DNA from: Chthonomonas sp.
Lineage (GTDB): Bacteria; Armatimonadota; Fimbriimonadia; Fimbriimonadales; Fimbriimonadaceae
NCBI GenBank assembly: GCA_016788425.1
Contig: JAEURQ010000004.1
Span: forward strand, 310,001-374,000
DNA length: 64,000 bases
Reading direction: 5' to 3'
Below, one piece after another: positions 1 to 64,000 of the stretch (position 1 is its first letter; the number at the start of each line of letters is the position of its first letter). The notes beneath the pieces are model-generated. The model was not told the DNA's origin. It saw only the letters and a program-made list of their open reading frames with translations, and did no database searches. The position numbers and the translations under genes were made by a program.

Positions 1-140
1 TTTCGGCCCTTGTTGCCGCCGCCCGCGAAGCCGGTGAGGTCGTCGCGCTTGATCCACAACTCCACGCCCAACTGCTCGCTCAGGCGGGGGAGCAGATGGC
101 ACGGCGTTGGGGCACAGATTAGCGGCGTTCGTGGCAACAT
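1..140 (-). CDS. D-cysteine desulfhydrase / ACC deaminase family PLP enzyme, N-terminal fragment
   Basis: Only the first 46 codons lie in the window; the gene runs off the left edge. Reading the minus strand from an ATG at 140 gives a peptide containing [19 protein letters not shown], then IKRDDLTG and GGGNKGR. This order ([23 protein letters not shown]) is the N-terminus of the fold-type II PLP enzymes that include D-cysteine desulfhydrase and 1-aminocyclopropane-1-carboxylate deaminase. The Lys of GGNK is the expected PLP Schiff-base residue. The two activities cannot be told apart from this fragment. The usual Thr after GGNK is Gly here. Confidence 0.75.
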
Positions 141-278
141 TCTCGTTCAAGGTACCCGGCAAAAGTCGCGGTTTCGTGGCCGCCCAAGCCGATTGGCCCC
201 CGACTTGCACCGTTACACCCTGTCGGACGATTCCGGAGTCCGGCCAACCAACCTAATACTGCAATGATAAGGAGAGAG

Positions 279-307
279 GCACCCAGCTTGCTGGGTGCTA
301 TTTTTTT
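279..307 (+). terminator. Intrinsic terminator on the plus strand
   Basis: A perfect 9-bp stem (GCACCCAGC, two-base loop, GCTGGGTGC) is followed by TA and seven T. The T-tract is on the plus strand, yet both neighbouring genes are on the minus strand, and the T-tract overlaps the stop codon of the MFS gene. On the minus strand the hairpin is followed only by a CT-rich stretch, so it is a weak terminator for that gene. Confidence 0.7.
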
Positions 308-1541
308 ACGTCGCAGACTCGGCGGGCGGCACCGGTCGCAGACCCCAGGCCGCGAACGCCGGAATGAGGATGAGTCCGCCGCCGAGCAGGTACGGGTAGG
401 CCGGGTTCTTTTGAAACAACGGGTTGCTGACAATCGGGCCGACAGTCCGGGCCAGCGCGCCCAGCGCCATCGAGATGCCAAAGATTCCGCCTTGCATGGT
501 GATCGGCGCATTATGCGAGGTGAGCGCACTGAGGCTCGGATTCGCGAGGCCGTTGCCGATACCAATGAGCGCGACAACGATCAGCGTCGGCGCCCAGAGC
601 GTGCCGTGTGGCACCAGCAGGAGCCCGATCGCGGTGATGAGGAACCCCCACTTCACCAGATTGATCTCGCCAAAGCGCTTGATGGCCGGGCCGACCAGCC
701 CGCCTTGCATAATGGCGGCGACCACGCCGACGAAGGTGAGCACCCAACCGCCGGCGACCTTCGCCTGTTCGGCCGTGAGTTGGTAGTTCGAGCGAGGACT
801 CTCCAAAAGCTGGAAGTACGTTGTCTCGAGGTTGGTGAACCCGAGCGAGAGCACAAAGCTCATGATGAGCAGCAAGCGCAGCTGCGGGTAGGTCCATGCG
901 AGTCGGAAATTTTGCCAGAGCGATGGCGCGTCTTTGCCCAGGTTCTCGCGGGGAGATTCGGCCAGCCCGAACTGGATAAACAGCACGTTGACCAGAATCA
1001 GCGCCGCACCGACATAGCCGAGCAGGGCCGGCGAATCCTTGCCGAGATGAAGCAGGAGCACGCCGAGCGGCGGCCCCAAGACGAAGCCCAATCCAAATGC
1101 CGCGCCAATCATGCCGAGGCCCTTGCCGCGGTTCTCGGGCGTGGTCACGTCGGCCACATAGGCAAACGCCACCCCAAGATTCGCCGCGCCGATGCCGGTC
1201 ATCAGGCGCGACACCATGATCAGCGAGAAGCTGGTCGCGTTGGCATAGATCAGGTAGCCAATCAGCGTGAAAATAGCCGACCAAAGCAGCACGATTTTGC
1301 GGCCGCGGGCATCGCTCAGGCGACCCATGATCGGCGAGATAATCAGCTGCGCTAGCGAGAAAATGGCGAGCGAAAAGCCCACGAGCATGCCCAGTTGCAC
1401 GCTATCTGACAATGGGTTGACGCCGAGAACTTGCGCCGCGAGTTGCTTGCCGCGAATCTGCAAGTCCGGAATGAACATCCCGAACCCCAGCATGTCGAGG
1501 AAAACGGTGAGGAAGATGCCGAACAGGGCGTTCTTTCTCAA
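306..1541 (-). CDS. MFS drug-efflux-like transporter (DHA1/TetA type)
   Basis: A 411-residue membrane protein with about 12 hydrophobic segments, the normal length for a drug:proton antiporter. MFS motif A appears as GRLSDARGRK near residues 73-82, between helices 2 and 3, and a motif C-like GPPLGVLLL follows in helix 5. The first helix (FGIFLTVFLDMLGFGMFIPD) resembles tetracycline-efflux relatives, but the substrate cannot be read from sequence. The start is a TTG at 1541; a GAGG about nine bases upstream supports it. The next gene is divergent. Confidence 0.88.
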   Translation of the reverse strand: MRKNALFGIFLTVFLDMLGFGMFIPDLQIRGKQLAAQVLGVNPLSDSVQLGMLVGFSLAIFSLAQLIISPIMGRLSDARGRKIVLLWSAIFTLIGYLIYANATSFSLIMVSRLMTGIGAANLGVAFAYVADVTTPENRGKGLGMIGAAFGLGFVLGPPLGVLLLHLGKDSPALLGYVGAALILVNVLFIQFGLAESPRENLGKDAPSLWQNFRLAWTYPQLRLLLIMSFVLSLGFTNLETTYFQLLESPRSNYQLTAEQAKVAGGWVLTFVGVVAAIMQGGLVGPAIKRFGEINLVKWGFLITAIGLLLVPHGTLWAPTLIVVALIGIGNGLANPSLSALTSHNAPITMQGGIFGISMALGALARTVGPIVSNPLFQKNPAYPYLLGGGLILIPAFAAWGLRPVPPAESAT

Positions 1542-1608
1542 AGCGAAAACCTCGGGTGGGGGATCATAGGTTCACTTTGACATGAAAGTGCCGACATAAT
1601 TGTTAACC

Positions 1609-2070
1609 ATGACCCGCGTGCTGTTCGTCTGCCTCGGCAATATCTGTCGGAGCCCCATCGCCGAAGCGATCTTCGCGGATGAGGTGGAGGCGCGTGGACT
1701 CGAAGCCGACTACGACTGGGATTCGGCGGGCACCGGCGGCTGGCACGAAGGCGAAACCCCCGACCCGCGCAGCATCGCGATATTGGCCAAGCACGGCCAC
1801 AATTGGCGGAGCCGGGCGCGCAAACTTCTGGTGAAAGACCTGGCCGAATTCGACCTGCTCGTCGCCATGGACCGCTCCAACTTGGCCGATATACGCGGCG
1901 TCCCCGGCGCCGACGCCAGCCGTATTCGGTTGTTGCTGGATGGCCCGGTCAGCGAGGTCCCCGACCCCTATTACGGTGGTCCCGAAGGGTTCGAGAAAGT
2001 GTATCAGTTGGTCCGCGGTGGCGTGCTCAAGCTCCTGGACGAGCTTGAAGCCAGCCGTAAGTCGGCCTAG
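1609..2070 (+). CDS. Low-molecular-weight protein-tyrosine phosphatase
   Basis: A cytosolic phosphatase of 153 residues, typical of the LMW-PTP family. The P-loop CLGNICRSP (C-x5-R-S) lies at residues 7-15 and the general-acid Asp is in the DPYYGG motif near the C-terminus. Family members dephosphorylate protein tyrosines (Wzb/YwlE types, the latter on arginine). The ATG at 1609 puts the P-loop at the usual distance from the N-terminus; a TTG three codons upstream is less likely. The TAG stop overlaps the metG stop tail-to-tail by four bases. No partner kinase gene is nearby. Confidence 0.92.
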   Translation: MTRVLFVCLGNICRSPIAEAIFADEVEARGLEADYDWDSAGTGGWHEGETPDPRSIAILAKHGHNWRSRARKLLVKDLAEFDLLVAMDRSNLADIRGVPGADASRIRLLLDGPVSEVPDPYYGGPEGFEKVYQLVRGGVLKLLDELEASRKSA

Positions 2071-4010
2071 TGAACGCTGGTGCCTTCGGGTGCCTCGGCT
2101 TCCGGCTGCAGCAGAATCGCGGTTCCGTCGGGGCCATCGGCGGCCAGAATCATGCCTTGACTTTCGTGACCCATCAGCTTGGCGGGCTTGAGGTTGGCCA
2201 CCACAATGACCTGGCGGCCCACAAGGTCGGCGGGCTCGTAGCTGGCGCGGATTCCGGCTAAGACTTGCCGTCGCTCCTCGCCCAAAATCACCTGCAACTT
2301 CACAAGCTTTTGGCTGCCTTCCACCGGTTCGGCTTCGAGAATACGCGCCACTTGGAGCTTCACTTTCATAAAGTCGGTGATGTCAATTTCGGCGGGTTGC
2401 TCGAACTTCGGCTTTTCCTTCTTCGGGGCGGGCGCCGCAGGGGCGGCGGGTGCTTGGGGCTTTTCGGTTTCCATAAGTTTCAGGTCAATGCGGGGGAACA
2501 TGGGGCTCGGCTCCAGGACCTTGCCGCCCACGTTCATGGTTGCGGGGTCGCCAATTCGCGACCACTCGGTGAGCATTTGCGTGGCGTCGTATCCCAGTTG
2601 GCGGGCGAGCTCGTTGGCCGCGCTCGGCATAAACGGGCGGATCATGCCCTCGGCCGATCGCAGCATAAACAGCATCGTCGCGAGAACGGCGGACAACCGG
2701 GCGTCGCCTTCTTTGGCCAGGGTCCAAGGCGCGGCTTCGGCGATGTAGCGGTTGAGTTCGCGGACCACTTCCAACGCGCTGTTGAGGGCCAAATTGTAGC
2801 GGTGCGTCGCGAAGTGAGCCGCGGCTTCGTCGCGAAGCTGCACTACTCGCGCAACCTGCGCGGCTTCCGGAGCAGCGGTGGGCACCACGCCCTCGGCGAA
2901 CTTGTGCACCATGCTCAAGCTGCGATTCAGCGCATTGCCAAGGTCGTTCGCAAGGTCGGCGTTAAAGTTCTTCGCGATCTCGTCGAGCGTAAAGTTGGAG
3001 TCGCTTTCGAAGGGCAGAACGCGAATAAGCGAGAACCGCAACGCGTCCACCGCCATCTCGTCCGAGCAGCCCATCCGCCGGAAGAAAGCCATGATCTCGT
3101 TGTGGCCGAGCACGTTGCCCAGCGACTTGCTCATCTTGGCGTCGTTAAACGTAAACCAGCCGTGAGCCACGACCGAAGTCGGGAGCGGGAGGTCCGCGCC
3201 CATGAGCATCGCTGGCCATAGCGTGGCGTGAAAACGGGTGAGAATCTCCTTGCCCATCCAGTGGATGTCGGCGGGCCAAAGCTCCTCCCAACCGGCGTTC
3301 GGCCAACCGCTCGCGGCGAGGTAGTTGATCAGCGCGTCGAACCAAACGTAGATGACCTTGCTATCGTCGCCGGGGACGGGGATGCCCCAACCCGGATTGC
3401 TGCGCGAAACGCACATGTCGCGGAGGCCCTGCTTGATGAAACTGACGACCTCGTTTTTGCGGCTCTCGGGCAAAATCCAGTTCGGCTCGGCCTCAATCTT
3501 GGCGAGCAGCGGCTCGGCAAACGCGCTCAGGCGGAAGAAATAGTTCTCCTCGCTGACCCACCGCACTTCGTTGCCATCGGGACTCTTGCCGTCCACCAGA
3601 TCGCTTTCCTTGACGAAGGTTTCCGCCGAGACGTCATACCAACCCTCGTATTTGTCCAGGAAGATATGGCCGTTTTCTTGGAGCTTGGCAAACAGCGCTT
3701 GGGCGGCTTCGTAGTGGCGCTGGCTCGACGTGCGGAAGAAGATGTCCACGTCGCAACCGGTGTCGCGCGCGCAGTCGGCAAAGGTCGCGCTGATGCGGTC
3801 CACAAAAGCCTGCGTCGTTTCGCCCGCGGTGGCCGCCGCCTCCATCACTTTGGTTCCGTTTTCGTCGGTGCCGGTGAGGAACACGGCTTCGCGCCCGTGC
3901 ATTTGCTGGTAACGCTTCACCACGTCCGCCGCCATCATGGTCAGCGCGTGGCCCGCGTGCGGCACGCTATTGACGTAATAGATCGGGGTCGTGACGTAAA
4001 ACTTCTTCAT
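2067..4010 (-). CDS. metG: Methionyl-tRNA synthetase
   Basis: A class I aminoacyl-tRNA synthetase of 647 residues that charges tRNA-Met. The HIGH-type signature is HAGH near residue 20 (YYVNSVPHAGHAL) and the KMSKS loop is KMSKSLGN near residue 300. The connective peptide lacks the CxxC zinc knuckles of the E. coli type. A C-terminal EMAP/Arc1-like tRNA-binding domain (DFMKVKLQVARI to MILAA) follows a Pro/Ala/Lys linker. The start is the ATG at 4010, which begins MKKFYVTTPIYYVNS; an in-frame upstream extension has no support. Divergent from the Rieske gene. Confidence 0.97.
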   Translation of the reverse strand: MKKFYVTTPIYYVNSVPHAGHALTMMAADVVKRYQQMHGREAVFLTGTDENGTKVMEAAATAGETTQAFVDRISATFADCARDTGCDVDIFFRTSSQRHYEAAQALFAKLQENGHIFLDKYEGWYDVSAETFVKESDLVDGKSPDGNEVRWVSEENYFFRLSAFAEPLLAKIEAEPNWILPESRKNEVVSFIKQGLRDMCVSRSNPGWGIPVPGDDSKVIYVWFDALINYLAASGWPNAGWEELWPADIHWMGKEILTRFHATLWPAMLMGADLPLPTSVVAHGWFTFNDAKMSKSLGNVLGHNEIMAFFRRMGCSDEMAVDALRFSLIRVLPFESDSNFTLDEIAKNFNADLANDLGNALNRSLSMVHKFAEGVVPTAAPEAAQVARVVQLRDEAAAHFATHRYNLALNSALEVVRELNRYIAEAAPWTLAKEGDARLSAVLATMLFMLRSAEGMIRPFMPSAANELARQLGYDATQMLTEWSRIGDPATMNVGGKVLEPSPMFPRIDLKLMETEKPQAPAAPAAPAPKKEKPKFEQPAEIDITDFMKVKLQVARILEAEPVEGSQKLVKLQVILGEERRQVLAGIRASYEPADLVGRQVIVVANLKPAKLMGHESQGMILAADGPDGTAILLQPEAEAPEGTSVH

Positions 4011-4071
4011 GCGGGGCCAGCAACCATTATGGCAGTTCGGGTCTAAAGCAAGGCGTGAGTAAACTCGCAGC

Positions 4072-5199
4072 ATGGATCCGCGCCTGACTGTTGACCCCGA
4101 AATCGCGAAAGCCTGGACGCTGCCAGGCTCGTTCTATCACGATCCGGCGCTGTTTGAGCGGAGCAAGAACGAAGTGTTTGGGCGGGCGTGGCACTTTCTG
4201 GGCGACACCGACGACCTGCGCGCGCCGGGCACCGTCAAGCCGATCACGCTGCTCGAAGGTTTTTTGGATGAGCCGCTGGTGCTCACCCGCGACACCAGCG
4301 ACACGCTGCACCTGTTGAGCAACGTCTGCACGCATCGCGGCATGAAGGTGTGCGAAGGGCTGAGCAATGAGCGCTTTTTGCGGTGTCGCTACCACGGGCG
4401 TCGCTTTGGGCTGGACGGCCGGTTTCAGCATATGCCCGAGTTTGAGGGCGTTTGCGATTTTCCCGGCGAGAACGATCACTTGACGGCGGTGCCGTTTGCC
4501 CAGTGGGATAAGTTGCTCTTCGCGAGCATCTGGCCGGAAGCGCCGTTCGCCGACGTGTTTCGCCCGGTTATGGAGCGGGTTGGGTGGCTACCGCTCAACG
4601 AGTTCAAGTTCTCGCCCGAGCGGTCGCGCGACTATCTGGTGCGGGCGCACTGGGCGCTGTACGTGGAGAACTACTTGGAGGGCCTCCATATTCCGTTTAT
4701 CCACGCCGAGCTCAACGCGCAATTGGACTTTGCCGGTTACACGACCGAGATGTTTGAGCACGGCAACCTGCAGTTAGGTCGGGCGAGCGGCGCGGATGGC
4801 ATCTTCAACTTGCCCACATCGTCCCCGGATCATGGCGAGCGCATTTCGGCCTACTACTTCTGGATGTTCCCGAACTTGATGCTGAACTTCTACCCATGGG
4901 GGCTGAGCGTGAACGTGATTCAGCCAATTAACCCCGAACTGACGAAGGTGAGATTCCTTTGCTATGTGTGGGATGAAAGCAAGATTGAGGAAGGCGCCGG
5001 GGCCGCCCTCGACCGCGTGGAGCGGGAAGATGAGGTGGTGGTTGAACTCGTGCAAAAGGGGTTGAAGTCCCGATTTTATGACCGCGGTCGGTTCAGTGCC
5101 ACAAAAGAACAGGGCACCCACCAATTTCAGCGGCTTCTTGCGAAAAATTTAACAAAATCCCCTAGTGATCGAGGGGCGTCGGGCCAAAGATTCACTTAA
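4072..5199 (+). CDS. Rieske non-heme iron oxygenase, alpha-subunit type
   Basis: A 375-residue ring-hydroxylating oxygenase-like protein. The Rieske [2Fe-2S] ligands are CTH near residue 86 and CRYH about 18 residues later. The mononuclear iron site is seen in NYLEGLHIPFIH (Asn, then H-x4-H). These proteins take electrons from a separate reductase to hydroxylate aromatic, amine or sterol-like substrates. No reductase or ferredoxin gene is adjacent, so the substrate is unknown. The PilZ-like gene starts nine bases after the stop, suggesting one transcript. Confidence 0.9.
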   Translation: MDPRLTVDPEIAKAWTLPGSFYHDPALFERSKNEVFGRAWHFLGDTDDLRAPGTVKPITLLEGFLDEPLVLTRDTSDTLHLLSNVCTHRGMKVCEGLSNERFLRCRYHGRRFGLDGRFQHMPEFEGVCDFPGENDHLTAVPFAQWDKLLFASIWPEAPFADVFRPVMERVGWLPLNEFKFSPERSRDYLVRAHWALYVENYLEGLHIPFIHAELNAQLDFAGYTTEMFEHGNLQLGRASGADGIFNLPTSSPDHGERISAYYFWMFPNLMLNFYPWGLSVNVIQPINPELTKVRFLCYVWDESKIEEGAGAALDRVEREDEVVVELVQKGLKSRFYDRGRFSATKEQGTHQFQRLLAKNLTKSPSDRGASGQRFT

Positions 5200-5208
5200 G
5201 GATCACTT

Positions 5209-5817
5209 ATGCCCGCGAATTTTGAATTCCTGACCGATTACCGCATCAGCCTTTGCACGCCTGGTACGGATCATTGGGTCTCGGGTTATGTGAGAATGGT
5301 GGACGGAACTTCGGTTCAGATCGAGTGTCCGCAAGCCCAGCAGTTTGCCGGCGTGAGCAAGTTGACTTGTTACGTTGTGCAGCATGGGCGGCGGATTGAT
5401 TTCACCGCCACGGTGCAAGAACTGACGAAAGACGGCCTGTTTATCAAGCTCAACTTTGATCTGCGCATCACGCCTTGCGAACAGGTGGGTCGCTACGAGG
5501 TGCAGCTTCGGCCATCGGCCCGGATCAACGGCGTCTCCATAGGGGTGCGGGTGCTGGATATCAGCGTAAACGGCATTGGGCTGCAAGTCTCCAACCACGT
5601 CGCGGTGGGCTCGGAACTCGTGATTGATTTCTCGCTCGAATCCGGATTGCTTCGTGTCCCCTTTGTGGTGCGACACTGCGAGCCCTCGCCGAGCGGAACT
5701 TCTTACCAACTGGGCGCGGTCATTGATACCCACGAAAAGATGGTCGCCACGCGCTTCCAAACATTCGCGCAATCTTTCGATCCTTTCCTCAATTCCGTGC
5801 GCAAGCGCGCGAGCTAA
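5209..5817 (+). CDS. PilZ-like domain protein
   Basis: A 202-residue soluble protein. The C-terminal half carries VLDISVNGIGLQV, which fits the (D/N)-x-S-x-x-G motif of PilZ c-di-GMP receptors, preceded by an Arg-containing stretch (RYEVQLRPSARIN) where RxxxR is expected but is imperfect. The N-terminal half resembles the beta-barrel (YcgR-N type) that often precedes PilZ. c-di-GMP binding is therefore possible but not assured. A GGDEF protein is encoded at 34.9-36.8 kb. Closely follows the Rieske gene. Confidence 0.7.
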   Translation: MPANFEFLTDYRISLCTPGTDHWVSGYVRMVDGTSVQIECPQAQQFAGVSKLTCYVVQHGRRIDFTATVQELTKDGLFIKLNFDLRITPCEQVGRYEVQLRPSARINGVSIGVRVLDISVNGIGLQVSNHVAVGSELVIDFSLESGLLRVPFVVRHCEPSPSGTSYQLGAVIDTHEKMVATRFQTFAQSFDPFLNSVRKRAS

Positions 5818-5868
5818 AGTTCACAACTTGGCTGAGGTTTTGGCCGTAATCTGCCAACAATTTGCAGT

Positions 5869-6783
5869 ATGAGCGCATTGGCTCTTGAAGCAAAGAACCT
5901 CCACATCCAATATCGCCAGAAAGATGGCAAGGTTGTCGAGGCGGTTCGCGACCTGAGTTTCTCGGTTTCTCCTGGTGAAGTCGTCGGATTCCTCGGCCCC
6001 AACGGGGCCGGGAAGAGTAGCACGATTAAGCACCTGATGGGCTTTCAAGAAGCGAAGTTCGGCGAGGCGCTGGTGTTCGGCGAAAAAGCTGGCCAACCGT
6101 CGGCCAATGCCAAAATTGGCTACCTCCCCGAAGTCGCGCTCTACTATCCATTTTTGACACCGCTGGAAACGCTTAAGCTGTACGGCGAAGTGCAAGGCTT
6201 ACGCGGCGCCGCGTTGCAAAAGGAAGCCTGCGAACTGCTGGAAATCGTCGGCCTGAGCCATGCCCTCAAGAAGCAAAACCGCACCCTGAGCAAGGGCATG
6301 CTGCAGCGAGTTGGCATCGCGCAAAGCCTGCTGGGCTCGCCGCAACTCCTCATCCTTGACGAGGTGACCAGCGGTCTCGACCCGGTCGGCCGAAAAGAAC
6401 TGCGCAACCTGTTGCTAGAACGCAAACGCAACGGCGCGACCCTCTTTTTTAGCAGTCATGAGTTGGCCGAAGTAGAGATGCTTTGCGATCGCCTGCTGCT
6501 GATTCACCAAGGCAAGCTTGTCGAAGAACGCGACTTGCCGACTCTGAAAAACGAGCTGAGAAATTACGCGATTGAGTTCGCCGGACATACCAACCTCACG
6601 GACCTAGCCGATCACATTGACAAGACTGGTGCCCAATCCCAGCGCGCAACCTTCGGCAATAAGGAATTGCTGATTCAGGCCGTCGCCAGGATCAACCAAG
6701 CGGGCGGCCAGATCATTGATCTTGTCTCGCAAGAAGGCTCGCTCGAAGACTACTTTATTCAAACCATTCAGGAGGCCGCATGA
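5869..6783 (+). CDS. ABC transporter ATP-binding protein
   Basis: A 304-residue nucleotide-binding subunit. It has Walker A GPNGAGKSS near residue 44, the signature LSKGMLQRVGIA, Walker B LLILDEVTSGLDP and a switch His in FFSSHELAEVE. The C-terminal 80 residues are the extension typical of ABC-2 exporters (NatA/CcmA-like). It pairs with the permease that starts at the overlapping ATGA junction (6780-6783), so the two are translationally coupled. The substrate is unknown. Confidence 0.94.
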   Translation: MSALALEAKNLHIQYRQKDGKVVEAVRDLSFSVSPGEVVGFLGPNGAGKSSTIKHLMGFQEAKFGEALVFGEKAGQPSANAKIGYLPEVALYYPFLTPLETLKLYGEVQGLRGAALQKEACELLEIVGLSHALKKQNRTLSKGMLQRVGIAQSLLGSPQLLILDEVTSGLDPVGRKELRNLLLERKRNGATLFFSSHELAEVEMLCDRLLLIHQGKLVEERDLPTLKNELRNYAIEFAGHTNLTDLADHIDKTGAQSQRATFGNKELLIQAVARINQAGGQIIDLVSQEGSLEDYFIQTIQEAA

Positions 6784-7553
6784 CACAAGTTTGGAAAGCC
6801 ATCGCCCGCGGCGTCGTGATCGAAACGATCCGCCGCAAAGACCTTTGGGTAATCGCCATTCTTGGCTTTATCATCATGCTGAGCGCAGGGGCCCTTGGCT
6901 TCTTCGGATTCCAAGGCTTACAGTCGTTCGCCAAGGACCTCGCGGTGAGCGTGCTGGGACTGTTCTCGACGATCATCGCGATCACGACCACCTCGCGGTT
7001 GATGCCCGAGGAGATCAAGAATCGCACGCTGTACCCGCTGCTCGCGCGGCCCATTCGACGCATTGATTTGCTCATCGGCAAGCTCGCCGGAGCCATCGCC
7101 GTGAGCTGGCTGAGCTTCCTTTTGCTCGCCGTGGTGACCGCCGTTTCGCTCGCGATTTTCCGCGTGACGTTCGAGCCGATCATGCTCCAGTACCTGCTGT
7201 GCAAGATGTTTGGACTCGCCGTGGTGTGCGGCGTCACCTTCGCCCTGAGCACCCTCATGACTCCGGCCGCCGCCGCCACGATGAGTTTTATCCTCGCGTT
7301 CGGCAGCAGCATGATCGTGCGGGCGTTGGTCATGGCCAATGACGCCAACCCGGGTGCGGGCGGATTTTTCTTTAAGGCGCTCAACGGCGTGCTTCCGCAA
7401 GTCAATCTTTTCGATCTCGGCAGCCGCGTGGCCAACGACCAGTGGGGCATGGTTCCCATGTGGGTGGTCGGCGCGCTCCTCGCTTATGCGGTCCTCTACA
7501 CCAGCGCCATGCTCGGGGTGTCGTGGCTCAAGTTCCGACGCCAGGCGGTTTAA
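6780..7553 (+). CDS. ABC-2 type transporter permease
   Basis: A 257-residue integral membrane protein with about six hydrophobic segments, the length and layout of ABC-2 permeases. The cytoplasmic loop after helix 2 has MPEEIKNRTLYPLLARPIRR, the typical coupling segment (E-x-x-x-x-T followed by LLARPI) of this family. It overlaps the ATPase gene by four bases and is followed four bases later by a TPR protein gene. Together they probably form an exporter operon. Confidence 0.9.
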   Translation: MTQVWKAIARGVVIETIRRKDLWVIAILGFIIMLSAGALGFFGFQGLQSFAKDLAVSVLGLFSTIIAITTTSRLMPEEIKNRTLYPLLARPIRRIDLLIGKLAGAIAVSWLSFLLLAVVTAVSLAIFRVTFEPIMLQYLLCKMFGLAVVCGVTFALSTLMTPAAAATMSFILAFGSSMIVRALVMANDANPGAGGFFFKALNGVLPQVNLFDLGSRVANDQWGMVPMWVVGALLAYAVLYTSAMLGVSWLKFRRQAV

Positions 7554-7557
7554 GACC

Positions 7558-8445
7558 ATGAAGGCTTTCATTGGTTCGGCTACCGCGCTCGCCGCGCTCA
7601 CCATGGGTGGCATCGCCATTCAGGGCGTGCGTCCGATCGCTAATCCCGACGCGCCGGTTGCCGGGCTGGACGCGCACGAGACGCACGGTTCGCTGTCGCT
7701 GATCGGGCAGTTTCGCACCAGCGTCAGCGGATGGCTGTGGGTTCGCACCGATCTTTATCTGCATAACGGGGTGCAAATGCGCCCGATGCTGGACCAAGAA
7801 AAGCAGCGCAATGTGGTGAGCGAGAACTCCCACGACGGCCTTGACGAAGAGATCGGCCACGCGGCCGTGGTGACCGTCATCCCGAGTCGCGAGCGCGATT
7901 TCCGAGGCATTTTCGGCGACATCGAGCGGGCAACTTCCAGCTACAAAGACATGCGGAATCACTCGCACAACGACCCCAAGGGTGCGTTGCCGCTGTTTCG
8001 GCTGATGACCTGGATTGACCCGCAATTTATCCCCGGTTGGACGGTCGGGGCCTCGGTGATGTGCCGCGAGAAGAACCGCGCCGCTTACGACAAGGCGCTG
8101 GCTTACTTGGAAGAGGGTCTCCGGGCCAACCCCAACAGCATCACCTTGCTCAAGGAAATCGCCTACACCTACGTGCGACCGCTCGACAATTTGAAGGCAG
8201 GGAAGGTGTATCTCGACCGTGCCCGCGCGGCAATCGCGCCCGCCGATGTGAGCCGCATGGACGAGGACACCAAGGTTCACGCGCAGGAAGCCTATCGCTG
8301 GCTGGTGCTCGTAAACCGCGATCTCGGCCTGCGCCGCGAGGCGCTGGACGTCGCGCAAGAAGGGCTCACCAAATTCCCCGGCGACCACCTCATGTCGAGC
8401 GAAGCCGAAAAGCTCAGCCTCCGGCCCCGTCGCCGCACACCCTAA
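7558..8445 (+). CDS. TPR-containing protein, membrane-anchored or exported
   Basis: A 295-residue protein. A hydrophobic N-terminal segment (MKAFIGSATALAALTMGG) may be a signal or anchor. The middle contains His/Asp-rich sequence; the C-terminal half (ALAYLEEGLRANPNSIT, then AGKVYLDRARAAI and ALDVAQEGLTKFPGD) is made of TPR-like helical pairs. I chose the ATG at 7558, four bases after the permease stop. It is probably an accessory of the exporter. Its stop overlaps that of the convergent nuclease gene by four bases. The precise function is unknown. Confidence 0.8.
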   Translation: MKAFIGSATALAALTMGGIAIQGVRPIANPDAPVAGLDAHETHGSLSLIGQFRTSVSGWLWVRTDLYLHNGVQMRPMLDQEKQRNVVSENSHDGLDEEIGHAAVVTVIPSRERDFRGIFGDIERATSSYKDMRNHSHNDPKGALPLFRLMTWIDPQFIPGWTVGASVMCREKNRAAYDKALAYLEEGLRANPNSITLLKEIAYTYVRPLDNLKAGKVYLDRARAAIAPADVSRMDEDTKVHAQEAYRWLVLVNRDLGLRREALDVAQEGLTKFPGDHLMSSEAEKLSLRPRRRTP

Positions 8446-9377
8446 TCGCGGAAAATGTAGTCGATCACGGCGGCGAGTCGGCGACCCGCTTGGTTCACCC
8501 GCTCCAGAGAAACCTCTTGCGCCCGGCGCTGATACTCAGGGCTCACGGTCGTGGCGAACGGGCTGAGCGGCACGAGCCAGCCGTTCTTGACCTCCTTGTA
8601 CGCCGAAGTCTTGGCAATCTGCAAACTCTCGCGTGCCCACGCGCCGACATTTGCTTGAATCTGGTTGAGGTTGGTATAGCGCGGAGTCCCGAAGTTCAGG
8701 TCCAGCACGCGGTCGAGAATCACCGAAACGCCGAGATCCTCGGCCTTGCCCATCTTGTCCCAAAACGTGTGCAGGTTCCAGTCCTTCCGGGGCTCCCATT
8801 TGTGGGTCACGGGGTCCTTCCGCAAGAAAAATATGTTGCCGCCGCGATCGCCCTCGGGGTGGAGCGAGCTGTAGTAGGCCGTCGCGTGGAGCGGCATGTG
8901 CAGGTCGCCGATGAGGTGACACACCCACGCCAGAGCGACGGCGCGCGAGTTAGCCGGGTTGCCGGTGTTCTTCGCGAATTCGACCATGGCCACAATCGCT
9001 TTTTCGACGTTGCCCGGGCGTTCCGCGGGAGCCTTGCCGCCGGGACCGAGGACCGGATAGTTAATGTAGTGCCAGTCAGGTCGATCCATCCAGGTGCGGC
9101 GCACTTTGTCGGGCCAAACGCTTGCCCAATCCAGCGCGCTCGGCTGACCAGCGAGTTCCGGACCAGAACCCAAACTGCCCGCCCCCAGCGTGGGGTAGCC
9201 AAAGCTGCCTTCGGCGGCATCTTTCGCCGGGAGATTCGCTAGCAGCGCGTTGACCTTTGCCGGGTCAGCGGTCATTTCCCGCTCGGCAATCCGCCCGATC
9301 ACCATGTGCCCGGTATCGTGCCAAGCCCAACTGGCGAGGGCCGAACCGGCCAGGAACATAACCGCAAAAGTACGCAT
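8442..9377 (-). CDS. Secreted S1/P1-type nuclease
   Basis: A 311-residue zinc-dependent single-strand nuclease or phosphodiesterase. A signal peptide (MRTFAVMFLAGSALAS) ends just before WAWHDTGH, so the mature protein begins at the Trp that ligates zinc in this family. Other expected ligands are PDWHYIN, the block HLIGDLHMPLHAT (H-x3-D-x-H-x3-H) and HTFWD. The start is the ATG at 9377; the open frame extends much further upstream but that part is antisense to the esterase gene. Likely periplasmic, scavenging nucleic acids. Confidence 0.93.
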   Translation of the reverse strand: MRTFAVMFLAGSALASWAWHDTGHMVIGRIAEREMTADPAKVNALLANLPAKDAAEGSFGYPTLGAGSLGSGPELAGQPSALDWASVWPDKVRRTWMDRPDWHYINYPVLGPGGKAPAERPGNVEKAIVAMVEFAKNTGNPANSRAVALAWVCHLIGDLHMPLHATAYYSSLHPEGDRGGNIFFLRKDPVTHKWEPRKDWNLHTFWDKMGKAEDLGVSVILDRVLDLNFGTPRYTNLNQIQANVGAWARESLQIAKTSAYKEVKNGWLVPLSPFATTVSPEYQRRAQEVSLERVNQAGRRLAAVIDYIFRD

Positions 9378-9437
9378 ATTCCCATTGTAGCGAGTTCGGC
9401 GGATGAACTTTCGCGGGGTTGCCGCGTCCTTAACCGC

Positions 9438-10184
9438 ATGATCATCGCCGCCGCTCTCGCGCTCAGCCTCGCTCAACCGGTCGTCCTGGATTTCAAGGTC
9501 AACGGCCTCGACCGCCAAGCCCTGGTTTTTGCCGGAACCAACACAGCCAACGCGCCGCTGGTGCTGTGTTTCCACGGTCACGGCGGCAATATGCGCATTA
9601 TTTCGCGCAGCTATCACGTTCATGAGGATTGGCCCGAAGCCACGGTTGTGTACCTGCAAGGCTTGCCCACGCCCGGTATGACCGACCCCGAGGGCAAGAA
9701 GAATGGCTGGGAGATTCGCGGCACCGATCCCGAAAAGACCCGCGACGTTCCGTTTTTTGATGCCGTTTACAACCACTTCAAAAAGAGCGGGACGATTGAT
9801 ATGAACCGGGTGTACGCCATGGGCCATAGCAACGGCGGCGGCATGTCGTTTCTGCTGTGGGCGGCCCGAGGCGAGAAACTCGCGGCGGTTGCGCCGTTCA
9901 GTAGCGGCGGGTTCCGACGGTACAACCCGACCAAGCAAGTGCCGGCATTCATTGGCGGCGGCACCGGCGACGAAACCGTGAAGTGGCCGATCCAGCAAGC
10001 GTCCATTGATGTGGCGCTGAAGCTCAACGATGTGAAGGAAGTCGGCAAGAAGGGGCCGCTGACCACGTACAAGGGGGCCAACGGCATGGAGGTGCAAACC
10101 TACATCACCGATGGCGGCCACAAATTCGACCAGAAGTGGGTGGGCCCGATGGTGGAATTCTTCAAGCGTCACACGCGCAAGTAG
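9438..10184 (+). CDS. Secreted alpha/beta-hydrolase, PHB depolymerase/feruloyl-esterase-like
   Basis: A 248-residue hydrolase with a short signal peptide (MIIAAALALSLA). It has the oxyanion-hole motif FHGHGGN near residue 37, the nucleophile elbow GHSNGGG and a C-terminal catalytic His in TDGGHKFDQ. This set fits the LpqC/poly(3-hydroxybutyrate) depolymerase esterase family. The real substrate (polyester, feruloyl or acetyl esters) cannot be told. It is divergent from the S1 nuclease gene and followed nine bases later by the YCII gene. Confidence 0.88.
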   Translation: MIIAAALALSLAQPVVLDFKVNGLDRQALVFAGTNTANAPLVLCFHGHGGNMRIISRSYHVHEDWPEATVVYLQGLPTPGMTDPEGKKNGWEIRGTDPEKTRDVPFFDAVYNHFKKSGTIDMNRVYAMGHSNGGGMSFLLWAARGEKLAAVAPFSSGGFRRYNPTKQVPAFIGGGTGDETVKWPIQQASIDVALKLNDVKEVGKKGPLTTYKGANGMEVQTYITDGGHKFDQKWVGPMVEFFKRHTRK

Positions 10185-10193
10185 ACTGTCGGC

Positions 10194-10529
10194 ATGCCCA
10201 ACTTTTTGGTGACCATTCACCACGCCGAGGATTTCCAATCCAGCCATGTGGATGCCGCGATGATGCAGGCGATTGACGACCTGAACGACGAGATGGTCGC
10301 CGCCAACATCCGCCGCTTTGTCGGCGGGTTACAGGGCCGCGATGAAGCCCGCGCCATTGTGGCGAGCGGCGACGAGTTCCAAGTGACGCCGGGTCTGTAC
10401 TTAGACACCAAGTCGTATGCGGGTGGCCTCTGGGTTTTGGAGGTCGCGAGCATGGACGAGGCGATCGAGTGGGGCAAAAAAGCCGCCGTCGCGTGCCGCG
10501 CCGCGGTCGAAGTCCGTCAATTTCATTGA
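10194..10529 (+). CDS. YCII-related (DGPF) domain protein
   Basis: A 111-residue protein with a ferredoxin-like fold pattern. It starts with MPNFLVTIHHAEDF, has the central FQVTPGLYLDTKSYAGGLWVLEV strand-turn-strand region (in YCII proteins usually GP-F-E-KE-LGGY) and the helix SMDEAIEWGKK. YCII domains are small proteins of uncertain role, sometimes attached to sigma factors; no sigma factor gene is adjacent here. Lies between the esterase and the cytochrome fusion gene on the same strand. Confidence 0.82.
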   Translation: MPNFLVTIHHAEDFQSSHVDAAMMQAIDDLNDEMVAANIRRFVGGLQGRDEARAIVASGDEFQVTPGLYLDTKSYAGGLWVLEVASMDEAIEWGKKAAVACRAAVEVRQFH

Positions 10530-10550
10530 AACCGCAAGTAAGATAACACC

Positions 10551-11438
10551 ATGAAAGTTCTCGCTCTCGCCATCGCCGCACCCGTTTTGCTGGCTTTCAC
10601 GCCGCCCGCCGTCGGGCCGGTGGAAACCCATTTCACCGCCATGCAAGGGGCCAGCCAATTCACCGTGACGTTCACGGTTACCGAGATTGGCGGCAATCAA
10701 GAAGAGCAAACGCTCATGCTCGGCAAGCCCGGATTTCTGAAGTGGGAGACGCCCACGACCCTCACCCTGGTGGACGGCAAGATGACCACGGTGTATAACA
10801 AGTCGAAGAAAACCTATACACAAACGCCGGTCAGCACCGACTGGCCGAAGGCGCTCTTCGCCGACGATGCGATTTGGGCGTGGTCGGCATTCTTCGATGC
10901 TAACTTCGCCAAGCAGGTCACCAGCTCGCGGGCCGGAAACGGGCGCACCGTGCGTGGCGTGCAAATGAGCGAAGCATCGCTCAGCCGCGAAAAGGGCCCG
11001 ATCACGGTGTTCTTTGATAAGAAGACCGGCATCGCGCGAGGCGCGACCTACAAAACCGCCCGCGGCGCCGACGTGGTGGTCCAGGTCTCGGCCATGGAAG
11101 CTCTAAAGACCGATTTCGATGTGAAGGTGTTTGCGTTTACGCCTCCCGCTGGCGCGACGCTTGCCGCCGCGCCCGACCCCACGCGCAAACTCGTGTTCGC
11201 CGATGTGCAGAATGCGCTGGAGCGCAACTGCGGCAGCTGCCATATTCGCGAGTCGCGCGGGCGGGTGAGCCTCGCCTCGGGAGCCGCGGCCAAGCAGAGC
11301 GGTGTCATTGGCGATACCGCCAACAACAGCCGCATGATCCAGGCGATTCGCAGCGGGAAAATGCCTCCGCGCGGTCGTGTGAGCCAAGCCGACATGGATT
11401 TGCTTGTCAAATGGATTGACGACGGCGCCAACGATTGA
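10551..11438 (+). CDS. Exported LolA-like domain fused to a c-type cytochrome domain
   Basis: A 295-residue protein with a signal peptide (MKVLALAIAAPVLLAF). Residues about 25-200 form a beta-rich LolA/DUF2092-like half-barrel (GKPGFLKWETPTTLTLVDGK and VYNKSKKTYTQ match the LolA pattern of film-forming strands). Residues about 220-295 are a planctomycete-type cytochrome c: haem motif CGSCH near 226 and a methionine in GKMPPRG as likely sixth ligand. The gene ends 29 bases before sdhA, so an electron-transfer link to SdhA is possible. The fusion is unusual; confidence in the cytochrome part is higher than in the LolA part. Confidence 0.8.
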   Translation: MKVLALAIAAPVLLAFTPPAVGPVETHFTAMQGASQFTVTFTVTEIGGNQEEQTLMLGKPGFLKWETPTTLTLVDGKMTTVYNKSKKTYTQTPVSTDWPKALFADDAIWAWSAFFDANFAKQVTSSRAGNGRTVRGVQMSEASLSREKGPITVFFDKKTGIARGATYKTARGADVVVQVSAMEALKTDFDVKVFAFTPPAGATLAAAPDPTRKLVFADVQNALERNCGSCHIRESRGRVSLASGAAAKQSGVIGDTANNSRMIQAIRSGKMPPRGRVSQADMDLLVKWIDDGAND

Positions 11439-11467
11439 CCCAAGCCTGAGTAAACTAGCCGAAAGAC

Positions 11468-13375
11468 ATGGCAGCCCAACGCACCGTTGTTGTTGTGGGA
11501 GGCGGTTTGGCCGGCCTCATGACCACCCTGAAACTCGCTGAAGCGGGGCACAAGGTGAAGCTGTTTAGCGTGGTGCCCGTGAAGCGCAGTCACAGCGTGT
11601 GCGCGCAAGGCGGCATCAATGGCGCGGTGAACCTGCGCGGCGAGGGCGACTCGCCGTTTCTGCACTTTGAAGACACGATTACCGGTGGCGACTTCCTGAA
11701 CCACCAACCGCCGGTGATGCGCATGGCCGAGCGCGCGCCCGCCATTATCTACCTGCTCGACCGCATGGGCGTGCCGTTCAATCGCACGTCGGAAGGCCTC
11801 CTCTCGTTCCGACGGTTTGGCGGAACGCTGAAGCATCGCACGGCGCACGCCGGGGCGACCACCGGACAGCAGCTCCTGTACGCGCTGGACGAACAGGTGC
11901 GACGATTTGAGGATCAAAACCTGGTCGAAAAGTACGAAGCCTTTGAATTCACGGGGTTAATCAAAGACAGCGAAGGTCGCTGCCGCGGAATCGTGGCGCA
12001 AGACCTGCGCACCATGAAGATTGAGGGTCACGCCGCCGACGCGGTCGTGATCGCTACCGGCGGCAACGGGATCATCTTTGGCCGCACGACCAACTCGGTG
12101 ATCAACTCGGGTTCGGCCGTGAGCATTTGCTACCAAGAGGGGGCGGTGTACGCCAACCCCGAGATGGTGCAGATTCACCCGACCGCGATTGTCGGCGAAG
12201 ATAAGTGTCGCCTGATGAGCGAGTCGGTACGTGGGGAAGGGGGCCGAGTTTGGACGCCGCGCGACCCCATGGACAGCCGCAAACCGGTGGATATTCCTGA
12301 GCAGGATCGCTGGTATGTTTGCGAAGAACTCGACCCGGTGTACGGTAACTTGCTGAGCCGCGATATTGTCAGCTTTATCATTTACTGCGTTTGCCGCATG
12401 AACCGCGGCATCGGCGCTAAGCAACAGGTTTATCTCGATATCACACACCTTCACCAAGATCGTGGCGGACGCTTTACGCGCGACCAGATCAACGACAAAC
12501 TGGAAGGCGTGTTGGAGATTTACGAGAAGTTTATGCGTGAAGATCCGATCGTCACGCCGATGAAGATTTATCCCGCTCAGCACTACACGATGGGTGGACT
12601 TTGGGTGGACTACGAAAAGGGCCACGAAGAAACTCTTGACGTGAATAGCCATCGCAATCAGATGACAACGATTCCTGGGCTTTATGCGGCCGGCGAGTGC
12701 GAATATCAGTATCACGGCGCGAATCGCTTAGGCGCTAACGCGTTGCTTACCTGCCTTACTGGTGGGGAATTGACCGCCCTTGGCGTGCAAGCCTATTTGC
12801 GCAATCTGCCCGCCACTGGTGAGGACCTTGCGAGCAGCGTGGTGGCCGATGCGGTCAGCAAGAACCAGTCGCAATATGACGACATTCTTAAGTCCAGCGG
12901 CACCGACAATCCGTATCAAGTGCACGATGATTTGACCAAGGTGATGTGGAACAACTGCGGAATTTGGCGCGTGCAAAAGGACTTGCTGCAAGCCAAGAGT
13001 GACCTCAACGATCTGACCGATCGGGCGAAAAAGTGTGCCGTCATTGACGGCACGGCGTGGAGCAATCAGGCCGCTCCGTTCACCCGCGCGCTGCAAAATA
13101 TGGTCGAGATGTCGAAGGCGATTGTGGAAGGCGCGCTTACCCGCGACGAGTCGCGCGGCGCTCACTTTAAGATGGACACGCCCGACCGCAACGACGACAA
13201 GTGGCTGTGCACAACCAAGGCGAGTTGGACCGCGGCTGGCCCGACGATTGACCTCAGCGAGAAGATTGAGTGCAACGTCATGGCGCCGCGGGCCCGGAAA
13301 TACCGCATCAACCAGAACATGATTGTTAAGGAAATCATGGGCGAAGATGCCCTTTCCGGCGTCGGCAAAAAATAG
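11468..13375 (+). CDS. sdhA: Succinate dehydrogenase / fumarate reductase flavoprotein subunit
   Basis: A 635-residue flavoprotein that oxidises succinate in the TCA cycle. The Rossmann motif VVVGGGLAGLM is near residue 8 and the covalent-FAD His lies in KRSHSVCAQGG. Active-site blocks are QIHPTAI, SVRGEGG and NRLGANALLTCL. Length and sequence favour the B-type (Bacillus-like) enzyme, usually encoded as sdhCAB. Neither sdhC nor sdhB is adjacent: upstream is a cytochrome c fusion and downstream a PEP-CTERM protein. The partner subunits must lie elsewhere. Confidence 0.95.
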   Translation: MAAQRTVVVVGGGLAGLMTTLKLAEAGHKVKLFSVVPVKRSHSVCAQGGINGAVNLRGEGDSPFLHFEDTITGGDFLNHQPPVMRMAERAPAIIYLLDRMGVPFNRTSEGLLSFRRFGGTLKHRTAHAGATTGQQLLYALDEQVRRFEDQNLVEKYEAFEFTGLIKDSEGRCRGIVAQDLRTMKIEGHAADAVVIATGGNGIIFGRTTNSVINSGSAVSICYQEGAVYANPEMVQIHPTAIVGEDKCRLMSESVRGEGGRVWTPRDPMDSRKPVDIPEQDRWYVCEELDPVYGNLLSRDIVSFIIYCVCRMNRGIGAKQQVYLDITHLHQDRGGRFTRDQINDKLEGVLEIYEKFMREDPIVTPMKIYPAQHYTMGGLWVDYEKGHEETLDVNSHRNQMTTIPGLYAAGECEYQYHGANRLGANALLTCLTGGELTALGVQAYLRNLPATGEDLASSVVADAVSKNQSQYDDILKSSGTDNPYQVHDDLTKVMWNNCGIWRVQKDLLQAKSDLNDLTDRAKKCAVIDGTAWSNQAAPFTRALQNMVEMSKAIVEGALTRDESRGAHFKMDTPDRNDDKWLCTTKASWTAAGPTIDLSEKIECNVMAPRARKYRINQNMIVKEIMGEDALSGVGKK

Positions 13376-13416
13376 TTCGTCCAAATCCGCCCGGCGTGTG
13401 ATACAACTCTAGAGTC

Positions 13417-14373
13417 ATGCTCAAACATGCTCTTGCTTTAGGTTGTCTCGCCGCGCTGCCGCTCGTCTCCAGCGCCTCCTACGAAATGGGCCTGGTGATG
13501 CAGGGGCTGAAGGTTCACCGGTGGGATCCGGTGAGCAACACCTACCTGGGTAACTTCAATCTGCTGGCGAGCGGCACCTCGATAATTTCGTATCAATCAA
13601 CCGGCGAATCCTACGTTTTGTCGGGCAGTTGGGTCTACAAATACGATTACAATTCGGGCGAATATCGCGGGCGAGTTGACGTCGGTGCCGGGGCGGGTTC
13701 CATCTCCAAAGGTATGAACGATGGCGAGTTCCTTATCGGTTACTCGGGCAACGTGCTACGCCGAAGCGTAGCGACAGGAGCTGCCATTGGCACTCCCCTC
13801 GCTTGGGCGGGCGGCGGATTTTCGTACCTTGAAGGCGCAGCTGCCATGCGCAGCACCGGCGTGTATTATCTGCTCGCGGAACGAACAACCTACTTTGAGG
13901 ATTATGATTACCTGATCGGCGTCAATTCTTCGAGTACCTGGGTCGGAAACTTCCGCAACGCGGGTATTTGGGGAGGCACGAATAGCGGGATTCGTGGAGG
14001 AGATGTAAGCGGCAACTTGGTAGGATTCTTGACTACCATCTCTGGTTCAAACCAGTTCTCAACCGAATATGCCCGCCGCAACGCCTCGGACACGTTGGAT
14101 TACGCATTTGATAACCTTTCGATCGGAGCCTCTCGGCCCAGTTATATGCTGTTTGGCCACAACGAATCGGCCGTCAGACTTCTGGGGTCGAACAGCGGAT
14201 ACTTCTTCACGCGGACATCCTTTGATGGTGGCTTTGGCGCCACGCAAACGTTACTCAGTTGGATTGATCCTGCAGCGGACGTAAATGGCTTTAGCATGAT
14301 CGTCGCGCCTGAACCCGGCTCGCTCGCCGCCATTGGGCTCGGCGCGCTGCTCCTGCTCCGAAAGCGCAAATAG
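13417..14373 (+). CDS. PEP-CTERM sorting-domain protein, paralogue of 47805-48761
   Basis: A 318-residue secreted protein. The N-terminus is a signal peptide and the C-terminus is the tripartite sorting signal: PEPGS, a hydrophobic stretch (LAAIGLGALLLL) and basic RKRK. Such proteins are expected to be processed by an exosortase/archaeosortase. The body is rich in Gly, Ser and aromatic residues with repeated strand-like units, possibly a propeller. It has the same length as the protein at 47805-48761 and shares RWDPVSNTYLGNFNL against RYDPVNQVHLGGLNL. Function unknown. Confidence 0.85.
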   Translation: MLKHALALGCLAALPLVSSASYEMGLVMQGLKVHRWDPVSNTYLGNFNLLASGTSIISYQSTGESYVLSGSWVYKYDYNSGEYRGRVDVGAGAGSISKGMNDGEFLIGYSGNVLRRSVATGAAIGTPLAWAGGGFSYLEGAAAMRSTGVYYLLAERTTYFEDYDYLIGVNSSSTWVGNFRNAGIWGGTNSGIRGGDVSGNLVGFLTTISGSNQFSTEYARRNASDTLDYAFDNLSIGASRPSYMLFGHNESAVRLLGSNSGYFFTRTSFDGGFGATQTLLSWIDPAADVNGFSMIVAPEPGSLAAIGLGALLLLRKRK

Positions 14374-14399
14374 GCACCCGGCTCGGGTATCTATTATAG

Positions 14400-15767
14400 A
14401 TGCGAGCGCCTCGTTCCGAATTTGGTGACGCCTTGCCGAACCGTTCAGGACGGGCGGCCCGCATCGCGCGGAGCCGAAGGTTTTTCCGACCTCTGTTGGA
14501 GTTCTCGCACACCACCAGCGCGGGCGGCATCGTTCTGCTCGCTGCCACAATCGTCGCGCTCGTGTGGAGCAACGTCGTCGGCGTGGAGGCTTACACCCGC
14601 TTTTTTGAAACCAAGATTGGCCTCAGTTGGGGCGATGCTGGGTTCAAAATGTCGATTCGCCATTGGGTGGACGACTTCCTCATGTCGATCTTCTTCCTCG
14701 TGGTGGGGCTAGAGATCAAGCGCGAGCTCTTTATGGGCGAGCTCAGCACACGTCGCAAAGCCACGCTTCCGGCGCTTGCCGCTCTCGGGGGAATGGTGAT
14801 TCCGGCGGGAATTTTCTTGCTTCTGAATTCGGGTCAGGCTTCCGCGCGCGCCTGGGGGATCCCGATGGCCACCGACATCGCGTTTTCGCTGGGGTTGCTT
14901 TCGTTGCTCGGCAACCGCGTGCCGACCTCGCTGAAGGTGTTCCTGGCGGCGTACGCCATCGTTGACGACCTCGGCGCGATCCTCGTCATCACGCTCTTCT
15001 ATTCATCGGGCGTCAACGCCATGGGCCTGCTTGTGGCGGCCGGGTTTTTGCTGGCCATGGGTCTGCTCAACTTCATGGGGGTGCGCCGACTCTTCCCCTA
15101 CATGGCTCTGGGGCTGGGAGTTTGGGCGGGCATTTACAGCAGTGGCGTGCATGCCTCCATCGCCGGGGTGCTCGTCGCGTTCACCATTCCGCTATGGGTG
15201 CGCATGGATCGCACCGCGTTTTTGGAGCGGGCGAAGGCGAGTTTGCAAGAGATTGAAGAAGGCGGCAGCAGCGACGAGCCGCACCTGACCGACGAGGAGC
15301 AGTATCACCTTGGCCGGTTGGAGCGGGCAATCGAGAATGCGCAGTTCCCGTTGCAACGCCTCGAGAACTTGCTCCATAGCGGCGTCGCTTTTGTCGTGCT
15401 GCCGCTGTTTGCCTTAGCCAATGCGGGTGTGCCGCTCGGCGGCGGTCAGCTGGGCAGTTCCTTGTCGCTCGGCATCATCCTGGGCTTGGTGTTCGGGAAG
15501 CCGCTGGGCATCGTGGCGTTTGCTTGGCTCGGCGCGAAACTCAAGCTTTGCGATTTGCCGAAGCATTCCAATTGGGGGCAGATTGTGGGCGTCGGCTTCC
15601 TTGGCGGGGTGGGATTCACCATGGCGATTTTCATCAGCAACCTCGCGCTGGATTCGGCCGCAGTTCAGAATCAGGCGAAGCTCGCGATTCTTGTCGCCAG
15701 TGGCGTGGCCGCGGTGGTGGGGCTGTTGATCGTGAAGCTCAGCTCGCGTCGGCGCTTCCGGCTGTAG
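14400..15767 (+). CDS. nhaA: Na+/H+ antiporter NhaA
   Basis: A 455-residue inner-membrane antiporter exchanging Na+ for protons. Transport residues are visible: ATDIAFSLG (Asp133 of E. coli) and AIVDDLGAI (Asp163-Asp164). About 12 hydrophobic helices are present and a hydrophilic insert (IEEGGSSDEPHLTDEEQYH) separates the two halves, longer than in E. coli. The first 25 residues are basic and may not all be translated; the first ATG is only a few bases after a TATTAT box. The 3' end overlaps the glycosyltransferase gene by 29 bases. Confidence 0.95.
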   Translation: MRAPRSEFGDALPNRSGRAARIARSRRFFRPLLEFSHTTSAGGIVLLAATIVALVWSNVVGVEAYTRFFETKIGLSWGDAGFKMSIRHWVDDFLMSIFFLVVGLEIKRELFMGELSTRRKATLPALAALGGMVIPAGIFLLLNSGQASARAWGIPMATDIAFSLGLLSLLGNRVPTSLKVFLAAYAIVDDLGAILVITLFYSSGVNAMGLLVAAGFLLAMGLLNFMGVRRLFPYMALGLGVWAGIYSSGVHASIAGVLVAFTIPLWVRMDRTAFLERAKASLQEIEEGGSSDEPHLTDEEQYHLGRLERAIENAQFPLQRLENLLHSGVAFVVLPLFALANAGVPLGGGQLGSSLSLGIILGLVFGKPLGIVAFAWLGAKLKLCDLPKHSNWGQIVGVGFLGGVGFTMAIFISNLALDSAAVQNQAKLAILVASGVAAVVGLLIVKLSSRRRFRL

Positions 15768-16965
15768 CCAATACGTCGCAAATGCGCTGCCCGAACAACT
15801 CGGAGCGGTGGTTCTCGGAGAACCGGCGATTGTTCTCGCCCTGGGCCTGAGTCTCTTTGGGCCGAGTGGAGAGCCTCGCCAACGCCTGCGCGACATCTGC
15901 CGGATCGAAGACATTCGCCACCTCGCCGAGATTGTTCTCAAGGACAAAGTGGTCGCAGAGCCCTTGGTTTTGGGCAAGCACCGGCTTGCCCATGGTGCCG
16001 GCGTTAATCAGCACGCTGCTCATGCCAAAAAAGTGGATGTAGCCCAGCCAGGCCACGTCGCACGCGACGAACGCCGCGCACTCTTCTTCGTCGCTCAAAA
16101 ATCGGTCGTGGACGAACAGTCGCCCCTCGGCGACCAGTCGCTGCGCGGTTTCGCCAGCGAGCATTTCCTTGACGCCGGCATCGCTGCGACCGGCGTGTAA
16201 GCCCACAACATGGGCGGGGCAGTCGGGGTGCGCGAGTCCGGCGATCATCTCGGCCACGCCCTTGCGCGGCGTCATCGCGCCGTAGTTCAGCAGCACGAAC
16301 TTATCCTCGGGCACACCAAAGTGAGCCCGCGCGCCGGGCCGAATCTCAAACGGTTTGTAGGCGCCGGTATCCGGAATGTAGATGCCCTTATCCGCGCCTC
16401 GCCAGCCCATTTTCTTGGGGTACTCGGTGAGTAGAGGATCGATATTGACGATGCGCTGGAGGGTGGGAATACGCAGCAAACGCTCGTACGCCCAGCCCAT
16501 CAGACGGTCGCGGCGACTCAGTTTCTCGACCCGCAAACCCATCGTCGGCGCGTGAAAGTAGCGGTTCATAAGCAAGCCGACAAACGGGGCTTTGTCGTAG
16601 GGCGAGCCGAGTACGCCCATCGGCAGGTCGCTCTTTTCGAGCGCGACTTGGTACACGATGTCGGGTTGAAAGTCGCGGAGGCTCGCGCGGAATCCGTCGC
16701 GCATGGCGAACCACCGCTGGAAGTGTTGCCAAATCTTCTTCTTGTTGGAGAAGTTTTCCGAGTTAACTATATCGGTCATCAGCGAGGTGGAGAATTTTCC
16801 AGCAAACTCCTCGTTGAGCATCGCGAACACCTGGTGATCGAGCGCCCGTTGGGTGGTGACAAGGTGCACCTGCCAGCCGCGGCGCACGGCCTCGCGCAGG
16901 ATGATGCGAAAGTGGAGCCCCAGATAATGCCCCTTCGGCTCTCCGTCAACAACCGTTAGCTTCAT
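15739..16965 (-). CDS. Glycosyltransferase (GT-B fold, group 1-like)
   Basis: A 408-residue predicted cytosolic glycosyltransferase. The C-terminal half has the GT-B pattern: FVLLNYGAMTPRKGVAEMIAGL near residue 245, then ECAAFVACDVAWLGYIHFFGMSSVLINAGTMGKPVLA, where a GT4 protein has its E-x7-E region. The N-terminus (VDGEPKGHYLGLHFRI) fits the first Rossmann domain. It starts nine bases after the epimerase stop and is the last gene of a minus-strand operon. Donor and acceptor are unknown; cell-surface polysaccharide is likely. Confidence 0.85.
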   Translation of the reverse strand: MKLTVVDGEPKGHYLGLHFRIILREAVRRGWQVHLVTTQRALDHQVFAMLNEEFAGKFSTSLMTDIVNSENFSNKKKIWQHFQRWFAMRDGFRASLRDFQPDIVYQVALEKSDLPMGVLGSPYDKAPFVGLLMNRYFHAPTMGLRVEKLSRRDRLMGWAYERLLRIPTLQRIVNIDPLLTEYPKKMGWRGADKGIYIPDTGAYKPFEIRPGARAHFGVPEDKFVLLNYGAMTPRKGVAEMIAGLAHPDCPAHVVGLHAGRSDAGVKEMLAGETAQRLVAEGRLFVHDRFLSDEEECAAFVACDVAWLGYIHFFGMSSVLINAGTMGKPVLAQNQGLCDHFVLENNLGEVANVFDPADVAQALARLSTRPKETQAQGENNRRFSENHRSELFGQRICDVLATAGSADAS

Positions 16966-16974
16966 GAACGAAGG

Positions 16975-17886
16975 TTAATTATGGCCATTTGCCAGGTGCT
17001 CTTGAGCCCATGTGATGGTCTCTCGCAAGCCGTCGGCGAGGCTCACGCTCGGTTCGAACCCGAGCCCCCGCTGGATCTTGCTGATATCGAGGGTTTTGCG
17101 GAGCGTGCCATCGGGCTTTGTCGTGTCCCAGGTCGTCGTTCCCTGGAACCCCACAAGTTCGAGAATCAGTTCGGCCATCTCACGGATCGGCATCTCGCGA
17201 CCGCTGCCGACGTTCCAAAGTTCGCCATGGGCTTCAGGTTTCAAGCCTAGCAACACCGCGCGGGCGGCATCGCGGACGTGGATAAAGTCGCGGGTCGCTC
17301 GCCCGGTGCCCCAAATTTTGAACTCCGGTTCGCCCCGGCGCACGGTCTCGATGGCGCGCCGGATGAGACCGCTGGCGACGTGGCTCTTGGCTTCGTCGAA
17401 GTGGTCGCCCGCGCCGTAAATGTTGCTCGGCACCATGGTGGCAAATGTCAGACGACCTTCTTTGGCCAGGGCCTCGGCGGCAGCATGCACCATGCGCTTG
17501 CTATGGCCGTAGGCGGCCACGCTGGGGGCGGGCGGACCGGTGTTGACCGAGTCCTCGGGCGTTGGAATCGGCGCATCTTCGGGGTAGATGCAGGCGGTGC
17601 TCACCAGCACAAAGTGGCCGCCGCGCTCGGCCAACGCCTCCAGGACGTTGATGCCCATGCGCGTGTTGTGGACGGCTACACTACCGGCGTTGGCGAGTTG
17701 AAATCCGAGACCGCCCACGTGCGCGCCTGAATGGATGATGGTGTCTACACCGCGGTCGCGCACAAACCGACGAACCGCGTCGAAATTGAGCAGGTCAACT
17801 TCGGCGCGGGTCGTGGCGACGGCGTCGGGGCGTTGGCGGGCGAGTTCTCGGCCAAGAAATCCGCCGCCGCCGGTGATCCAGATCAT
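16975..17886 (-). CDS. NAD-dependent epimerase/dehydratase, GDP-L-fucose-synthase-like
   Basis: A 303-residue extended short-chain dehydrogenase. The NAD motif TGGGGFLGREL is at the N-terminus, the Ser is in STACIYPEDAP and the catalytic pair in YGHSK. DEAKSHVASGLIRR and GTGRATRDFIHVRDAARA closely resemble GDP-fucose synthase (Fcl/WcaG), which makes GDP-L-fucose from GDP-4-keto-6-deoxymannose. No gmd gene is adjacent. The ATG at 17886 overlaps the upstream gene's TGA (ATGA). The product probably feeds the glycosyltransferase encoded next. Confidence 0.88.
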   Translation of the reverse strand: MIWITGGGGFLGRELARQRPDAVATTRAEVDLLNFDAVRRFVRDRGVDTIIHSGAHVGGLGFQLANAGSVAVHNTRMGINVLEALAERGGHFVLVSTACIYPEDAPIPTPEDSVNTGPPAPSVAAYGHSKRMVHAAAEALAKEGRLTFATMVPSNIYGAGDHFDEAKSHVASGLIRRAIETVRRGEPEFKIWGTGRATRDFIHVRDAARAVLLGLKPEAHGELWNVGSGREMPIREMAELILELVGFQGTTTWDTTKPDGTLRKTLDISKIQRGLGFEPSVSLADGLRETITWAQEHLANGHN

Positions 17887-18620
17887 AGGTAGGAAAGTAC
17901 GTGAATCTGCTGGCGATTGGCCTTCGTTACGACGATGACGACATCCACCGAGCGGGCTTCGCCTAGCAGACCTGCGGGTAGCGAGGTGCCCAGCGAGATG
18001 GATGGTTGGTTTGCGGCAATGACACCTGAGAAGTTCTTGGTGAATCCTGAAGTTGAGTTGCTCGCCCTCGCCGCGATCGTGTACTTTGCGCCTACCGCTG
18101 CGGGGGTAGTTGGCCACTGCGCCGAGACTCGATAAGTGGGTCCGTTGCTCGCAACTTTGAGTAATCCTTGTTTGACAAATGATCCTTGTCGGAAAGGAGG
18201 CGTTGTCATGCCTCCGCGGCAGGAGCCCGAGATGAATTGGAAGTCCATACCAGGTTGATCTTCATTTGCTTCGGCATACGCCGCCGACACGACAGATGTG
18301 ATACTGTCATACACGGCCTGTGTCATACGAAAGGAGACAACTGTATTAAAATCGCCACCCGCGGGCTTAAGGGCTACTCCTTCGATGTAGTCGCTCGGGG
18401 TAGGTGTGTTGGGAGCGTATACGGAAGTGGTTTGATCAAGCGTTCCATCTGGTTCTGCGGTATCAATCGTGTAAGCCGTAGTGACGATGCACACTCGGCC
18501 ATTGGGATTGAACGTCTTGCTCACTTTCATTTTTGTGATCGGAACATAGTCTGGAAAGGCTTTCTGAGGTTGGACATCTCCCTGACTCAGAACTGCGGCG
18601 ACAACAAGTTGACTAATCAT
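17883..18620 (-). CDS. Exported protein of unknown function
   Basis: I do not recognise this 245-residue protein. It starts with a short hydrophobic segment (MISQLVVAAVLSQ), probably a signal peptide, and the rest is Ser/Thr/Val-rich with beta-strand character and only two cysteines. The ATG at 18620 is chosen because a GAGGG lies nine bases upstream; a TTG precedes it. Base composition is visibly less GC-rich than its neighbours. It is sandwiched in the operon between a cyclase-type regulator (seven bases upstream of its frame) and the epimerase (four-base overlap). Confidence 0.7.
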   Translation of the reverse strand: MISQLVVAAVLSQGDVQPQKAFPDYVPITKMKVSKTFNPNGRVCIVTTAYTIDTAEPDGTLDQTTSVYAPNTPTPSDYIEGVALKPAGGDFNTVVSFRMTQAVYDSITSVVSAAYAEANEDQPGMDFQFISGSCRGGMTTPPFRQGSFVKQGLLKVASNGPTYRVSAQWPTTPAAVGAKYTIAARASNSTSGFTKNFSGVIAANQPSISLGTSLPAGLLGEARSVDVVIVVTKANRQQIHVLSYL

Positions 18621-18630
18621 CAATAAACCC

Positions 18631-21006
18631 TCACGCGGATGTTAGCCGATCAAATATTCGCGCCGCAAGGGCTTCGGCGGAAATGTCAAAAGTCTCCTGA
18701 AACTCAAGCACCTTGTCCCGATCTTCGGCGGCGGCGAGCTTGGGATTGAGGTTCAGTTCGCGCAGCAGCGCCATGCACTCGCCAACCACCTCGTCATCTT
18801 CCGCGGCCAACCCGTAACGCAGGGCCTCGTTGGCAAATTCCTCGATCTCACCTAAGCCGTAGGCGTCCATGGCCAGCTGCCGAAACTGCGCCGCCGCCCG
18901 CTCCAAGTCGCCAAAGGTTCGATAGTTTTCCGCGATCAGGGCCCGGGCGTTACGGGCTTGGCGTTCGTTGCCTTGCGCGGCAAACGCCACCTCGGCGCGC
19001 GACAACAAATCGGTGGCCTCCGGAAAGCGCTTTTGTTCGGTCGCCAAACGACCTAGGTTCACCAGAACATGCGGCACTCGTAATACGTCCGCCACCGTAG
19101 CCGCCGCCAAAGCCTGCTGCAGGCACTCCTCACCGCGTTCCAAGTTGCCCGCGCTGGCGTGCGCCAGCCCCAGGTTTGTGAGTACTTTGACGAGCAAAGC
19201 CGTGGGCGGCTCGTGCGGAGTTTTGCTCACCGCCCGCTCCATATGCGCAATCGCGGATTCGAAATCCTGCTTCGACCACGCGAGCACACCCGCCATCGAG
19301 TCCACTTCGGGCGACAACTGCGCGGCCGGCAGCCGCGCGAGCGCCGCCTCCGCCCACGAGCGTCCTTCGGCCGCGCGATTGGTCGCCAGCCAAAAGCCGT
19401 GCAGCAACACCGCCAGTTCCGCGCGTCGCGCAGGCTCGACAATCCACTCAAACGCCGAGCGAACGTTGGGGTGTTCCGCGCTCAAGCGCGCGAGCCACAC
19501 TGCCTGCGACTCGCCCTGCAGCATCGGGTGCGCCTCGCGAGCAAGCTCCTCCACATAGCCGATCAGGCGCTCTTTGACCTCGGTCATGCGGGCGGAATGC
19601 TGCTGCAAACGCTCCAACGCGAACCCGCGAACCGGCTCCAAGAACCGGTAGCGCCGATCGTCACGATGAATGAGGCTGGCCCGCGCGAGTTCCTCGACAA
19701 TGCCATCCAGATCGTCGGCCTCAGTCAAGTTCAGCACGGCCATCGCCGACCAATAGTCGAACCCGCCGATGAGGACGCTCAGATTTTCCAGAGCCTGGCG
19801 TGCCGGAGCGGAGAGCAGGTCCACGCTCCAGCCGATCACGCTTTCCATCCCCGCGTGACGGTCGTTCAGCGAATCGGGCGAGCGCAAAAACTTGGTCGAA
19901 GAGCGCATGCGCTCGTACACTTGGTCCGGGCTAAACGCCTCGCAACGCGCCGCGGCCAGTTCCATGGCGAGCGGAATCCCGTTCACTTGCTCGCAGATTT
20001 TCAGCGTGAGGTCGGCGCTCGCGGTGACGCCCAGCGCATCGAGGCGCGCGGTCAAAAGTTCCGCCGCCGCGCTCGGCGGCAACGGCGGAATCGGCACCTG
20101 CACCTGTCCGGCCAACGGCAATCCGACGCGGCTGGTGGCGAGCACGACCAGCGTAGCGTCCGTCGAAAGCGCGTCTTGCACCACCCGCGTAATGTTCTTG
20201 AGCACGTGCTCGCAATTGTCCAAAATCAGCAGGCGCGGCTGACCGGCGGTGAGTTCGCTCAGCGAACGCTGCACCACGCCGCGCATATGCTCCACCGAAT
20301 CGAGCGCAGGAAGTTCGCTCAGGTCGCAAAAGACGAGTCCACCCGGAAAGAACCCGGCCGCCGCGAGTCCAACGTCAATCGCCAGGCGGGTTTTGCCGGT
20401 GCCGCCGAACCCCGTCATCGTCACCAAGCGCGCTTTTTGCAGTCGGCGAAGGATGTCCTCACGCAAATCCTCGCGTCCGATAATCGGCGTGAGCGGCAAA
20501 GGAATCAGCACCGGCCCCGCGCAGGGCAGCATCATCAGAGGAAGGTCGTTCGCAAGTTCGGCAACGGCAACCAAGTCGCTGATGCCCTTGAGTCGCACGA
20601 CGCCCAGCGCTCGGTGGGGCATCGAACCCGCGAGGGCGAGCGGTAACAACACGCGGCCTGGCTCGCCCAACGCCACGAGTCGCGCCGCCAGGTTCAAGGC
20701 GGGCCCAAAGAAGTCGTTTTCGGTGGACTCGACTTCGCCCGCAGTGACCGCGATGCGGACCGGCAAACTCAGGTCGGTGGCCTGAGCCTCGTGCGCCGCC
20801 GCACATGCTGCCGCAACATCAGTAAATGCGGCGTAAACCGCGTCGCCGACGGTCTTAAAAATGTGTCCGCCATGACGCTCCACAATCGCGCCAAGCGCGG
20901 CGAAATGCACCGGCAACAGGTCGCGCATGAGGGCGGGTTCAACTTCCCAGCGCCGCGTCGAATCGACGACGTCGGTAAACAAGAATGCCCGATTGACCGT
21001 GCTCAC
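18631..21006 (-). CDS. Class III cyclase domain - STAND/NB-ARC-type ATPase - TPR regulator
   Basis: A 791-residue multidomain protein. Residues 1-160 are a class III nucleotide-cyclase homology domain with FLFTDVVDST (metal Asp), GDAVYAAF and DFFGPALNLAARL. Residues about 170-440 are a P-loop ATPase: Walker A GFGGTGKTRLA and Walker B LLILDNCEHV, followed by a winged-helix region. The rest is helical TPR-like repeats. The layout matches STAND regulators of actinobacteria. GTG 21006 is preferred over TTG 21009 because of spacing to AGGGGGG. It heads the minus-strand operon and is divergent from nuoG. Whether it makes cAMP is unknown. Confidence 0.9.
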   Translation of the reverse strand: MSTVNRAFLFTDVVDSTRRWEVEPALMRDLLPVHFAALGAIVERHGGHIFKTVGDAVYAAFTDVAAACAAAHEAQATDLSLPVRIAVTAGEVESTENDFFGPALNLAARLVALGEPGRVLLPLALAGSMPHRALGVVRLKGISDLVAVAELANDLPLMMLPCAGPVLIPLPLTPIIGREDLREDILRRLQKARLVTMTGFGGTGKTRLAIDVGLAAAGFFPGGLVFCDLSELPALDSVEHMRGVVQRSLSELTAGQPRLLILDNCEHVLKNITRVVQDALSTDATLVVLATSRVGLPLAGQVQVPIPPLPPSAAAELLTARLDALGVTASADLTLKICEQVNGIPLAMELAAARCEAFSPDQVYERMRSSTKFLRSPDSLNDRHAGMESVIGWSVDLLSAPARQALENLSVLIGGFDYWSAMAVLNLTEADDLDGIVEELARASLIHRDDRRYRFLEPVRGFALERLQQHSARMTEVKERLIGYVEELAREAHPMLQGESQAVWLARLSAEHPNVRSAFEWIVEPARRAELAVLLHGFWLATNRAAEGRSWAEAALARLPAAQLSPEVDSMAGVLAWSKQDFESAIAHMERAVSKTPHEPPTALLVKVLTNLGLAHASAGNLERGEECLQQALAAATVADVLRVPHVLVNLGRLATEQKRFPEATDLLSRAEVAFAAQGNERQARNARALIAENYRTFGDLERAAAQFRQLAMDAYGLGEIEEFANEALRYGLAAEDDEVVGECMALLRELNLNPKLAAAEDRDKVLEFQETFDISAEALAARIFDRLTSA

Positions 21007-21060
21007 CAAACCCCCCTAATTGTTGCCGCAAGGTTACCCGTGCCGCGGGTTGCATCGGGT

Positions 21061-23178
21061 ATGTTTACGGAACCTATGGCCGCGGTTGAGAGCACGGAAC
21101 TCGTTACGATCACTATTAACGAAGTTGAATTGCAGGTGCCTAAAGGCGAACTGATCGTCGAATCGGTCAAGCGCCTTGGCCTCGAGATTCCGATCTTCTG
21201 CTATCACCCGCGCATGAAGCCGGTGGGTATGTGCCGAATGTGCCTGGTCGAGGTGGGCTTTAAGCAACCCGATGGCAGCGTGCGCAAGATGCCCAAGCCG
21301 CAAGCCGGTTGCACCCTCCCCGCCAGCGAGGGCATGGTCATTTTCACCGATACCGAGCCGGTTCACCGCGACCGCAAGGGTGTTCTGGAATTCCTGCTCA
21401 TCAATCACCCGCTCGACTGCCCCATTTGCGACCGTGGTGGCGAGTGCCCGCTGCAAAACAACACCATTTTCTACGGTCCTTCGACCAGCCGATTCGTGGA
21501 CATGAAGCGGCACGCCCACAAGGCGTTTCCGCTGAGCGATTACGTGACGCTCGACCTTGAGCGCTGCATCCAGTGCGGTCGCTGCGTGCGGTTTACGGAG
21601 GAGATTTCCGGCGACGCTCAACTCGCATTCCGATTCCGCGGCGCGGATATGCAGCCGAGCACATTTAAGCTCACCGATTTCGAAAGCAAGTTCAGCGGCA
21701 ACGTCATCGAGATTTGTCCGGTCGGCGCGCTGACCAGCTCGAAATATCGCTTCCGCGCTCGCCCTTGGGACCTCGAAACTCGCGCTGGACTCTGCCTCGG
21801 TTGCGGCAACGGCTGTAACGTGTGGATGGATCACCGCGCCGGCAAGCTGGTGCGCGTGAATGGCCGCATCAACGAAGAAGTGAATGAGGAGTGGACCTGC
21901 GACCGCGGGAAGTTTGGCCACGACTTCTACAACGACCCCTCGCGCTTGACGCAGCCTCTGTTGCGACAAGGCAACGCATTCGTGCCGATCAGCTGGGCCG
22001 ACGCCTACGCCAAGATCGCCGAGAACTTTACGGCCAGCTCGGCTGGACTCATCGGCTCGACGATTTCGAACGAAGGGCTCTACATGTTCCAACGCTTGTT
22101 CCGCGAAGGCTTCAAGTCGAGCAACATTGACCACCGCTGGACGCGCTTTGTGCCGCCTGCAGGCCAACGTCTGCAAGATCGCCATCAATCCACCATCGCC
22201 GGTTTGGAAGCGAAGGCAACTTTGCTCGTCGTTGGCACCAACCTCAGCGAATCGCAGCCGATCGTGTTCCTGCGAGTCCGCAAGGCGTGGTTCAGTCGCG
22301 GCGCCAAGGTGGTCACCATCAACTCTGGTCCCGCCGACACCGATTCGTTTGCCCACAGCCGAATGTTCTGTAAGCCGGGCGGACTGGATGAAAGCGTAGC
22401 GGCTCTGCGCGCGCTCGTCGAAGGTCGCGCCGAACACGCCGAGCGTGGTGCGCGGCTTGCGGGTCTTTCGCTCGAAGACCTTCAAGCGACGGTCGAACTG
22501 CTCAAGGGCGGCGACTTCGCCGTGATCACCAGCAACTCGATTTACGAAACCAATCGCCCGATTGAAACCCTCGCCGATCTTCAGGCCATCTGCGCGGCCC
22601 TGGGCGGCGAGTTTAACTGCTTTGTCGAAGGCGGCAACGACGAGGGCGCGGTGGAACTTGGCGTAGTTCCCGACGCCGGTCCCGGCGGCAAGCCGCTGAG
22701 CCAGGCGGGCCTCAACACTCACGAGATTTTCCGCGACTGCATCAGCGGGGAAGTGGATGCGCTTTGGGTCGTGGGCGACCCGTTCCGCCGTCATCCGAAT
22801 CGCCGTCTGGTGGAAGACGCGATCGAGTCGGTGCCGTTCTTGGTTTATCAAGGTGTGCAAACGGCCGAGGTGATGGAGTACGCGAGCCTGATTTTGCCGA
22901 TGGAAGCGCCCGCCGAGCACGATGGCACCTACACCAACGTGGAAGGTCGCGTGCAGCGCATGCAGCAAGTGGTCGCCAATCCGGGCGACGGCAAGCCCGC
23001 CTGGCGCATCTTCAACGAGATGTTTGTTCGGCTCGAACCGAGCCGCCCGTTCTTCAACGCGAGCGAGATCATGGATGCGATTGCCCGCGAAGTGCCGGCA
23101 TTCCGCGAGGCGAGCTATGCCCAACTCGCGCCCGAAGGCACCCCACTCAAGCCGGTCATCGAAGACTTCGCGATGTAA
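21061..23178 (+). CDS. nuoG: NADH-quinone oxidoreductase subunit G
   Basis: A 705-residue iron-sulfur subunit of complex I. The [2Fe-2S] cluster residues start at CYHPRMKPVGMCRMC, the His-ligated N5 site region is near HPLDCPICDRGGECPLQ, and further clusters are CIQCGRC with CPVG and the extra CLGCGNGC motif. The C-terminal half is molybdopterin-oxidoreductase-like without an obvious catalytic residue. An internal ATG at 21076 is an alternative start. No other nuo gene lies nearby, which is unusual for this subunit. Divergent from the cyclase-ATPase gene and followed by clpP. Confidence 0.92.
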   Translation: MFTEPMAAVESTELVTITINEVELQVPKGELIVESVKRLGLEIPIFCYHPRMKPVGMCRMCLVEVGFKQPDGSVRKMPKPQAGCTLPASEGMVIFTDTEPVHRDRKGVLEFLLINHPLDCPICDRGGECPLQNNTIFYGPSTSRFVDMKRHAHKAFPLSDYVTLDLERCIQCGRCVRFTEEISGDAQLAFRFRGADMQPSTFKLTDFESKFSGNVIEICPVGALTSSKYRFRARPWDLETRAGLCLGCGNGCNVWMDHRAGKLVRVNGRINEEVNEEWTCDRGKFGHDFYNDPSRLTQPLLRQGNAFVPISWADAYAKIAENFTASSAGLIGSTISNEGLYMFQRLFREGFKSSNIDHRWTRFVPPAGQRLQDRHQSTIAGLEAKATLLVVGTNLSESQPIVFLRVRKAWFSRGAKVVTINSGPADTDSFAHSRMFCKPGGLDESVAALRALVEGRAEHAERGARLAGLSLEDLQATVELLKGGDFAVITSNSIYETNRPIETLADLQAICAALGGEFNCFVEGGNDEGAVELGVVPDAGPGGKPLSQAGLNTHEIFRDCISGEVDALWVVGDPFRRHPNRRLVEDAIESVPFLVYQGVQTAEVMEYASLILPMEAPAEHDGTYTNVEGRVQRMQQVVANPGDGKPAWRIFNEMFVRLEPSRPFFNASEIMDAIAREVPAFREASYAQLAPEGTPLKPVIEDFAM

Positions 23179-23181
23179 CTG

Positions 23182-23212
23182 CATAAGTCCGAGAGAAAAT
23201 CTTGGACTTATG
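23182..23212. repeat. Inverted repeat between nuoG and clpP
   Basis: Perfect 9-bp arms CATAAGTCC and GGACTTATG are separated by 13 bases. It starts five bases after the nuoG stop. No T-tract follows, so it is either a weak nuoG terminator or an operator for clpP. A second small hairpin (TTCGGC, seven bases, GCCGAA) lies near 23250-23270 in the same leader. Confidence 0.6.
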
Positions 23213-23288
23213 TAGACATTTCTGCACCAGGTAGAATTCGCAGTAAGGGATTCGGCGTAGAAAGCCGAAGAAACTAGTGGAGAATCGA

Positions 23289-23867
23289 ATGGGAATTCCT
23301 TACGTCATCGAAAAGACTCAGAACGGAGAGCGCAGTTACGACATCTGGTCCCGCTTGTTGGTGGACCGCATCATTTACCTTGGCACGGGCGTTGACGATT
23401 ACGTCGCGAATCTCCTGGTTGCCCAGATGCTGTTCCTCGAAAAGCAAGACCGCGATTCGGACATCAAGCTTTACATCAATTCTCCGGGCGGTTCCGTCTC
23501 CTCGGGCCTCGCCATCTACGACACGATGAAACTCGTGAAGTGCGACATCAGCACGATCTGCGTTGGCATGGCTGCCTCCATGGGTGCGGTGCTGCTGGCC
23601 GGTGGCACCAAGGGCAAGCGCTATGTGCTTCCCAATGCCCGCGTGATGATTCACCAAGTGAGCGGTGGCACGCAAGGCACGGTGGCCGACATGAAGATCG
23701 CCGTACAGGAAGCAGACCGTTACCAAGAAATTTTGTCCAAAATTCTGGCCGAAGCGTCAGATAAGGACCAAGATACGGTAAAGAAAGATATGGACCGGGA
23801 CTACTGGATGTCGGCAGAAGAATCTGTCGCCTACGGTCTCGTGGATAAGGTGGTTTCTCGTAGCTAA
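23289..23867 (+). CDS. clpP: ATP-dependent Clp protease proteolytic subunit
   Basis: A 192-residue serine peptidase that forms the barrel of the Clp protease. The catalytic Ser is in GMAASMGAVLL, the His in RVMIHQ and the Asp in MDRDYWMS, at the family spacing. The ATG at 23289 is chosen because a GGAG lies six bases upstream; an in-frame GTG at 23277 overlaps that site. It is followed 34 bases later by clpX, so the two are likely co-transcribed. Confidence 0.97.
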   Translation: MGIPYVIEKTQNGERSYDIWSRLLVDRIIYLGTGVDDYVANLLVAQMLFLEKQDRDSDIKLYINSPGGSVSSGLAIYDTMKLVKCDISTICVGMAASMGAVLLAGGTKGKRYVLPNARVMIHQVSGGTQGTVADMKIAVQEADRYQEILSKILAEASDKDQDTVKKDMDRDYWMSAEESVAYGLVDKVVSRS

Positions 23868-23901
23868 CAGCGGCGAGATTTTTGGCTGAAGGACTTCGGA
23901 A

Positions 23902-25233
23902 ATGGCAAGAATTGTGGAACGTCGCGACCAATGCTGCCTCTGCGGGAAAACCAAAGAGCAAGTAAAGAAACTCATCGTCGGATTGCATGGCGCAGTCTGT
24001 TCGGATTGCGTTGACCTGTGCAACGACATCCTGACCAGCGAAGGCATCGGCGCCGGCGCGGCGGGCTCGGCTCGACGCGGTGGCGACAAGGTGGCCAGCG
24101 GCGCGGCCGGAGCCACTACAGGGGGGGCTTCCTCGGCTGAGTTCTCGCTGCCCAAGCCCAAGGACATTGTCAAGCGGCTGGACTCGTACGTCATCGGCCA
24201 AGAGCACGCCAAGCGCGCCCTCTCGGTGGCGGTTTACAACCACTACAAACGCATTACCGAAATCGGCACGGCAAACACCGATGTCGAACTCGCTAAGAGC
24301 AACATTCTCATGGTGGGGCCGACCGGCTCGGGCAAAACTCTGCTCGCGCAGACGCTGGCCCGCATGCTGGAAGTTCCGTTCGCCATTGCCGACGCGACCG
24401 CCCTCACCGAGGCTGGTTACGTTGGCGAAGACGTGGAGAACATCTTGCTGAAGCTGTTCCAAACCGCGGAATCCATGGACCCCAAGCGGGCCAAGGAGCT
24501 CTGCGAGCGCGGCATCATCTACGTGGACGAAATCGACAAGATCGGTCGCCGCGGAGACAATCCTTCGATCACGCGCGACGTGAGCGGCGAAGGCGTGCAG
24601 CAAGCCCTGCTCAAAATTTTGGAAGGCACCGTGGCCAACGTGCCGCCGCAAGGGGGCCGCAAGCACCCGCAACAGGAGTATCTGCAAATTGATACCAAGA
24701 ACATCCTGTTCATCTGCGGCGGGGCCTTTGAAGGTCTGGAAGATATCATCCGACGCCGCCGCAAGGAAAGCGTGATCGGATTCATGAGCGAGCCCGCGAT
24801 GACGAAGGAAGAGGAGACCCTCATCCTGCGCGAGGTTCAGCCGGACGACCTGCTGAAATTCGGCCTCATCCCCGAGTTCATCGGGCGCTTGCCGGTGCTC
24901 ACCTCGCTCGACCAACTGGACGAGGAAACCTTGGTGCGCATCCTTAGCGAGCCGAAAAACTCGCTCATCAAGCAATACGCCCGCTTGTTCGAACTCGATG
25001 GCGTGGAGCTTGAGGTGCAGGAAGGTGCGTTACGCGAAATCGCCCACGAGGCGATCAAGCGCAAAACCGGAGCCCGTGCGCTACGCGCTATTCTGGAAAG
25101 TCTGATGCTGGAGATCATGTTCGAAGTGCCGAGCAACGAGGACGTGAAGAAGGTAATCGTGCCCGAGGGCGCAGTCGGCAAAACCGCCGAACCGCAACTG
25201 CTCACGGCGGAAGATCTGAAGAAGGCGAGCTAA
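23902..25233 (+). CDS. clpX: ATP-dependent Clp protease ATP-binding subunit ClpX
   Basis: A 443-residue AAA+ unfoldase that feeds substrates to ClpP. The N-terminal zinc-binding domain has CCLCGK and CSDCVDLC at residues 12-43. Walker A is GPTGSGKT and Walker [11 protein letters not shown]; the RKH loop and GYVGEDVEN pore loop are present. A short Gly/Ala/Ser-rich linker follows the zinc domain. tig, often upstream of clpPX, is instead at 32.9 kb. Confidence 0.97.
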
Positions 25234-25252
25234 CTTCACCGCAAATCAATTC

Positions 25253-25293
25253 GAGTTCCGCCGAACCATCGAGGTCGGCGGAACTCTCTATTT
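25253..25293 (+). terminator. Terminator after clpX
   Basis: A perfect 12-bp stem (GAGTTCCGCCGA / TCGGCGGAACTC) with a ten-base loop is followed by TCTATTT. It lies between clpX and the PilB-type ATPase gene. Confidence 0.75.
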
Positions 25294-25338
25294 GAAGTTG
25301 TCGGGTTCTCCACCTGATTAGCTGGGTAAAACGCACGC

Positions 25339-26607
25339 ATGGATCAACAATTCTCCGATACCAATTGGGGCGCGATGAAGCGCTTCCGCCTCATTCTTCG
25401 CGAAAGCGGCCAGCAGCGGGAAATGGGCGGCAGCGAGATGTCGCTGGCCGTCGGCATTGTTGACAACATCATCACCACCGCGCTGGACACCGGCACCAGC
25501 GACATTCACCTGCAGCCCGAGCGCGAGCAGCTGAGCATTCGCTACCGCCAAGATGGCGTCCTGCACGACAACGGCGCGTTGCCGCCCGAGCACGCGAACA
25601 ACGTCATTGCGCGTCTCAAGCTCGCCGCGGGCATGCGCATCGACGAAAATCGCGAACCCCAAGACGGCCGCATTGACATGGAATACAACGGACGCCGACT
25701 CGGCGCGCGGGTTTCGTGTGTGCCGTGTCTCAATGGCGAAAAAATCGTCATGCGGATTCTCGACCCCGCCGCCATGCGCGTTGAGCTGCCGAAGCTCGGC
25801 ATGCCGCAGCCGGTGCTGGAGAACTGGTCGCGCTGTATCTCGGTGCCGTACGGCCTCATCTTGGTGACCGGCCCAACGGGTTCGGGCAAAACCTCGACGC
25901 TCTACGCGAGTCTGCACCAACTCGATTCCAAACTCCGCAACATCGTCACGGTCGAGGACCCGATTGAATACGAGTTCGACAAGAACATCGCGCAGGTGCA
26001 GGTGACCGACAAAATGGGCTTCCCCAAGGTGATGCGCAGCTTCCTACGACAAGACCCCGACGTCATGATGGTCGGTGAAATGCGCGACCCCGAATCGCTC
26101 GCCATCGGCATTCAGGCCGGGCTTACAGGCCACTTGGTGCTCTCGACTCTGCACACCAACAACAGCATCGAAACGGTCAGCCGCATGGTGGACATGGGCG
26201 CCGAACCGTACCTCATCGCCGGGGTTTGCGTGGGAATTCTCGCCCAGCGCCTCATCCGATTGAACTGCGGCAAATGCCGCCAACCCTACAAGCCGAGCGC
26301 CGAGGAAGTGGAGATGCTGCGACTGAGCAGTGACCAACTCGCGCAGGGCAAGTTTGCCAAGGGCGCGGGCTGCCCCGAGTGCCGCGGCACGGGCTACAAG
26401 GGCCGCATGGGCGTGTTCGAACTGGTCATGGGCAACGCCGACTTTAAGGCCGCCATCGCCCGCCACGCACCGATGCGCGAAATGGAAGAAGTCGCCAAGG
26501 CGCAAGGCTTCCACACCATGCTGGACGACGGATTGTTCAAGGTCATGAACGGGTGGACGACCCCGGATGAGGTTTTGAAGGCCGTCTACACGCAGGCCAT
26601 GGCGTAG
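25339..26607 (+). CDS. Type IV pilus / type II secretion assembly ATPase (PilB/GspE type)
   Basis: A 422-residue secretion-superfamily ATPase. It has Walker [12 protein letters not shown], the Asp box VTVEDPIEYE, Walker B-type VMMVGEMRDPES and the His box TGHLVLSTLHTN. Two CxxC pairs (CGKC and CPEC) form the zinc domain typical of PilB/GspE and absent from PilT. The N-terminal GspE/N1E domain is missing or very short; only about 50 residues precede SDIHLQPE. It probably powers assembly of the prepilins encoded at 31.7, 38.6 and 59.9 kb. Its TAG overlaps the next GTG start. Confidence 0.92.
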   Translation: MDQQFSDTNWGAMKRFRLILRESGQQREMGGSEMSLAVGIVDNIITTALDTGTSDIHLQPEREQLSIRYRQDGVLHDNGALPPEHANNVIARLKLAAGMRIDENREPQDGRIDMEYNGRRLGARVSCVPCLNGEKIVMRILDPAAMRVELPKLGMPQPVLENWSRCISVPYGLILVTGPTGSGKTSTLYASLHQLDSKLRNIVTVEDPIEYEFDKNIAQVQVTDKMGFPKVMRSFLRQDPDVMMVGEMRDPESLAIGIQAGLTGHLVLSTLHTNNSIETVSRMVDMGAEPYLIAGVCVGILAQRLIRLNCGKCRQPYKPSAEEVEMLRLSSDQLAQGKFAKGAGCPECRGTGYKGRMGVFELVMGNADFKAAIARHAPMREMEEVAKAQGFHTMLDDGLFKVMNGWTTPDEVLKAVYTQAMA

Positions 26608-27248
26608 TGCGGACGCTCATCATTTCCGGCGGTTGGGATGGGCACCATCCCCACGCGGTGGCGGAACTTCTCGCCGCCCACATCGGCGGGGAAGTCACGC
26701 TTTCGACGAGCCTCGACGATTGTCCGCAGGCTCACGAGTTCGATGTGGTGATTCCTAACTGGACCATGGGCGAGATTTCCGGCGAGCAGGCGCAAGCCTT
26801 GCTGGCGGCGGTCGCGGCGGGTACGGGGCTGGTCGGATTGCACGGCGGCATGGGCGACGCGTTTCGCAGTTGCACCGAGTTTCAGTTCGCGGTCGGCGGT
26901 CAGTTTGTGGCGCACCCCGGCGATGGCCGCCCGTATCGGGTGCGGTTCCGCGGCGAGTGGCCGCTCACGGCCGGGCTCAGCGATTTCGACGTGGTAACCG
27001 AGCAGTACTACATGCACGTGGACCCCGCGATTCGGGTGCTGGCCACGTGCCGATTCGACGAGTTTGATACGGAGATGCCGGCGGTCTGGACCAAACTGCA
27101 CGGCGAGGGCCGCGTCTTCTACTGCTCGCTCGGGCACGATCCATCGGTGGTCGCGCACCCCACCGTGCTCGAACTCATGCGGCGAGGCGTTTTATGGGCT
27201 GCGAGCCGAGGCGACTTGCAGGGCGCGCGTCTGGGCGAGGTGCTCTAG
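26607..27248 (+). CDS. ThuA-like domain protein
   Basis: A 213-residue protein with the ThuA (trehalose-utilisation-like) glutamine-amidotransferase-type fold. Visible landmarks are LIISGGWDGHHPH at the N-terminus, GTGLVGLHGGMGDAF near residue 74 and GEGRVFYCSLGHD near 174. ThuA proteins often neighbour Gfo/Idh dehydrogenases and act on sugars. The GTG start at 26607 shares its G with the preceding TAG (TAGTG), implying coupling. The catalytic Cys of true amidotransferases is replaced by His in GLHGG, as is usual for ThuA. Confidence 0.85.
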   Translation: MRTLIISGGWDGHHPHAVAELLAAHIGGEVTLSTSLDDCPQAHEFDVVIPNWTMGEISGEQAQALLAAVAAGTGLVGLHGGMGDAFRSCTEFQFAVGGQFVAHPGDGRPYRVRFRGEWPLTAGLSDFDVVTEQYYMHVDPAIRVLATCRFDEFDTEMPAVWTKLHGEGRVFYCSLGHDPSVVAHPTVLELMRRGVLWAASRGDLQGARLGEVL

Positions 27249-28258
27249 TGCGGGTGGGCATCGTCGGCTGCGGCAACATCGCCGGAATCTACGCCGAGAA
27301 TTCGCGTCGCCTCCCCGAGATTGACCTCGTGGCCTGTGCCGACCTCGACCCGGCGAAGGCAAGGGAGTTCGCCGCCCGCCACGGCATCAGCGCCGTTACG
27401 GTGGACGAACTGCTAGCCGACCCGAGCGTGGAGCTGATTATCAACCTCACCACGCCCTTGGCTCACTACGCGGTGGCTCGCGCCGCGCTGCAAAACGGCA
27501 AGCACGTCTACAACGAGAAGCCGTTGGCCGGCCAAGTAGAAGAAGGTCGCGAACTGCTTACCCTGGCCGCCGAGCGCGGCTTGCGTGTGGGTGGCGCGCC
27601 CGATACGTTCATGGGCGCTGGCTACCAAACCGCGAAGAACCTCATCGAGCGCGGGGAAATCGGCCGCCCGCTGTCGGCAGTCGCCATGATGCTGTGTCCG
27701 GGTCACGAGCACTGGCATCCCAATCCGGCGTTTTATTACCAGCCCGGGGCCGGGCCGATGTTCGACATGGGGCCGTACTATCTGACCGCCATGGTCCATC
27801 TTTTTGGCCGCGTTCGGCGGGTGCAATCCACGGCGACGCGCGCGCATGATCGGCGACTCATCTCGAGCCAGACGCGCGCGGGCGAGTTCGCCGAAGTGGA
27901 AGTGGACACCCATATCCAGGCGTTGCTCGAGTTCGAATCCGGGTTTGTGGCGACGCTCATCACCAGCTTCGACGTGCAGGCGCACCAACTTCCGCATCTG
28001 CAGGTGTTCGGGAGCGCGGGCTCGCTCAACTGCCCCGACCCCAACGGCTTTGGCGGGCCGCTCCACCTCTGGACCAAGGACTCGCCGGCCTGGACCGAGG
28101 TTGCGCTGGAGACTCCTCACCATGAAAACTGGCGCGGGCTTGGCGTGGCCGACCTCATCGCGAGCATCGGCGAGAATCGCGAGCCAGCCGCCAGCGGCGA
28201 GCTAGCTCAGCACGTGCTGGAAGTTATGCATTTAGCTTGTACTGCTCAAGGTGTTTGA
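27248..28258 (+). CDS. Gfo/Idh/MocA family oxidoreductase
   Basis: A 336-residue NAD(P)-dependent dehydrogenase. The Rossmann motif VGIVGCGNIAGIY is at the start and the EKP motif (YNEKPLA), whose Lys is catalytic, is near residue 97; the GPMFDMGPYYL block carries the D-x-G-x-H-like region. Likely acts on a sugar or inositol together with the ThuA protein; substrate unknown. The GTG start overlaps the ThuA stop (TAGTG). Its last 34 codons are duplicated at 30461-30562 on the far side of the RT cassette. Confidence 0.9.
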   Translation: MRVGIVGCGNIAGIYAENSRRLPEIDLVACADLDPAKAREFAARHGISAVTVDELLADPSVELIINLTTPLAHYAVARAALQNGKHVYNEKPLAGQVEEGRELLTLAAERGLRVGGAPDTFMGAGYQTAKNLIERGEIGRPLSAVAMMLCPGHEHWHPNPAFYYQPGAGPMFDMGPYYLTAMVHLFGRVRRVQSTATRAHDRRLISSQTRAGEFAEVEVDTHIQALLEFESGFVATLITSFDVQAHQLPHLQVFGSAGSLNCPDPNGFGGPLHLWTKDSPAWTEVALETPHHENWRGLGVADLIASIGENREPAASGELAQHVLEVMHLACTAQGV

Positions 28259-28283
28259 GGCAGCACGCGCGAACTCGCGCCCG
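28157..28283. repeat. 127-bp direct repeat, left copy
   Basis: The left copy covers the last 102 bases of the Gfo/Idh gene and a remnant of the glyQ 3' end. It matches 30461-30587 at 122 of 127 positions without gaps. The offset is 2304 bases. The pair brackets the reverse-transcriptase cassette. Confidence 0.95.
28224..28283 (-). pseudogene. glyQ 3'-end remnant
   Basis: On the minus strand this stretch still reads RARVRACCLKHLEQYKLNA and a stop, the same C-terminus as the intact GlyQ at 30528-31505. Only the last 20 codons remain. It overlaps the Gfo/Idh 3' end by 35 bases, showing how the two genes met tail-to-tail before the cassette arrived. Confidence 0.85.
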
Positions 28284-28360
28284 GAGCATCAGGTACCTCT
28301 GACTTGTCGCTGTCACTCTACTTCCAACTTGAAACTGACTGAACGATGAGCGCTCTGAAG

Positions 28361-29614
28361 TTAGAAATCTTCGTCCGGTTCTTGCACCATCTCGCTTGGG
28401 CGTCTGTCCATCTGACGCTTTAGGTCATGTAATTGCGAAAGCCCCAATAATTTTGCTTGCTCCATCCTCGGATATCTTGATTGGTTGCGATCAAGAACGC
28501 CATGCTTCTTATTCCACTGACCAACGATTTTCCGTTGATGACTGTCGAGCTCATCAATTACGGATCGTGGAATGCTGCACCATTTATATGCGGCAAACCA
28601 ACCTTTCACAAAATTGTCTAACCTCTTCAGAAGCGTTAGGAGGTCGTTTGATGTATCCCCAATTTCTGTCACTCTGTCGCAAAAATGCTGCAGAGCTTTG
28701 TTTCTGGGACGAACAATGTGTTCATCTTTTACATTCTCGGGTAGGAATTCTAACCCGACAAAGGTGATCGTGTCCTTTCCGGACCCAATCTTGGCTTTTG
28801 TGTCTTCTTTGTTTTGCGTCGAATGAGCGGTTAGTCCAACATCCTCTAAGATTCTTGAAATCACGTCTTGGATATCCGAGGCGCTTTGTTCGCTCTCCGC
28901 AAAGGCAATGAGATCATCAACATACCGCAGATAGGAAATCTTACGTTTCTCAAGGGCGATATCAAAATCGTGCAGATACACGCTCGAAAGAATGGGCGAT
29001 AGGCATGATCCTTGAGGAATCCCTCGTTCGACTTCTTCGAAGTAGAAAGCCAGGTCTACATACTGGGCTCTCCATACCTTTTCTGGAGGCTTCCGTTGGG
29101 CGACTGCAAGCAACAACGGCATGAGTGTCTCATCAGGCAAGAGCTTCTTCAGTTTTTGCTGCAGCAAGCTATGATTAATACTTGGAAAAAACTTCTTTAT
29201 ATCGGTTTCGAAAAAGTGGGAGTAATCCTTTCTCCGTTGTTGAAGTTCTTTCGCCAAGGCAGGCAGTGACCGACTAGTTTCCCCTCGAAGGGAAGCGCGG
29301 GCATACGTGTTTGGTTGTGCGAGAACCGCAGCAAGATGCTGAGAAACAACCTTGAAAATTGCTCTTTCAACTGCCCGATCAATAGGGCCAACGGAGAGAA
29401 TCGGCCTTACCCCGTTTATCAAATGCAATTCAGGTTCACCAAATTGAAACGATCCGCTTTGGATATCGTTCAGCAACTTCGGGATGTGATCGAGAATTTT
29501 CAACTGCATTCTCTCGTATTCGCGCCGATACTTCACTGCACAACCGGGCTGCGGCCCAACCTTGTGAAAAGACTGGAGAAGGACTTCCTCAGATATTTTG
29601 TCCAACAATGACAT
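28361..29614 (-). CDS. Stand-alone reverse transcriptase (group II-like lineage, possible defence RT)
   Basis: A 417-residue RNA-directed DNA polymerase. Conserved blocks in order: SVGPIDRAVERAIF near 75 (RT1), FFETDIKKFFPSINH near 135 (motif A Asp), RGIPQGSCLSPILSSVYL near 198 (motif B) and YLRYVDDLIAF near 229 (motif C, YVDD). Then FVGLEF and a thumb/maturase-X-like region (NFVKGWFAAYKW). No HNH endonuclease, protease or DGR-type SQ motif is present. The start is uncertain: ATG at 29614 or 29620, neither with a clear ribosome site. The base composition is clearly lower in GC than the flanks. It lies inside a 127-bp repeat-bounded cassette, with repeat-rich DNA directly upstream. Family placement (G2L, DRT or other) needs a phylogeny. 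Confidence 0.93.
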   Translation of the reverse strand: MSLLDKISEEVLLQSFHKVGPQPGCAVKYRREYERMQLKILDHIPKLLNDIQSGSFQFGEPELHLINGVRPILSVGPIDRAVERAIFKVVSQHLAAVLAQPNTYARASLRGETSRSLPALAKELQQRRKDYSHFFETDIKKFFPSINHSLLQQKLKKLLPDETLMPLLLAVAQRKPPEKVWRAQYVDLAFYFEEVERGIPQGSCLSPILSSVYLHDFDIALEKRKISYLRYVDDLIAFAESEQSASDIQDVISRILEDVGLTAHSTQNKEDTKAKIGSGKDTITFVGLEFLPENVKDEHIVRPRNKALQHFCDRVTEIGDTSNDLLTLLKRLDNFVKGWFAAYKWCSIPRSVIDELDSHQRKIVGQWNKKHGVLDRNQSRYPRMEQAKLLGLSQLHDLKRQMDRRPSEMVQEPDEDF

Positions 29615-29624
29615 ATGCATAACC

Positions 29625-29665
29625 AAAACAGGGTCGAACTTGATCAGTGCTCGACCCTCTGTTTT
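29625..29665 (-). promoter_or_regulatory. Stem-loop immediately upstream of the RT start
   Basis: Arms AAAACAG-GGTCGA and TCGACC-CT-CTGTTTT pair over 13 bp with a two-base bulge and a 13-base loop. Read on the minus strand, the stem ends in TTTT a few bases before the RT start codon, so it could be an attenuator, the terminator of an upstream RNA, or part of that RNA. Confidence 0.6.
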
Positions 29666-29668
29666 GTC

Positions 29669-29815
29669 TCAATCGGCCAGCCCGAATCTTCCTCGCGGAA
29701 CCGCCTTGTCGAAAAATCGACTTAACGCATCGGTCTTGCCCAGGGGCTTTTCCAGTGATTGTACGCATCGGCTGCGTGCTGTTCCTCGCGATTGTGCAAA
29801 AATTTTGCGGCCCGC
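29669..29815. repeat. 147-bp direct repeat, copy A
   Basis: The first 81 bases are identical to 30068-30148. A short variable stretch follows (29750-29762), then about 39 identical bases up to a poly-A run, then a more diverged end. Contains a GTCGA-AAAA-TCGAC hairpin. It sits just upstream of the RT gene. Confidence 0.92.
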
Positions 29816-29839
29816 GATATACACGCTTGCGCCTTGCCG

Positions 29840-29898
29840 CCGAGCCGCCGCCGTGCTGACACATGCCGCTAGATTAGCGGAAGTGGAGTCGGTGGGGT
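29840..29898. repeat. 59-bp inverted repeat, left arm
   Basis: Reverse complement of 30302-30360 at 57 of 59 positions. Each arm contains its own perfect hairpin, CCGCTA-GAT-TAGCGG (29866-29880 here). The arms enclose 403 bases, including direct-repeat copy B. Confidence 0.92.
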
Positions 29899-30067
29899 TG
29901 CGTAGTCCGGACCCCGTCTCGAAAGACAGGGCCCGCGTTATCTCACTTTCGCGCTCGGTGTGAGCGACGATCTACTTTCAGTCTTGGAAGTCGGTGCTTC
30001 CGCTCTTTACGAGCTCTTTTTTACTCATTATCGTTTTCCTGCAAGCTCCCATAACTGACTATCTAAG

Positions 30068-30213
30068 TCAATCGGCCAGCCCGAATCTTCCTCGCGGAAC
30101 CGCCTTGTCGAAAAATCGACTTAACGCATCGGTCTTGCCCAGGGGCTTGCGCAGTGAGAAACGCATCGGCTGCGTGCTGTTCCTCGCGATTGTGCAAAAA
30201 ATTTGCGGACCGC
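30068..30213. repeat. 147-bp direct repeat, copy B (146 bp)
   Basis: Second copy of the repeat at 29669-29815 in the same orientation, 399 bases away. It lies inside the 59-bp inverted-repeat pair, whereas copy A lies outside. A one-base length difference in the variable stretch shifts every reading frame between copies. Confidence 0.92.
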
Positions 30214-30301
30214 AGAAAGCACGGCTGCGTTCAATTCAGCTGTCAATGTGCCCTTCCGACTATTGGAATTCTAGTTCCGAACCTAGTCTTGCGAGTAGGT
30301 C

Positions 30302-30360
30302 ACCCCACCGACTCCACTTCCGCTAATCTAGCGGCATGTGTAAGCACGGCGGTGGCTCGG
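30302..30360. repeat. 59-bp inverted repeat, right arm
   Basis: Partner of 29840-29898 with two mismatches. No target-site duplication is visible outside either arm. If this is a small non-autonomous element (MITE-like), it would be 521 bp long. Confidence 0.92.
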
Positions 30361-30460
30361 CACCTCAATTTTACCAGGACGAATAGTGCTCCTATCATTG
30401 CCGCTCACTGCGTTATCCCCATTTGTTCCTCAAGTGATGCTCCCCGCCCAGCTCTGCTTA

Positions 30461-30562
30461 ATCGCGAGCATCGGCGAGAATCGCGAGCCAGCCGCCAGCG
30501 GCGACTTAGCCCAGCACGTGCTGGAAGTTATGCATTTAGCTTGTACTGTTCAAGGTGCTTGA
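30461..30562 (+). pseudogene. Gfo/Idh 3'-end remnant
   Basis: The plus strand reads the last 33 codons plus stop of the dehydrogenase encoded at 27248-28258, with Glu-to-Asp, Ala-to-Val and Val-to-Ala changes and no stop or frameshift. It has no start and is not expected to be translated. It marks the right boundary of the inserted cassette. Confidence 0.85.
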
Positions 30563-30587
30563 GGCAGCACGCGCGAACTCGCGCCCG
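30461..30587. repeat. 127-bp direct repeat, right copy
   Basis: Right copy of the repeat at 28157-28283. It covers a detached Gfo/Idh 3' end and the last 20 codons of the intact glyQ gene. Three of the five differences fall in the Gfo/Idh-only part and two in the part shared with glyQ. Confidence 0.95.
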
Positions 30588-31505
30588 AATCCGGTTGATG
30601 TAGGCCGCGCGCTCCGTCACCGAAACCGCGCCACGAGCATCCAGCACGTTGAAAATGTGGCTGCACTTCAACGCCAAATCTAGCGCCGGATAGGCGAGGC
30701 CAATCGCGCCCACCTTTTCGCGAGCGGCTTGCTTTTGCTCAGGAGAAAGCTCGCCGGCATAGGCGTCGTCGGTGGTGAGGATGCCCAGATCGCCGTTGAA
30801 GAAGACGGGCGTCTCCACGACGCGCTTCGACTCGGCCTCGTACAGGTCAAAGAGCTGAAAGAGCATTTCCGTGCTTGCGACCTCGAAGTTGTAGACGTTG
30901 TGCTGCATCTCCAATTGGAAATCCACGTCGCGGTACATCAGCGTGTCGTTCCATTTGAGGTCTTGCCAAAAGCTGTTTTGGCCGTTCAGCATCAGGCAAA
31001 GGCGCTCGGGGCCGTAGGTAATTTCGGCGCACACCGGGTTGCATTCCACGCCGCCCATTTGTTGAAAGAACGTGAACTGCGTGATCTCGGTGCCATCGAG
31101 CCAGACTTCCCAGCCGATGCCGCTCGCGCCGGCGGCTTGATCCTCCCAGTCGTCCTCCACCAAGCGCACGTCGTGCTTGCTGGTGTCAAATCCCAACGCG
31201 TCGAGGCTGCCCATGTAAAGGTCCACGATGTTATCGGGGCTGGGCTTCATCACCACCTGATATTGGTAGTAGCGCTGACTGCGCTGCGGGTTTCGCGTAT
31301 AGCGGCCGTCGGCGGGGCGTCGGCTGGGCTGCACGTAAGCCACGTTCCACGGCTCCGGCCCCAGCGATCGCAGCGCGGTGGCGGGGTGCTTGGTCCCGGC
31401 GCCGACCTCGGTGTCGTAGGGTTGCAGGATCGCGCACCCTTGCGCCCCCCAATATTCGTTGAGAATCTGGATTAGGTTCTGAAGGGTGACGACGGGCTTG
31501 CTCAC
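30528..31505 (-). CDS. glyQ: Glycyl-tRNA synthetase alpha subunit
   Basis: A 325-residue class II synthetase catalytic subunit of the heterotetrameric GlyRS. It has the family N-terminus LIQILNEYWGAQGCAILQPYDTEVGAG in order, PSRRPADGRY, and the block QMGGVECNPVCAEITYG. The beta subunit gene (glyS) is not adjacent, although the two are commonly neighbours or fused. A terminator at 31522-31558 separates it from the upstream prepilin operon. Its 3' end forms half of the 127-bp repeat. Confidence 0.97.
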   Translation of the reverse strand: MSKPVVTLQNLIQILNEYWGAQGCAILQPYDTEVGAGTKHPATALRSLGPEPWNVAYVQPSRRPADGRYTRNPQRSQRYYQYQVVMKPSPDNIVDLYMGSLDALGFDTSKHDVRLVEDDWEDQAAGASGIGWEVWLDGTEITQFTFFQQMGGVECNPVCAEITYGPERLCLMLNGQNSFWQDLKWNDTLMYRDVDFQLEMQHNVYNFEVASTEMLFQLFDLYEAESKRVVETPVFFNGDLGILTTDDAYAGELSPEQKQAAREKVGAIGLAYPALDLALKCSHIFNVLDARGAVSVTERAAYINRIRARVRACCLKHLEQYKLNA

Positions 31506-31521
31506 GATAGGTTAGGATACC

Positions 31522-31558
31522 AAAAAAGCGCGCCCTCACCCGAATGGGGAGGGCGCGC
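31522..31558 (-). terminator. Terminator of the prepilin-lipoprotein operon
   Basis: On the minus strand a 10-bp stem (GCGCGCCCTC / GAGGGCGCGC) with an 11-base loop is followed by six T. It ends 17 bases before the glyQ start. Confidence 0.85.
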
Positions 31559-31578
31559 CTTCCAGTTGGTCGTCTGAC

Positions 31579-31748
31579 TTAGCGGTCGGGTTGGCCGCCT
31601 TCGGGGACCTTACCTTCTGCTTCCATCTTCTTGTCGTCTTCGCTTTGTTGCCATTGCTTCACGTCGGCTTCGTTCACGTCGCCACCCGAGCAGCCAGCCA
31701 GCATGCCCAGAACCATGAAGGGGATCAGCCACTTGCCGAACTTCTTCA

Positions 31749-31749
<1 letters not shown>
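31579..31749 (-). CDS. Small lipoprotein paired with a prepilin
   Basis: A 56-residue protein. Lys-rich start, hydrophobic core and lipobox LAGC (Cys at residue 20) predict a lipidated protein, followed by a charged, Gln/Glu/Lys-rich tail ending VPEGGQPDR. The start overlaps the prepilin stop (TAATG), so the two are coupled. Similar small genes follow the prepilins at 38560 and 59903. Function unknown; it may help assemble or retain the pseudopilin. Confidence 0.8.
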
Positions 31750-32663
<914 letters not shown>

Positions 32664-32926
32664 GGGTTAGAGTATTCCTCTCGATAGCCAACTGACGACG
32701 AGCCAACTGGAGCCCACCGAGGTCCGAGCAGTTTCCTGCGAGGCTCGCGTGAATGATAAAGATTTTACCCGCCGCATCGTGGAGAATCAATAAGAATTGG
32801 TAAAGAAATGGGCCATTTGGACCGGTTCTGGTATGTCTGCGTGGAAAACTGCCGAACGCTGTTCGGCGGCGGTCTGGGTTCAAGCCATCGGGTACACTTC
32901 CAAGTTCCAACTTTAGGACCATCGTT

Positions 32927-34372
32927 ATGGCAACCGCGACCCCCAAGATGACCGTTAAGCGCACTGACCTGAACAAGTGCACCATTCAATTTGACGTGAC
33001 GTGCACACCCGACCAAGTGAGTTCGGGCACCGATCGCGCCTACAAGGACTTTGCAAAGAACATGCGCGTGCCTGGCTTCCGCCCGGGACACGCCCCTAAG
33101 AACGTCATCGCCCCGATGATTCCGCAACAAGACCTCGCCCAGCGCGTGGCCGAAATCGTGGTGGACACCGTGATCCGCAAGCTCGTCACCGACGAGAAGA
33201 TCGCCCTCCACGATTCGCCCGCCGTGAACCTGACGAAGTTCGACTTCGACAAGGGCGAATGTGAATTCACCGCCAAGCTCCCGCTGGCTCCCATCGTCGA
33301 ACTCGGCGAGTACAAGGGCATCGAGGTCGAAAAGCCGGCCGTGGATGTCAGCGACAAGGACGTGGACGAATATCTGGAAGAGCTGCGCAAGCGCATGGGC
33401 AAGCGCGAAAGCGTGACCGATCGCGGCGCGCAAGATGGCGACGTTGCTTTGGTGAATGTCCGCGGCGAAAAGGAAGACGGCGACGGCACGACGCTACTGT
33501 TGGTCCTCGGTAAGAACTTTGCCGCCCTCGACAAGGCAATCGCTGGCCTTAACGCCGAAGAAATGAAGGTCGCGAGCCTCGACTTCCCGGCTGACTTTTC
33601 GAACAAGGCGCTCGCCGGCAAGAAGGGCAAGTGGAAGCTGACCGTGAAGAGTCTCAACGCGGTGGTGCTGCCTCAGCTGAGCGACGAGTTTGCCCAAAAC
33701 CTCGGTGGCGACCTCGCCGCCCTGAAGTCTGCCGATCTCAAGGCGCTGAAGGATCGCCTTCGCTTGCAAGTCGAAGCGCAAAAGGGTCAGATGGCGCAAG
33801 AAATGGTGCACGAACAGATTCAAGAAAAGCTGGTGGCCGGAAGCAAGATCGAAGTGCCGGACACCATGTGGGAAAGCGTGGCCAACCAACGCATGAACGA
33901 GCTTGCCCAACAAGCCCGACAGCAAGGCACCACGATTGAAGAGTACGCCAAAGCCAACGGCATGACCGTGGAGGAAATGCTGGCCAACTGGCAAGCCGAA
34001 GCCAAGACTCAAGTGATGCGCGCCGTGGCCGCTCGCGAGATCTTCGCCAAGGAAAAGCTTCGCCTCACCAACCAGGACATGAACGAGATGCTCATCGCGA
34101 TGAGCTACGAGTATCAAGTCGCTCCGGCTGAGCTGGTCAAGGCCATGCAAAAGGCGAACAACTTCCGCGAACTGGAAATCCGCGCCGTGTTCAAGAAGGT
34201 TCTCGACTTCCTGACGAACAACGCGAGCATGGTGGAAGCCGGCACCGCGAAGCCCGCCAAGAAGAAGGCTGAACCAAAGGAAGCCGCCGCCACCGAAGAA
34301 AAGCCCAAGGCCGAAAAGCCGAAAGCCGAAAAGGCGACGGCCGAAAAGAAGCCCGCGCCCAAGAAGAAGTAA
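32927..34372 (+). CDS. tig: Trigger factor
   Basis: A 481-residue ribosome-associated chaperone with peptidyl-prolyl isomerase architecture. The ribosome-docking signature appears as GFRPGHAPKNVI near residue 48. A central FKBP-like region (about 150-240) and a long helical C-terminal domain follow. The last 50 residues are an unusual Lys/Ala/Glu/Pro tail (KAEKPKAEKATAEKK), longer than in E. coli. clpP and clpX, commonly downstream, are 9 kb away. A strong bidirectional terminator follows. Confidence 0.93.
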   Translation: MATATPKMTVKRTDLNKCTIQFDVTCTPDQVSSGTDRAYKDFAKNMRVPGFRPGHAPKNVIAPMIPQQDLAQRVAEIVVDTVIRKLVTDEKIALHDSPAVNLTKFDFDKGECEFTAKLPLAPIVELGEYKGIEVEKPAVDVSDKDVDEYLEELRKRMGKRESVTDRGAQDGDVALVNVRGEKEDGDGTTLLLVLGKNFAALDKAIAGLNAEEMKVASLDFPADFSNKALAGKKGKWKLTVKSLNAVVLPQLSDEFAQNLGGDLAALKSADLKALKDRLRLQVEAQKGQMAQEMVHEQIQEKLVAGSKIEVPDTMWESVANQRMNELAQQARQQGTTIEEYAKANGMTVEEMLANWQAEAKTQVMRAVAAREIFAKEKLRLTNQDMNEMLIAMSYEYQVAPAELVKAMQKANNFRELEIRAVFKKVLDFLTNNASMVEAGTAKPAKKKAEPKEAAATEEKPKAEKPKAEKATAEKKPAPKKK

Positions 34373-34388
34373 GCCCGGCGCACAAAAG

Positions 34389-34428
34389 AAAAAGGGGTGG
34401 TGGACCGACGGTCCGCCACCCTTTTTTT
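34389..34428. terminator. Bidirectional terminator between tig and the DUF4332-like gene
   Basis: Stem GGGTGG-T-GGACC / GGTCC-G-CCACCC with a GAC(G) loop, flanked by five A on the left and seven T on the right. It can stop both converging transcripts. Confidence 0.9.
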
Positions 34429-34443
34429 GTTGATTGAGAGAGC

Positions 34444-34848
34444 TTAGTGGTGAACGGCGCGGTCGAGGCTCTTGGCTTCTTCCACCCACTTGGCGACTTC
34501 CGATTCGCTCGGCGTGCGGTTGGCCAGGTTCTTGGCTTCGTTCACTTCGGCGAGCTTCGTCGCGAGGTTGTCCGAGCGGCGACCGGCGAGTTCAACCACC
34601 GAGTCCACGCCCGCGGCTTCGAGCATTTCAGCGAACTGCGGACCCACGCCATTAATGCGCATGAGGTCGGCGTGATTCACAAACTTCAGAACGAGCTTTT
34701 CCGAGACTTCGGCGGCTTCGGCCAGCGACTCGCGGCCCTTCTTGGTGCCGCCCATTTCCAGCAGTTTCTCCACCGAACCGACGCCCGCTGCCTTCATCTT
34801 TTCGGCAATCGCCGGTCCAACGCCTTCAATATCTTCAATGTTTGCCAT
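34444..34848 (-). CDS. DUF4332-like helix-hairpin-helix protein
   Basis: A 134-residue soluble helical protein. Two HhH-like units, IEGVGPAIAEKMKAAGV near residue 6 and INGVGPQFAEMLEAAGV near 64, match the DUF4332 family, which resembles HhH DNA-binding or protein-interaction modules. The role of the family is not known. A strong AAGGAG lies just upstream of the ATG at 34848. Single-gene unit between the shared terminator and the GGDEF gene. Confidence 0.82.
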   Translation of the reverse strand: MANIEDIEGVGPAIAEKMKAAGVGSVEKLLEMGGTKKGRESLAEAAEVSEKLVLKFVNHADLMRINGVGPQFAEMLEAAGVDSVVELAGRRSDNLATKLAEVNEAKNLANRTPSESEVAKWVEEAKSLDRAVHH

Positions 34849-34912
34849 AGTGACTCCTTTGTCCTATTGAGGACAAGATAGCCCTATTCTAGAAGATTCT
34901 GAGAAAATCTTT

Positions 34913-36778
34913 TTAAGAGGCGATGCGAAGTTGGGGAGGATCGTCTTCGGTGATCGCCTTGACGCAGTTGCGTCCGGCGGATTTAGCCGCATAAAGCGAC
35001 TGGTCAGCGCGAGCGATCATTTCCGCGCGACTGGGGTCGGCGAGTTCGGCCTGACTCACGCCAAAACTGGCGGTGACCAGCCGATGCTCCCACTCCGAAG
35101 TCTCGATTGCATGGCGGTAGCGCTCGGCAATCTCAATCGCTTCGGCCAGTGTCGAGCCGTCGCAGACAATGGCAAACTCTTCGCCGCCATACCTGCACAC
35201 AACTTCATTGGCGAGGGCATTCTCGCGAAGAACGCGCGCCACTTGCACCAGCACCTTGTCGCCGGCTGGGTGTCCATAGGTATCGTTCAAGGACTTAAAC
35301 TTATCAACGTCCATAAGGATCAAGGAAACCGCGCCGTAGCCCTGTTTGGCGGCCTGGAACACCTGCTCCAATTCGTCTTGGAATGACCGGTGATTGAGCA
35401 GACCCGTAAGTCCATCTTTGTTGGCCAAATCTTCCAAACGTTGATTCGCTTCTTCCAACTCTTGCTGCTTCATCTGTAACAAAACGTTTTGCTCGGTGAT
35501 GAAGCCCATTTGCTCCTTGACCTGGGCCTGGTAGTTCAGTAGTTGCTCCTCGGCCAGCTTGCGCTCGGTAATGTCCACCGTGGCGCACACGCCACCCACG
35601 ACCTCGTTGAGCGAGTTGCGCAGCGGGAAGAAGTTGAGCAGAAGGAAGCGGCGGATGCCGTGGTGCACATCTTCACGCTCGAAGTTCTGGATGTTCTCGC
35701 CGTTGAACACGCGGCGCACGATGTCCTGAATCTCCTCGCGCTCTTCTTCCTTAAACACGATGCCAAAAATGCTCTGCTGGAAGACTTCAAAGCCTTGCAC
35801 GCCAAACAGCCGGCTGACGGCCTGATTCCACTCGTAGATGGTGCCGATCGGGTCGAAGGTAAACGCGGGCACGGGGATGCCTTGGAACAGCTCTTGGAAG
35901 CGGCTCGCCGAGAAGCGCGCCACCTGGCTGGCCTGTTGGCTATGCTCCAAGGCGCGGGAAAGTTTGTCGGCGTTCTCGCGGAGTTCGTTCGCCTGCAGCG
36001 CCTGAAGCTCCTGCAACTCCACCAGTTCGGCGTTACGCTGAACGAGCACGTTTTGCTGCTCGGTCATGCGCTGGTTCATGGATTCCAGGTCTTCGTTTTG
36101 CGTCGCAATGTGCACGTAGGCACTGCCGAACCGGCGCACCATCGGCCGCACGATTAACGCCGTAACGGTGAGGATACAGAGCAAAGCCGTGACGAAGCTG
36201 CCAATGGTGATGACGTAAATCTTTTGTTGCTCGCCGAGGCGTTCGCGGTTGAGTTCTTCGTACACGGCCAGCACGTTTTGGTTGATCGCGCCCTGAGTCG
36301 TTTTGAATGGCTCAAGGGATTCGATTCCGATGGTCCCGCGGAACTCGGCGTCGCACATAGCCAGCGACTTGCGGAAGAGGGCCGCCAACTGTCGCAATTG
36401 CTTGTCCAAGGAGGCGGAGCCGCTGAAGGCGGGCACACCCAGCGCCTCGCTGCCTTTTTCCAGCGCCTTGGTGCGGGCGTCGAGCGTGGCCATGCGCTGG
36501 TCCCACAGCTTCCGGTCGAGGCTGGAGAGCATCACCGGCTTTCCTTGCTCAGCCAAGAGCCGATGCTGCGAGGCCAGCGAGAGGTCGGTCGAGATCGCGC
36601 CGACGCGAGTCACGAGGTTGCTCGTGGCCTCCAGGCTGTCAATGCGGCGATAAATGCTGCTGACCCAGATTTGCGAAATCGAGAGGAAAATGGCGACGAC
36701 AAGGCTGGACACCGTTAGATAGGCTCCCAACCTCGAGGGTAATTTATTGTCCGGTGTGCGTCCGGCGTCTCCACTCAC
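34913..36778 (-). CDS. Membrane diguanylate cyclase with PAS domain
   Basis: A 621-residue sensor. An N-terminal membrane helix (LTVSSLVVAIFLSISQIWV), an extracytoplasmic four-helix-type region and a second helix (ITIGSFVTALLCILTVTALIV) precede a coiled coil, a PAS domain (PVPAFTFDPIGTIYEWNQAV near 310) and a GGDEF domain with RYGGEEFAIV. It should make c-di-GMP from two GTP. The position for the inhibitory RxxD site upstream of GGEEF reads ANE, so product inhibition at that site is unlikely. The start is a GTG at 36778. Divergent from gltX. Confidence 0.93.
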   Translation of the reverse strand: MSGDAGRTPDNKLPSRLGAYLTVSSLVVAIFLSISQIWVSSIYRRIDSLEATSNLVTRVGAISTDLSLASQHRLLAEQGKPVMLSSLDRKLWDQRMATLDARTKALEKGSEALGVPAFSGSASLDKQLRQLAALFRKSLAMCDAEFRGTIGIESLEPFKTTQGAINQNVLAVYEELNRERLGEQQKIYVITIGSFVTALLCILTVTALIVRPMVRRFGSAYVHIATQNEDLESMNQRMTEQQNVLVQRNAELVELQELQALQANELRENADKLSRALEHSQQASQVARFSASRFQELFQGIPVPAFTFDPIGTIYEWNQAVSRLFGVQGFEVFQQSIFGIVFKEEEREEIQDIVRRVFNGENIQNFEREDVHHGIRRFLLLNFFPLRNSLNEVVGGVCATVDITERKLAEEQLLNYQAQVKEQMGFITEQNVLLQMKQQELEEANQRLEDLANKDGLTGLLNHRSFQDELEQVFQAAKQGYGAVSLILMDVDKFKSLNDTYGHPAGDKVLVQVARVLRENALANEVVCRYGGEEFAIVCDGSTLAEAIEIAERYRHAIETSEWEHRLVTASFGVSQAELADPSRAEMIARADQSLYAAKSAGRNCVKAITEDDPPQLRIAS

Positions 36779-36839
36779 GGGTATGTTATCGGCACAAAAC
36801 CTTGAATTTTGAACCCCGGGGTACCCTTAACCCTTCACG

Positions 36840-38351
36840 ATGTCGGTTCGAGTTCGATACGCCCCTAGTCCCACCGGAAGTCCGCACGTCGGGAATATCC
36901 GCGACGCCCTGTTTAAGCACCTGTTTGCCAAGCATCACAAGGGCACGCATGTTTTGCGCATCGAAGACACCGACCGCACCCGCTTTGTGCCGGGCGTGGA
37001 AGATGAGATCGTCGAAAGTCTGCGCTGGATGGGCATCGAATGGCAGGAAGGACTTTACGCCGGGGGCGATTTTGTTCCCTATCGCCAAAGCGAGCGCAAG
37101 GAACTCGGCATTTACGAACGCGAGATTCAGCGCCTGATTGAGCTTGGTCACGCCTACCCGGCCTTTGATTCGCCGGAGGAGCTGACCGAGATGCGCGAGT
37201 TTCAGCAGATCAACAAGCAGCCCATTGGCTACTTTGGCGGGCAGTGGCGCGACGCCACCCCGGCTCAGGTCGAGGCGGCCGAGGCGGCGGGGAAGCCAAA
37301 GGTCATTCGGCAGCGGATTCCGCGCAACACCACTATCGTCATCGAAGACGCGATTCGTGGGCGCGTGGAGTTTGACTCCAACACCGTGGACGATCCCGTG
37401 CTGATTAAGGGCGACGGCATGCCGACTTACCACTTTGCGGCCATGGTGGACGACCACCTGATGGAGATTACGCACATCATGCGCGGCGAGGAATGGATTA
37501 GTTCCGCGCCGAAGCATGCCGCGCTGTTCGATAGCTTTGGCTGGGAACGCCCGATTTTCGTCCACTGTCCGGTCATCAACGGCCCCGACGGGAAGAAGCT
37601 GAGCAAGCGGCATGGCGACACCAAGTGCCTCGATTTTCGGTCGGCGGGCTACCTGCCGGCCGCGCTGGCCAACTTCATCGCACTCATAGGGTGGGCGCCG
37701 GGCGACAATCGCGAGCTCATGTCCATGGATGAGCTGGCCGAGGCGTTTGATCTCGGCGGTTTGCAACCCGCGCCGGGCGTATTCGACATGAGCAAGCTCA
37801 ACTGGATGAACGCCAACTACATTCGGGCCGTCGAGCCCACCGAACTGGTGACCAAGGTGCGCGACTTTGCCGCCGCTCCGACGACGCAGGAATATTGGTC
37901 GCGCGATGCGAACCTGGAAGGCGGCGTGGGCCGTTCGCTAGACGCGCTAGTGGCATGCGCCGACGAGCCGCTGGTTGCGCAGGCGATTCAGCTTGAGCAG
38001 GAGCGGGTCAACACGTTGGCCGACTTCGGCCCGGCGTGCGAGTTTTTTGTCCGCGACGAAGTGGAGTTTGACGAAGCCGCGAAGGCGAAGGCGTTCGCGC
38101 ATGAGCACGTCGGCGCGCTGTTCGCGGCGCTCGGCGAGTTCTTGGCGGGCAAGGAGTTGGTCAGCGCGGAGGCGTGTCACGACTTTGTGACGGGCTGGGC
38201 CAAGGAGCATGGGATCGAGAAAATTGGGCCCGTGGTGCAGCCGATTCGGGTGGCGCTCACCGGCAAGCTCGCCGGTCCGGGGCTGTACGAACTGATGTCC
38301 GCCCTCGGTCCGGCGCGCATGCTGGCTCGGTTTTCACGGGCCATAAAGTAA
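36840..38351 (+). CDS. gltX: Glutamyl-tRNA synthetase
   Basis: A 503-residue class I synthetase that charges tRNA-Glu. The HIGH-type motif is SPHVGN in YAPSPTGSPHVGN at the start, followed by LRIEDTDRTR; the KMSKS-type loop is KKLSKRHGDT near residue 260. The all-helical anticodon-binding half follows at normal length. A bidirectional hairpin terminates it against the convergent lipoprotein gene. Confidence 0.97.
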   Translation: MSVRVRYAPSPTGSPHVGNIRDALFKHLFAKHHKGTHVLRIEDTDRTRFVPGVEDEIVESLRWMGIEWQEGLYAGGDFVPYRQSERKELGIYEREIQRLIELGHAYPAFDSPEELTEMREFQQINKQPIGYFGGQWRDATPAQVEAAEAAGKPKVIRQRIPRNTTIVIEDAIRGRVEFDSNTVDDPVLIKGDGMPTYHFAAMVDDHLMEITHIMRGEEWISSAPKHAALFDSFGWERPIFVHCPVINGPDGKKLSKRHGDTKCLDFRSAGYLPAALANFIALIGWAPGDNRELMSMDELAEAFDLGGLQPAPGVFDMSKLNWMNANYIRAVEPTELVTKVRDFAAAPTTQEYWSRDANLEGGVGRSLDALVACADEPLVAQAIQLEQERVNTLADFGPACEFFVRDEVEFDEAAKAKAFAHEHVGALFAALGEFLAGKELVSAEACHDFVTGWAKEHGIEKIGPVVQPIRVALTGKLAGPGLYELMSALGPARMLARFSRAIK

Positions 38352-38380
38352 GAGTTCCCGGCGTTTGCCGGGAACTCTTG
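38351..38380. terminator. Bidirectional hairpin between gltX and the lipoprotein gene
   Basis: A near-perfect 12-13-bp stem (AGAGTTCCCGGC / GCCGGGAACTCT) with a four-base loop begins at the gltX stop. The T-tract is poor on both strands, so termination may be less efficient than at the other sites. Confidence 0.65.
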
Positions 38381-38385
38381 GGTTC

Positions 38386-38559
38386 CTACTTGTCGGTGGC
38401 GGTCGTTGGACCGCCTTCTTTTGCCTTGGCCTCAGGGTTCATCCCATTGAGGCCAGACTGCATCACTTTGGGGTCGTCGTTAGACTCCTCCGCCTTGCCA
38501 CACGAACTCAGCAGAGCAGAGCCCGTGACCAGGATAGCGAGCACAAGTAGCTTGCGCAT
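38386..38559 (-). CDS. Small lipoprotein paired with a prepilin
   Basis: A 57-residue protein with signal segment MRKLLVLAILVTGSALLSS and lipobox Cys at residue 20 (LSSC). The remainder is polar (KAEESNDDPK and a tail KAKEGGPTTATDK). The ATG follows the prepilin TAG without a gap. It is the second instance of the prepilin plus small-protein arrangement in this window. Function unknown. Confidence 0.78.
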   Translation of the reverse strand: MRKLLVLAILVTGSALLSSCGKAEESNDDPKVMQSGLNGMNPEAKAKEGGPTTATDK

Positions 38560-39507
38560 CTACTCCAAGTCCCACATGAAGTCGTCCGTGTTTGTGATTC
38601 GCGACGAGTTGTTGCCCGTTGGGTTGCAACCCTTAAGCAAGCTGGTAATCGTTCGCGACTTAACGCTCGTGTCCGCCATCATTACGACGCAGTGACCATC
38701 CATTAGACCGGCGAAGCCAGCAATCGGTTTTTGGTTATGCATAGGCCAGGCACCGCCGTAGACGAGCCAGTCGTTGGCTCCGAACCAACTCGTTTGAGTA
38801 CCTCCCGAGATGTACGAGTACAAAGTACCGTCACCTACGCCAGGTGCATATTGCGCCATCGGCTGGAGCCAGTTGCCATTTGCGTCGCGCCAACAAGGAG
38901 TTTCAACAACCCAGTTCCCACCGCCCGTAATTTGGCCCGAACCTGCTTTGCGATCCCAGATCGAGTTGATAAACGTGATCGAGTTCGACGTTTGGGCCAC
39001 CATGGATTCGGTCACCGTTGCGCTGCCCACGTAGCGGGGGCTAGAGATATAGCGCCAGGGCGAGTAGAACTCGTAGTTGTAGCCCATGTTCGAACGGACC
39101 CCGATCGCGTACCCGCGCTGGGTCGGAGTAGCGTTGGCTGCCGTGCAACCCATGTACGGACATTGGTCGGCTAGACGCTGCTGAATCGAGAACGGATCAT
39201 TCGGACACTTGGTGATCTGCTCGTTCTTCATGTACGCCTGCATCTGCTGGTACGGTACCGAGTCAGGCGGGCCGTAACCCCAACCGGGAATGGTTGTCCC
39301 ACCCGAGTTCGAAAGCATGAAGGCACCATCGTTGTCGTTGGTGTACATCGCCATGGCCAGGCCATGTTGCTTGAAGTTGGAAATGTCCTCGGTCTTGCGC
39401 GCCGCAGCCTTAGCTTGGGTGAAGACGGGGAACAGGATTGCGGCCAGGATCGCGATGATGGCGATGACCACAAGGAGCTCGATTAGTGTAAATGCCCTCT
39501 TAGACAT
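38560..39507 (-). CDS. Prepilin-type N-terminal methylation protein (type II pseudopilin-like)
   Basis: A 315-residue prepilin with leader MSKRA and [16 protein letters not shown], Glu at +5. The region after the helix ([19 protein letters not shown]) is nearly the same as in the protein at 31749-32663, but the soluble domain differs and is rich in Tyr, Trp and Gly. [17 protein letters not shown] near the C-terminus is the H-x-DG-like motif region. The ATG at 39507 has an AGGAGG nine bases upstream. Coupled to a small lipoprotein gene. Confidence 0.93.
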
Positions 39508-39533
39508 AATATTGCCTCCTGGGACTTTCGCCC

Positions 39534-39594
39534 CAAGTATTTGTATCTTAACCCAAGGTTGACAAAATCGTGCGCGGTGACTGTGAATAAATTC
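39534..39594. promoter_or_regulatory. Possible back-to-back promoters
   Basis: A TTGACA at 39559-39564 with a T/A-rich TGAATA-like element 19 bases later could drive the dehydrogenase gene on the plus strand. The same bases read on the minus strand give TTGTCA, with an AAATAC-like element 17 bases later, for the prepilin gene. The two -35 boxes would overlap. Spacing and -10 matches are imperfect. Confidence 0.35.
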
Positions 39595-39625
39595 TAAAAA
39601 ACCCTCTCCTCCATAATGCAGAGGT

Positions 39626-40468
39626 ATGGAACGCATTGGATTTGCCGGGCTCGGAACGATGGGCCTCCCAATGGCCGGGCACCTTTTAGCCCACGGACAC
39701 GCCGTCGCCGTGTGGAATCGCACCCCCGGCAAAGCCGGTGACCTCGCCGCCCATGAGGCGCCCGATCTCGCCGCTCTTGCCGCGAACTGCCGAATCATTT
39801 GCCTCTGCGTCAATCGCTCAGAGGATGTCCGCGCGGTGGTAGCCGGCCTGATGCCGCACCTTGCGCCGGGCTCGCTCATCGTGGATCACTCCACCATCGA
39901 GCCGAGCGTCGCGCGCGACATTGCCGCTCAACTTCAAGCCGCGGGCCATGAGTTTCTTGACGCGCCGATTACCGGCGGTTCCATGGGCGCGCAGCGCGGC
40001 ACCCTCACGATTTTCTGCGGCGGAACCGAGGCTGCGTTTCAGCGCGCCGAACCCTACCTGCAGGCGTACGGCAAGACCGTCGAGCATGTCGGCGCGAGCG
40101 GCCAAGGCCAAATGATGAAGCTCGCCAACCAGATTGGCGTGGCCGGAGCGCTCATGGGGCTGTGCGAATCGCTCGCCTTCGCTCAGCGCGCGGGGCTGGA
40201 TATCGCCACCACACATCGGCTGCTCAGTGGAGGCGCCGCGGGAAGCTGGGCGTTCGACAATTACGGCCCCAAGATTCTCGCCGGTGATTGGTCGCCCGGA
40301 TTCAGCAATAAGAACCAGCTGAAAGACCTCGACTACACGCTCGCGGCGGCGGACGGACAGCCCTTGCCGATGACGGAACTCACGGCAAATCTGCTTCGCG
40401 AGATGCTGGCCGAAGGGCGGGGCGAAGAGGCGACCGCGAGTTTGTACGAAAAACTTCGCGATGCCTAA
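39626..40468 (+). CDS. NAD(P)-dependent beta-hydroxyacid dehydrogenase (HIBADH/GLYR family)
   Basis: A 280-residue dehydrogenase. The dinucleotide motif [17 protein letters not shown] is at the N-terminus, the substrate-binding block [18 protein letters not shown] (family DAPVSGG) is near residue 112 and the catalytic Lys is in MMKLANQ near 167. Members reduce or oxidise 3-hydroxyisobutyrate, tartronate semialdehyde or succinic semialdehyde; the substrate is not resolvable here. Followed 46 bases later by the efflux adaptor gene. Confidence 0.9.
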
Positions 40469-40514
40469 GTCCTTGGGCCCAAATCCAGGTTGAAACTGCG
40501 TATCCTCTGGCAGG

Positions 40515-42134
40515 ATGCGAAAGAAGTGGCCGTGGATTGTGGGGCTTGTTGTTGTCGGCTTTGTGGCCTTCAAGAGTTGTGGTGGGAAACCGCCCGAAAA
40601 AGTGAAGGACGAAACCTTCACCGTGAAGCGGGCCGAGATTAGCCAGCGCGTGATTGAGGCGGGCACCGTTGATTCGACCGAAGTGGTGGAAGTCAAGAGC
40701 CAAGCTGGGGGTCGCGTGGCCAAGCTGTTTGTGGACGAAGGCGATGTGGTCGCCAAGGGCGCTCTGATCGCGCTCATCGATCCGCGCGAGACCAAGAACA
40801 AGGTGGACCAAGACGCCGCCAATCTTCGGAGCGCGCAGGCAGGCGCGCAGCGCACGTCGGTCGAGATTCAGCAACGCCGGGTGACCGCGGCGGCTGCACT
40901 GATGCGGGCTCGTTCGCGGTTTACGCAATTGCAGATCGAACTTGAAGCCCAGCCAACGCTGGTCTCGGCGGGCGTCAGCGAAGCGCAAGCCGCGCTCAAT
41001 TCGGCGATCGCGGCTCGACAAGCCTTGGCTGGCGCAACGCAGCCGACTGAACGGGCCGAGGCCGAAAACGCCGTGCGCGAGGCCGATACCAGCCTGAGCG
41101 TGGCCGAAGCCGACCTTCGCCGCGAGACCGAGCTTCTACGCGTGGGATACACGTCCAAGCGCGAGCAGGAAGCGGCGGCCGACCGCGTGAGCCAAGCCAA
41201 AGTGCGACTGCAAAACGCCAAAGACCGGGTGGCCGCTCTCAACGCGCAACAAACTTCGGCGCGGCGTAGCGCCGACCAGCAGGTGGAACAGGCGCGGGCG
41301 ACCCTGAACCGAGCCATGGTGAACCGCAACCAAACGCCGCTGAAGCGCAAGGAGCTAGAGCAGGCGATGGCCGACGTGCGCACCGCCGAAGCGGGTCTGC
41401 GCGACGTGCAGGCACTCCAAGCGAGCTACGCGCAGAGCATGGCTTCGGTTGACCTCAGCGCCAGCGCGCTCAACGAGAGTCGCCGTCTGCTGAGCGAAAC
41501 CGAAATCCGCGCCCCGATCGCGGGCATCGTCACCAGCAAGAAAATTAAGGTCGGCGAGACCGTGAGCGCGCTCAATAGCTTTAGCAGCGGCACCGCCATT
41601 GTTTCGATTGAGGACCGAACGAGCATGCTCGTGAAGATTCAAATCAACGAGGTGGACGTCGCCAAGATTGACCTGGGCATGTCGGCCACCATCACGATCG
41701 ACGCGCTTCCGGGCAAGGAGTTTAAGGGCCAGGTCAGTAAGGTGGCTCCGGCCAGCGTGACTTCCGCCGCGGCCCAACTGGAGAAAACCGCCCAAGGGAG
41801 CGACCGCGCGGTGGTGAAGTATCAAGTCGAGGTGCGCATGGACGATGCGACGGCGGCGGTGCGAAGCGGCATGACGGCCAAGTGCACCATCCTTTCCAAG
41901 CAGGTTCCGAGCGCCTTTGTGGTCCCGCCGAACTACGTAGTGCGCGAGGGTAGCAAGCGGTTTGTGATGCTCGGCGCGGACGCCAAAACGGCCAAGAAGA
42001 CCGAGGTCACGCTGGGCATTGAGACCGGCGCCAACGTGGAAGTGGTCACCGGCCTTCGCGAAGGCGACGTGCTGGTGAAGCCTGGATTCTCCGGCCCCGC
42101 GCGCAAGGGCGCCAGCTTTGGGCCGGGAGACTAA
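40515..42134 (+). CDS. Periplasmic adaptor of a MacAB-type efflux system (HlyD/MacA family)
   Basis: A 539-residue membrane-fusion protein with one N-terminal membrane segment (WIVGLVVVGFVAFKS). A split lipoyl domain (VEVKSQAGGRVAKLFVDEGD and EIRAPIAGIVTSKKIKVGE regions) surrounds a long Ala/Gln/Arg-rich coiled coil (about 100-320), followed by a beta-barrel and membrane-proximal domain. It would join an inner-membrane permease to an outer-membrane channel. The coiled coil is longer than in E. coli MacA. The permease gene starts three bases after its stop. Confidence 0.9.
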   Translation: MRKKWPWIVGLVVVGFVAFKSCGGKPPEKVKDETFTVKRAEISQRVIEAGTVDSTEVVEVKSQAGGRVAKLFVDEGDVVAKGALIALIDPRETKNKVDQDAANLRSAQAGAQRTSVEIQQRRVTAAAALMRARSRFTQLQIELEAQPTLVSAGVSEAQAALNSAIAARQALAGATQPTERAEAENAVREADTSLSVAEADLRRETELLRVGYTSKREQEAAADRVSQAKVRLQNAKDRVAALNAQQTSARRSADQQVEQARATLNRAMVNRNQTPLKRKELEQAMADVRTAEAGLRDVQALQASYAQSMASVDLSASALNESRRLLSETEIRAPIAGIVTSKKIKVGETVSALNSFSSGTAIVSIEDRTSMLVKIQINEVDVAKIDLGMSATITIDALPGKEFKGQVSKVAPASVTSAAAQLEKTAQGSDRAVVKYQVEVRMDDATAAVRSGMTAKCTILSKQVPSAFVVPPNYVVREGSKRFVMLGADAKTAKKTEVTLGIETGANVEVVTGLREGDVLVKPGFSGPARKGASFGPGD

Positions 42135-42137
42135 GCC

Positions 42138-43367
<1,230 letters not shown>

Positions 43368-43404
43368 AAAAGAAGAGCCCGGGTTTTCACCCGGGCCCTT
43401 CTTT
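43368..43404. terminator. Bidirectional terminator between the MacB permease and the chemoreceptor
   Basis: An 8-bp GC stem (GCCCGGGT / ACCCGGGC) with a TTTC loop, A-rich on the left and CTTCTTT on the right. It separates the convergent permease and chemoreceptor genes. Confidence 0.8.
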
Positions 43405-43406
43405 GC

Positions 43407-45773
43407 TTAGGCGGCCCGCTTGGCCGCTTCGGGTGGCGCGGTGAACGCCGGATCCAGCTCGAATTGGCTGGCGACTTCGCTCATCTGAGCCGAGACCGAA
43501 CTCAGTTGCGACGCCTGCGAGGCGAGCACGTCGGTCATGGCGCACTGCTCTTCGTTTGCCGCCGCGATGCGTTCGAGCGCGGCGCTGACCTCGATGCTGC
43601 TGGCCGACATTTGCTGCGCGCTCGCCGAGTTTTGCTCGGTGATCATGCTGGCGTTGTCCAAGGCGCTTTCGGCCTCGTTGGTGAGCTCCAGCACGCGGGT
43701 CGCTTCGGAGTTGACGGCTTGCACCGGCGCTTCCAGGGCCTGGATTTTCGCGATGACGAAGCCGATCTTCTCAGCCACGTCGGCGCTGCGCTCAGTGCCT
43801 TGCACGGCGGTTTGGTGGGCTTGGCGCATGCTTTGGCCGGTCGTGCCCAGCAGCGAGCGAATCTCGCCGATGAGCGCCGTGATCTCGCCCGTGCTTTGGC
43901 TGCTGCGTTCGGCGAGCTTGCGCACTTCGTCGGCGACCACGGCAAAGCCGCGCCCTTGCTCTCCGGCCCGGGCGGCTTCGATGGCCGCGTTGAGGGCGAG
44001 CAGGTTGGTTTGGCCGGCGATGTCGTCAATCATCTGCACGATCTCGTCAATGGACTGCGACTTCGTTTCGAGCTCGGTCAGGCGATCATTCGCCTCGCTG
44101 GTGTTCGATTCGATGAGGTGCATATCGGCGATGCTGCCCTTGACGGCTTCGCCGCCATCGGCCGCCAAGGCGATCGCCTCGGTGGTCTGTTCGGCGAGGC
44201 TGTGAATATGTTCACCGACGATGCCCATTGCCGACTTGATCTCTGTCATTTCTTCGAGAATCGTGTTGAGCGCGGCGGTTTGGTCGAGGCTGCCGTTGGC
44301 CACCGATTCGCTGGCTCGCGAGGCTTCGGCGGCGGTGTGAGCGATCGCTTCGCTGTCGCGGGCGACTTCGTGACCCGAGGTCGCGATCTCGTTGGTTGAC
44401 TGCGCAACCTCCTGGCTGAACGTGCTGACGCTTTGGCTGGCTTGCTGCATGGCCAGAATGGTCGTGTTCATGCGGGCGAGCATCGAATTGAAGGCGCTGC
44501 CGAGGGCGTCGAGACCTTCGGTCGGAGCCTGCTTCAGATCGCCCTGCGCAATCCGATCGGTCCAGGCGACCGATTCTTGAAGGCGTCCAAAGAGCGTGCG
44601 GAACCCGTCGGCGAGGCTGCCGATTTCGTCTTCGCCCTTGTGGTTGACCTGGGCGTTGAGATCGCCGGACTTAAAGTGGTCAATCGCGCCGCACATTTCG
44701 ACGAGGGGCTTCGTGATGCGCTTTGCGTAGGCTCGTGCCAGCAGAATGATGAGCGCGGCCGCGCCCAGAAGTAAGAACAGGGTCGTGCGCGTTGCGGAGA
44801 CCATTGCCGCGTAGGCCTCCGACTTGTTGGCCGAGACGCTAGCCGTCCAACCGACGCCGAGGTAGCCGAGGGCACCCTGCGACTTTTGGGCGCCGACAAT
44901 CGTTTCGCCGTTTTCGCCGTTCACGCTCAGGCCGGCTTTTCCGGCCGCGACTTTGCTTAGCACAGGAATCTGCTGGGTGAGATTTTGGGTCAGGAATGTG
45001 TCGTCGCGCTTGTAGTCCTTGCCGTTCTTGGCGGGGTTGTAAGCAGTAATCAGGGTGCCGTCCGACTTGATCAAGGCAAAGCTGCTGGTGCTGAACCCAG
45101 CATCCTTCATCTCGCTGTAGGCTTCTTGGAAGATTGCTTCAATCAGGTCCAGCTTGGCGAAGTTCAGCATGTAGCCGATGTGACGACCTTCACGGTCCTT
45201 GACCGGAGCGGAGAAGCGCATGGTTGCGCCCGAGCCGCCGAAAACTTCCTTGATGGTCGCGTCGGTTTCGATATCATCCACCCACGTGCCATCAATCCCT
45301 TCGCCGGTGCGGTATGTGCCCGCCTTCAGATTCTTGAACCAAGTTTCTTGACCGTAAGCTCGGCTGAGGAACGGCTGCGTGTTGGCGGCTTCGCCGGTGT
45401 CGGTTTTGGTGCTGACGGCAATCGCCTTGCCGTTGAGGTCCACGAACACCGTGGCGTAATAAATGGGGGTGTAGACCGAAAGGTACTTATTGAAGAGCTC
45501 GCTGATGGGCCCATTCGGCTTGTACCAATTCTTGCGTTCGTAAACCTCGGTATTGAGACCGAATGCCTGCACGTCACCATAGCGCTCAAAGAGGTTGCGC
45601 TCGATCCGGCTCATCACCGTTCGCGATTGAGCTTCTAGCTTTTGGCCGGAGGACTTGCCAATTTCTGCCCCCACCGACTTGATTTGCCAAGCAATGAGCA
45701 GGGCCGGAATGAGGCCAAAGCCGAGGAAGGCCAGCGTAAGTTTGTGGCCGAGCTTGAGATTTTTGAGTGTCAC
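43407..45773 (-). CDS. Methyl-accepting chemotaxis protein
   Basis: A 788-residue transmembrane receptor. Helix 1 ([18 protein letters not shown]) and helix 2 ([19 protein letters not shown] near 340) flank a double-Cache-like sensor domain. A HAMP domain ([10 protein letters not shown]) and long coiled coil follow, with the invariant hairpin tip [20 protein letters not shown] near 590. A CheW/CheA array would be its partner; in organisms of this type it may also control pili. The start is a GTG at 45773 with GGAG eight bases upstream. No che genes are adjacent. Confidence 0.95.
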
Positions 45774-45835
45774 CGAGTTGCTCCTAAGTCTTCAGGAGAA
45801 TTGTCGGCAGATTCCTTTGGATTTTCTAACCGCGG

Positions 45836-46144
45836 TTAGCGGATGAAGTGGATGAGGGGCTCGTGCGGCACGTCGCAAAGCATCAGCGCGACCACGGGCA
45901 TGGGGCGCGACTTGGCGACCTCGCGAGCTTCGTCAAACGAAACTTCGTGGGTAGTCATGCCGGGGAGATCGAAATCGCGAGCAAACTGGGCGCTCAGAGC
46001 CTCGCTCGAAAACGCGGCCAGGCCGTGTATGTCCTGGTAACGGTAACAACCGTACTTGCCGCTACGCGGGTCTTGCACGATATACAGTGTGTCGGGCCAG
46101 TCGTTTCCGAGGCCGAGAATGGGGGCGACATCCGTTTCGATCAT
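45836..46144 (-). CDS. Hypothetical protein
   Basis: I do not recognise this 102-residue protein. It is acidic and soluble, begins MIETDVAPILGLGNDWPDTLYIV and contains GKYGCYRYQDIHGLAAFSSE. It lacks signal or membrane segments. The ATG at 46144 is chosen because the region upstream in the frame is short and an AGGAG lies about ten bases further up. It lies between the gcvT and chemoreceptor genes on the same strand, with a 62-base gap to the latter. Confidence 0.65.
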   Translation of the reverse strand: MIETDVAPILGLGNDWPDTLYIVQDPRSGKYGCYRYQDIHGLAAFSSEALSAQFARDFDLPGMTTHEVSFDEAREVAKSRPMPVVALMLCDVPHEPLIHFIR

Positions 46145-46192
46145 CCTAATTGAATCTCCTGTATGAGATGTCGGACTCCTTCGCAAGTTCCT

Positions 46193-47278
46193 TTAGGTTT
46201 TGGGCTTCGCTAAGAATCTTTTGCTGACGATTGTGGCCGGTTCGAACCCTCCTCGCAGTTCGACTTCGCAGGGCGTATTGAGTTCCACCCCGGCTTGAAT
46301 AAATGCAAACGCCAGACCGCACCCGAGCGTTGGCGAATAGACGCCGCTACTGACCTCGCCGACCTTGACGCCGTCCACGCGAACCTCCGCGCCGATGGCG
46401 GGGAACCGCTTGCTGCCGAGCTTAACGCCTTGCAACTTGGTAGGTGTTCCGGCGGCGCGGGCCGCGTTGATCGGTTCGCTGCCGATAAAGCTTTTGGTCT
46501 TGCTAATCACCCAGCCGAGTCCGGCGGCGATGGGGCTGAGCGTGTCGTTGAGCTCGTGACCGTAAAGCGGCAACCCGGCCTCGACGCGCAGAATATCGCG
46601 CGAGCCGAGCCCGCAAGGAATCACGCCGGCTTCTTCCAGCGCCGTCCACAGCGTGGCGGCTTGGGCGGCAGGGCAGATGAGCTCGAAGCCATCCTCGCCG
46701 GTGTAGCCGCTGCGCGCGGCGAAGCAGGGAACTCCGGCGACCGTGACCTGGATGAAACTGAAAAACTCGCACCCGTGGACAACGCTAGGCGTGTCGCAGA
46801 GAATCGCGATGAGGTCGGCGGCCTTGGGGCCCTGCACGGCGATCATCGCGGTATCGCCGGTGTGGTCGGTCATCTCGACGCCAAATTTGTTTTGGCTGAC
46901 AATCCACGCCCAATCCTTCTGGTGGTTCGCGGCGTTCACCACCAGGCGAATCTCGGTGGGGTTGACGCGGTAGACGATGATGTCGTCCACGCACCCGCCC
47001 TGGTCGTTGGGGAGCAGCGAATATTGGCCCTGACCATCGGCGAGTTTGCTCACGCCGTTGGTCGTAATCCACTCGATAAACTCGCTGACTCGCTCGCCGA
47101 CGAACGAGAACCTGGCCATGTGGCTGACGTCGAACATGCCGGCGCCTTGGCGGACGGCTTGCGTCTCGGCGATGATGCTCGAGTACTGCACGGGCATTTC
47201 GTATCCGGCGAACTCGACAATTTTTCCGCCAGCTTTGACGTGAGACTCAAACAAAGGGGTGCGCAACGGTGCGGCCAT
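46193..47278 (-). CDS. gcvT: Glycine cleavage system T protein (aminomethyltransferase)
   Basis: A 361-residue folate enzyme that releases ammonia from aminomethylated H-protein and makes methylene-tetrahydrofolate. The N-terminus FAGYEMPVQYSSIIAE and MFDVSHMARFSFVGE are family hallmarks, as are GYTGEDGFEL near 195 and the C-terminal beta-barrel. No gcvH or gcvP gene is adjacent. The leader is only 41 bases long before the divergent gene, so there is no room for a glycine riboswitch. Confidence 0.95.
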   Translation of the reverse strand: MAAPLRTPLFESHVKAGGKIVEFAGYEMPVQYSSIIAETQAVRQGAGMFDVSHMARFSFVGERVSEFIEWITTNGVSKLADGQGQYSLLPNDQGGCVDDIIVYRVNPTEIRLVVNAANHQKDWAWIVSQNKFGVEMTDHTGDTAMIAVQGPKAADLIAILCDTPSVVHGCEFFSFIQVTVAGVPCFAARSGYTGEDGFELICPAAQAATLWTALEEAGVIPCGLGSRDILRVEAGLPLYGHELNDTLSPIAAGLGWVISKTKSFIGSEPINAARAAGTPTKLQGVKLGSKRFPAIGAEVRVDGVKVGEVSSGVYSPTLGCGLAFAFIQAGVELNTPCEVELRGGFEPATIVSKRFLAKPKT

Positions 47279-47319
47279 GGGTTCCAGTATAACGAATCCC
47301 GCCCGGTATCATTGAGGGC

Positions 47320-47754
47320 ATGAAGAAGTTTGCATTTGCTGTCCTCGCCCTCGCCGCGGTTGCCGTGGCTAGCGCCGAATTGAACGTGACCGGCGCATGG
47401 AAGGGCCGCATGATTTTCGACAAGCGCCTGGAGACGTCGGCGAAGACGAAGGAGCAAAAGGCGGCCGTTAAGAAGGTGCTGGAAGACGGCTCGAAGGTCA
47501 CCGTGTCGCTGACTTTGAACAAGAACAAGACCTTCACCGCGATTGTCAACTTTCCGGACAAAACCAAGCAGGTCAGCAGCGGCACCTGGAGCCTTAAGGG
47601 CGACGAGGTGATCACGCGGACGACACAGCGCGAAGGCAAGGCGATCCCCACGAAGGAGCAGAAGAACCAGGTGATGAAGGTGGACAAATCTGGCAAGCAG
47701 ATGGTGCGATTTTTTGAAGAGCAGCCGGGCATGGGCGTTCTCTTTCTGCGCTAA
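47320..47754 (+). CDS. Small exported protein of unknown function
   Basis: A 144-residue protein with a clear signal peptide (MKKFAFAVLALAAVAVASA). The mature part is basic and beta-rich (VTGAWKGRMIF, VSLTLNKNKTFTAIVNF, SSGTWSLKGDEVI), which resembles small lipocalin or calycin-like domains in which GTW is common. No cysteines or catalytic motif are visible. Stands between gcvT and a PEP-CTERM gene. Confidence 0.75.
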   Translation: MKKFAFAVLALAAVAVASAELNVTGAWKGRMIFDKRLETSAKTKEQKAAVKKVLEDGSKVTVSLTLNKNKTFTAIVNFPDKTKQVSSGTWSLKGDEVITRTTQREGKAIPTKEQKNQVMKVDKSGKQMVRFFEEQPGMGVLFLR

Positions 47755-47804
47755 TTCCAAAATTTCGTGCAAGTTGGTGCGGATTCGGTTATAGTTTTCG
47801 CACC

Positions 47805-48761
47805 ATGAAGATTGCTTTGGTTGGTTTGGTTGTGGCGACTGCCTCGGCGGGGTTTGCCTCGTTCGACTTAATGTATCTGCCGGACGGGCTTGGGCGAGTG
47901 AATCGCTACGATCCGGTGAACCAGGTGCATTTGGGCGGTCTGAACCTGATTGTGAACACCAGACATGTGGGTGGGCACGTCGATTCGCCGTTCCTAATTG
48001 GTGATCTGGGCAACACGACGATCTACGACTCTGTTACGGGCGGAGCACTCAACAACTTCGCCACCACGACTTCCGGCCATTATTCGCACACAACTGGCGA
48101 TAAGTTTTATGGCGTCTTCGGCAGCAACATCCGCCAATTTACGGTAAGCACGCGATCGAGCACGCTAATCACCACTGCATTTGCGCCCCTCTCTCTAGCG
48201 GCTTTACCGACGGGTGAGGCAGTTGTTATCGGGATCAATGGCGGCGGGGATTTGGCTTGCTTGGTTTACAACGTGGCGGGCACCCTGCTGAGCAACACTA
48301 CCTTGATCTCGGCCGCGAGCCTTGACCCCGGGGGACCCGACATTGGCTCGGCTGCCGTCGTAAGCCAATCCAATTCAACATCTGTGGTCTTCGGTTATCG
48401 CGCGACCACAAGCTACCGGTTATTGCGTGCCAATTTTTCGGGCACGGGGATCACTTCTATCGTGACCCTCGGAACTGCTACTGCGTTCAGCACCACGGCG
48501 CAGGTGGCCGTCCTCGGCGGTCACGGCGGCACGGTGTGGATGGTCGGTGCCGATGGCGGGGTGGCCGCCGCCACCAGGATCCAGGGCTACGTCCTTTCTG
48601 GCTCGACTGGCATTAGCAACGTGACGAATGTGGTGACGTCCGCCTTCTCGGTCCCGTCCGCGGGTGCATGGTCGGCGACCAACATCGTCGCTCCTGAACC
48701 AAACTCGTTGCTCGCTCTGGGCGCCGCGGCTCTGCTGTTGCGCCGCCGCGCGAAGCGCTAA
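47805..48761 (+). CDS. PEP-CTERM sorting-domain protein, paralogue of 13417-14373
   Basis: A 318-residue secreted protein. Signal peptide MKIALVGLVVATASAGFA, then repeated strand-rich units (NRYDPVNQVHLGGLN, DLGNTTIYD) and the C-terminal sorting signal PEPNS, LLALGAAALLL, RRRAKR. It has the same length as the protein at 13417-14373, with a similar opening motif (R-W/Y-DPV, LG, LNL). A TATAGT box nine bases before the ATG hints at a very short leader. Function unknown. Confidence 0.85.
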   Translation: MKIALVGLVVATASAGFASFDLMYLPDGLGRVNRYDPVNQVHLGGLNLIVNTRHVGGHVDSPFLIGDLGNTTIYDSVTGGALNNFATTTSGHYSHTTGDKFYGVFGSNIRQFTVSTRSSTLITTAFAPLSLAALPTGEAVVIGINGGGDLACLVYNVAGTLLSNTTLISAASLDPGGPDIGSAAVVSQSNSTSVVFGYRATTSYRLLRANFSGTGITSIVTLGTATAFSTTAQVAVLGGHGGTVWMVGADGGVAAATRIQGYVLSGSTGISNVTNVVTSAFSVPSAGAWSATNIVAPEPNSLLALGAAALLLRRRAKR

Positions 48762-48765
48762 CGCC

Positions 48766-48807
48766 AAAAAACTCCCCTTCGCTTCTTGGCGAAGGGGAGT
48801 TTTTTTT
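48766..48807. terminator. Bidirectional terminator between the PEP-CTERM gene and the EF-G paralogue
   Basis: A perfect 12-bp stem (ACTCCCCTTCGC / GCGAAGGGGAGT) with a six-base loop, flanked by five A on the left and seven T on the right. It serves both convergent genes. Confidence 0.9.
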
Positions 48808-48816
48808 GTGCCGGAC

Positions 48817-50892
48817 CTAGTGGTGGTCCTCCTCGTGGTGATGGTGCTCCTTCTCGTACGCCTGAATGAGCGCCTGGGCCTCGTTGGCGGGCAGCTCTTC
48901 GTAGTGCGTCACCGCTTGCGAGAAGCGTCCACGACCCTTGGTGATGGAGCGCAGGTCGAGCGCATAGCGCATCATCGTCGCCATGGGCACGTGCGCATGC
49001 ACCACGGTGCGTCCACTTTCGTTGGTCTCCATGCCGAGCATGTGACCGCGCCGCGTGTTGAGATCGCCGATGACGTCGCCCACCGCATCTTCGCCGACTT
49101 CGATTTTCACATCGAGAATTGGCTCCATGATGACCGGCTGGGCATTGGCGGCCGCACTCTTAAAGGCCATCGCGGCGGCGATTTTGAACGCCATTTCGCT
49201 CGAATCCACGTCGTGGTAGCTACCGTCGTACACGGTCGCCTTGATATCCACGACGGGATAGCCGGCCAGGAATCCCTTGACCATCGTCTCGTGCACGCCC
49301 TTCTCCACCGCGGGGATGAAGTTCTTGGGGATGGATCCGCCGACCACCTTGTTTTCGAAGGTGAATCCTTGGCCACGGGCGAGCGGTTCGAGTTCCAGCC
49401 AGCAGTCGCCGAATTGACCCTTGCCGCCCGTTTGGCGTTTGTGCCGCCCTTGAGCTTTCGCTTTACCACGAATGGTTTCGAGGTACGGAACCTTGGCGTC
49501 GTGGGTTGTGACGCTCACGCCGAAGCGCGTCTTGAGCTTCTCGATCGCGACTTCCAGATGGATGTCGCCCATGCCCATGAGCACCTCTTGGTGAAGCGCG
49601 GCATCACGCTCGTAGCGCAGGGTCGGGTCTTCTTCGAGCAGGCGACTAATCGCGGGCCCGAGCTTGTCTTCGTCGGTTTTGCTGACCGGGCGGATCGCCA
49701 CGCGGTAGATCGGCTCGGGGAAGTGAACCGGTTCCATCGCGATTTTGTCCTTGGCGGTGCTTAGCGTGTCGCCCGTGAGCGTGTGCTGCAATTTGGCCAC
49801 GGCGCAGATATCGCCCGCCGTAATCTCCTGCACGTTCTCTTGGGTTTTGCCGTGCGGGAAGAAGAGGTTGTGCAGCTTTTCTTCCTTTTCGGACCGCGCG
49901 TTGTAACCCATTTGATCCTGCTTGAGGGTGCCGCTGAAGATGCGCAGATAGTTGATGCGCCCCACGTAGGGGTCGGCGGTGGTCTTGAAGCAGAACGCCG
50001 ACAGCGGGCCGCTGGGATCGGGATCAAGCTCGACCTCCTTGTGCATGCGCGGCACTTCGACCGGGCTCGGCAACTCGCCGATGATGCGATCGAGCAACGT
50101 AGCGACACCGATTCCGCTCGCCGCGCTGCCCAAAAGCATGGGCACCACGCGTCCGGTTTCGGTCCCGACCAATAGGCCGTGCTCGACCTCGGCTTCGGAC
50201 AGTTCCTCGCCTTCGAGGTACTTCATTGCCAGATCGTCATCGCCCTCGGCGGCGGCGTCCATCATTTTTTCGCGGCGCTCGGCGGCGGCATCGGAGTATC
50301 CGGCGGGGATTTCTTCAATCTCGACGCCGCGATCTTTGCCCTTATACACCTTCATGCTCAGCAGGTCGAGGACCCCGGCGAAGGCGGCCTGGTGCCCGAT
50401 GGGAATTTGCACGCTGACGACTTTGCGACCGTAGCGGTTGTGCAGAGTTTCCAGCAGGCCTTCGTAGTCGCTGTTGTCGCGCTCGAGTTTGTTGACAAAA
50501 ATGCAGCGCGCGAGACCGTGTTGCTCGGCCACTTCCCAGGCGAGCTCAAAGCCGACGTCGAGGTCGCGCTTGGCTTCGCACACGAGGATCATGGATTCGA
50601 CGACACGCGCCACGGCGTGGAGTTCGCCGATGAAGTCGGGGTAGCCGGGCACGTCAATCAGATTGATCTTGTGCTCGTGCCATTCCAGCGGCACGATTGT
50701 GGCGCTGACGGAGATTTTCCGGCGGACCTCCAGCGGGTCGAAGTCGGACTGGGTGTTGCCGCCCTCGACGGTGCCCAGGCGGTCGGTCATTCCGGCGGTG
50801 TAGAGCAAGTGCTCGATCAGCATGGTCTTGCCTGCGCCGCCGTGGCCAACAATGGCCACGTTTCGTATCTTGTCCGGAGTGTATTTTTTCAT
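48817..50892 (-). CDS. Elongation factor G-like GTPase (FusA2-type paralogue)
   Basis: A 691-residue translation-factor GTPase. G1 is GHGGAGKTML, whereas canonical EF-G has GHIDAGKTT; G3 is DVPGYPDF and G4 NKLERDN. Domains II to V follow in order. The altered G1 and missing Thr mark the EF-G2/FusA2 class, whose role (stress or ribosome recycling rather than ordinary translocation) is not settled. The C-terminus is His-rich (EKEHHHHEEDHH). The ATG at 50892 follows GAGG. A possible leader peptide gene lies directly upstream. Confidence 0.92.
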   Translation of the reverse strand: MKKYTPDKIRNVAIVGHGGAGKTMLIEHLLYTAGMTDRLGTVEGGNTQSDFDPLEVRRKISVSATIVPLEWHEHKINLIDVPGYPDFIGELHAVARVVESMILVCEAKRDLDVGFELAWEVAEQHGLARCIFVNKLERDNSDYEGLLETLHNRYGRKVVSVQIPIGHQAAFAGVLDLLSMKVYKGKDRGVEIEEIPAGYSDAAAERREKMMDAAAEGDDDLAMKYLEGEELSEAEVEHGLLVGTETGRVVPMLLGSAASGIGVATLLDRIIGELPSPVEVPRMHKEVELDPDPSGPLSAFCFKTTADPYVGRINYLRIFSGTLKQDQMGYNARSEKEEKLHNLFFPHGKTQENVQEITAGDICAVAKLQHTLTGDTLSTAKDKIAMEPVHFPEPIYRVAIRPVSKTDEDKLGPAISRLLEEDPTLRYERDAALHQEVLMGMGDIHLEVAIEKLKTRFGVSVTTHDAKVPYLETIRGKAKAQGRHKRQTGGKGQFGDCWLELEPLARGQGFTFENKVVGGSIPKNFIPAVEKGVHETMVKGFLAGYPVVDIKATVYDGSYHDVDSSEMAFKIAAAMAFKSAAANAQPVIMEPILDVKIEVGEDAVGDVIGDLNTRRGHMLGMETNESGRTVVHAHVPMATMMRYALDLRSITKGRGRFSQAVTHYEELPANEAQALIQAYEKEHHHHEEDHH

Positions 50893-50915
50893 GTCGTGTT
50901 TACCTCTTCGTAAAC

Positions 50916-50984
50916 TCAAGCGGGCCCGCCCGGACAGTTGGTCCAGGGCGAGCCCGCTCGTTCAATGGGGAGTCGTGTACGCAT
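50916..50984 (-). CDS. Possible 22-residue leader peptide upstream of the EF-G paralogue
   Basis: An ATG at 50984, six bases after a perfect AGGAG, opens a 22-codon frame: MRTRLPIERAGSPW, then TNCPGGPA, stop. The stop is 23 bases before the EF-G paralogue start. The frame covers a long GC-rich stem-loop (50919-50958). The Shine-Dalgarno match is better than that of the downstream gene. A Pro/Gly-rich end could slow ribosomes and couple translation to the folding of the leader. Could also be chance. Confidence 0.5.
   Translation of the reverse strand: MRTRLPIERAGSPWTNCPGGPA
50919..50958 (-). promoter_or_regulatory. GC-rich stem-loop in the EF-G paralogue leader
   Basis: Arms AGCGGGC-N-CGCCC and GGGCG-N-GCCCGCT pair over 12 bp with one mismatch and a 14-base loop. 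It lies inside the possible leader-peptide frame and about 26 bases upstream of the EF-G paralogue start. No T-tract follows, so a translational effect is more likely than termination. Confidence 0.6.
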
Positions 50985-51010
50985 CTGCGTTCTCCTGATT
51001 TCTACAATAC

Positions 51011-51031
51011 ACGCATTTTTGAAAAATGCGT
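51011..51031. repeat. Perfect palindrome in the divergent intergenic region
   Basis: A 21-base near-perfect palindrome, ACGCATTTTT-G-AAAAATGCGT, lies between the EF-G paralogue and the dockerin-like gene. It could be an operator or a hairpin. The region is otherwise A/T-rich and probably holds both promoters. Confidence 0.6.
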
Positions 51032-51132
51032 TGGCGGCGGTGCGAGGAAAGCGACTTGTACAAATGCTGGAATTTGAACTTCCCTCCACTTTGTGTAAAC
51101 GAATCCTAAAAATTTGGGATATAGAAAAGGGA

Positions 51133-51155
51133 CAGTTGGGAGTTTGTCTCAACTG
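51133..51155 (+). promoter_or_regulatory. 5'-leader hairpin of the first dockerin-like gene
   Basis: CAGTTG and CAACTG pair around an 11-base loop that can pair further (GA/TC). It is followed directly by a CGAGG ribosome-binding site for the ATG at 51170. Confidence 0.5.
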
Positions 51156-51169
51156 CCGAGGTTATCGAT

Positions 51170-52309
51170 ATGACGAAGCTTTCTCTGAGCACACTTGCTC
51201 TGGCCGCCGTTGCAGTAGCATCCGCACAGCCAGTTTATGACAACTACGACTTTTCTACGGGTGGTCTGTGGACCTCGTCTGGTTCCACGCCGCGTTCGAG
51301 CTTTGCGGATGACATGACAATGGTGCTGGCTCCGGGCCTCGCTTCGGTCAACATCGACAAGTACAGCTTTATTTCTCGCAACACCGACACGGTCAGCGCA
51401 GCGTCGGCCAACCAGCGGTTAAGATTCTACGGCACGTACGACGACACGATCACGACCGGCGTGGACGTGTTCGGTGGTTCCGTAACCAGCACGATCACGA
51501 CTGGAGCTCTGGCTCACAATGCCAACACGGCTCTGTTCTGGACCGTGACTCTTGGTACGGGCACACCGATTAACATTTCGCCGGCCGCGACTAAGGGCTT
51601 TAGCATTGAGTACTTCACGGACAACACATTCACGGCGTATACAACCCAGATCACTCCGAGCTTCTTCTACGGCACGGGTGCTCCGAGCCCGCACTCGGCT
51701 CAGTCGTATTTCCGCGATGGTTCGAGCGCCGCTCTGGACGGGATTTACTTCGGTACGGAAAAGCGCAACTTTGGCGCTCCGGCCAACTACTCGGGCATTG
51801 GCCTTCGCATCTTCCCGCGAGGCACGAAACTGACTGGCTTCGTTACCTTCGGCGACCTCTCGATTGGCCCGGAAACGCAAGACGTGTGGGTTGAAATCAC
51901 CGATCCGAACAACAGTGACCTCCAGGTCCACCGTGGTTGGGTTGAGTGCGGAACGGGCGGCGCCTACGAAGCCGTGATCCCCGACACCCTCGCTGCCGGT
52001 ACGTACCGCGTCCGAATTAAGGGTGTGACGTGGCTCTCGGAAAGCGTGCTCGTCGACACCACCCTTGGTGACGCCACCTCGGACTTCAGTCTCCGCAACG
52101 GCGACGTGAACAACGACAACCTGGTGGACATTGCTGACTACTCGGCTCTGGCCGCCGCGTTCGACGCCGTGCTCGACACGGATCCGGTAACCGCGGGTAA
52201 CCAATCCTCGCCGAACTGGCTGCTGGGCGCCGACCTGAACAAGGACGGCATCGTGGACATCGGCGACTACACGCCGCTGGCGTCCAACTTCGACGGTACG
52301 GGTAACTAA
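51170..52309 (+). CDS. Secreted protein with C-terminal dockerin-like repeats
   Basis: A 379-residue exported protein (signal MTKLSLSTLALAAVAVASAQ). The N-terminal two thirds are beta-rich and unrecognised. Residues about 235-300 form an Ig- or CarboxypepD-like module (VWVEITDPNNSDLQVHRGW, AGTYRVRIKGVTWLS). The C-terminus has two EF-hand-type dockerin repeats, GDVNNDNLVDIADYSALA and ADLNKDGIVDIGDYTPLA. Such repeats bind calcium; no cohesin gene is in view. The last two modules are shared with the protein at 52468-53742. Confidence 0.85.
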   Translation: MTKLSLSTLALAAVAVASAQPVYDNYDFSTGGLWTSSGSTPRSSFADDMTMVLAPGLASVNIDKYSFISRNTDTVSAASANQRLRFYGTYDDTITTGVDVFGGSVTSTITTGALAHNANTALFWTVTLGTGTPINISPAATKGFSIEYFTDNTFTAYTTQITPSFFYGTGAPSPHSAQSYFRDGSSAALDGIYFGTEKRNFGAPANYSGIGLRIFPRGTKLTGFVTFGDLSIGPETQDVWVEITDPNNSDLQVHRGWVECGTGGAYEAVIPDTLAAGTYRVRIKGVTWLSESVLVDTTLGDATSDFSLRNGDVNNDNLVDIADYSALAAAFDAVLDTDPVTAGNQSSPNWLLGADLNKDGIVDIGDYTPLASNFDGTGN

Positions 52310-52330
52310 CTCCGTCACTCGCTGAAATCA

Positions 52331-52363
52331 ATGCGGGTTGCCCTTTCGGCAGCCCGCATTTTT
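52331..52363 (+). terminator. Terminator after the first dockerin-like gene
   Basis: A 12-bp stem with one mismatch (ATGCGGG-T-TGCC / GGCA-G-CCCGCAT), a five-base loop and five T. Confidence 0.85.
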
Positions 52364-52441
52364 ACTTGATTTTGACCATCCGGCCCTAAACGCACCCAAG
52401 ATTTACGGGTTTTTGGGAAAATTTTCTTATACTCGTTATTC

Positions 52442-52455
52442 CGGAGCTTGCTCCG
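52442..52455 (+). promoter_or_regulatory. 5'-leader hairpin of the second dockerin-like gene
   Basis: A perfect CGGAGC-TT-GCTCCG hairpin lies beside the GAGG ribosome-binding site of the gene at 52468. A TATACT box at 52428-52433 just upstream is a likely -10 element. The hairpin would sit at the very 5' end of the RNA. Confidence 0.5.
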
Positions 52456-52467
52456 AGGATGACTTTT

Positions 52468-53742
52468 ATGAGAAATTTAACGCTCTTTGCTCTCCTTGCC
52501 GTGGGTGCGGCAGTCCAGGCGACGGTGATCTACGGCGAAGGTTTTGAAACCTTGGCGGACGGCACACCGCTAGCTAGCTACAATGCTTGGCAAGCTAACG
52601 CGAACGTGAAGGCCACGACTTCGATGGCCCACTCCGGTAGCGTTTCGGCGACTCGCGACTACTCGCTCACCACCACCGGCACCGGTGGCGACATTTGGAA
52701 GGTTCTGAACTTCGCTTCGGGCGGCGAAGTGGTCGTGCAAACCGCATGGATCAAGATCAACCAAAACGTGGGCTCGCTCTCGACCAACCAATTGCTCCAG
52801 ACGTCGATGCGCTGCTACAGCTTCGACTCGGATCCGTTTACGACGACTCCCAACTCGTTTATTGGTGCCATGGCCCAATTTTCGTGGCAAGACGTAGATG
52901 GCGATGACGCCACTCGCGGTCGCTGCTGGCTTGGTATTCCTACCACCGGCACCGGTTATCAGCACTTCTCGCCGACCTACCGACAAACATTTGCTCCGAT
53001 GGGTCAGTGGAACAAGATTGAGTTCGTTTGCGACTATCGCACGGGCTTCTACTCGGCGAAGGTAAACGGTCGCGACATTGGTATTTCCTACCAATGGAAC
53101 ACGGCCAGCAACCCGATTGGCGTTTACCCGAAGATGGACCATGGCTTCATGTCCGTTCAACCCCTTCGCTACAAGGATTCGGGTGCAGGTTTCGCAGCAG
53201 ATGCAACCGCAACCGACCACTCGCCGTTCTTCGACGACTACTCGGTTGAAACCAAGACTCCGAAGCCGATTTCGGGCACCATTGCTCTCGAAGGATTCGT
53301 TGGCAACCCGGCTGGTGAATCGCAAGTGCAAGACGTGATCGTCACGATCATGGACGGCAGCGGCAACGTTCTGGAAGAAGGCACGACGACCTGCAATTCG
53401 AGCGGTGCATTTGACTTCTCGTCCACGCTAGCCGACGGCACCTACAATGTGTCGTTCAAGTCGTACAAGTGGCTGAGCACGGGTGTTGCCAGTGTCGCTG
53501 TGAACGCCGGTGGCGCCGCAGTGGGCACGGTTACTCTGCGCGCCGGCGATTGCGATGAAAACAACCTCGTCGACGTCGCTGACTTCTCGATCCTCGCGGC
53601 TGCCTTTGACGGGGTTCTTGACGATGGCTCGGGCATGTCGTCGGCAAACTGGAACTACAATGCCGACTGCAATTGCGATGGCCTCATCGACATTGCTGAC
53701 TACTCGCTGCTCGCAGCGAACTTCGACGGCGTCGGTAGCTAA
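52468..53742 (+). CDS. Secreted protein with C-terminal dockerin-like repeats
   Basis: A 424-residue exported protein with signal MRNLTLFALLAVGAAVQA. Residues 20-260 look like a lectin-type jelly roll (GEGFETLADGTPLASYNAW, SGSVSATRDYS, WNKIEFVCDYRTG). A CarboxypepD-like module (QDVIVTIMDGSGNVLEEG, ADGTYNVSFKSYKWLS) follows, then two dockerin-like repeats (GDCDENNLVDVADFSILA and ADCNCDGLIDIADYSLLA). The ATG at 52468 has better spacing to GAGG than the ATG at 52459. Tandem neighbour and partial paralogue of 51170-52309. Confidence 0.87.
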   Translation: MRNLTLFALLAVGAAVQATVIYGEGFETLADGTPLASYNAWQANANVKATTSMAHSGSVSATRDYSLTTTGTGGDIWKVLNFASGGEVVVQTAWIKINQNVGSLSTNQLLQTSMRCYSFDSDPFTTTPNSFIGAMAQFSWQDVDGDDATRGRCWLGIPTTGTGYQHFSPTYRQTFAPMGQWNKIEFVCDYRTGFYSAKVNGRDIGISYQWNTASNPIGVYPKMDHGFMSVQPLRYKDSGAGFAADATATDHSPFFDDYSVETKTPKPISGTIALEGFVGNPAGESQVQDVIVTIMDGSGNVLEEGTTTCNSSGAFDFSSTLADGTYNVSFKSYKWLSTGVASVAVNAGGAAVGTVTLRAGDCDENNLVDVADFSILAAAFDGVLDDGSGMSSANWNYNADCNCDGLIDIADYSLLAANFDGVGS

Positions 53743-53763
53743 ACCGAACCCGTAGAACATATT

Positions 53764-53793
53764 GGAGCCGCCCTCGGGCGGCTCCTTTTCTTT
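53764..53793 (+). terminator. Terminator after the second dockerin-like gene
   Basis: A perfect 9-bp stem (GGAGCCGCC / GGCGGCTCC) with a CTCG tetraloop, followed by TTTTCTTT. Confidence 0.88.
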
Positions 53794-53814
53794 CGCCGGT
53801 TCGTCCATAGTGAT

Positions 53815-54840
53815 GTGGTGCTGACGGGAATTCGCGAGATGGTGGAGCAACGAGAGCGCGAGACGCTCTCGCCGTTCGCCGCGCTCAGCGAGCGCTCCCA
53901 GGGGCGGGGCGAGGCCGAGCCCGCTGACCCGGTGCGAACCTGCTATCAACGCGATCGCGACCGGATCCTCCACAGCAAGGCGTTTCGCCGCCTCAAACAC
54001 AAAACCCAGGTGTTCATTGCGCCGCTCGGCGACCACTACCGCACACGCTTGACGCATAGCTTGGAAGTCGCGCAGGTGGCGCGCACGATCGGCCGCGCAC
54101 TGAGGCTCAACGAAGACCTGATCGAGGCCATCGCCCTCGGCCACGATGTCGGCCACACGCCATTCGGCCACGCGGGCGAGGCCGCGCTCGACGAGGCGGT
54201 GCGCGAAGTTGATCCCGCCCGCCAATTCCGGCATCACGAACAGAGCTATCGCCTGCTCGTGATCCGCGAACCTTTGAACCTGACGCACGAAGTCTTGGCC
54301 GGAATTGCTGGCCACAGCAAAGGCGATCGCGACTTGACCGAGGCCGACGGGTCGCCGACCAGCAGCCTCGAAGCGAGCGTCGTTCGCATCAGCGACCGTA
54401 TCGCTTATCTGAACGCCGACCTCGACGACGCGATGCGCTCGGGAATGATTTCGGCGGTCCCGGCGCAGTTTCAGTCGCTGGGGGCGAGCCACGGCAAGCG
54501 CGTTACGTCGATGGTGCAAGACGTGATTCAGCACAGCCTCGACGTGCCGCAGATTCGATTGTCGCCGGACATGCTCGGCCTGCTCAACGAGCTCAAAGAT
54601 TGGCTGTTCCAGAACGTCTATCTGCGCTACCCGATCGTCTACCCCGACACGCTGAAGGCGCAGGCATTGGTCCGCGAGCTTTTTCGGCACTACGTCAAGC
54701 CGGGCAACGCGCCCGCGGGCTACGAAGGCGTTGAGGGCGCGATTGACTATGTCGCCGGCATGACCGACCGGTACGCGATCGCGTGCTTCCAGTCGCTGCG
54801 CGTGCCGTCGGAGTTTCCCGAACTCAGCTTCGGCCCGTAA
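53815..54840 (+). CDS. dgt: dGTP triphosphohydrolase-like HD-domain protein
   Basis: A 341-residue HD-superfamily protein of the deoxyguanosinetriphosphate triphosphohydrolase-like family, which hydrolyses dNTPs to nucleoside and triphosphate. The N-terminus (DRDRILHSKAFRRLKHKTQVF) and metal ligands HSLEVAQVA, GHDVGHTPFGHAG and the later Asp in VRISDRIAYLNADLDD are canonical. The start is one of two GTG codons at 53815 or 53818; no clear ribosome site decides. Such enzymes can also act in phage defence by lowering dNTPs. The 3' end overlaps the SGNH gene by 17 bases. Confidence 0.92.
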   Translation: MVLTGIREMVEQRERETLSPFAALSERSQGRGEAEPADPVRTCYQRDRDRILHSKAFRRLKHKTQVFIAPLGDHYRTRLTHSLEVAQVARTIGRALRLNEDLIEAIALGHDVGHTPFGHAGEAALDEAVREVDPARQFRHHEQSYRLLVIREPLNLTHEVLAGIAGHSKGDRDLTEADGSPTSSLEASVVRISDRIAYLNADLDDAMRSGMISAVPAQFQSLGASHGKRVTSMVQDVIQHSLDVPQIRLSPDMLGLLNELKDWLFQNVYLRYPIVYPDTLKAQALVRELFRHYVKPGNAPAGYEGVEGAIDYVAGMTDRYAIACFQSLRVPSEFPELSFGP

Positions 54841-56077
54841 TCACGGCGCTCGCGATGAGCCCGGCCATCGCGCCGTACGCCTCGCTGGTGTAGTGGATGC
54901 CGTCCGCCTGTCGCCAACTCGCGGGCAGGGAACTATACGCGATCTCGCCCATGGCGGCGTCCAAATCGAGCATTGTCACGTGATTGGTGGCCATGGCCAC
55001 GGCTCGCATCGCCGCTTTGAACACCCGGTAGTACGTCTCGCGACCGCTCGGCGCGGGCGGCGCCACGAGCAGAATCGCGGGCGCGCTGGGCCGCGCAAGA
55101 ATGGCGCTCACCAGGGTTTGGAGCTTGGCTTGGTAGGTCGCCGCGCCCGAGGTCGCGGTTTCGGCGGTGTTGCCGTAGCTGCCTTGATCGTTGGTCAGCA
55201 GGTTGATGACGAACAATCCCGCGCGCCGCGCCCCCACCGCGCCGCCTACGCCGGGCGTCGCGCTGGACCACTGGTCGATGTTCGCCTGCTGAATCGCGCT
55301 CGTGTTCACCCCGCCGGTGGGCTCGTCCGCGCGGAGCAGCCCGTTGCTGTTGCTCGGATCGTACAGCTGGATTCCACTGCATGCCAAGTTGTGGCCTCGA
55401 ATTCCGGTGCCGTAGTCGCCGTTGTAGCGCACAAAACCGCTCAGCCGCAGGTCGTCGGTGGGCGGCTCGCTCACCGTGAGAGTCCACGTGGCGGCGGCGG
55501 AATCCCCGCTCGCCACCAGCGTTCGCGCGCCATATTCGGCGGTGCCCGCACCGCCAATGGTCAGCGAACCGGTGCCGCTGAGTCCGCCCGAAAACGCCCA
55601 GCCGGCGGTGTTGGCCGATCCGGTTTTGATGAGGTGCGAGACCTCGACGTGCGTGCAATCGGTGCCAGCCAAGGCGATGGTGCCGGCGCTTCCGCCCGCG
55701 TTTAGGCGAGCCACGCAGTGCCCGGACCCGCTCATCACCCGGCTGGAAGTGCCCGTCAGATCGCCGTTGGTAATGGTGGTCGGCTGCGTGGGTGGCGAGG
55801 ACCACGTCCACTGCGCGGGCAGAAATCCGGCTCCGCCGGGAACATCGGTCGGGTTCCACACGCGTTGAAGCAGCCGCGTCATCTGGTTGGCCATGCCCGC
55901 CGCGTCGGGCAGAGTTGCGCCTTGGCCCCGGAACAGCGAATCGCCCAGAAACACAACGTCCACCCCGCCATTGCCGAACCATGGAAGGCGCGAGTAGAAG
56001 CGATTCAGGCGATCAGGCACAAACCCAAATCGCTCGAAGGCGGAAACAGAAAACGGAAAGCTCTCAAGCCAAGTCAT
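54824..56077 (-). CDS. SGNH/GDSL-type hydrolase with an inserted beta-sandwich domain
   Basis: A 417-residue protein. The SGNH blocks are widely separated: GDS in VVFLGDSLFRGQG near residue 45, N in FVINLLTNDQ near 295 and the D-x-x-H pair in RQADGIHYTSEAY near 390. Between them about 140 residues (90-230) form a Gly/Ser/Thr-rich beta domain that may bind carbohydrate. No signal peptide is visible. The family includes carbohydrate acetylesterases and phage tail or capsid-decoration enzymes. Convergent with dgt. Confidence 0.82.
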   Translation of the reverse strand: MTWLESFPFSVSAFERFGFVPDRLNRFYSRLPWFGNGGVDVVFLGDSLFRGQGATLPDAAGMANQMTRLLQRVWNPTDVPGGAGFLPAQWTWSSPPTQPTTITNGDLTGTSSRVMSGSGHCVARLNAGGSAGTIALAGTDCTHVEVSHLIKTGSANTAGWAFSGGLSGTGSLTIGGAGTAEYGARTLVASGDSAAATWTLTVSEPPTDDLRLSGFVRYNGDYGTGIRGHNLACSGIQLYDPSNSNGLLRADEPTGGVNTSAIQQANIDQWSSATPGVGGAVGARRAGLFVINLLTNDQGSYGNTAETATSGAATYQAKLQTLVSAILARPSAPAILLVAPPAPSGRETYYRVFKAAMRAVAMATNHVTMLDLDAAMGEIAYSSLPASWRQADGIHYTSEAYGAMAGLIASAVITGRS

Positions 56078-56109
56078 ACACCCGACTTCGGGCGATGCCT
56101 GGTGCTAAG

Positions 56110-56583
56110 TCAACCCTTAAAGCCCGAATCTTCGAGCAAGGCCGAGCTCTTGGCGGCGGCCACCGCAAGCTCGTCGCATCGCTCGTTTTCGGCGTGCCCG
56201 GCATGGCCGCGCACCCATTGAAACTTCACCTTATGGGTCTCCAGCAGGTCCAGCATTTCTTGCCAGAGATCGGCGTTCAGCGCGGGGTTGCCGTCGCTTT
56301 TCTTCCAGCCCCGGGAGCGCCAGCCGTGCACCCAGCGCTTTGTCACCGAATCCACCACGTACTTGCTGTCGGTCACGATGGTGACTTCGCACGGGTAGCG
56401 CAGCGCCGCCAGCGCGGCAATCACGCCGCGCATCTCCATGCGATTGTTCGTCGTGCGGCGGTATCCCTCGCTGAGTTCGCGGCGCTTATCGCCGTATTCT
56501 AGGATCACGCCGTAGCCGCCGGGGCCAGGGTTGCCGCTGCAGGCACCATCCGTCCACGCCGTCACTTGCTTGAGGTCCGCCAA
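56110..56583 (-). CDS. rnhA: Ribonuclease HI
   Basis: A 157-residue RNase that cuts RNA in RNA-DNA hybrids. All four catalytic acids are visible: Asp in WTDGACSGNPGPGG, Glu in NNRMEMRGV, Asp in IVTDSKYVVDS and Asp in NERCDELA. VRGHAGHAENE carries the active-site His loop. The TTG at 56583 is the best start near the conserved N-terminus; the open frame upstream is antisense to the pseudouridine synthase gene. Divergent from that gene across a 40-base gap with an inverted repeat. Confidence 0.93.
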   Translation of the reverse strand: MADLKQVTAWTDGACSGNPGPGGYGVILEYGDKRRELSEGYRRTTNNRMEMRGVIAALAALRYPCEVTIVTDSKYVVDSVTKRWVHGWRSRGWKKSDGNPALNADLWQEMLDLLETHKVKFQWVRGHAGHAENERCDELAVAAAKSSALLEDSGFKG

Positions 56584-56589
56584 AACGAT

Positions 56590-56620
56590 CCTATTGTGAC
56601 GCGATTCCGGCCACAATAGG
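56590..56620. repeat. Inverted repeat between rnhA and the pseudouridine synthase gene
   Basis: Perfect 9-bp arms CCTATTGTG and CACAATAGG with a 13-base spacer fill the 40-base divergent gap. Each gene thus has the same CACAATAGG a few bases before its start, placing the AGG where a ribosome site would be. It may also be a shared operator. Confidence 0.65.
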
Positions 56621-56623
56621 GGT

Positions 56624-57547
56624 ATGCGCGACGACGGCGAGATTCTCCTGATTGAAGCCGACGAAGCCGATCGTCTCGACAAGGTGCTGAGTCGGGCGCT
56701 TCCTGATTTTTCGCGCACCAAGCTGGCGGCTCTTTGCGAAGATGGCCATGTCTTGGTCAACGGCGAGCCGCGACCGCCACGCTACCAAGTGCGTCCGGGC
56801 ATGAGCATCAGCATCGCCGACCTGCCCGATCCCGAGCCGTTTAACCTCGAACCCGTCCCCATGGACCTCGTGATCCGGTTTGAAGACGAGCATCTTTTGG
56901 TCGTGGAAAAGCCGCGTGGCCTGCCGACCCACCCGGCGAGTTCGTACACCGGGGCTACGCTGGTGCACGGGCTTTTGGCGCACTCGCAACTGAGCACGGG
57001 CTCGGCGCACTATCGCCCAGGCATCGTCCACCGGCTCGACAAAGACACAACCGGCCTGCTGGTCGTGGCGAAAACCGATTTTGCCCACGCCAAATTGGCC
57101 GAGCAGATTTCCACGCGCGCGGCGGGCCGCAAGTATTGCGCGTTGGCGTACGGCACCACCGAGCAGCAACGCTTCCGGGTGGAAGCCCCGATCGCCCGCG
57201 ACCCGCGCTCGCGACTGCGGATGTGTTGCCACCCGAGCGGACGCTTCGCCGCCACGAAGTTTTCGCGCGTTTCGGAAAGTCACGGCGGATCGCTGCTGAT
57301 TTGCCAACTCGAAACCGGTCGTACGCACCAGATTCGGGTTCATTTGCAGGCGGTGGGCCACCCGGTTCGCGGCGATGAACAGTACGCCAAGGGCGACTGG
57401 AGCGAAGGGCCGATGCAACTGCACGCCGCCTCGCTCAGCTTTACGCACCCCGTTTCGGGCGAGGCCATGGCCATCTACAGTCCGCCGCCCGCCGACTTTC
57501 TGGCCCACGAATTGATTCGGCCCGAGCACTTTGACGGGAACCTCTAA
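56624..57547 (+). CDS. RluA/RluD-family pseudouridine synthase
   Basis: A 307-residue RNA-modifying enzyme. An S4 RNA-binding domain (RLDKVLSRALPDFSRTKLAALCEDGHVLVNG in order) spans residues 16-60. The catalytic core has HRLDKDTTGLLVVAK with the active-site Asp near residue 143, and the C-terminal LETGRTHQIRVHLQAVGHPV. RluD targets 23S rRNA helix 69; the exact target here is not certain. Confidence 0.94.
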   Translation: MRDDGEILLIEADEADRLDKVLSRALPDFSRTKLAALCEDGHVLVNGEPRPPRYQVRPGMSISIADLPDPEPFNLEPVPMDLVIRFEDEHLLVVEKPRGLPTHPASSYTGATLVHGLLAHSQLSTGSAHYRPGIVHRLDKDTTGLLVVAKTDFAHAKLAEQISTRAAGRKYCALAYGTTEQQRFRVEAPIARDPRSRLRMCCHPSGRFAATKFSRVSESHGGSLLICQLETGRTHQIRVHLQAVGHPVRGDEQYAKGDWSEGPMQLHAASLSFTHPVSGEAMAIYSPPPADFLAHELIRPEHFDGNL

Positions 57548-57621
57548 GCGGGTACCATCACCATTGTATTGCCGAGGTTGAGACAACGGGGTCGCACAGC
57601 GGACACGGAGATTTTGAACCC

Positions 57622-58839
57622 ATGACAGAAGTGATCATGCCCAAGATGGGCGACGGGATGGAAGAAGGCACCCTCGTGGACTGGCTCGTCAAAGACGGCG
57701 ACAAGGTGAAGAGCGGTCAGGTCATTGGCAACATTCAAACCGACAAGGCGACGCTCGAACTCGAAGCGCCGGGCTCGGGTTTCATTACCGGATTTTTGAT
57801 TAAGGGAGGCGACACGGTTCCGGTGGGCGTGCCGATTGCGCTGCTTCTCAAGGACGGCGAAAGCAAACCGACGACCTGGGGATCGGGCGAGGCCGCCGCT
57901 CCGGCACCAGCCGCCGAATCTTCGGAAGCAGCGCCAGTCGCCGAAGCAGCCGCCGCACCGGTGGCCACGCAAACCGAATCGGGTAGCCGCGTGAAAGCAT
58001 CACCGCTCGCTCGCAAGATTGCCGCCGACAAGAACATTGATCTCGCTGGCGTGGCTGGCTCGGGCCCGAATGGCCGCATTACGGCCAAGGACCTCGACGG
58101 TGCCAAGACGAGCCCGGCGAAACCGGCGGCCAGCGTGGCTACGGTCGCCGCCGCCGCGAGCGACCAAAAGGTGCCGCTCAACCGCCTGCGCCAAATTATC
58201 GCCGAGCGCACGGCGCACAGCAAGTCAACCGTGCCGCACTTCTACGTGACGGTCGAAGTGGACCTCGAAAAGATTTCTGCCCTGCGCGACATGTTCGCCG
58301 AGGAAGAAAGCGGCAAGGTCAGCATCAACGATTTTGTGGTGAAGGCCAGCGTCAAGGCGCTGCAAGAAATGCCCGAGGTGAATGCGACCTACCAAGGCGA
58401 CCATGTGCTGCGCTACGGCGCAGTCCACATTGGTGTGGCTGCCGCGGTGGATGATGGCCTGCTCGTGCCGGTGATTAAGGATGCGCAAGGCATGACGATT
58501 CGCCAACTCAGCGTGCGCGCCAAGGAACTCGTGGTGAAGGCTCGCGATGGCAAACTGCACCCCGACGAAATGAGCGGCTCGACGTTTAGCATTAGCAACA
58601 TGGGCATGCTCAACGTGGACAATTTTGGCGCGATCATCAACGAGCCGAACTGCGCGATCATCGCGATTAGCTCGGCCAAGAAGGTGTGCGTGGTGAACGA
58701 AGACGACGAGATCGAAGTGCGGCAACGCATGAACATCACCGGCTCGTTCGATCACCGCGTGCTGGATGGCGCGGTTGGCGCAAAGTTCATGAACGTGCTT
58801 CGCGACTACCTGGAAAATCCCACCCGCCTCATCGACTAG
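57622..58839 (+). CDS. Dihydrolipoamide acyltransferase (E2) of a 2-oxoacid dehydrogenase complex
   Basis: A 405-residue E2 subunit. It has a single lipoyl domain with the modified Lys in IQTDKATLELEAP near residue 43, an Ala/Pro/Glu-rich linker, an E3-binding domain (SPLARKIAADKNIDLAGVAG) and the acyltransferase core ending in the active-site motif FDHRVLDGAVG. Sequence looks like the pyruvate type. E1 and E3 genes are not adjacent. A C39-like peptidase gene follows three bases after the stop. Confidence 0.95.
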   Translation: MTEVIMPKMGDGMEEGTLVDWLVKDGDKVKSGQVIGNIQTDKATLELEAPGSGFITGFLIKGGDTVPVGVPIALLLKDGESKPTTWGSGEAAAPAPAAESSEAAPVAEAAAAPVATQTESGSRVKASPLARKIAADKNIDLAGVAGSGPNGRITAKDLDGAKTSPAKPAASVATVAAAASDQKVPLNRLRQIIAERTAHSKSTVPHFYVTVEVDLEKISALRDMFAEEESGKVSINDFVVKASVKALQEMPEVNATYQGDHVLRYGAVHIGVAAAVDDGLLVPVIKDAQGMTIRQLSVRAKELVVKARDGKLHPDEMSGSTFSISNMGMLNVDNFGAIINEPNCAIIAISSAKKVCVVNEDDEIEVRQRMNITGSFDHRVLDGAVGAKFMNVLRDYLENPTRLID

Positions 58840-58842
58840 CGC

Positions 58843-59859
58843 ATGAAGGCGACGACCCTCGGATTCCTGCTCGGCTTGGCGAACCTCGCCGCCGCGCAGG
58901 AATTCGCGGTATTGACGGCTCAAGATTTCACCCGCGAGGGGCAAGACTGGGTTTCTCGCCCCATGCCCGTGCCCGCTGGCACCCAAGAAATCGTGCCCAG
59001 CTGGCGATTATTCACACCGTGGGCGAGACCGGTGACCATCGCGCTGGAAGTTCAACAAGAGCAGCAGTGGTTTCGTTTCGACATGGCGCGCTGGGCTTCC
59101 GCGGGTTCGGCCAACACCAGTTTTGCTCGGCAAGAGCAGCAAGCTGGCAAGGTGTTTACCGATACGCTGAGTCTCAATGGCGCCGCCGCTCAGGTGAGAG
59201 TGCGCATCGCGGGCGAAACGCAACTCGACGAGTTCTACTTGAGCTTCGCGCCGAAGCTCTCCGCCGACCTCGACAGCGCCGACCCCTCCGCCGCGTGGGG
59301 AACCACGCTCGAGCCGCCGAAGCACGCGCAAAGCGTCTATCCCAATGGCGGTGTGCTGTGCAGTCCGACCTCGACTTCGATGTTGCTCGGCTACTGGGCG
59401 GGCCAGCTGCAGCAGCCCTGCCTGGATCAACGGACCCCCGACCTGCTGCCGCAACTCTGGGACAAAAAGTATGACGGTGCGGGAAACTGGTCGTTCAACA
59501 TGAGCTTGGCCGGTTCCCAGCCGGGCATGGTGGGCTACGTCAGCCGACTCCGCAACTTGCGCGACCTGGAAACCTGGATCATGCGCGGCGTGCCGGTGGC
59601 CACCAGCGTGAGCTACGACCTGCTCAAGGGCAAGGACAAGAAGGGCGCCAGCGACGGCCATTTGGTGGTGCTGGTCGGATTCACGGCCACGGGCGATCCG
59701 ATTTTCAACGATCCGGGCCGTAACATCGTGCGCATGACCTACGCCCGCGAGGCGTTCCGCCGGGCGTGGGAATCGTCCGGACGCACGGTCTATCTGGTGT
59801 ATCCCCGCAACTGGCGACTAACAAACGAAGGTCCGTGGCGGCCCAGCCCCCGCTTCTAG
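58843..59859 (+). CDS. Secreted C39-like cysteine peptidase
   Basis: A 338-residue exported protein with signal MKATTLGFLLGLANLAAAQ. Residues 20-135 are an unrecognised beta-rich domain. From about 165 it has a papain-like peptidase_C39_2 pattern: Cys in NGGVLCSPTSTSMLLGYW, His in SDGHLVVLVGFT and Asp/Asn in PIFNDPG. It may process peptides or cell-wall cross-links in the envelope. Although next to the E2 gene, no functional link is evident. Confidence 0.85.
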   Translation: MKATTLGFLLGLANLAAAQEFAVLTAQDFTREGQDWVSRPMPVPAGTQEIVPSWRLFTPWARPVTIALEVQQEQQWFRFDMARWASAGSANTSFARQEQQAGKVFTDTLSLNGAAAQVRVRIAGETQLDEFYLSFAPKLSADLDSADPSAAWGTTLEPPKHAQSVYPNGGVLCSPTSTSMLLGYWAGQLQQPCLDQRTPDLLPQLWDKKYDGAGNWSFNMSLAGSQPGMVGYVSRLRNLRDLETWIMRGVPVATSVSYDLLKGKDKKGASDGHLVVLVGFTATGDPIFNDPGRNIVRMTYAREAFRRAWESSGRTVYLVYPRNWRLTNEGPWRPSPRF

Positions 59860-59902
59860 CGAACTTTTCGCCTACTTGGTGTAGACTACAAGTTGGGCAA
59901 CG

Positions 59903-60793
59903 ATGCCTAATACTCCAATGAGCAATATTCAGAAATCCAGGCTGAGCCGTGGTTTCACTTTGATTGAGCTTCTCGTGGTTATTGCGATCATCGCGATTTT
60001 GGCGGCGATCCTGTTCCCGGTTTTCACCCAAGCAAAGGAAGCGGCAAAGAAGACGCAAGCGATCAGCAACATGAAGCAGTTGCAGCTCGGTGCGCAGATG
60101 TACCTCGATCAAAACGACGGTAACTTCCACATGATCCGCAGCTACACCAAGCCCGCGCCGTTGACCGGCAACTGGGCTTATGGTGCCGAAGATGCGCTGC
60201 AACCGTTCGTCAAGAACTTCGGCGTGTTTGCCGACCCGAAAGACGGCTTTTCGCGCGACGACTGCGGTAACCCGACCGGCAACAAGACCAGCTTTAGCTG
60301 GACGATGCGCGGCCGATCGGACCTCTTCGAAACGACCGAAACTTTTGGTGTTCACGGGTTCCTCAACGCGACCAACGTGTTGGTGGGCAACTCGACCAAT
60401 GAGTCGGAAATGTCGGCTCCCGCCGGAACGATCAACCTCTATCCGCTGTGGACGACGGCCAGCTACGAAAATGGCTATTCGTACTACCGCTACTACACCG
60501 AAAACGTGCTGAGCCTGCCGGCCTTCCCGCAGACACTGCAGTTCACGTGGTGTTCGTCGGCGCCGCTTGCTGGTCGCATGTCGATCGGTCAGTACGGTGA
60601 GCAAACCGTGTGGGGATTCGCCGACGGTCACGTCAAGTCCATGCCCCGCTCGCGCACCATGGATAAAATGTGGTGCCGCGCTTCGAGCACCGTGGCGACC
60701 AGTGGTTGCTTCAGCGCAACGGCAAACCCGAACCAGGCTTACACAGATAAGCGCCTTAACCTCTTCCACTACTCGGGAGAAATGCAACAGTGA
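59903..60793 (+). CDS. Prepilin-type N-terminal methylation protein (type II pseudopilin-like)
   Basis: A 296-residue prepilin with a longer leader ([17 protein letters not shown]) before [16 protein letters not shown], Glu at +5. An internal ATG at 59918 gives a shorter leader. Then [19 protein letters not shown], as in the other two prepilins of this window. The C-terminal part has [19 protein letters not shown], the DGH-type motif of DUF1559-like pseudopilins. Its TGA overlaps the GTG of the next small gene (GTGA). Confidence 0.93.
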
Positions 60794-61002
60794 ACGAGCA
60801 AAAGGACAAGCTGAAGCTCGGTGCGCTCATCGCGGTCATCGTGGTGGCGATTGCTTTTGCCATCGGCTACGCGGCGAAAACCGCCTCCGCCGACAAGGAG
60901 CAAGTCGTCGGAACCCTGGATATGGGTGCAGGCGGCGGGCGCAACGCCGAAGGCGGGGCCCCTGCCGGTGATCCCGGCAACGGACCTCCCGAGACTCGGT
61001 AA
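60790..61002 (+). CDS. Small single-pass membrane protein paired with a prepilin
   Basis: A 70-residue protein: a polar start (MNEQKDKLK), one membrane segment ([20 protein letters not shown]) and a Gly/Pro/Ala-rich tail ending [17 protein letters not shown]. There is no lipobox, unlike the two other prepilin partners, but the position, coupling and EGG-x-P tail motif are the same. The GTG start lies inside the prepilin stop region. Function unknown. Confidence 0.78.
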
Positions 61003-61010
61003 TCCTTTTG

Positions 61011-61045
61011 AAAATCCCCCGGCCAATTGGCGCGGGGGATTTTTT
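61011..61045. terminator. Bidirectional terminator
   Basis: Stem AATCCCCC / GGGGGATT with inner GCC/GGC pairs and an AATT loop, flanked by A on the left and six T on the right. It ends the prepilin pair and can also serve the convergent beta-CASP gene. Confidence 0.85.
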
Positions 61046-61047
61046 GC

Positions 61048-62433
61048 TTAGTTGAGCGTCGCCGAGTCGCCTTGTTCGGGAATCGAGACTTCCCAGCCAA
61101 GTTCGGCCCTCAGCTTCGCCGCCAAGACATCCTGCGCTTGCGGCTCGCCGTGAACGATAAACGTGTGCTTGGGCGGCTTGGTGAACCCACCCAGCCAGCG
61201 CATGATGTCGTCCTGGTCGGCGTGCGCCGAAAGGGAAGTAATGCGCTTGATTTCGGCGCGCACCTCCACCGGCACGCGGTGAATCTCCACCTCGGTGGCG
61301 CCGTCGAGAATCTGTCGCCCGAGCGTGCCCGAGCCTTGGTAACCGACGAACAGCACCAGCGTGTCCTGATGAGGGAGGCGGTGCTTCAGGTGGTGCACCA
61401 CACGGCCGCCGTTGGCCATGCCGCTACCGGCGATGATGATCATGGGGCCGCGCCGCGAATTGAGCTCCTTGCTCTGGTTTGCGTCGCGCACAAAGGTCAG
61501 GTAGTCCGGTTCGAGCGGATGATCGCCGGCCTCCACCATCGCCTTCATCTCGTCGTCGTATTCTTCGACGCTGCGGTCGTAAAGTTGCGTCGCGGTGACC
61601 GCCATCGGGCTGTCCAAAAAGATCGGAATGCGCGGCATCGTGCCCTTCACTTGCAAGCGCGAGATGTAGTACAAAAGCTCCTGCGTGCGGCCAATCGCGA
61701 AACTCGGAATGATGACGGTTTGGCTGTTCGAGTAGGCGTTTTGGAAGATTTCCTCAAGCACCGCTTCGGTATCTTCCTCGGGATGGACGCGGTCGCCGTA
61801 AGTACTTTCGAGCACCAGGTAGTCGGTCTCTTCGATCGTGTCCGGGTCGCGAATCAGGGGCGCATCGTAGGGGCCGAGGTCGCCGCCCATGAGCAAGGTG
61901 GTGCCATCGCTAAAGGTGATGTGAGCGAACGCCGAACCGAAGATGTGGCCAGCCACACGGAACTCAAAACTCATCTTGCCGGGCAGGCTCGTGGTTTCAC
62001 CGTAAGGAATCGGGCGGAACAAACGCAAGGCGGCTTTGGCATCTTCCTCGGTGTAGAGCGGGCGCGGGTCGGCGTGGCGCGAGGTGCCGTGCTTCGCGTG
62101 GTAGCGCGCGTCTTCTTCCTGAATTCGCGCCGAGTCGGGCAGCGAGAACTTGGCGATGCCGATGGTGGCGGCGGTGGCGTAGATCGGACCGGTGAAGCCG
62201 TCGCGCACCAGGCGCGGAATCATCGCGAGGTGGTCGCCGTGCGCGTGCGTGAGCACCAGCGCGTCAATCTCATGCGGATTGAACGGCCACGGGTCCCAGT
62301 TGCGATCGGAGAGTTCGCGCGAGCCCTGGAAAAGCCCGCAATCCACCAGCACTTTGCGCCCATTCGATTCGATCAGATGCTTGGAGCCGGTCACCGTGCG
62401 GGCCGCGCCATGGAACGAAATGCGATTGCTCAT
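61048..62433 (-). CDS. Metallo-beta-lactamase/beta-CASP family RNA-processing hydrolase
   Basis: A 461-residue protein resembling the CPSF-73-type bacterial and archaeal nucleases. The metal-binding motif is LTHAHGDHLAMIP near residue 60; the first strands (FHGAARTVTGSKHLIE) and motif ESTYGDRVH are typical. The beta-CASP insert follows, then SLSAHADQDDIMRW and the C-terminal IVHGEPQAQDVLA of the RMMBL domain. It probably cleaves RNA 5' or 3' ends, but the substrate is unknown. The ATG at 62433 has the phage-type terminase gene 50 bases away in divergent orientation. Confidence 0.9.
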   Translation of the reverse strand: MSNRISFHGAARTVTGSKHLIESNGRKVLVDCGLFQGSRELSDRNWDPWPFNPHEIDALVLTHAHGDHLAMIPRLVRDGFTGPIYATAATIGIAKFSLPDSARIQEEDARYHAKHGTSRHADPRPLYTEEDAKAALRLFRPIPYGETTSLPGKMSFEFRVAGHIFGSAFAHITFSDGTTLLMGGDLGPYDAPLIRDPDTIEETDYLVLESTYGDRVHPEEDTEAVLEEIFQNAYSNSQTVIIPSFAIGRTQELLYYISRLQVKGTMPRIPIFLDSPMAVTATQLYDRSVEEYDDEMKAMVEAGDHPLEPDYLTFVRDANQSKELNSRRGPMIIIAGSGMANGGRVVHHLKHRLPHQDTLVLFVGYQGSGTLGRQILDGATEVEIHRVPVEVRAEIKRITSLSAHADQDDIMRWLGGFTKPPKHTFIVHGEPQAQDVLAAKLRAELGWEVSIPEQGDSATLN

Positions 62434-62483
62434 AAGGCCATTATGTCGGTTTACCGGGCGGCGGATGCGGGCCCCGATTCTGC

Positions 62484-63770
62484 ATGCAATTTGTTCTGGA
62501 TTTGTTGGAGGGCACCTGGTCGCCGCATCCTGGTCAGCGCGAGTTTTTGGCGGCGGCCAGTCCGCGCCATGTGCTGGCTTGCGGCCGGCGTTGGGGCAAA
62601 ACCGATGCCGCCGCGGTGTGGCTACTGGCCGGACTCGTGCAGCCGGGCCGCCCGCAAAAGCTACTCACCGTCGCGCCGACGCTCGATCAGGCGCGCTTGG
62701 TCTTTGATCGCGTGGAGACTCTGCTGGATCGCTTGCTGGAGTCCGGACGGGTGGAAGGGAAGCTTGTAGTCAAGCGCACGCCATATCCGCAGTTGACGTT
62801 CAACGGGCATGAGCTGGCGGCCCGCAGTTGCCACCACATCCATCGCTTGCGGGGCCGCGAAGCCACCCGCATTGTCGTGGACGAGGCGGCGTTTGTGCCC
62901 TCGAATCTGGTGCCCGAAATCCTCACGCCGATGCTCGCGACCACCGACGGCGAACTGGCTTTGATTTCCAGCCCGAACGGGCAAAATCACTTTTGGCGGG
63001 AGTTCGAGCGGGGCCAACGCGGCGAAGGCGGAACCTGGTCGCGGCGGGCGCCGAGCGCCGAGAACCCGTTGGTCTCGGCCAGCTTTCTCGCCGCGCAACG
63101 ATTGCTCATGCCCGAGGCCGCCTACCGAGTGGAGTTTGAAGCGGAGTTCTTGGACTGCGCGGGAGCCGTGTTCCCGAGCGACATCGTTGAGCCGTGCGTG
63201 CAAGGCGACCTCGCGTGGGGGCGCGGGCAGGTGGTGCTCGGCGTGGATTGGGCTCGGTACCGCGACTACACCGCGATTGTCGTCGGCCAGTCGGTGGGCG
63301 GCTGCCTCGAAATTGTGCACGAGGAGCGGCTGTTCCGCGAGCCGTGGGCAGTGCAAGTGGCGAAAGTCGCCGACCTCGCGCGCCGCACCGATGCGCGGCT
63401 TGTCGGCTGCGACTCGACCGGCGTCGGCGACGCGGTGACCGAGCAACTTCGCGAGGCGCTCCCCGAGGTGATGGTCCGCCCGGTGGTATTTACCGCCGCT
63501 AGCAAGCTCGCTCTGATCAACGACCTGCGGGTAGCGTTCGAACGGCAGACTCTCAAGCTGCTCCCGAGTCAGGATTTGCTGCGCGAACTGCAACATTTCT
63601 CGTGGCGACAGGGCCGTATGGAGGGCACGGACGGCTTTCACGATGACCTCGTGATGGCGCTCGCTTTGACCCTGCACGTCGCGCCCAAGGCCAGCGGATT
63701 GCAGGTTTTGGTCGGCGATGTACGACGATTCTCGCGTCGAATCCGGCAGCATTTTTCGCGGGCCAGTTGA
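62484..63770 (+). CDS. Phage-type terminase large subunit
   Basis: A 428-residue DNA-packaging motor. The ATPase half has the adenine/Walker A region ACGRRWGKTDAA near residue 30 and Walker B RIVVDEAAFVP near 130, with coupling motif ALISSPNGQ. The RNase H-like nuclease half has VLGVDWARYRDYTAI, GCDSTGVGD and FHDDLVMALAL, supplying the acidic metal ligands. Packages phage or GTA DNA into capsids. Base composition matches the host genes. It is followed by a possible portal gene, so a prophage or GTA cluster continues beyond the window. Confidence 0.9.
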   Translation: MQFVLDLLEGTWSPHPGQREFLAAASPRHVLACGRRWGKTDAAAVWLLAGLVQPGRPQKLLTVAPTLDQARLVFDRVETLLDRLLESGRVEGKLVVKRTPYPQLTFNGHELAARSCHHIHRLRGREATRIVVDEAAFVPSNLVPEILTPMLATTDGELALISSPNGQNHFWREFERGQRGEGGTWSRRAPSAENPLVSASFLAAQRLLMPEAAYRVEFEAEFLDCAGAVFPSDIVEPCVQGDLAWGRGQVVLGVDWARYRDYTAIVVGQSVGGCLEIVHEERLFREPWAVQVAKVADLARRTDARLVGCDSTGVGDAVTEQLREALPEVMVRPVVFTAASKLALINDLRVAFERQTLKLLPSQDLLRELQHFSWRQGRMEGTDGFHDDLVMALALTLHVAPKASGLQVLVGDVRRFSRRIRQHFSRAS

Positions 63771-63804
63771 CGCTGGTCGCGCAAGCGGGCGATTGATCTT
63801 GCCT

Positions 63805-64000
63805 ATGTTCAAGTTGTTTAATCGTCGTTCGCGCCCGACTCGCGAGGTCGCGCCGAGCCTCACTGCCGCCGAGCAGCGGCAATGGCAGGTCCCCGGCCCG
63901 GTCGCCGGGAGCTTGCCCGACCACACGTACACCGCCATGATGAGCGACGGCATGGTGCACTCCGCGCTGGCCATCAAGCGCCTGGCCGTACTCGCCTCGG
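63805..64000 (+). CDS. Possible phage portal protein, N-terminal fragment
   Basis: Only the first 65 codons are visible. It starts MFKLFNRRSRPTREVAPS and contains YTAMMSDGMVHSALAIKRLA, where portal proteins often have a helix that starts with a D-x-x-V-x-S-A pattern followed by (K/R)-x-x. The placement directly after the terminase gene is the main argument. No further identification is possible. Confidence 0.55.
   Translation, partial: MFKLFNRRSRPTREVAPSLTAAEQRQWQVPGPVAGSLPDHTYTAMMSDGMVHSALAIKRLAVLAS

What the first reader, a model, noticed from the sequence alone, without database searches (positions are those of the whole stretch)
29669..30360. Nested direct and inverted repeats beside the RT: candidate structured RNA or mobile units
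A 147-bp direct repeat occurs twice (81 bp fully identical) and a 59-bp inverted repeat pair (57/59) encloses the second copy. The repeats contain small perfect hairpins (CCGCTA-GAT-TAGCGG; GTCGA-AAAA-TCGAC). One short stretch (29750-29762 versus 30149-30160) is strongly diverged between identical blocks, as expected for a variable loop or for two members of an RNA family. Alternatively the inverted pair delimits a 521-bp MITE-like unit.
Basis: seen in the sequence. Interest (0 to 1): 0.68.

Follow-up and report, generated by a model that had tools for sequence, protein, structure and literature searches.

The report
Repeats inside a foreign reverse-transcriptase island
The repeats are real and single-copy, and they sit in the non-coding half of a small, foreign-looking reverse-transcriptase insertion wedged between two gene ends that are themselves duplicated over 127 bases; it looks like a reverse transcriptase with its own RNA partner rather than a repeat family, but what the repeats do is unproven.

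Summary
Confirmed: a 147/146-bp direct repeat (93.9%, first 81 bp identical, spaced 399 bp) and a 60-bp inverted repeat (58/60) lie upstream of a reverse-transcriptase (RT) gene. RT and repeats together form a 2,177-bp insert (28284-30460, 49.5% GC against 60%). It is flanked by a 127-bp direct repeat (96%) made of the overlapping 3' ends of an oxidoreductase gene and glyQ. A second RT insert of similar size in the same family (G088) is flanked by a 215-bp duplicated gene end. All these repeats are single-copy in the genome, so a MITE or passive repeat family is not supported. The leader folds better than shuffled sequence mainly in RT sense and between the direct repeats; the repeats alone do not fold. 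The RT is an orphan, group-II-like (nearest solved fold G2L4; nearest defence profile UG17/DRT10), and meets no tested family definition in full. A distant RT clade (Acinetobacter, one viral contig) has the same repeat geometry, with a repeat-to-repeat unit that is an endless open frame; the window's unit is not open. Best reading: a horizontally acquired RT plus leader-RNA island. The direct repeats may be paired template arms, but simple duplication remains possible.

The parts
28157..28283 (.). left copy of the 127-bp flanking direct repeat (3' end of the Gfo/Idh/MocA gene overlapping a copy of the glyQ 3' end)
   Evidence: blastn self-comparison, 96%
28284..30460 (.). inserted RT island, 2,177 bp, 49.5% GC against 60.1 +/- 2.6% for windows of that size
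28361..29626 (-). reverse transcriptase, 421 aa, intact motifs (FETDIKKFF, GIPQGSCLSP, YVDD); no endonuclease domain found
29622..29667 (-). strong hairpin abutting the RT start (CAAAACAGAGGGTCGA...TCGACCCTGTTTTGG), terminator- or attenuator-like
   Evidence: z -3.5 minus strand, -3.3 plus strand
29669..29815 (-). direct repeat copy A; ends 43 nt before the RT start
29725..29771 (-). 9-nt word CCGATGCGT repeated 38 nt apart inside copy A (A-B-A'-like); the variable block lies between
   Evidence: shuffle P 0.035; the word occurs only 4 times in the window
29839..29898 (.). inverted repeat, left arm, with the CCGCTA-GAT-TAGCGG hairpin
29899..30020 (-). best-folded part of the leader in RT sense, with a 12-bp UUCG-capped stem
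   Evidence: z -4.3, antisense -1.4
30068..30213 (-). direct repeat copy B (CCGATGCGTT repeated 37 nt apart)
30302..30361 (.). inverted repeat, right arm
30461..30587 (.). right copy of the 127-bp flanking direct repeat (glyQ 3' end, native side)
27194..28258 (+). Gfo/Idh/MocA oxidoreductase, intact, ends inside the left flanking copy
30528..31505 (-). glyQ, glycyl-tRNA synthetase alpha subunit, intact, ends inside the right flanking copy; same direction as the RT

Best explanation
A horizontally acquired, minimal retro-island: one stand-alone group-II-like RT plus an ~830-nt non-coding leader, inserted at the overlapping 3' ends of glyQ and an oxidoreductase gene. Shown: the insert boundaries, foreign composition, long flanking duplication of the gene ends, single copy, an intact RT with no close relative found, and a second insert of the same plan. 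Inferred: the leader is transcribed in RT sense as the RT's partner RNA, and the repeats belong to it. The 60-bp inverted arms would close a ~400-nt loop holding copy B, with copy A just outside next to the RT gene. The two 147-nt copies would be paired template or acceptor arms that let the nascent cDNA transfer from B back to A. The flanking duplication suggests that the element carried a diverged copy of the gene end (homology- or attachment-site-like integration) rather than making a simple duplication.
For: Flanking 127-bp repeat. Insert GC 49.5%, lower than every window of that size. Both genes intact. G088 insert with RT, flanked by a 215-bp duplicated 3' end of an alpha/beta-hydrolase gene, insert GC 46.6% against 55.6%. 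Differences between flanking copies mostly synonymous in the target gene: G088 9 of 14 codons; window glyQ 2 of 2, but oxidoreductase only 2 of 5. Single copy. RT-sense folding bias. Same repeat geometry in a distant RT clade: 126-150 bp repeats, 378-399 apart, ending roughly 50-60 nt before the RT; no such pair in the other non-DGR RT loci checked.
Against: No transcript data and no homologous leader, so the RNA is not demonstrated. The direct repeats alone do not fold. The window unit is not an open frame (4-6 stops per RT-sense frame). The RT falls outside the repeat-pair clade (AU p 0.034, long branches). The three repeat pairs show similar divergence (about 3-6%), which also fits ordinary duplications of one age. 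No empty site is available: the glyQ/oxidoreductase neighbourhood is not conserved in relatives, and G088's hydrolase gene has no DNA match in 19 congeners.
Confidence: 0.5

Rival explanations
1. The internal direct and inverted repeats are ordinary segmental duplications in a non-coding region, perhaps by-products of template switching when the island formed, and have no function.
For: All three pairs are about 3-6% diverged; direct repeats unstructured alone; no open frame in the unit; no homologue in which to see conservation.
Against: 81 bp remain identical while differences are clustered; spacing and position match the pairs of another RT clade; a 9-10-nt word is repeated inside each copy around the variable block.
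Confidence: 0.35
2. Terminal-repeat template for concatemeric cDNA, as inferred for the Acinetobacter/viral clade and as shown for DRT2: strand transfer between the two repeats makes tandem copies of a ~399-nt unit.
For: Geometry match (147 bp, 399 apart, 43 nt before the RT); clade units of 378, 381, 387 and 399 nt, all divisible by 3, each with an endless RT-sense frame.
Against: The window unit (398/399) has 4-6 stops per RT-sense frame (shuffle P 0.93); RT not in that clade. A non-coding product would be needed.
Confidence: 0.15
3. DRT10-like short-repeat synthesis from an A-B-A' template (CCGATGCGT-29 nt-CCGATGCGT) inside each 147-nt copy.
For: UG17 (=DRT10, PMC12632851) is the best-scoring named defence-RT profile; internal word repeat, shuffle P 0.035 and 0.006.
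Against: Profile match covers only 117-290 of 429; no SLATT gene; B of 28-29 nt exceeds the ~10-nt limit reported for one DRT10 (PMC12632851); the word search was made after seeing the sequence.
Confidence: 0.08
4. A 523-bp MITE bounded by the inverted repeats.
For: 60-bp, 58/60 inverted repeat.
Against: No other copy in the genome or phylum; no target duplication at its ends.
Confidence: 0.03

Closest known systems
G2L4 group II intron-like RT (domesticated, DNA repair)
   Same: Closest solved structure by sequence (E 7e-19) and by fold (9d4s, TM 0.67/0.69); stand-alone, no intron RNA found
   Different: 21% identity; YVDD instead of the YIDD that is distinctive of G2L4 (PMC4244168); sits in an insert with a repeat-bearing leader
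DRT10 / UG17 defence RT with ncRNA
   Same: Best-scoring named DRT profile (112 bits); YVDD; non-coding region upstream; short repeated word around a variable stretch
   Different: Partial profile match; no SLATT partner; leader of ~830 nt with 147-nt paired repeats; B segment too long
DRT2 (neo) rolling-circle RT
   Same: Repetitive RNA leader next to an RT is conceivable as a concatemer template
   Different: Weak profile match; no endless frame; the DRT2 template is 111-129 nt (PMC12039810)
Diversity-generating retroelements
   Same: Pair of ~150-bp near-identical repeats beside an RT
   Different: RT has QGxxLSP, not (I/V/L)GxxxSQ; differences between copies not adenine-biased; true DGRs of the phylum were recovered as controls
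Integrative elements that restore a gene 3' end
   Same: Flanking repeat is the target gene's 3' end, both genes stay intact, copies differ largely at synonymous sites
   Different: No integrase in the insert

Membership tests
MITE | several copies in the genome | tested here: not met
   single copy; none in 291 genomes of the phylum beyond short chance-level matches
MITE | short target-site duplication at the ends of the inverted-repeat unit | tested here: not met
   flanks ...TTGCC / ACCTC...
Diversity-generating retroelement | RT motif (I/V/L)GxxxSQ | tested here: not met
   window RT has GIPQGSCLSP; control DGRs in the phylum have IGNLTSQ and similar
Diversity-generating retroelement | adenine-specific differences between template and variable repeat | tested here: not met
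   differences T>G, T>C, C>G, T>A, C>A
Group II intron | intron RNA (domains V/VI) around the RT gene | tested here: not met
   no Rfam match at E<=1 in 28200-30700; only 77 nt between the RT stop and the end of the insert; group_II_RT_mat 119 bits against a cut-off of 300
DRT10 (UG17) | RT matches the UG17 family over its length | tested here: not met
   profile positions 117-290 of 429 only
DRT10 (UG17) | adjacent SLATT gene | tested here: not met
   neighbours are an oxidoreductase and glyQ; ORFs in the insert have no Pfam match
DRT10 (UG17) | ncRNA with A-B-A' template | tested here: inconclusive
   9-10-nt word repeated 37-38 nt apart in both copies
DRT2 / neo-like concatemer template | unit length divisible by 3 with an endless open frame | tested here: not met
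   398/399 nt, 4-6 stops per RT-sense frame
Retron | retron-family RT with msr-msd RNA closed by an a1/a2 stem upstream | tested here: inconclusive
   no Rfam match; retron St85 profile 65 bits against a cut-off of 235; the 60-bp inverted pair sits where a1/a2 would, but is far longer than usual
Mobile element with target-site duplication | insert flanked by a direct repeat of target sequence | tested here: met
   127 bp, 96%, spanning the overlapping gene ends
Mobile element with target-site duplication | empty site in a relative | not testable with these tools
   the neighbourhood is not conserved in 29 relatives

The most novel reading that the evidence does not exclude
A new kind of retroelement: an RT whose RNA template carries two long (about 130-150 nt) repeats used as strand-transfer arms to make tandem cDNA, housed in an island that integrates with 127-215-bp duplications of gene 3' ends and no integrase.
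Probability: 0.15. Interest if true: 0.85.

Novelty: new variant of a known kind. Interest (0 to 1): 0.5.

Why it matters
If the reading holds, it adds a stand-alone RT with a repeat-bearing leader RNA and an unusual, integrase-free insertion with long duplicated gene ends. It also gives a concrete geometry (paired ~130-150-nt repeats about 390 nt apart just upstream of an RT) by which other RT systems can be found; the search it prompted turned up an Acinetobacter RT clade whose repeat-to-repeat unit is an endless open reading frame.

Tried and rejected
MITE (single copy, no short duplication). DGR (wrong RT motif, no adenine bias; true DGRs recovered as controls). Group II intron (no intron RNA). 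Retron (inconclusive, disfavoured). Protein coding in the repeats: plus-strand ORFs have no Pfam match and a 1-nt gap shifts the frame between copies. Endless-ORF template for the window: tested and not met. Empty-site search: neighbourhood not conserved. No homologous leader in the phylum or plasmids. Invalid negatives: the DNA patterns were mis-spaced by 2 nt and prove nothing. Exact-peptide scans of 85k genomes and of viral contigs found no relative, but these reach only close relatives.

Full report
Observation. The repeats are as described, with small corrections. Direct repeat 29669-29815 / 30068-30213, 93.9% over 147 columns, first 81 bp identical, starts 399 bp apart; inverted repeat 29839-29898 / 30302-30361, 58/60. 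The CCGCTA-GAT-TAGCGG hairpin lies in the inverted arms, not in the direct repeats. All are single-copy in the 2.67-Mb genome, and nothing beyond ~20-40 nt chance-level matches turns up in 291 genomes of the phylum.

What frames them. A third repeat, 127 bp at 96%, lies at 28157-28283 and 30461-30587. It consists of the overlapping 3' ends of a Gfo/Idh/MocA oxidoreductase gene and of glyQ, so that each gene keeps an intact end. Between the copies lies a 2,177-bp insert holding only the RT gene and its leader. Its GC (49.5%) is lower than that of every window of that size in the 64 kb (60.1 +/- 2.6%).

A second case. A genome of the same family (G088) has an RT of 426 aa in a 2,066-bp insert flanked by a 215-bp, 93% direct repeat: the last 215 bp, stop codon included, of an alpha/beta-hydrolase gene (the hydrolase name rests on reading the sequence, not on a family search). 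Its insert is also GC-poor (46.6% against 55.6%). In both cases the RT runs in the same direction as the gene whose end is duplicated (glyQ, hydrolase). Differences between the flanking copies lean to synonymous sites: G088, 10 of 15 at third positions and 9 of 14 codons synonymous; window, both differences inside glyQ synonymous, though only 2 of 5 in the oxidoreductase frame. The counts are small. They favour two diverged functional gene ends, one brought in with the element, over one neutral duplicate; inference, not proof. The other four RT loci of the family that were looked at closely show no long flanking repeat.

The RT. 421 aa, RVT_1, motifs intact, YVDD. Best named defence profile UG17, partial; group II RT/maturase far below cut-off; nearest solved structure G2L4 by sequence and by fold (AlphaFold2 model, pLDDT 76.9; TM 0.67/0.69). 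No relative above about 31% identity was found in the phylum, plasmids or phages.

The leader. In RT sense, 29899-30020 folds well below shuffles (z -4.3; antisense -1.4), and the 403 nt between the inverted arms gives z -4.0 (antisense -2.6). The z of -15 for the whole leader is largely the 60-bp inverted repeat. The direct repeats alone are unremarkable. A strong hairpin abuts the RT start. Inside each direct repeat the word CCGATGCGT occurs twice, 37-38 nt apart, around the variable block. This recalls the A-B-A' template of DRT10 (PMC12632851), but the spacing is too long for what was measured there and the test was post hoc.

A distant parallel. RTs from Acinetobacter records and one viral contig (about 23-27% identical to this RT, 29-63% to each other) carry a pair of 126-150-bp direct repeats 378-399 bp apart, ending just upstream of the RT. 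Repeat sequences differ between lineages but are 97-100% identical within each. All four repeat-to-repeat units (399, 387, 378, 381 nt) are divisible by 3 and have an RT-sense frame without stops. Dinucleotide-shuffle P is 0.003, under 0.001 and 0.001 for three; the fourth, GC-rich, is uninformative at 0.44. This is the signature reported for DRT2 (PMC12039810: units divisible by 3, no stops), which suggests strand transfer between the repeats and a concatemeric gene. The window shares the geometry (147 bp, 399, 43 nt) but not the open frame (4-6 stops per frame, P 0.93), and its RT lies outside that clade (AU p 0.034, with long branches). The geometry match was also noticed after the fact. 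It supports paired template arms only weakly.

Verdict. A foreign RT island with an unusual long flanking duplication is well supported as anatomy; an RT-sense leader RNA is probable but not shown; the function of the internal repeats is open between paired template arms and passive duplication.

Noticed in passing
L057 (NZ_CP059551) 2231-2755; L080 (CP119252) 3216-3731; L079 (NZ_CP077849) 3260-3772; L118 2305-2835: RT clade with paired 126-150-bp direct repeats 378-399 nt apart upstream of the RT; each unit is divisible by 3 and endlessly open in RT sense, with a transmembrane-like stretch: a candidate DRT2-neo-like system with explicit terminal repeats. No SLATT or other Pfam domain in three of the small ORFs.
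   Followed up: partly
L071 (G088) 4790-5004 / 7071-7285: 2,066-bp RT insert flanked by a 215-bp duplicated 3' end of an alpha/beta-hydrolase gene.
   Followed up: partly
L079 3929-4688 against L081: A ~760-bp segment inside the RT gene is inverted between two A. baumannii records that are otherwise 100% identical over 8.6 kb: possible phase inversion or an assembly artefact; no obvious inverted repeat at its ends.
   Followed up: partly
L099, L100, L101, L106, L111: Typical DGRs in the phylum with adenine-biased template/variable repeats.
   Followed up: yes
L078 (AP014882) 6047-6362: 316-bp perfect (TGTCC)n array about 0.9 kb downstream of an RT related to the Acinetobacter clade; no matching template near the RT.
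   Followed up: partly
28282-28291 and 30429-30443: Short inverted match GGAGCATCA near the two ends of the insert.
   Followed up: no
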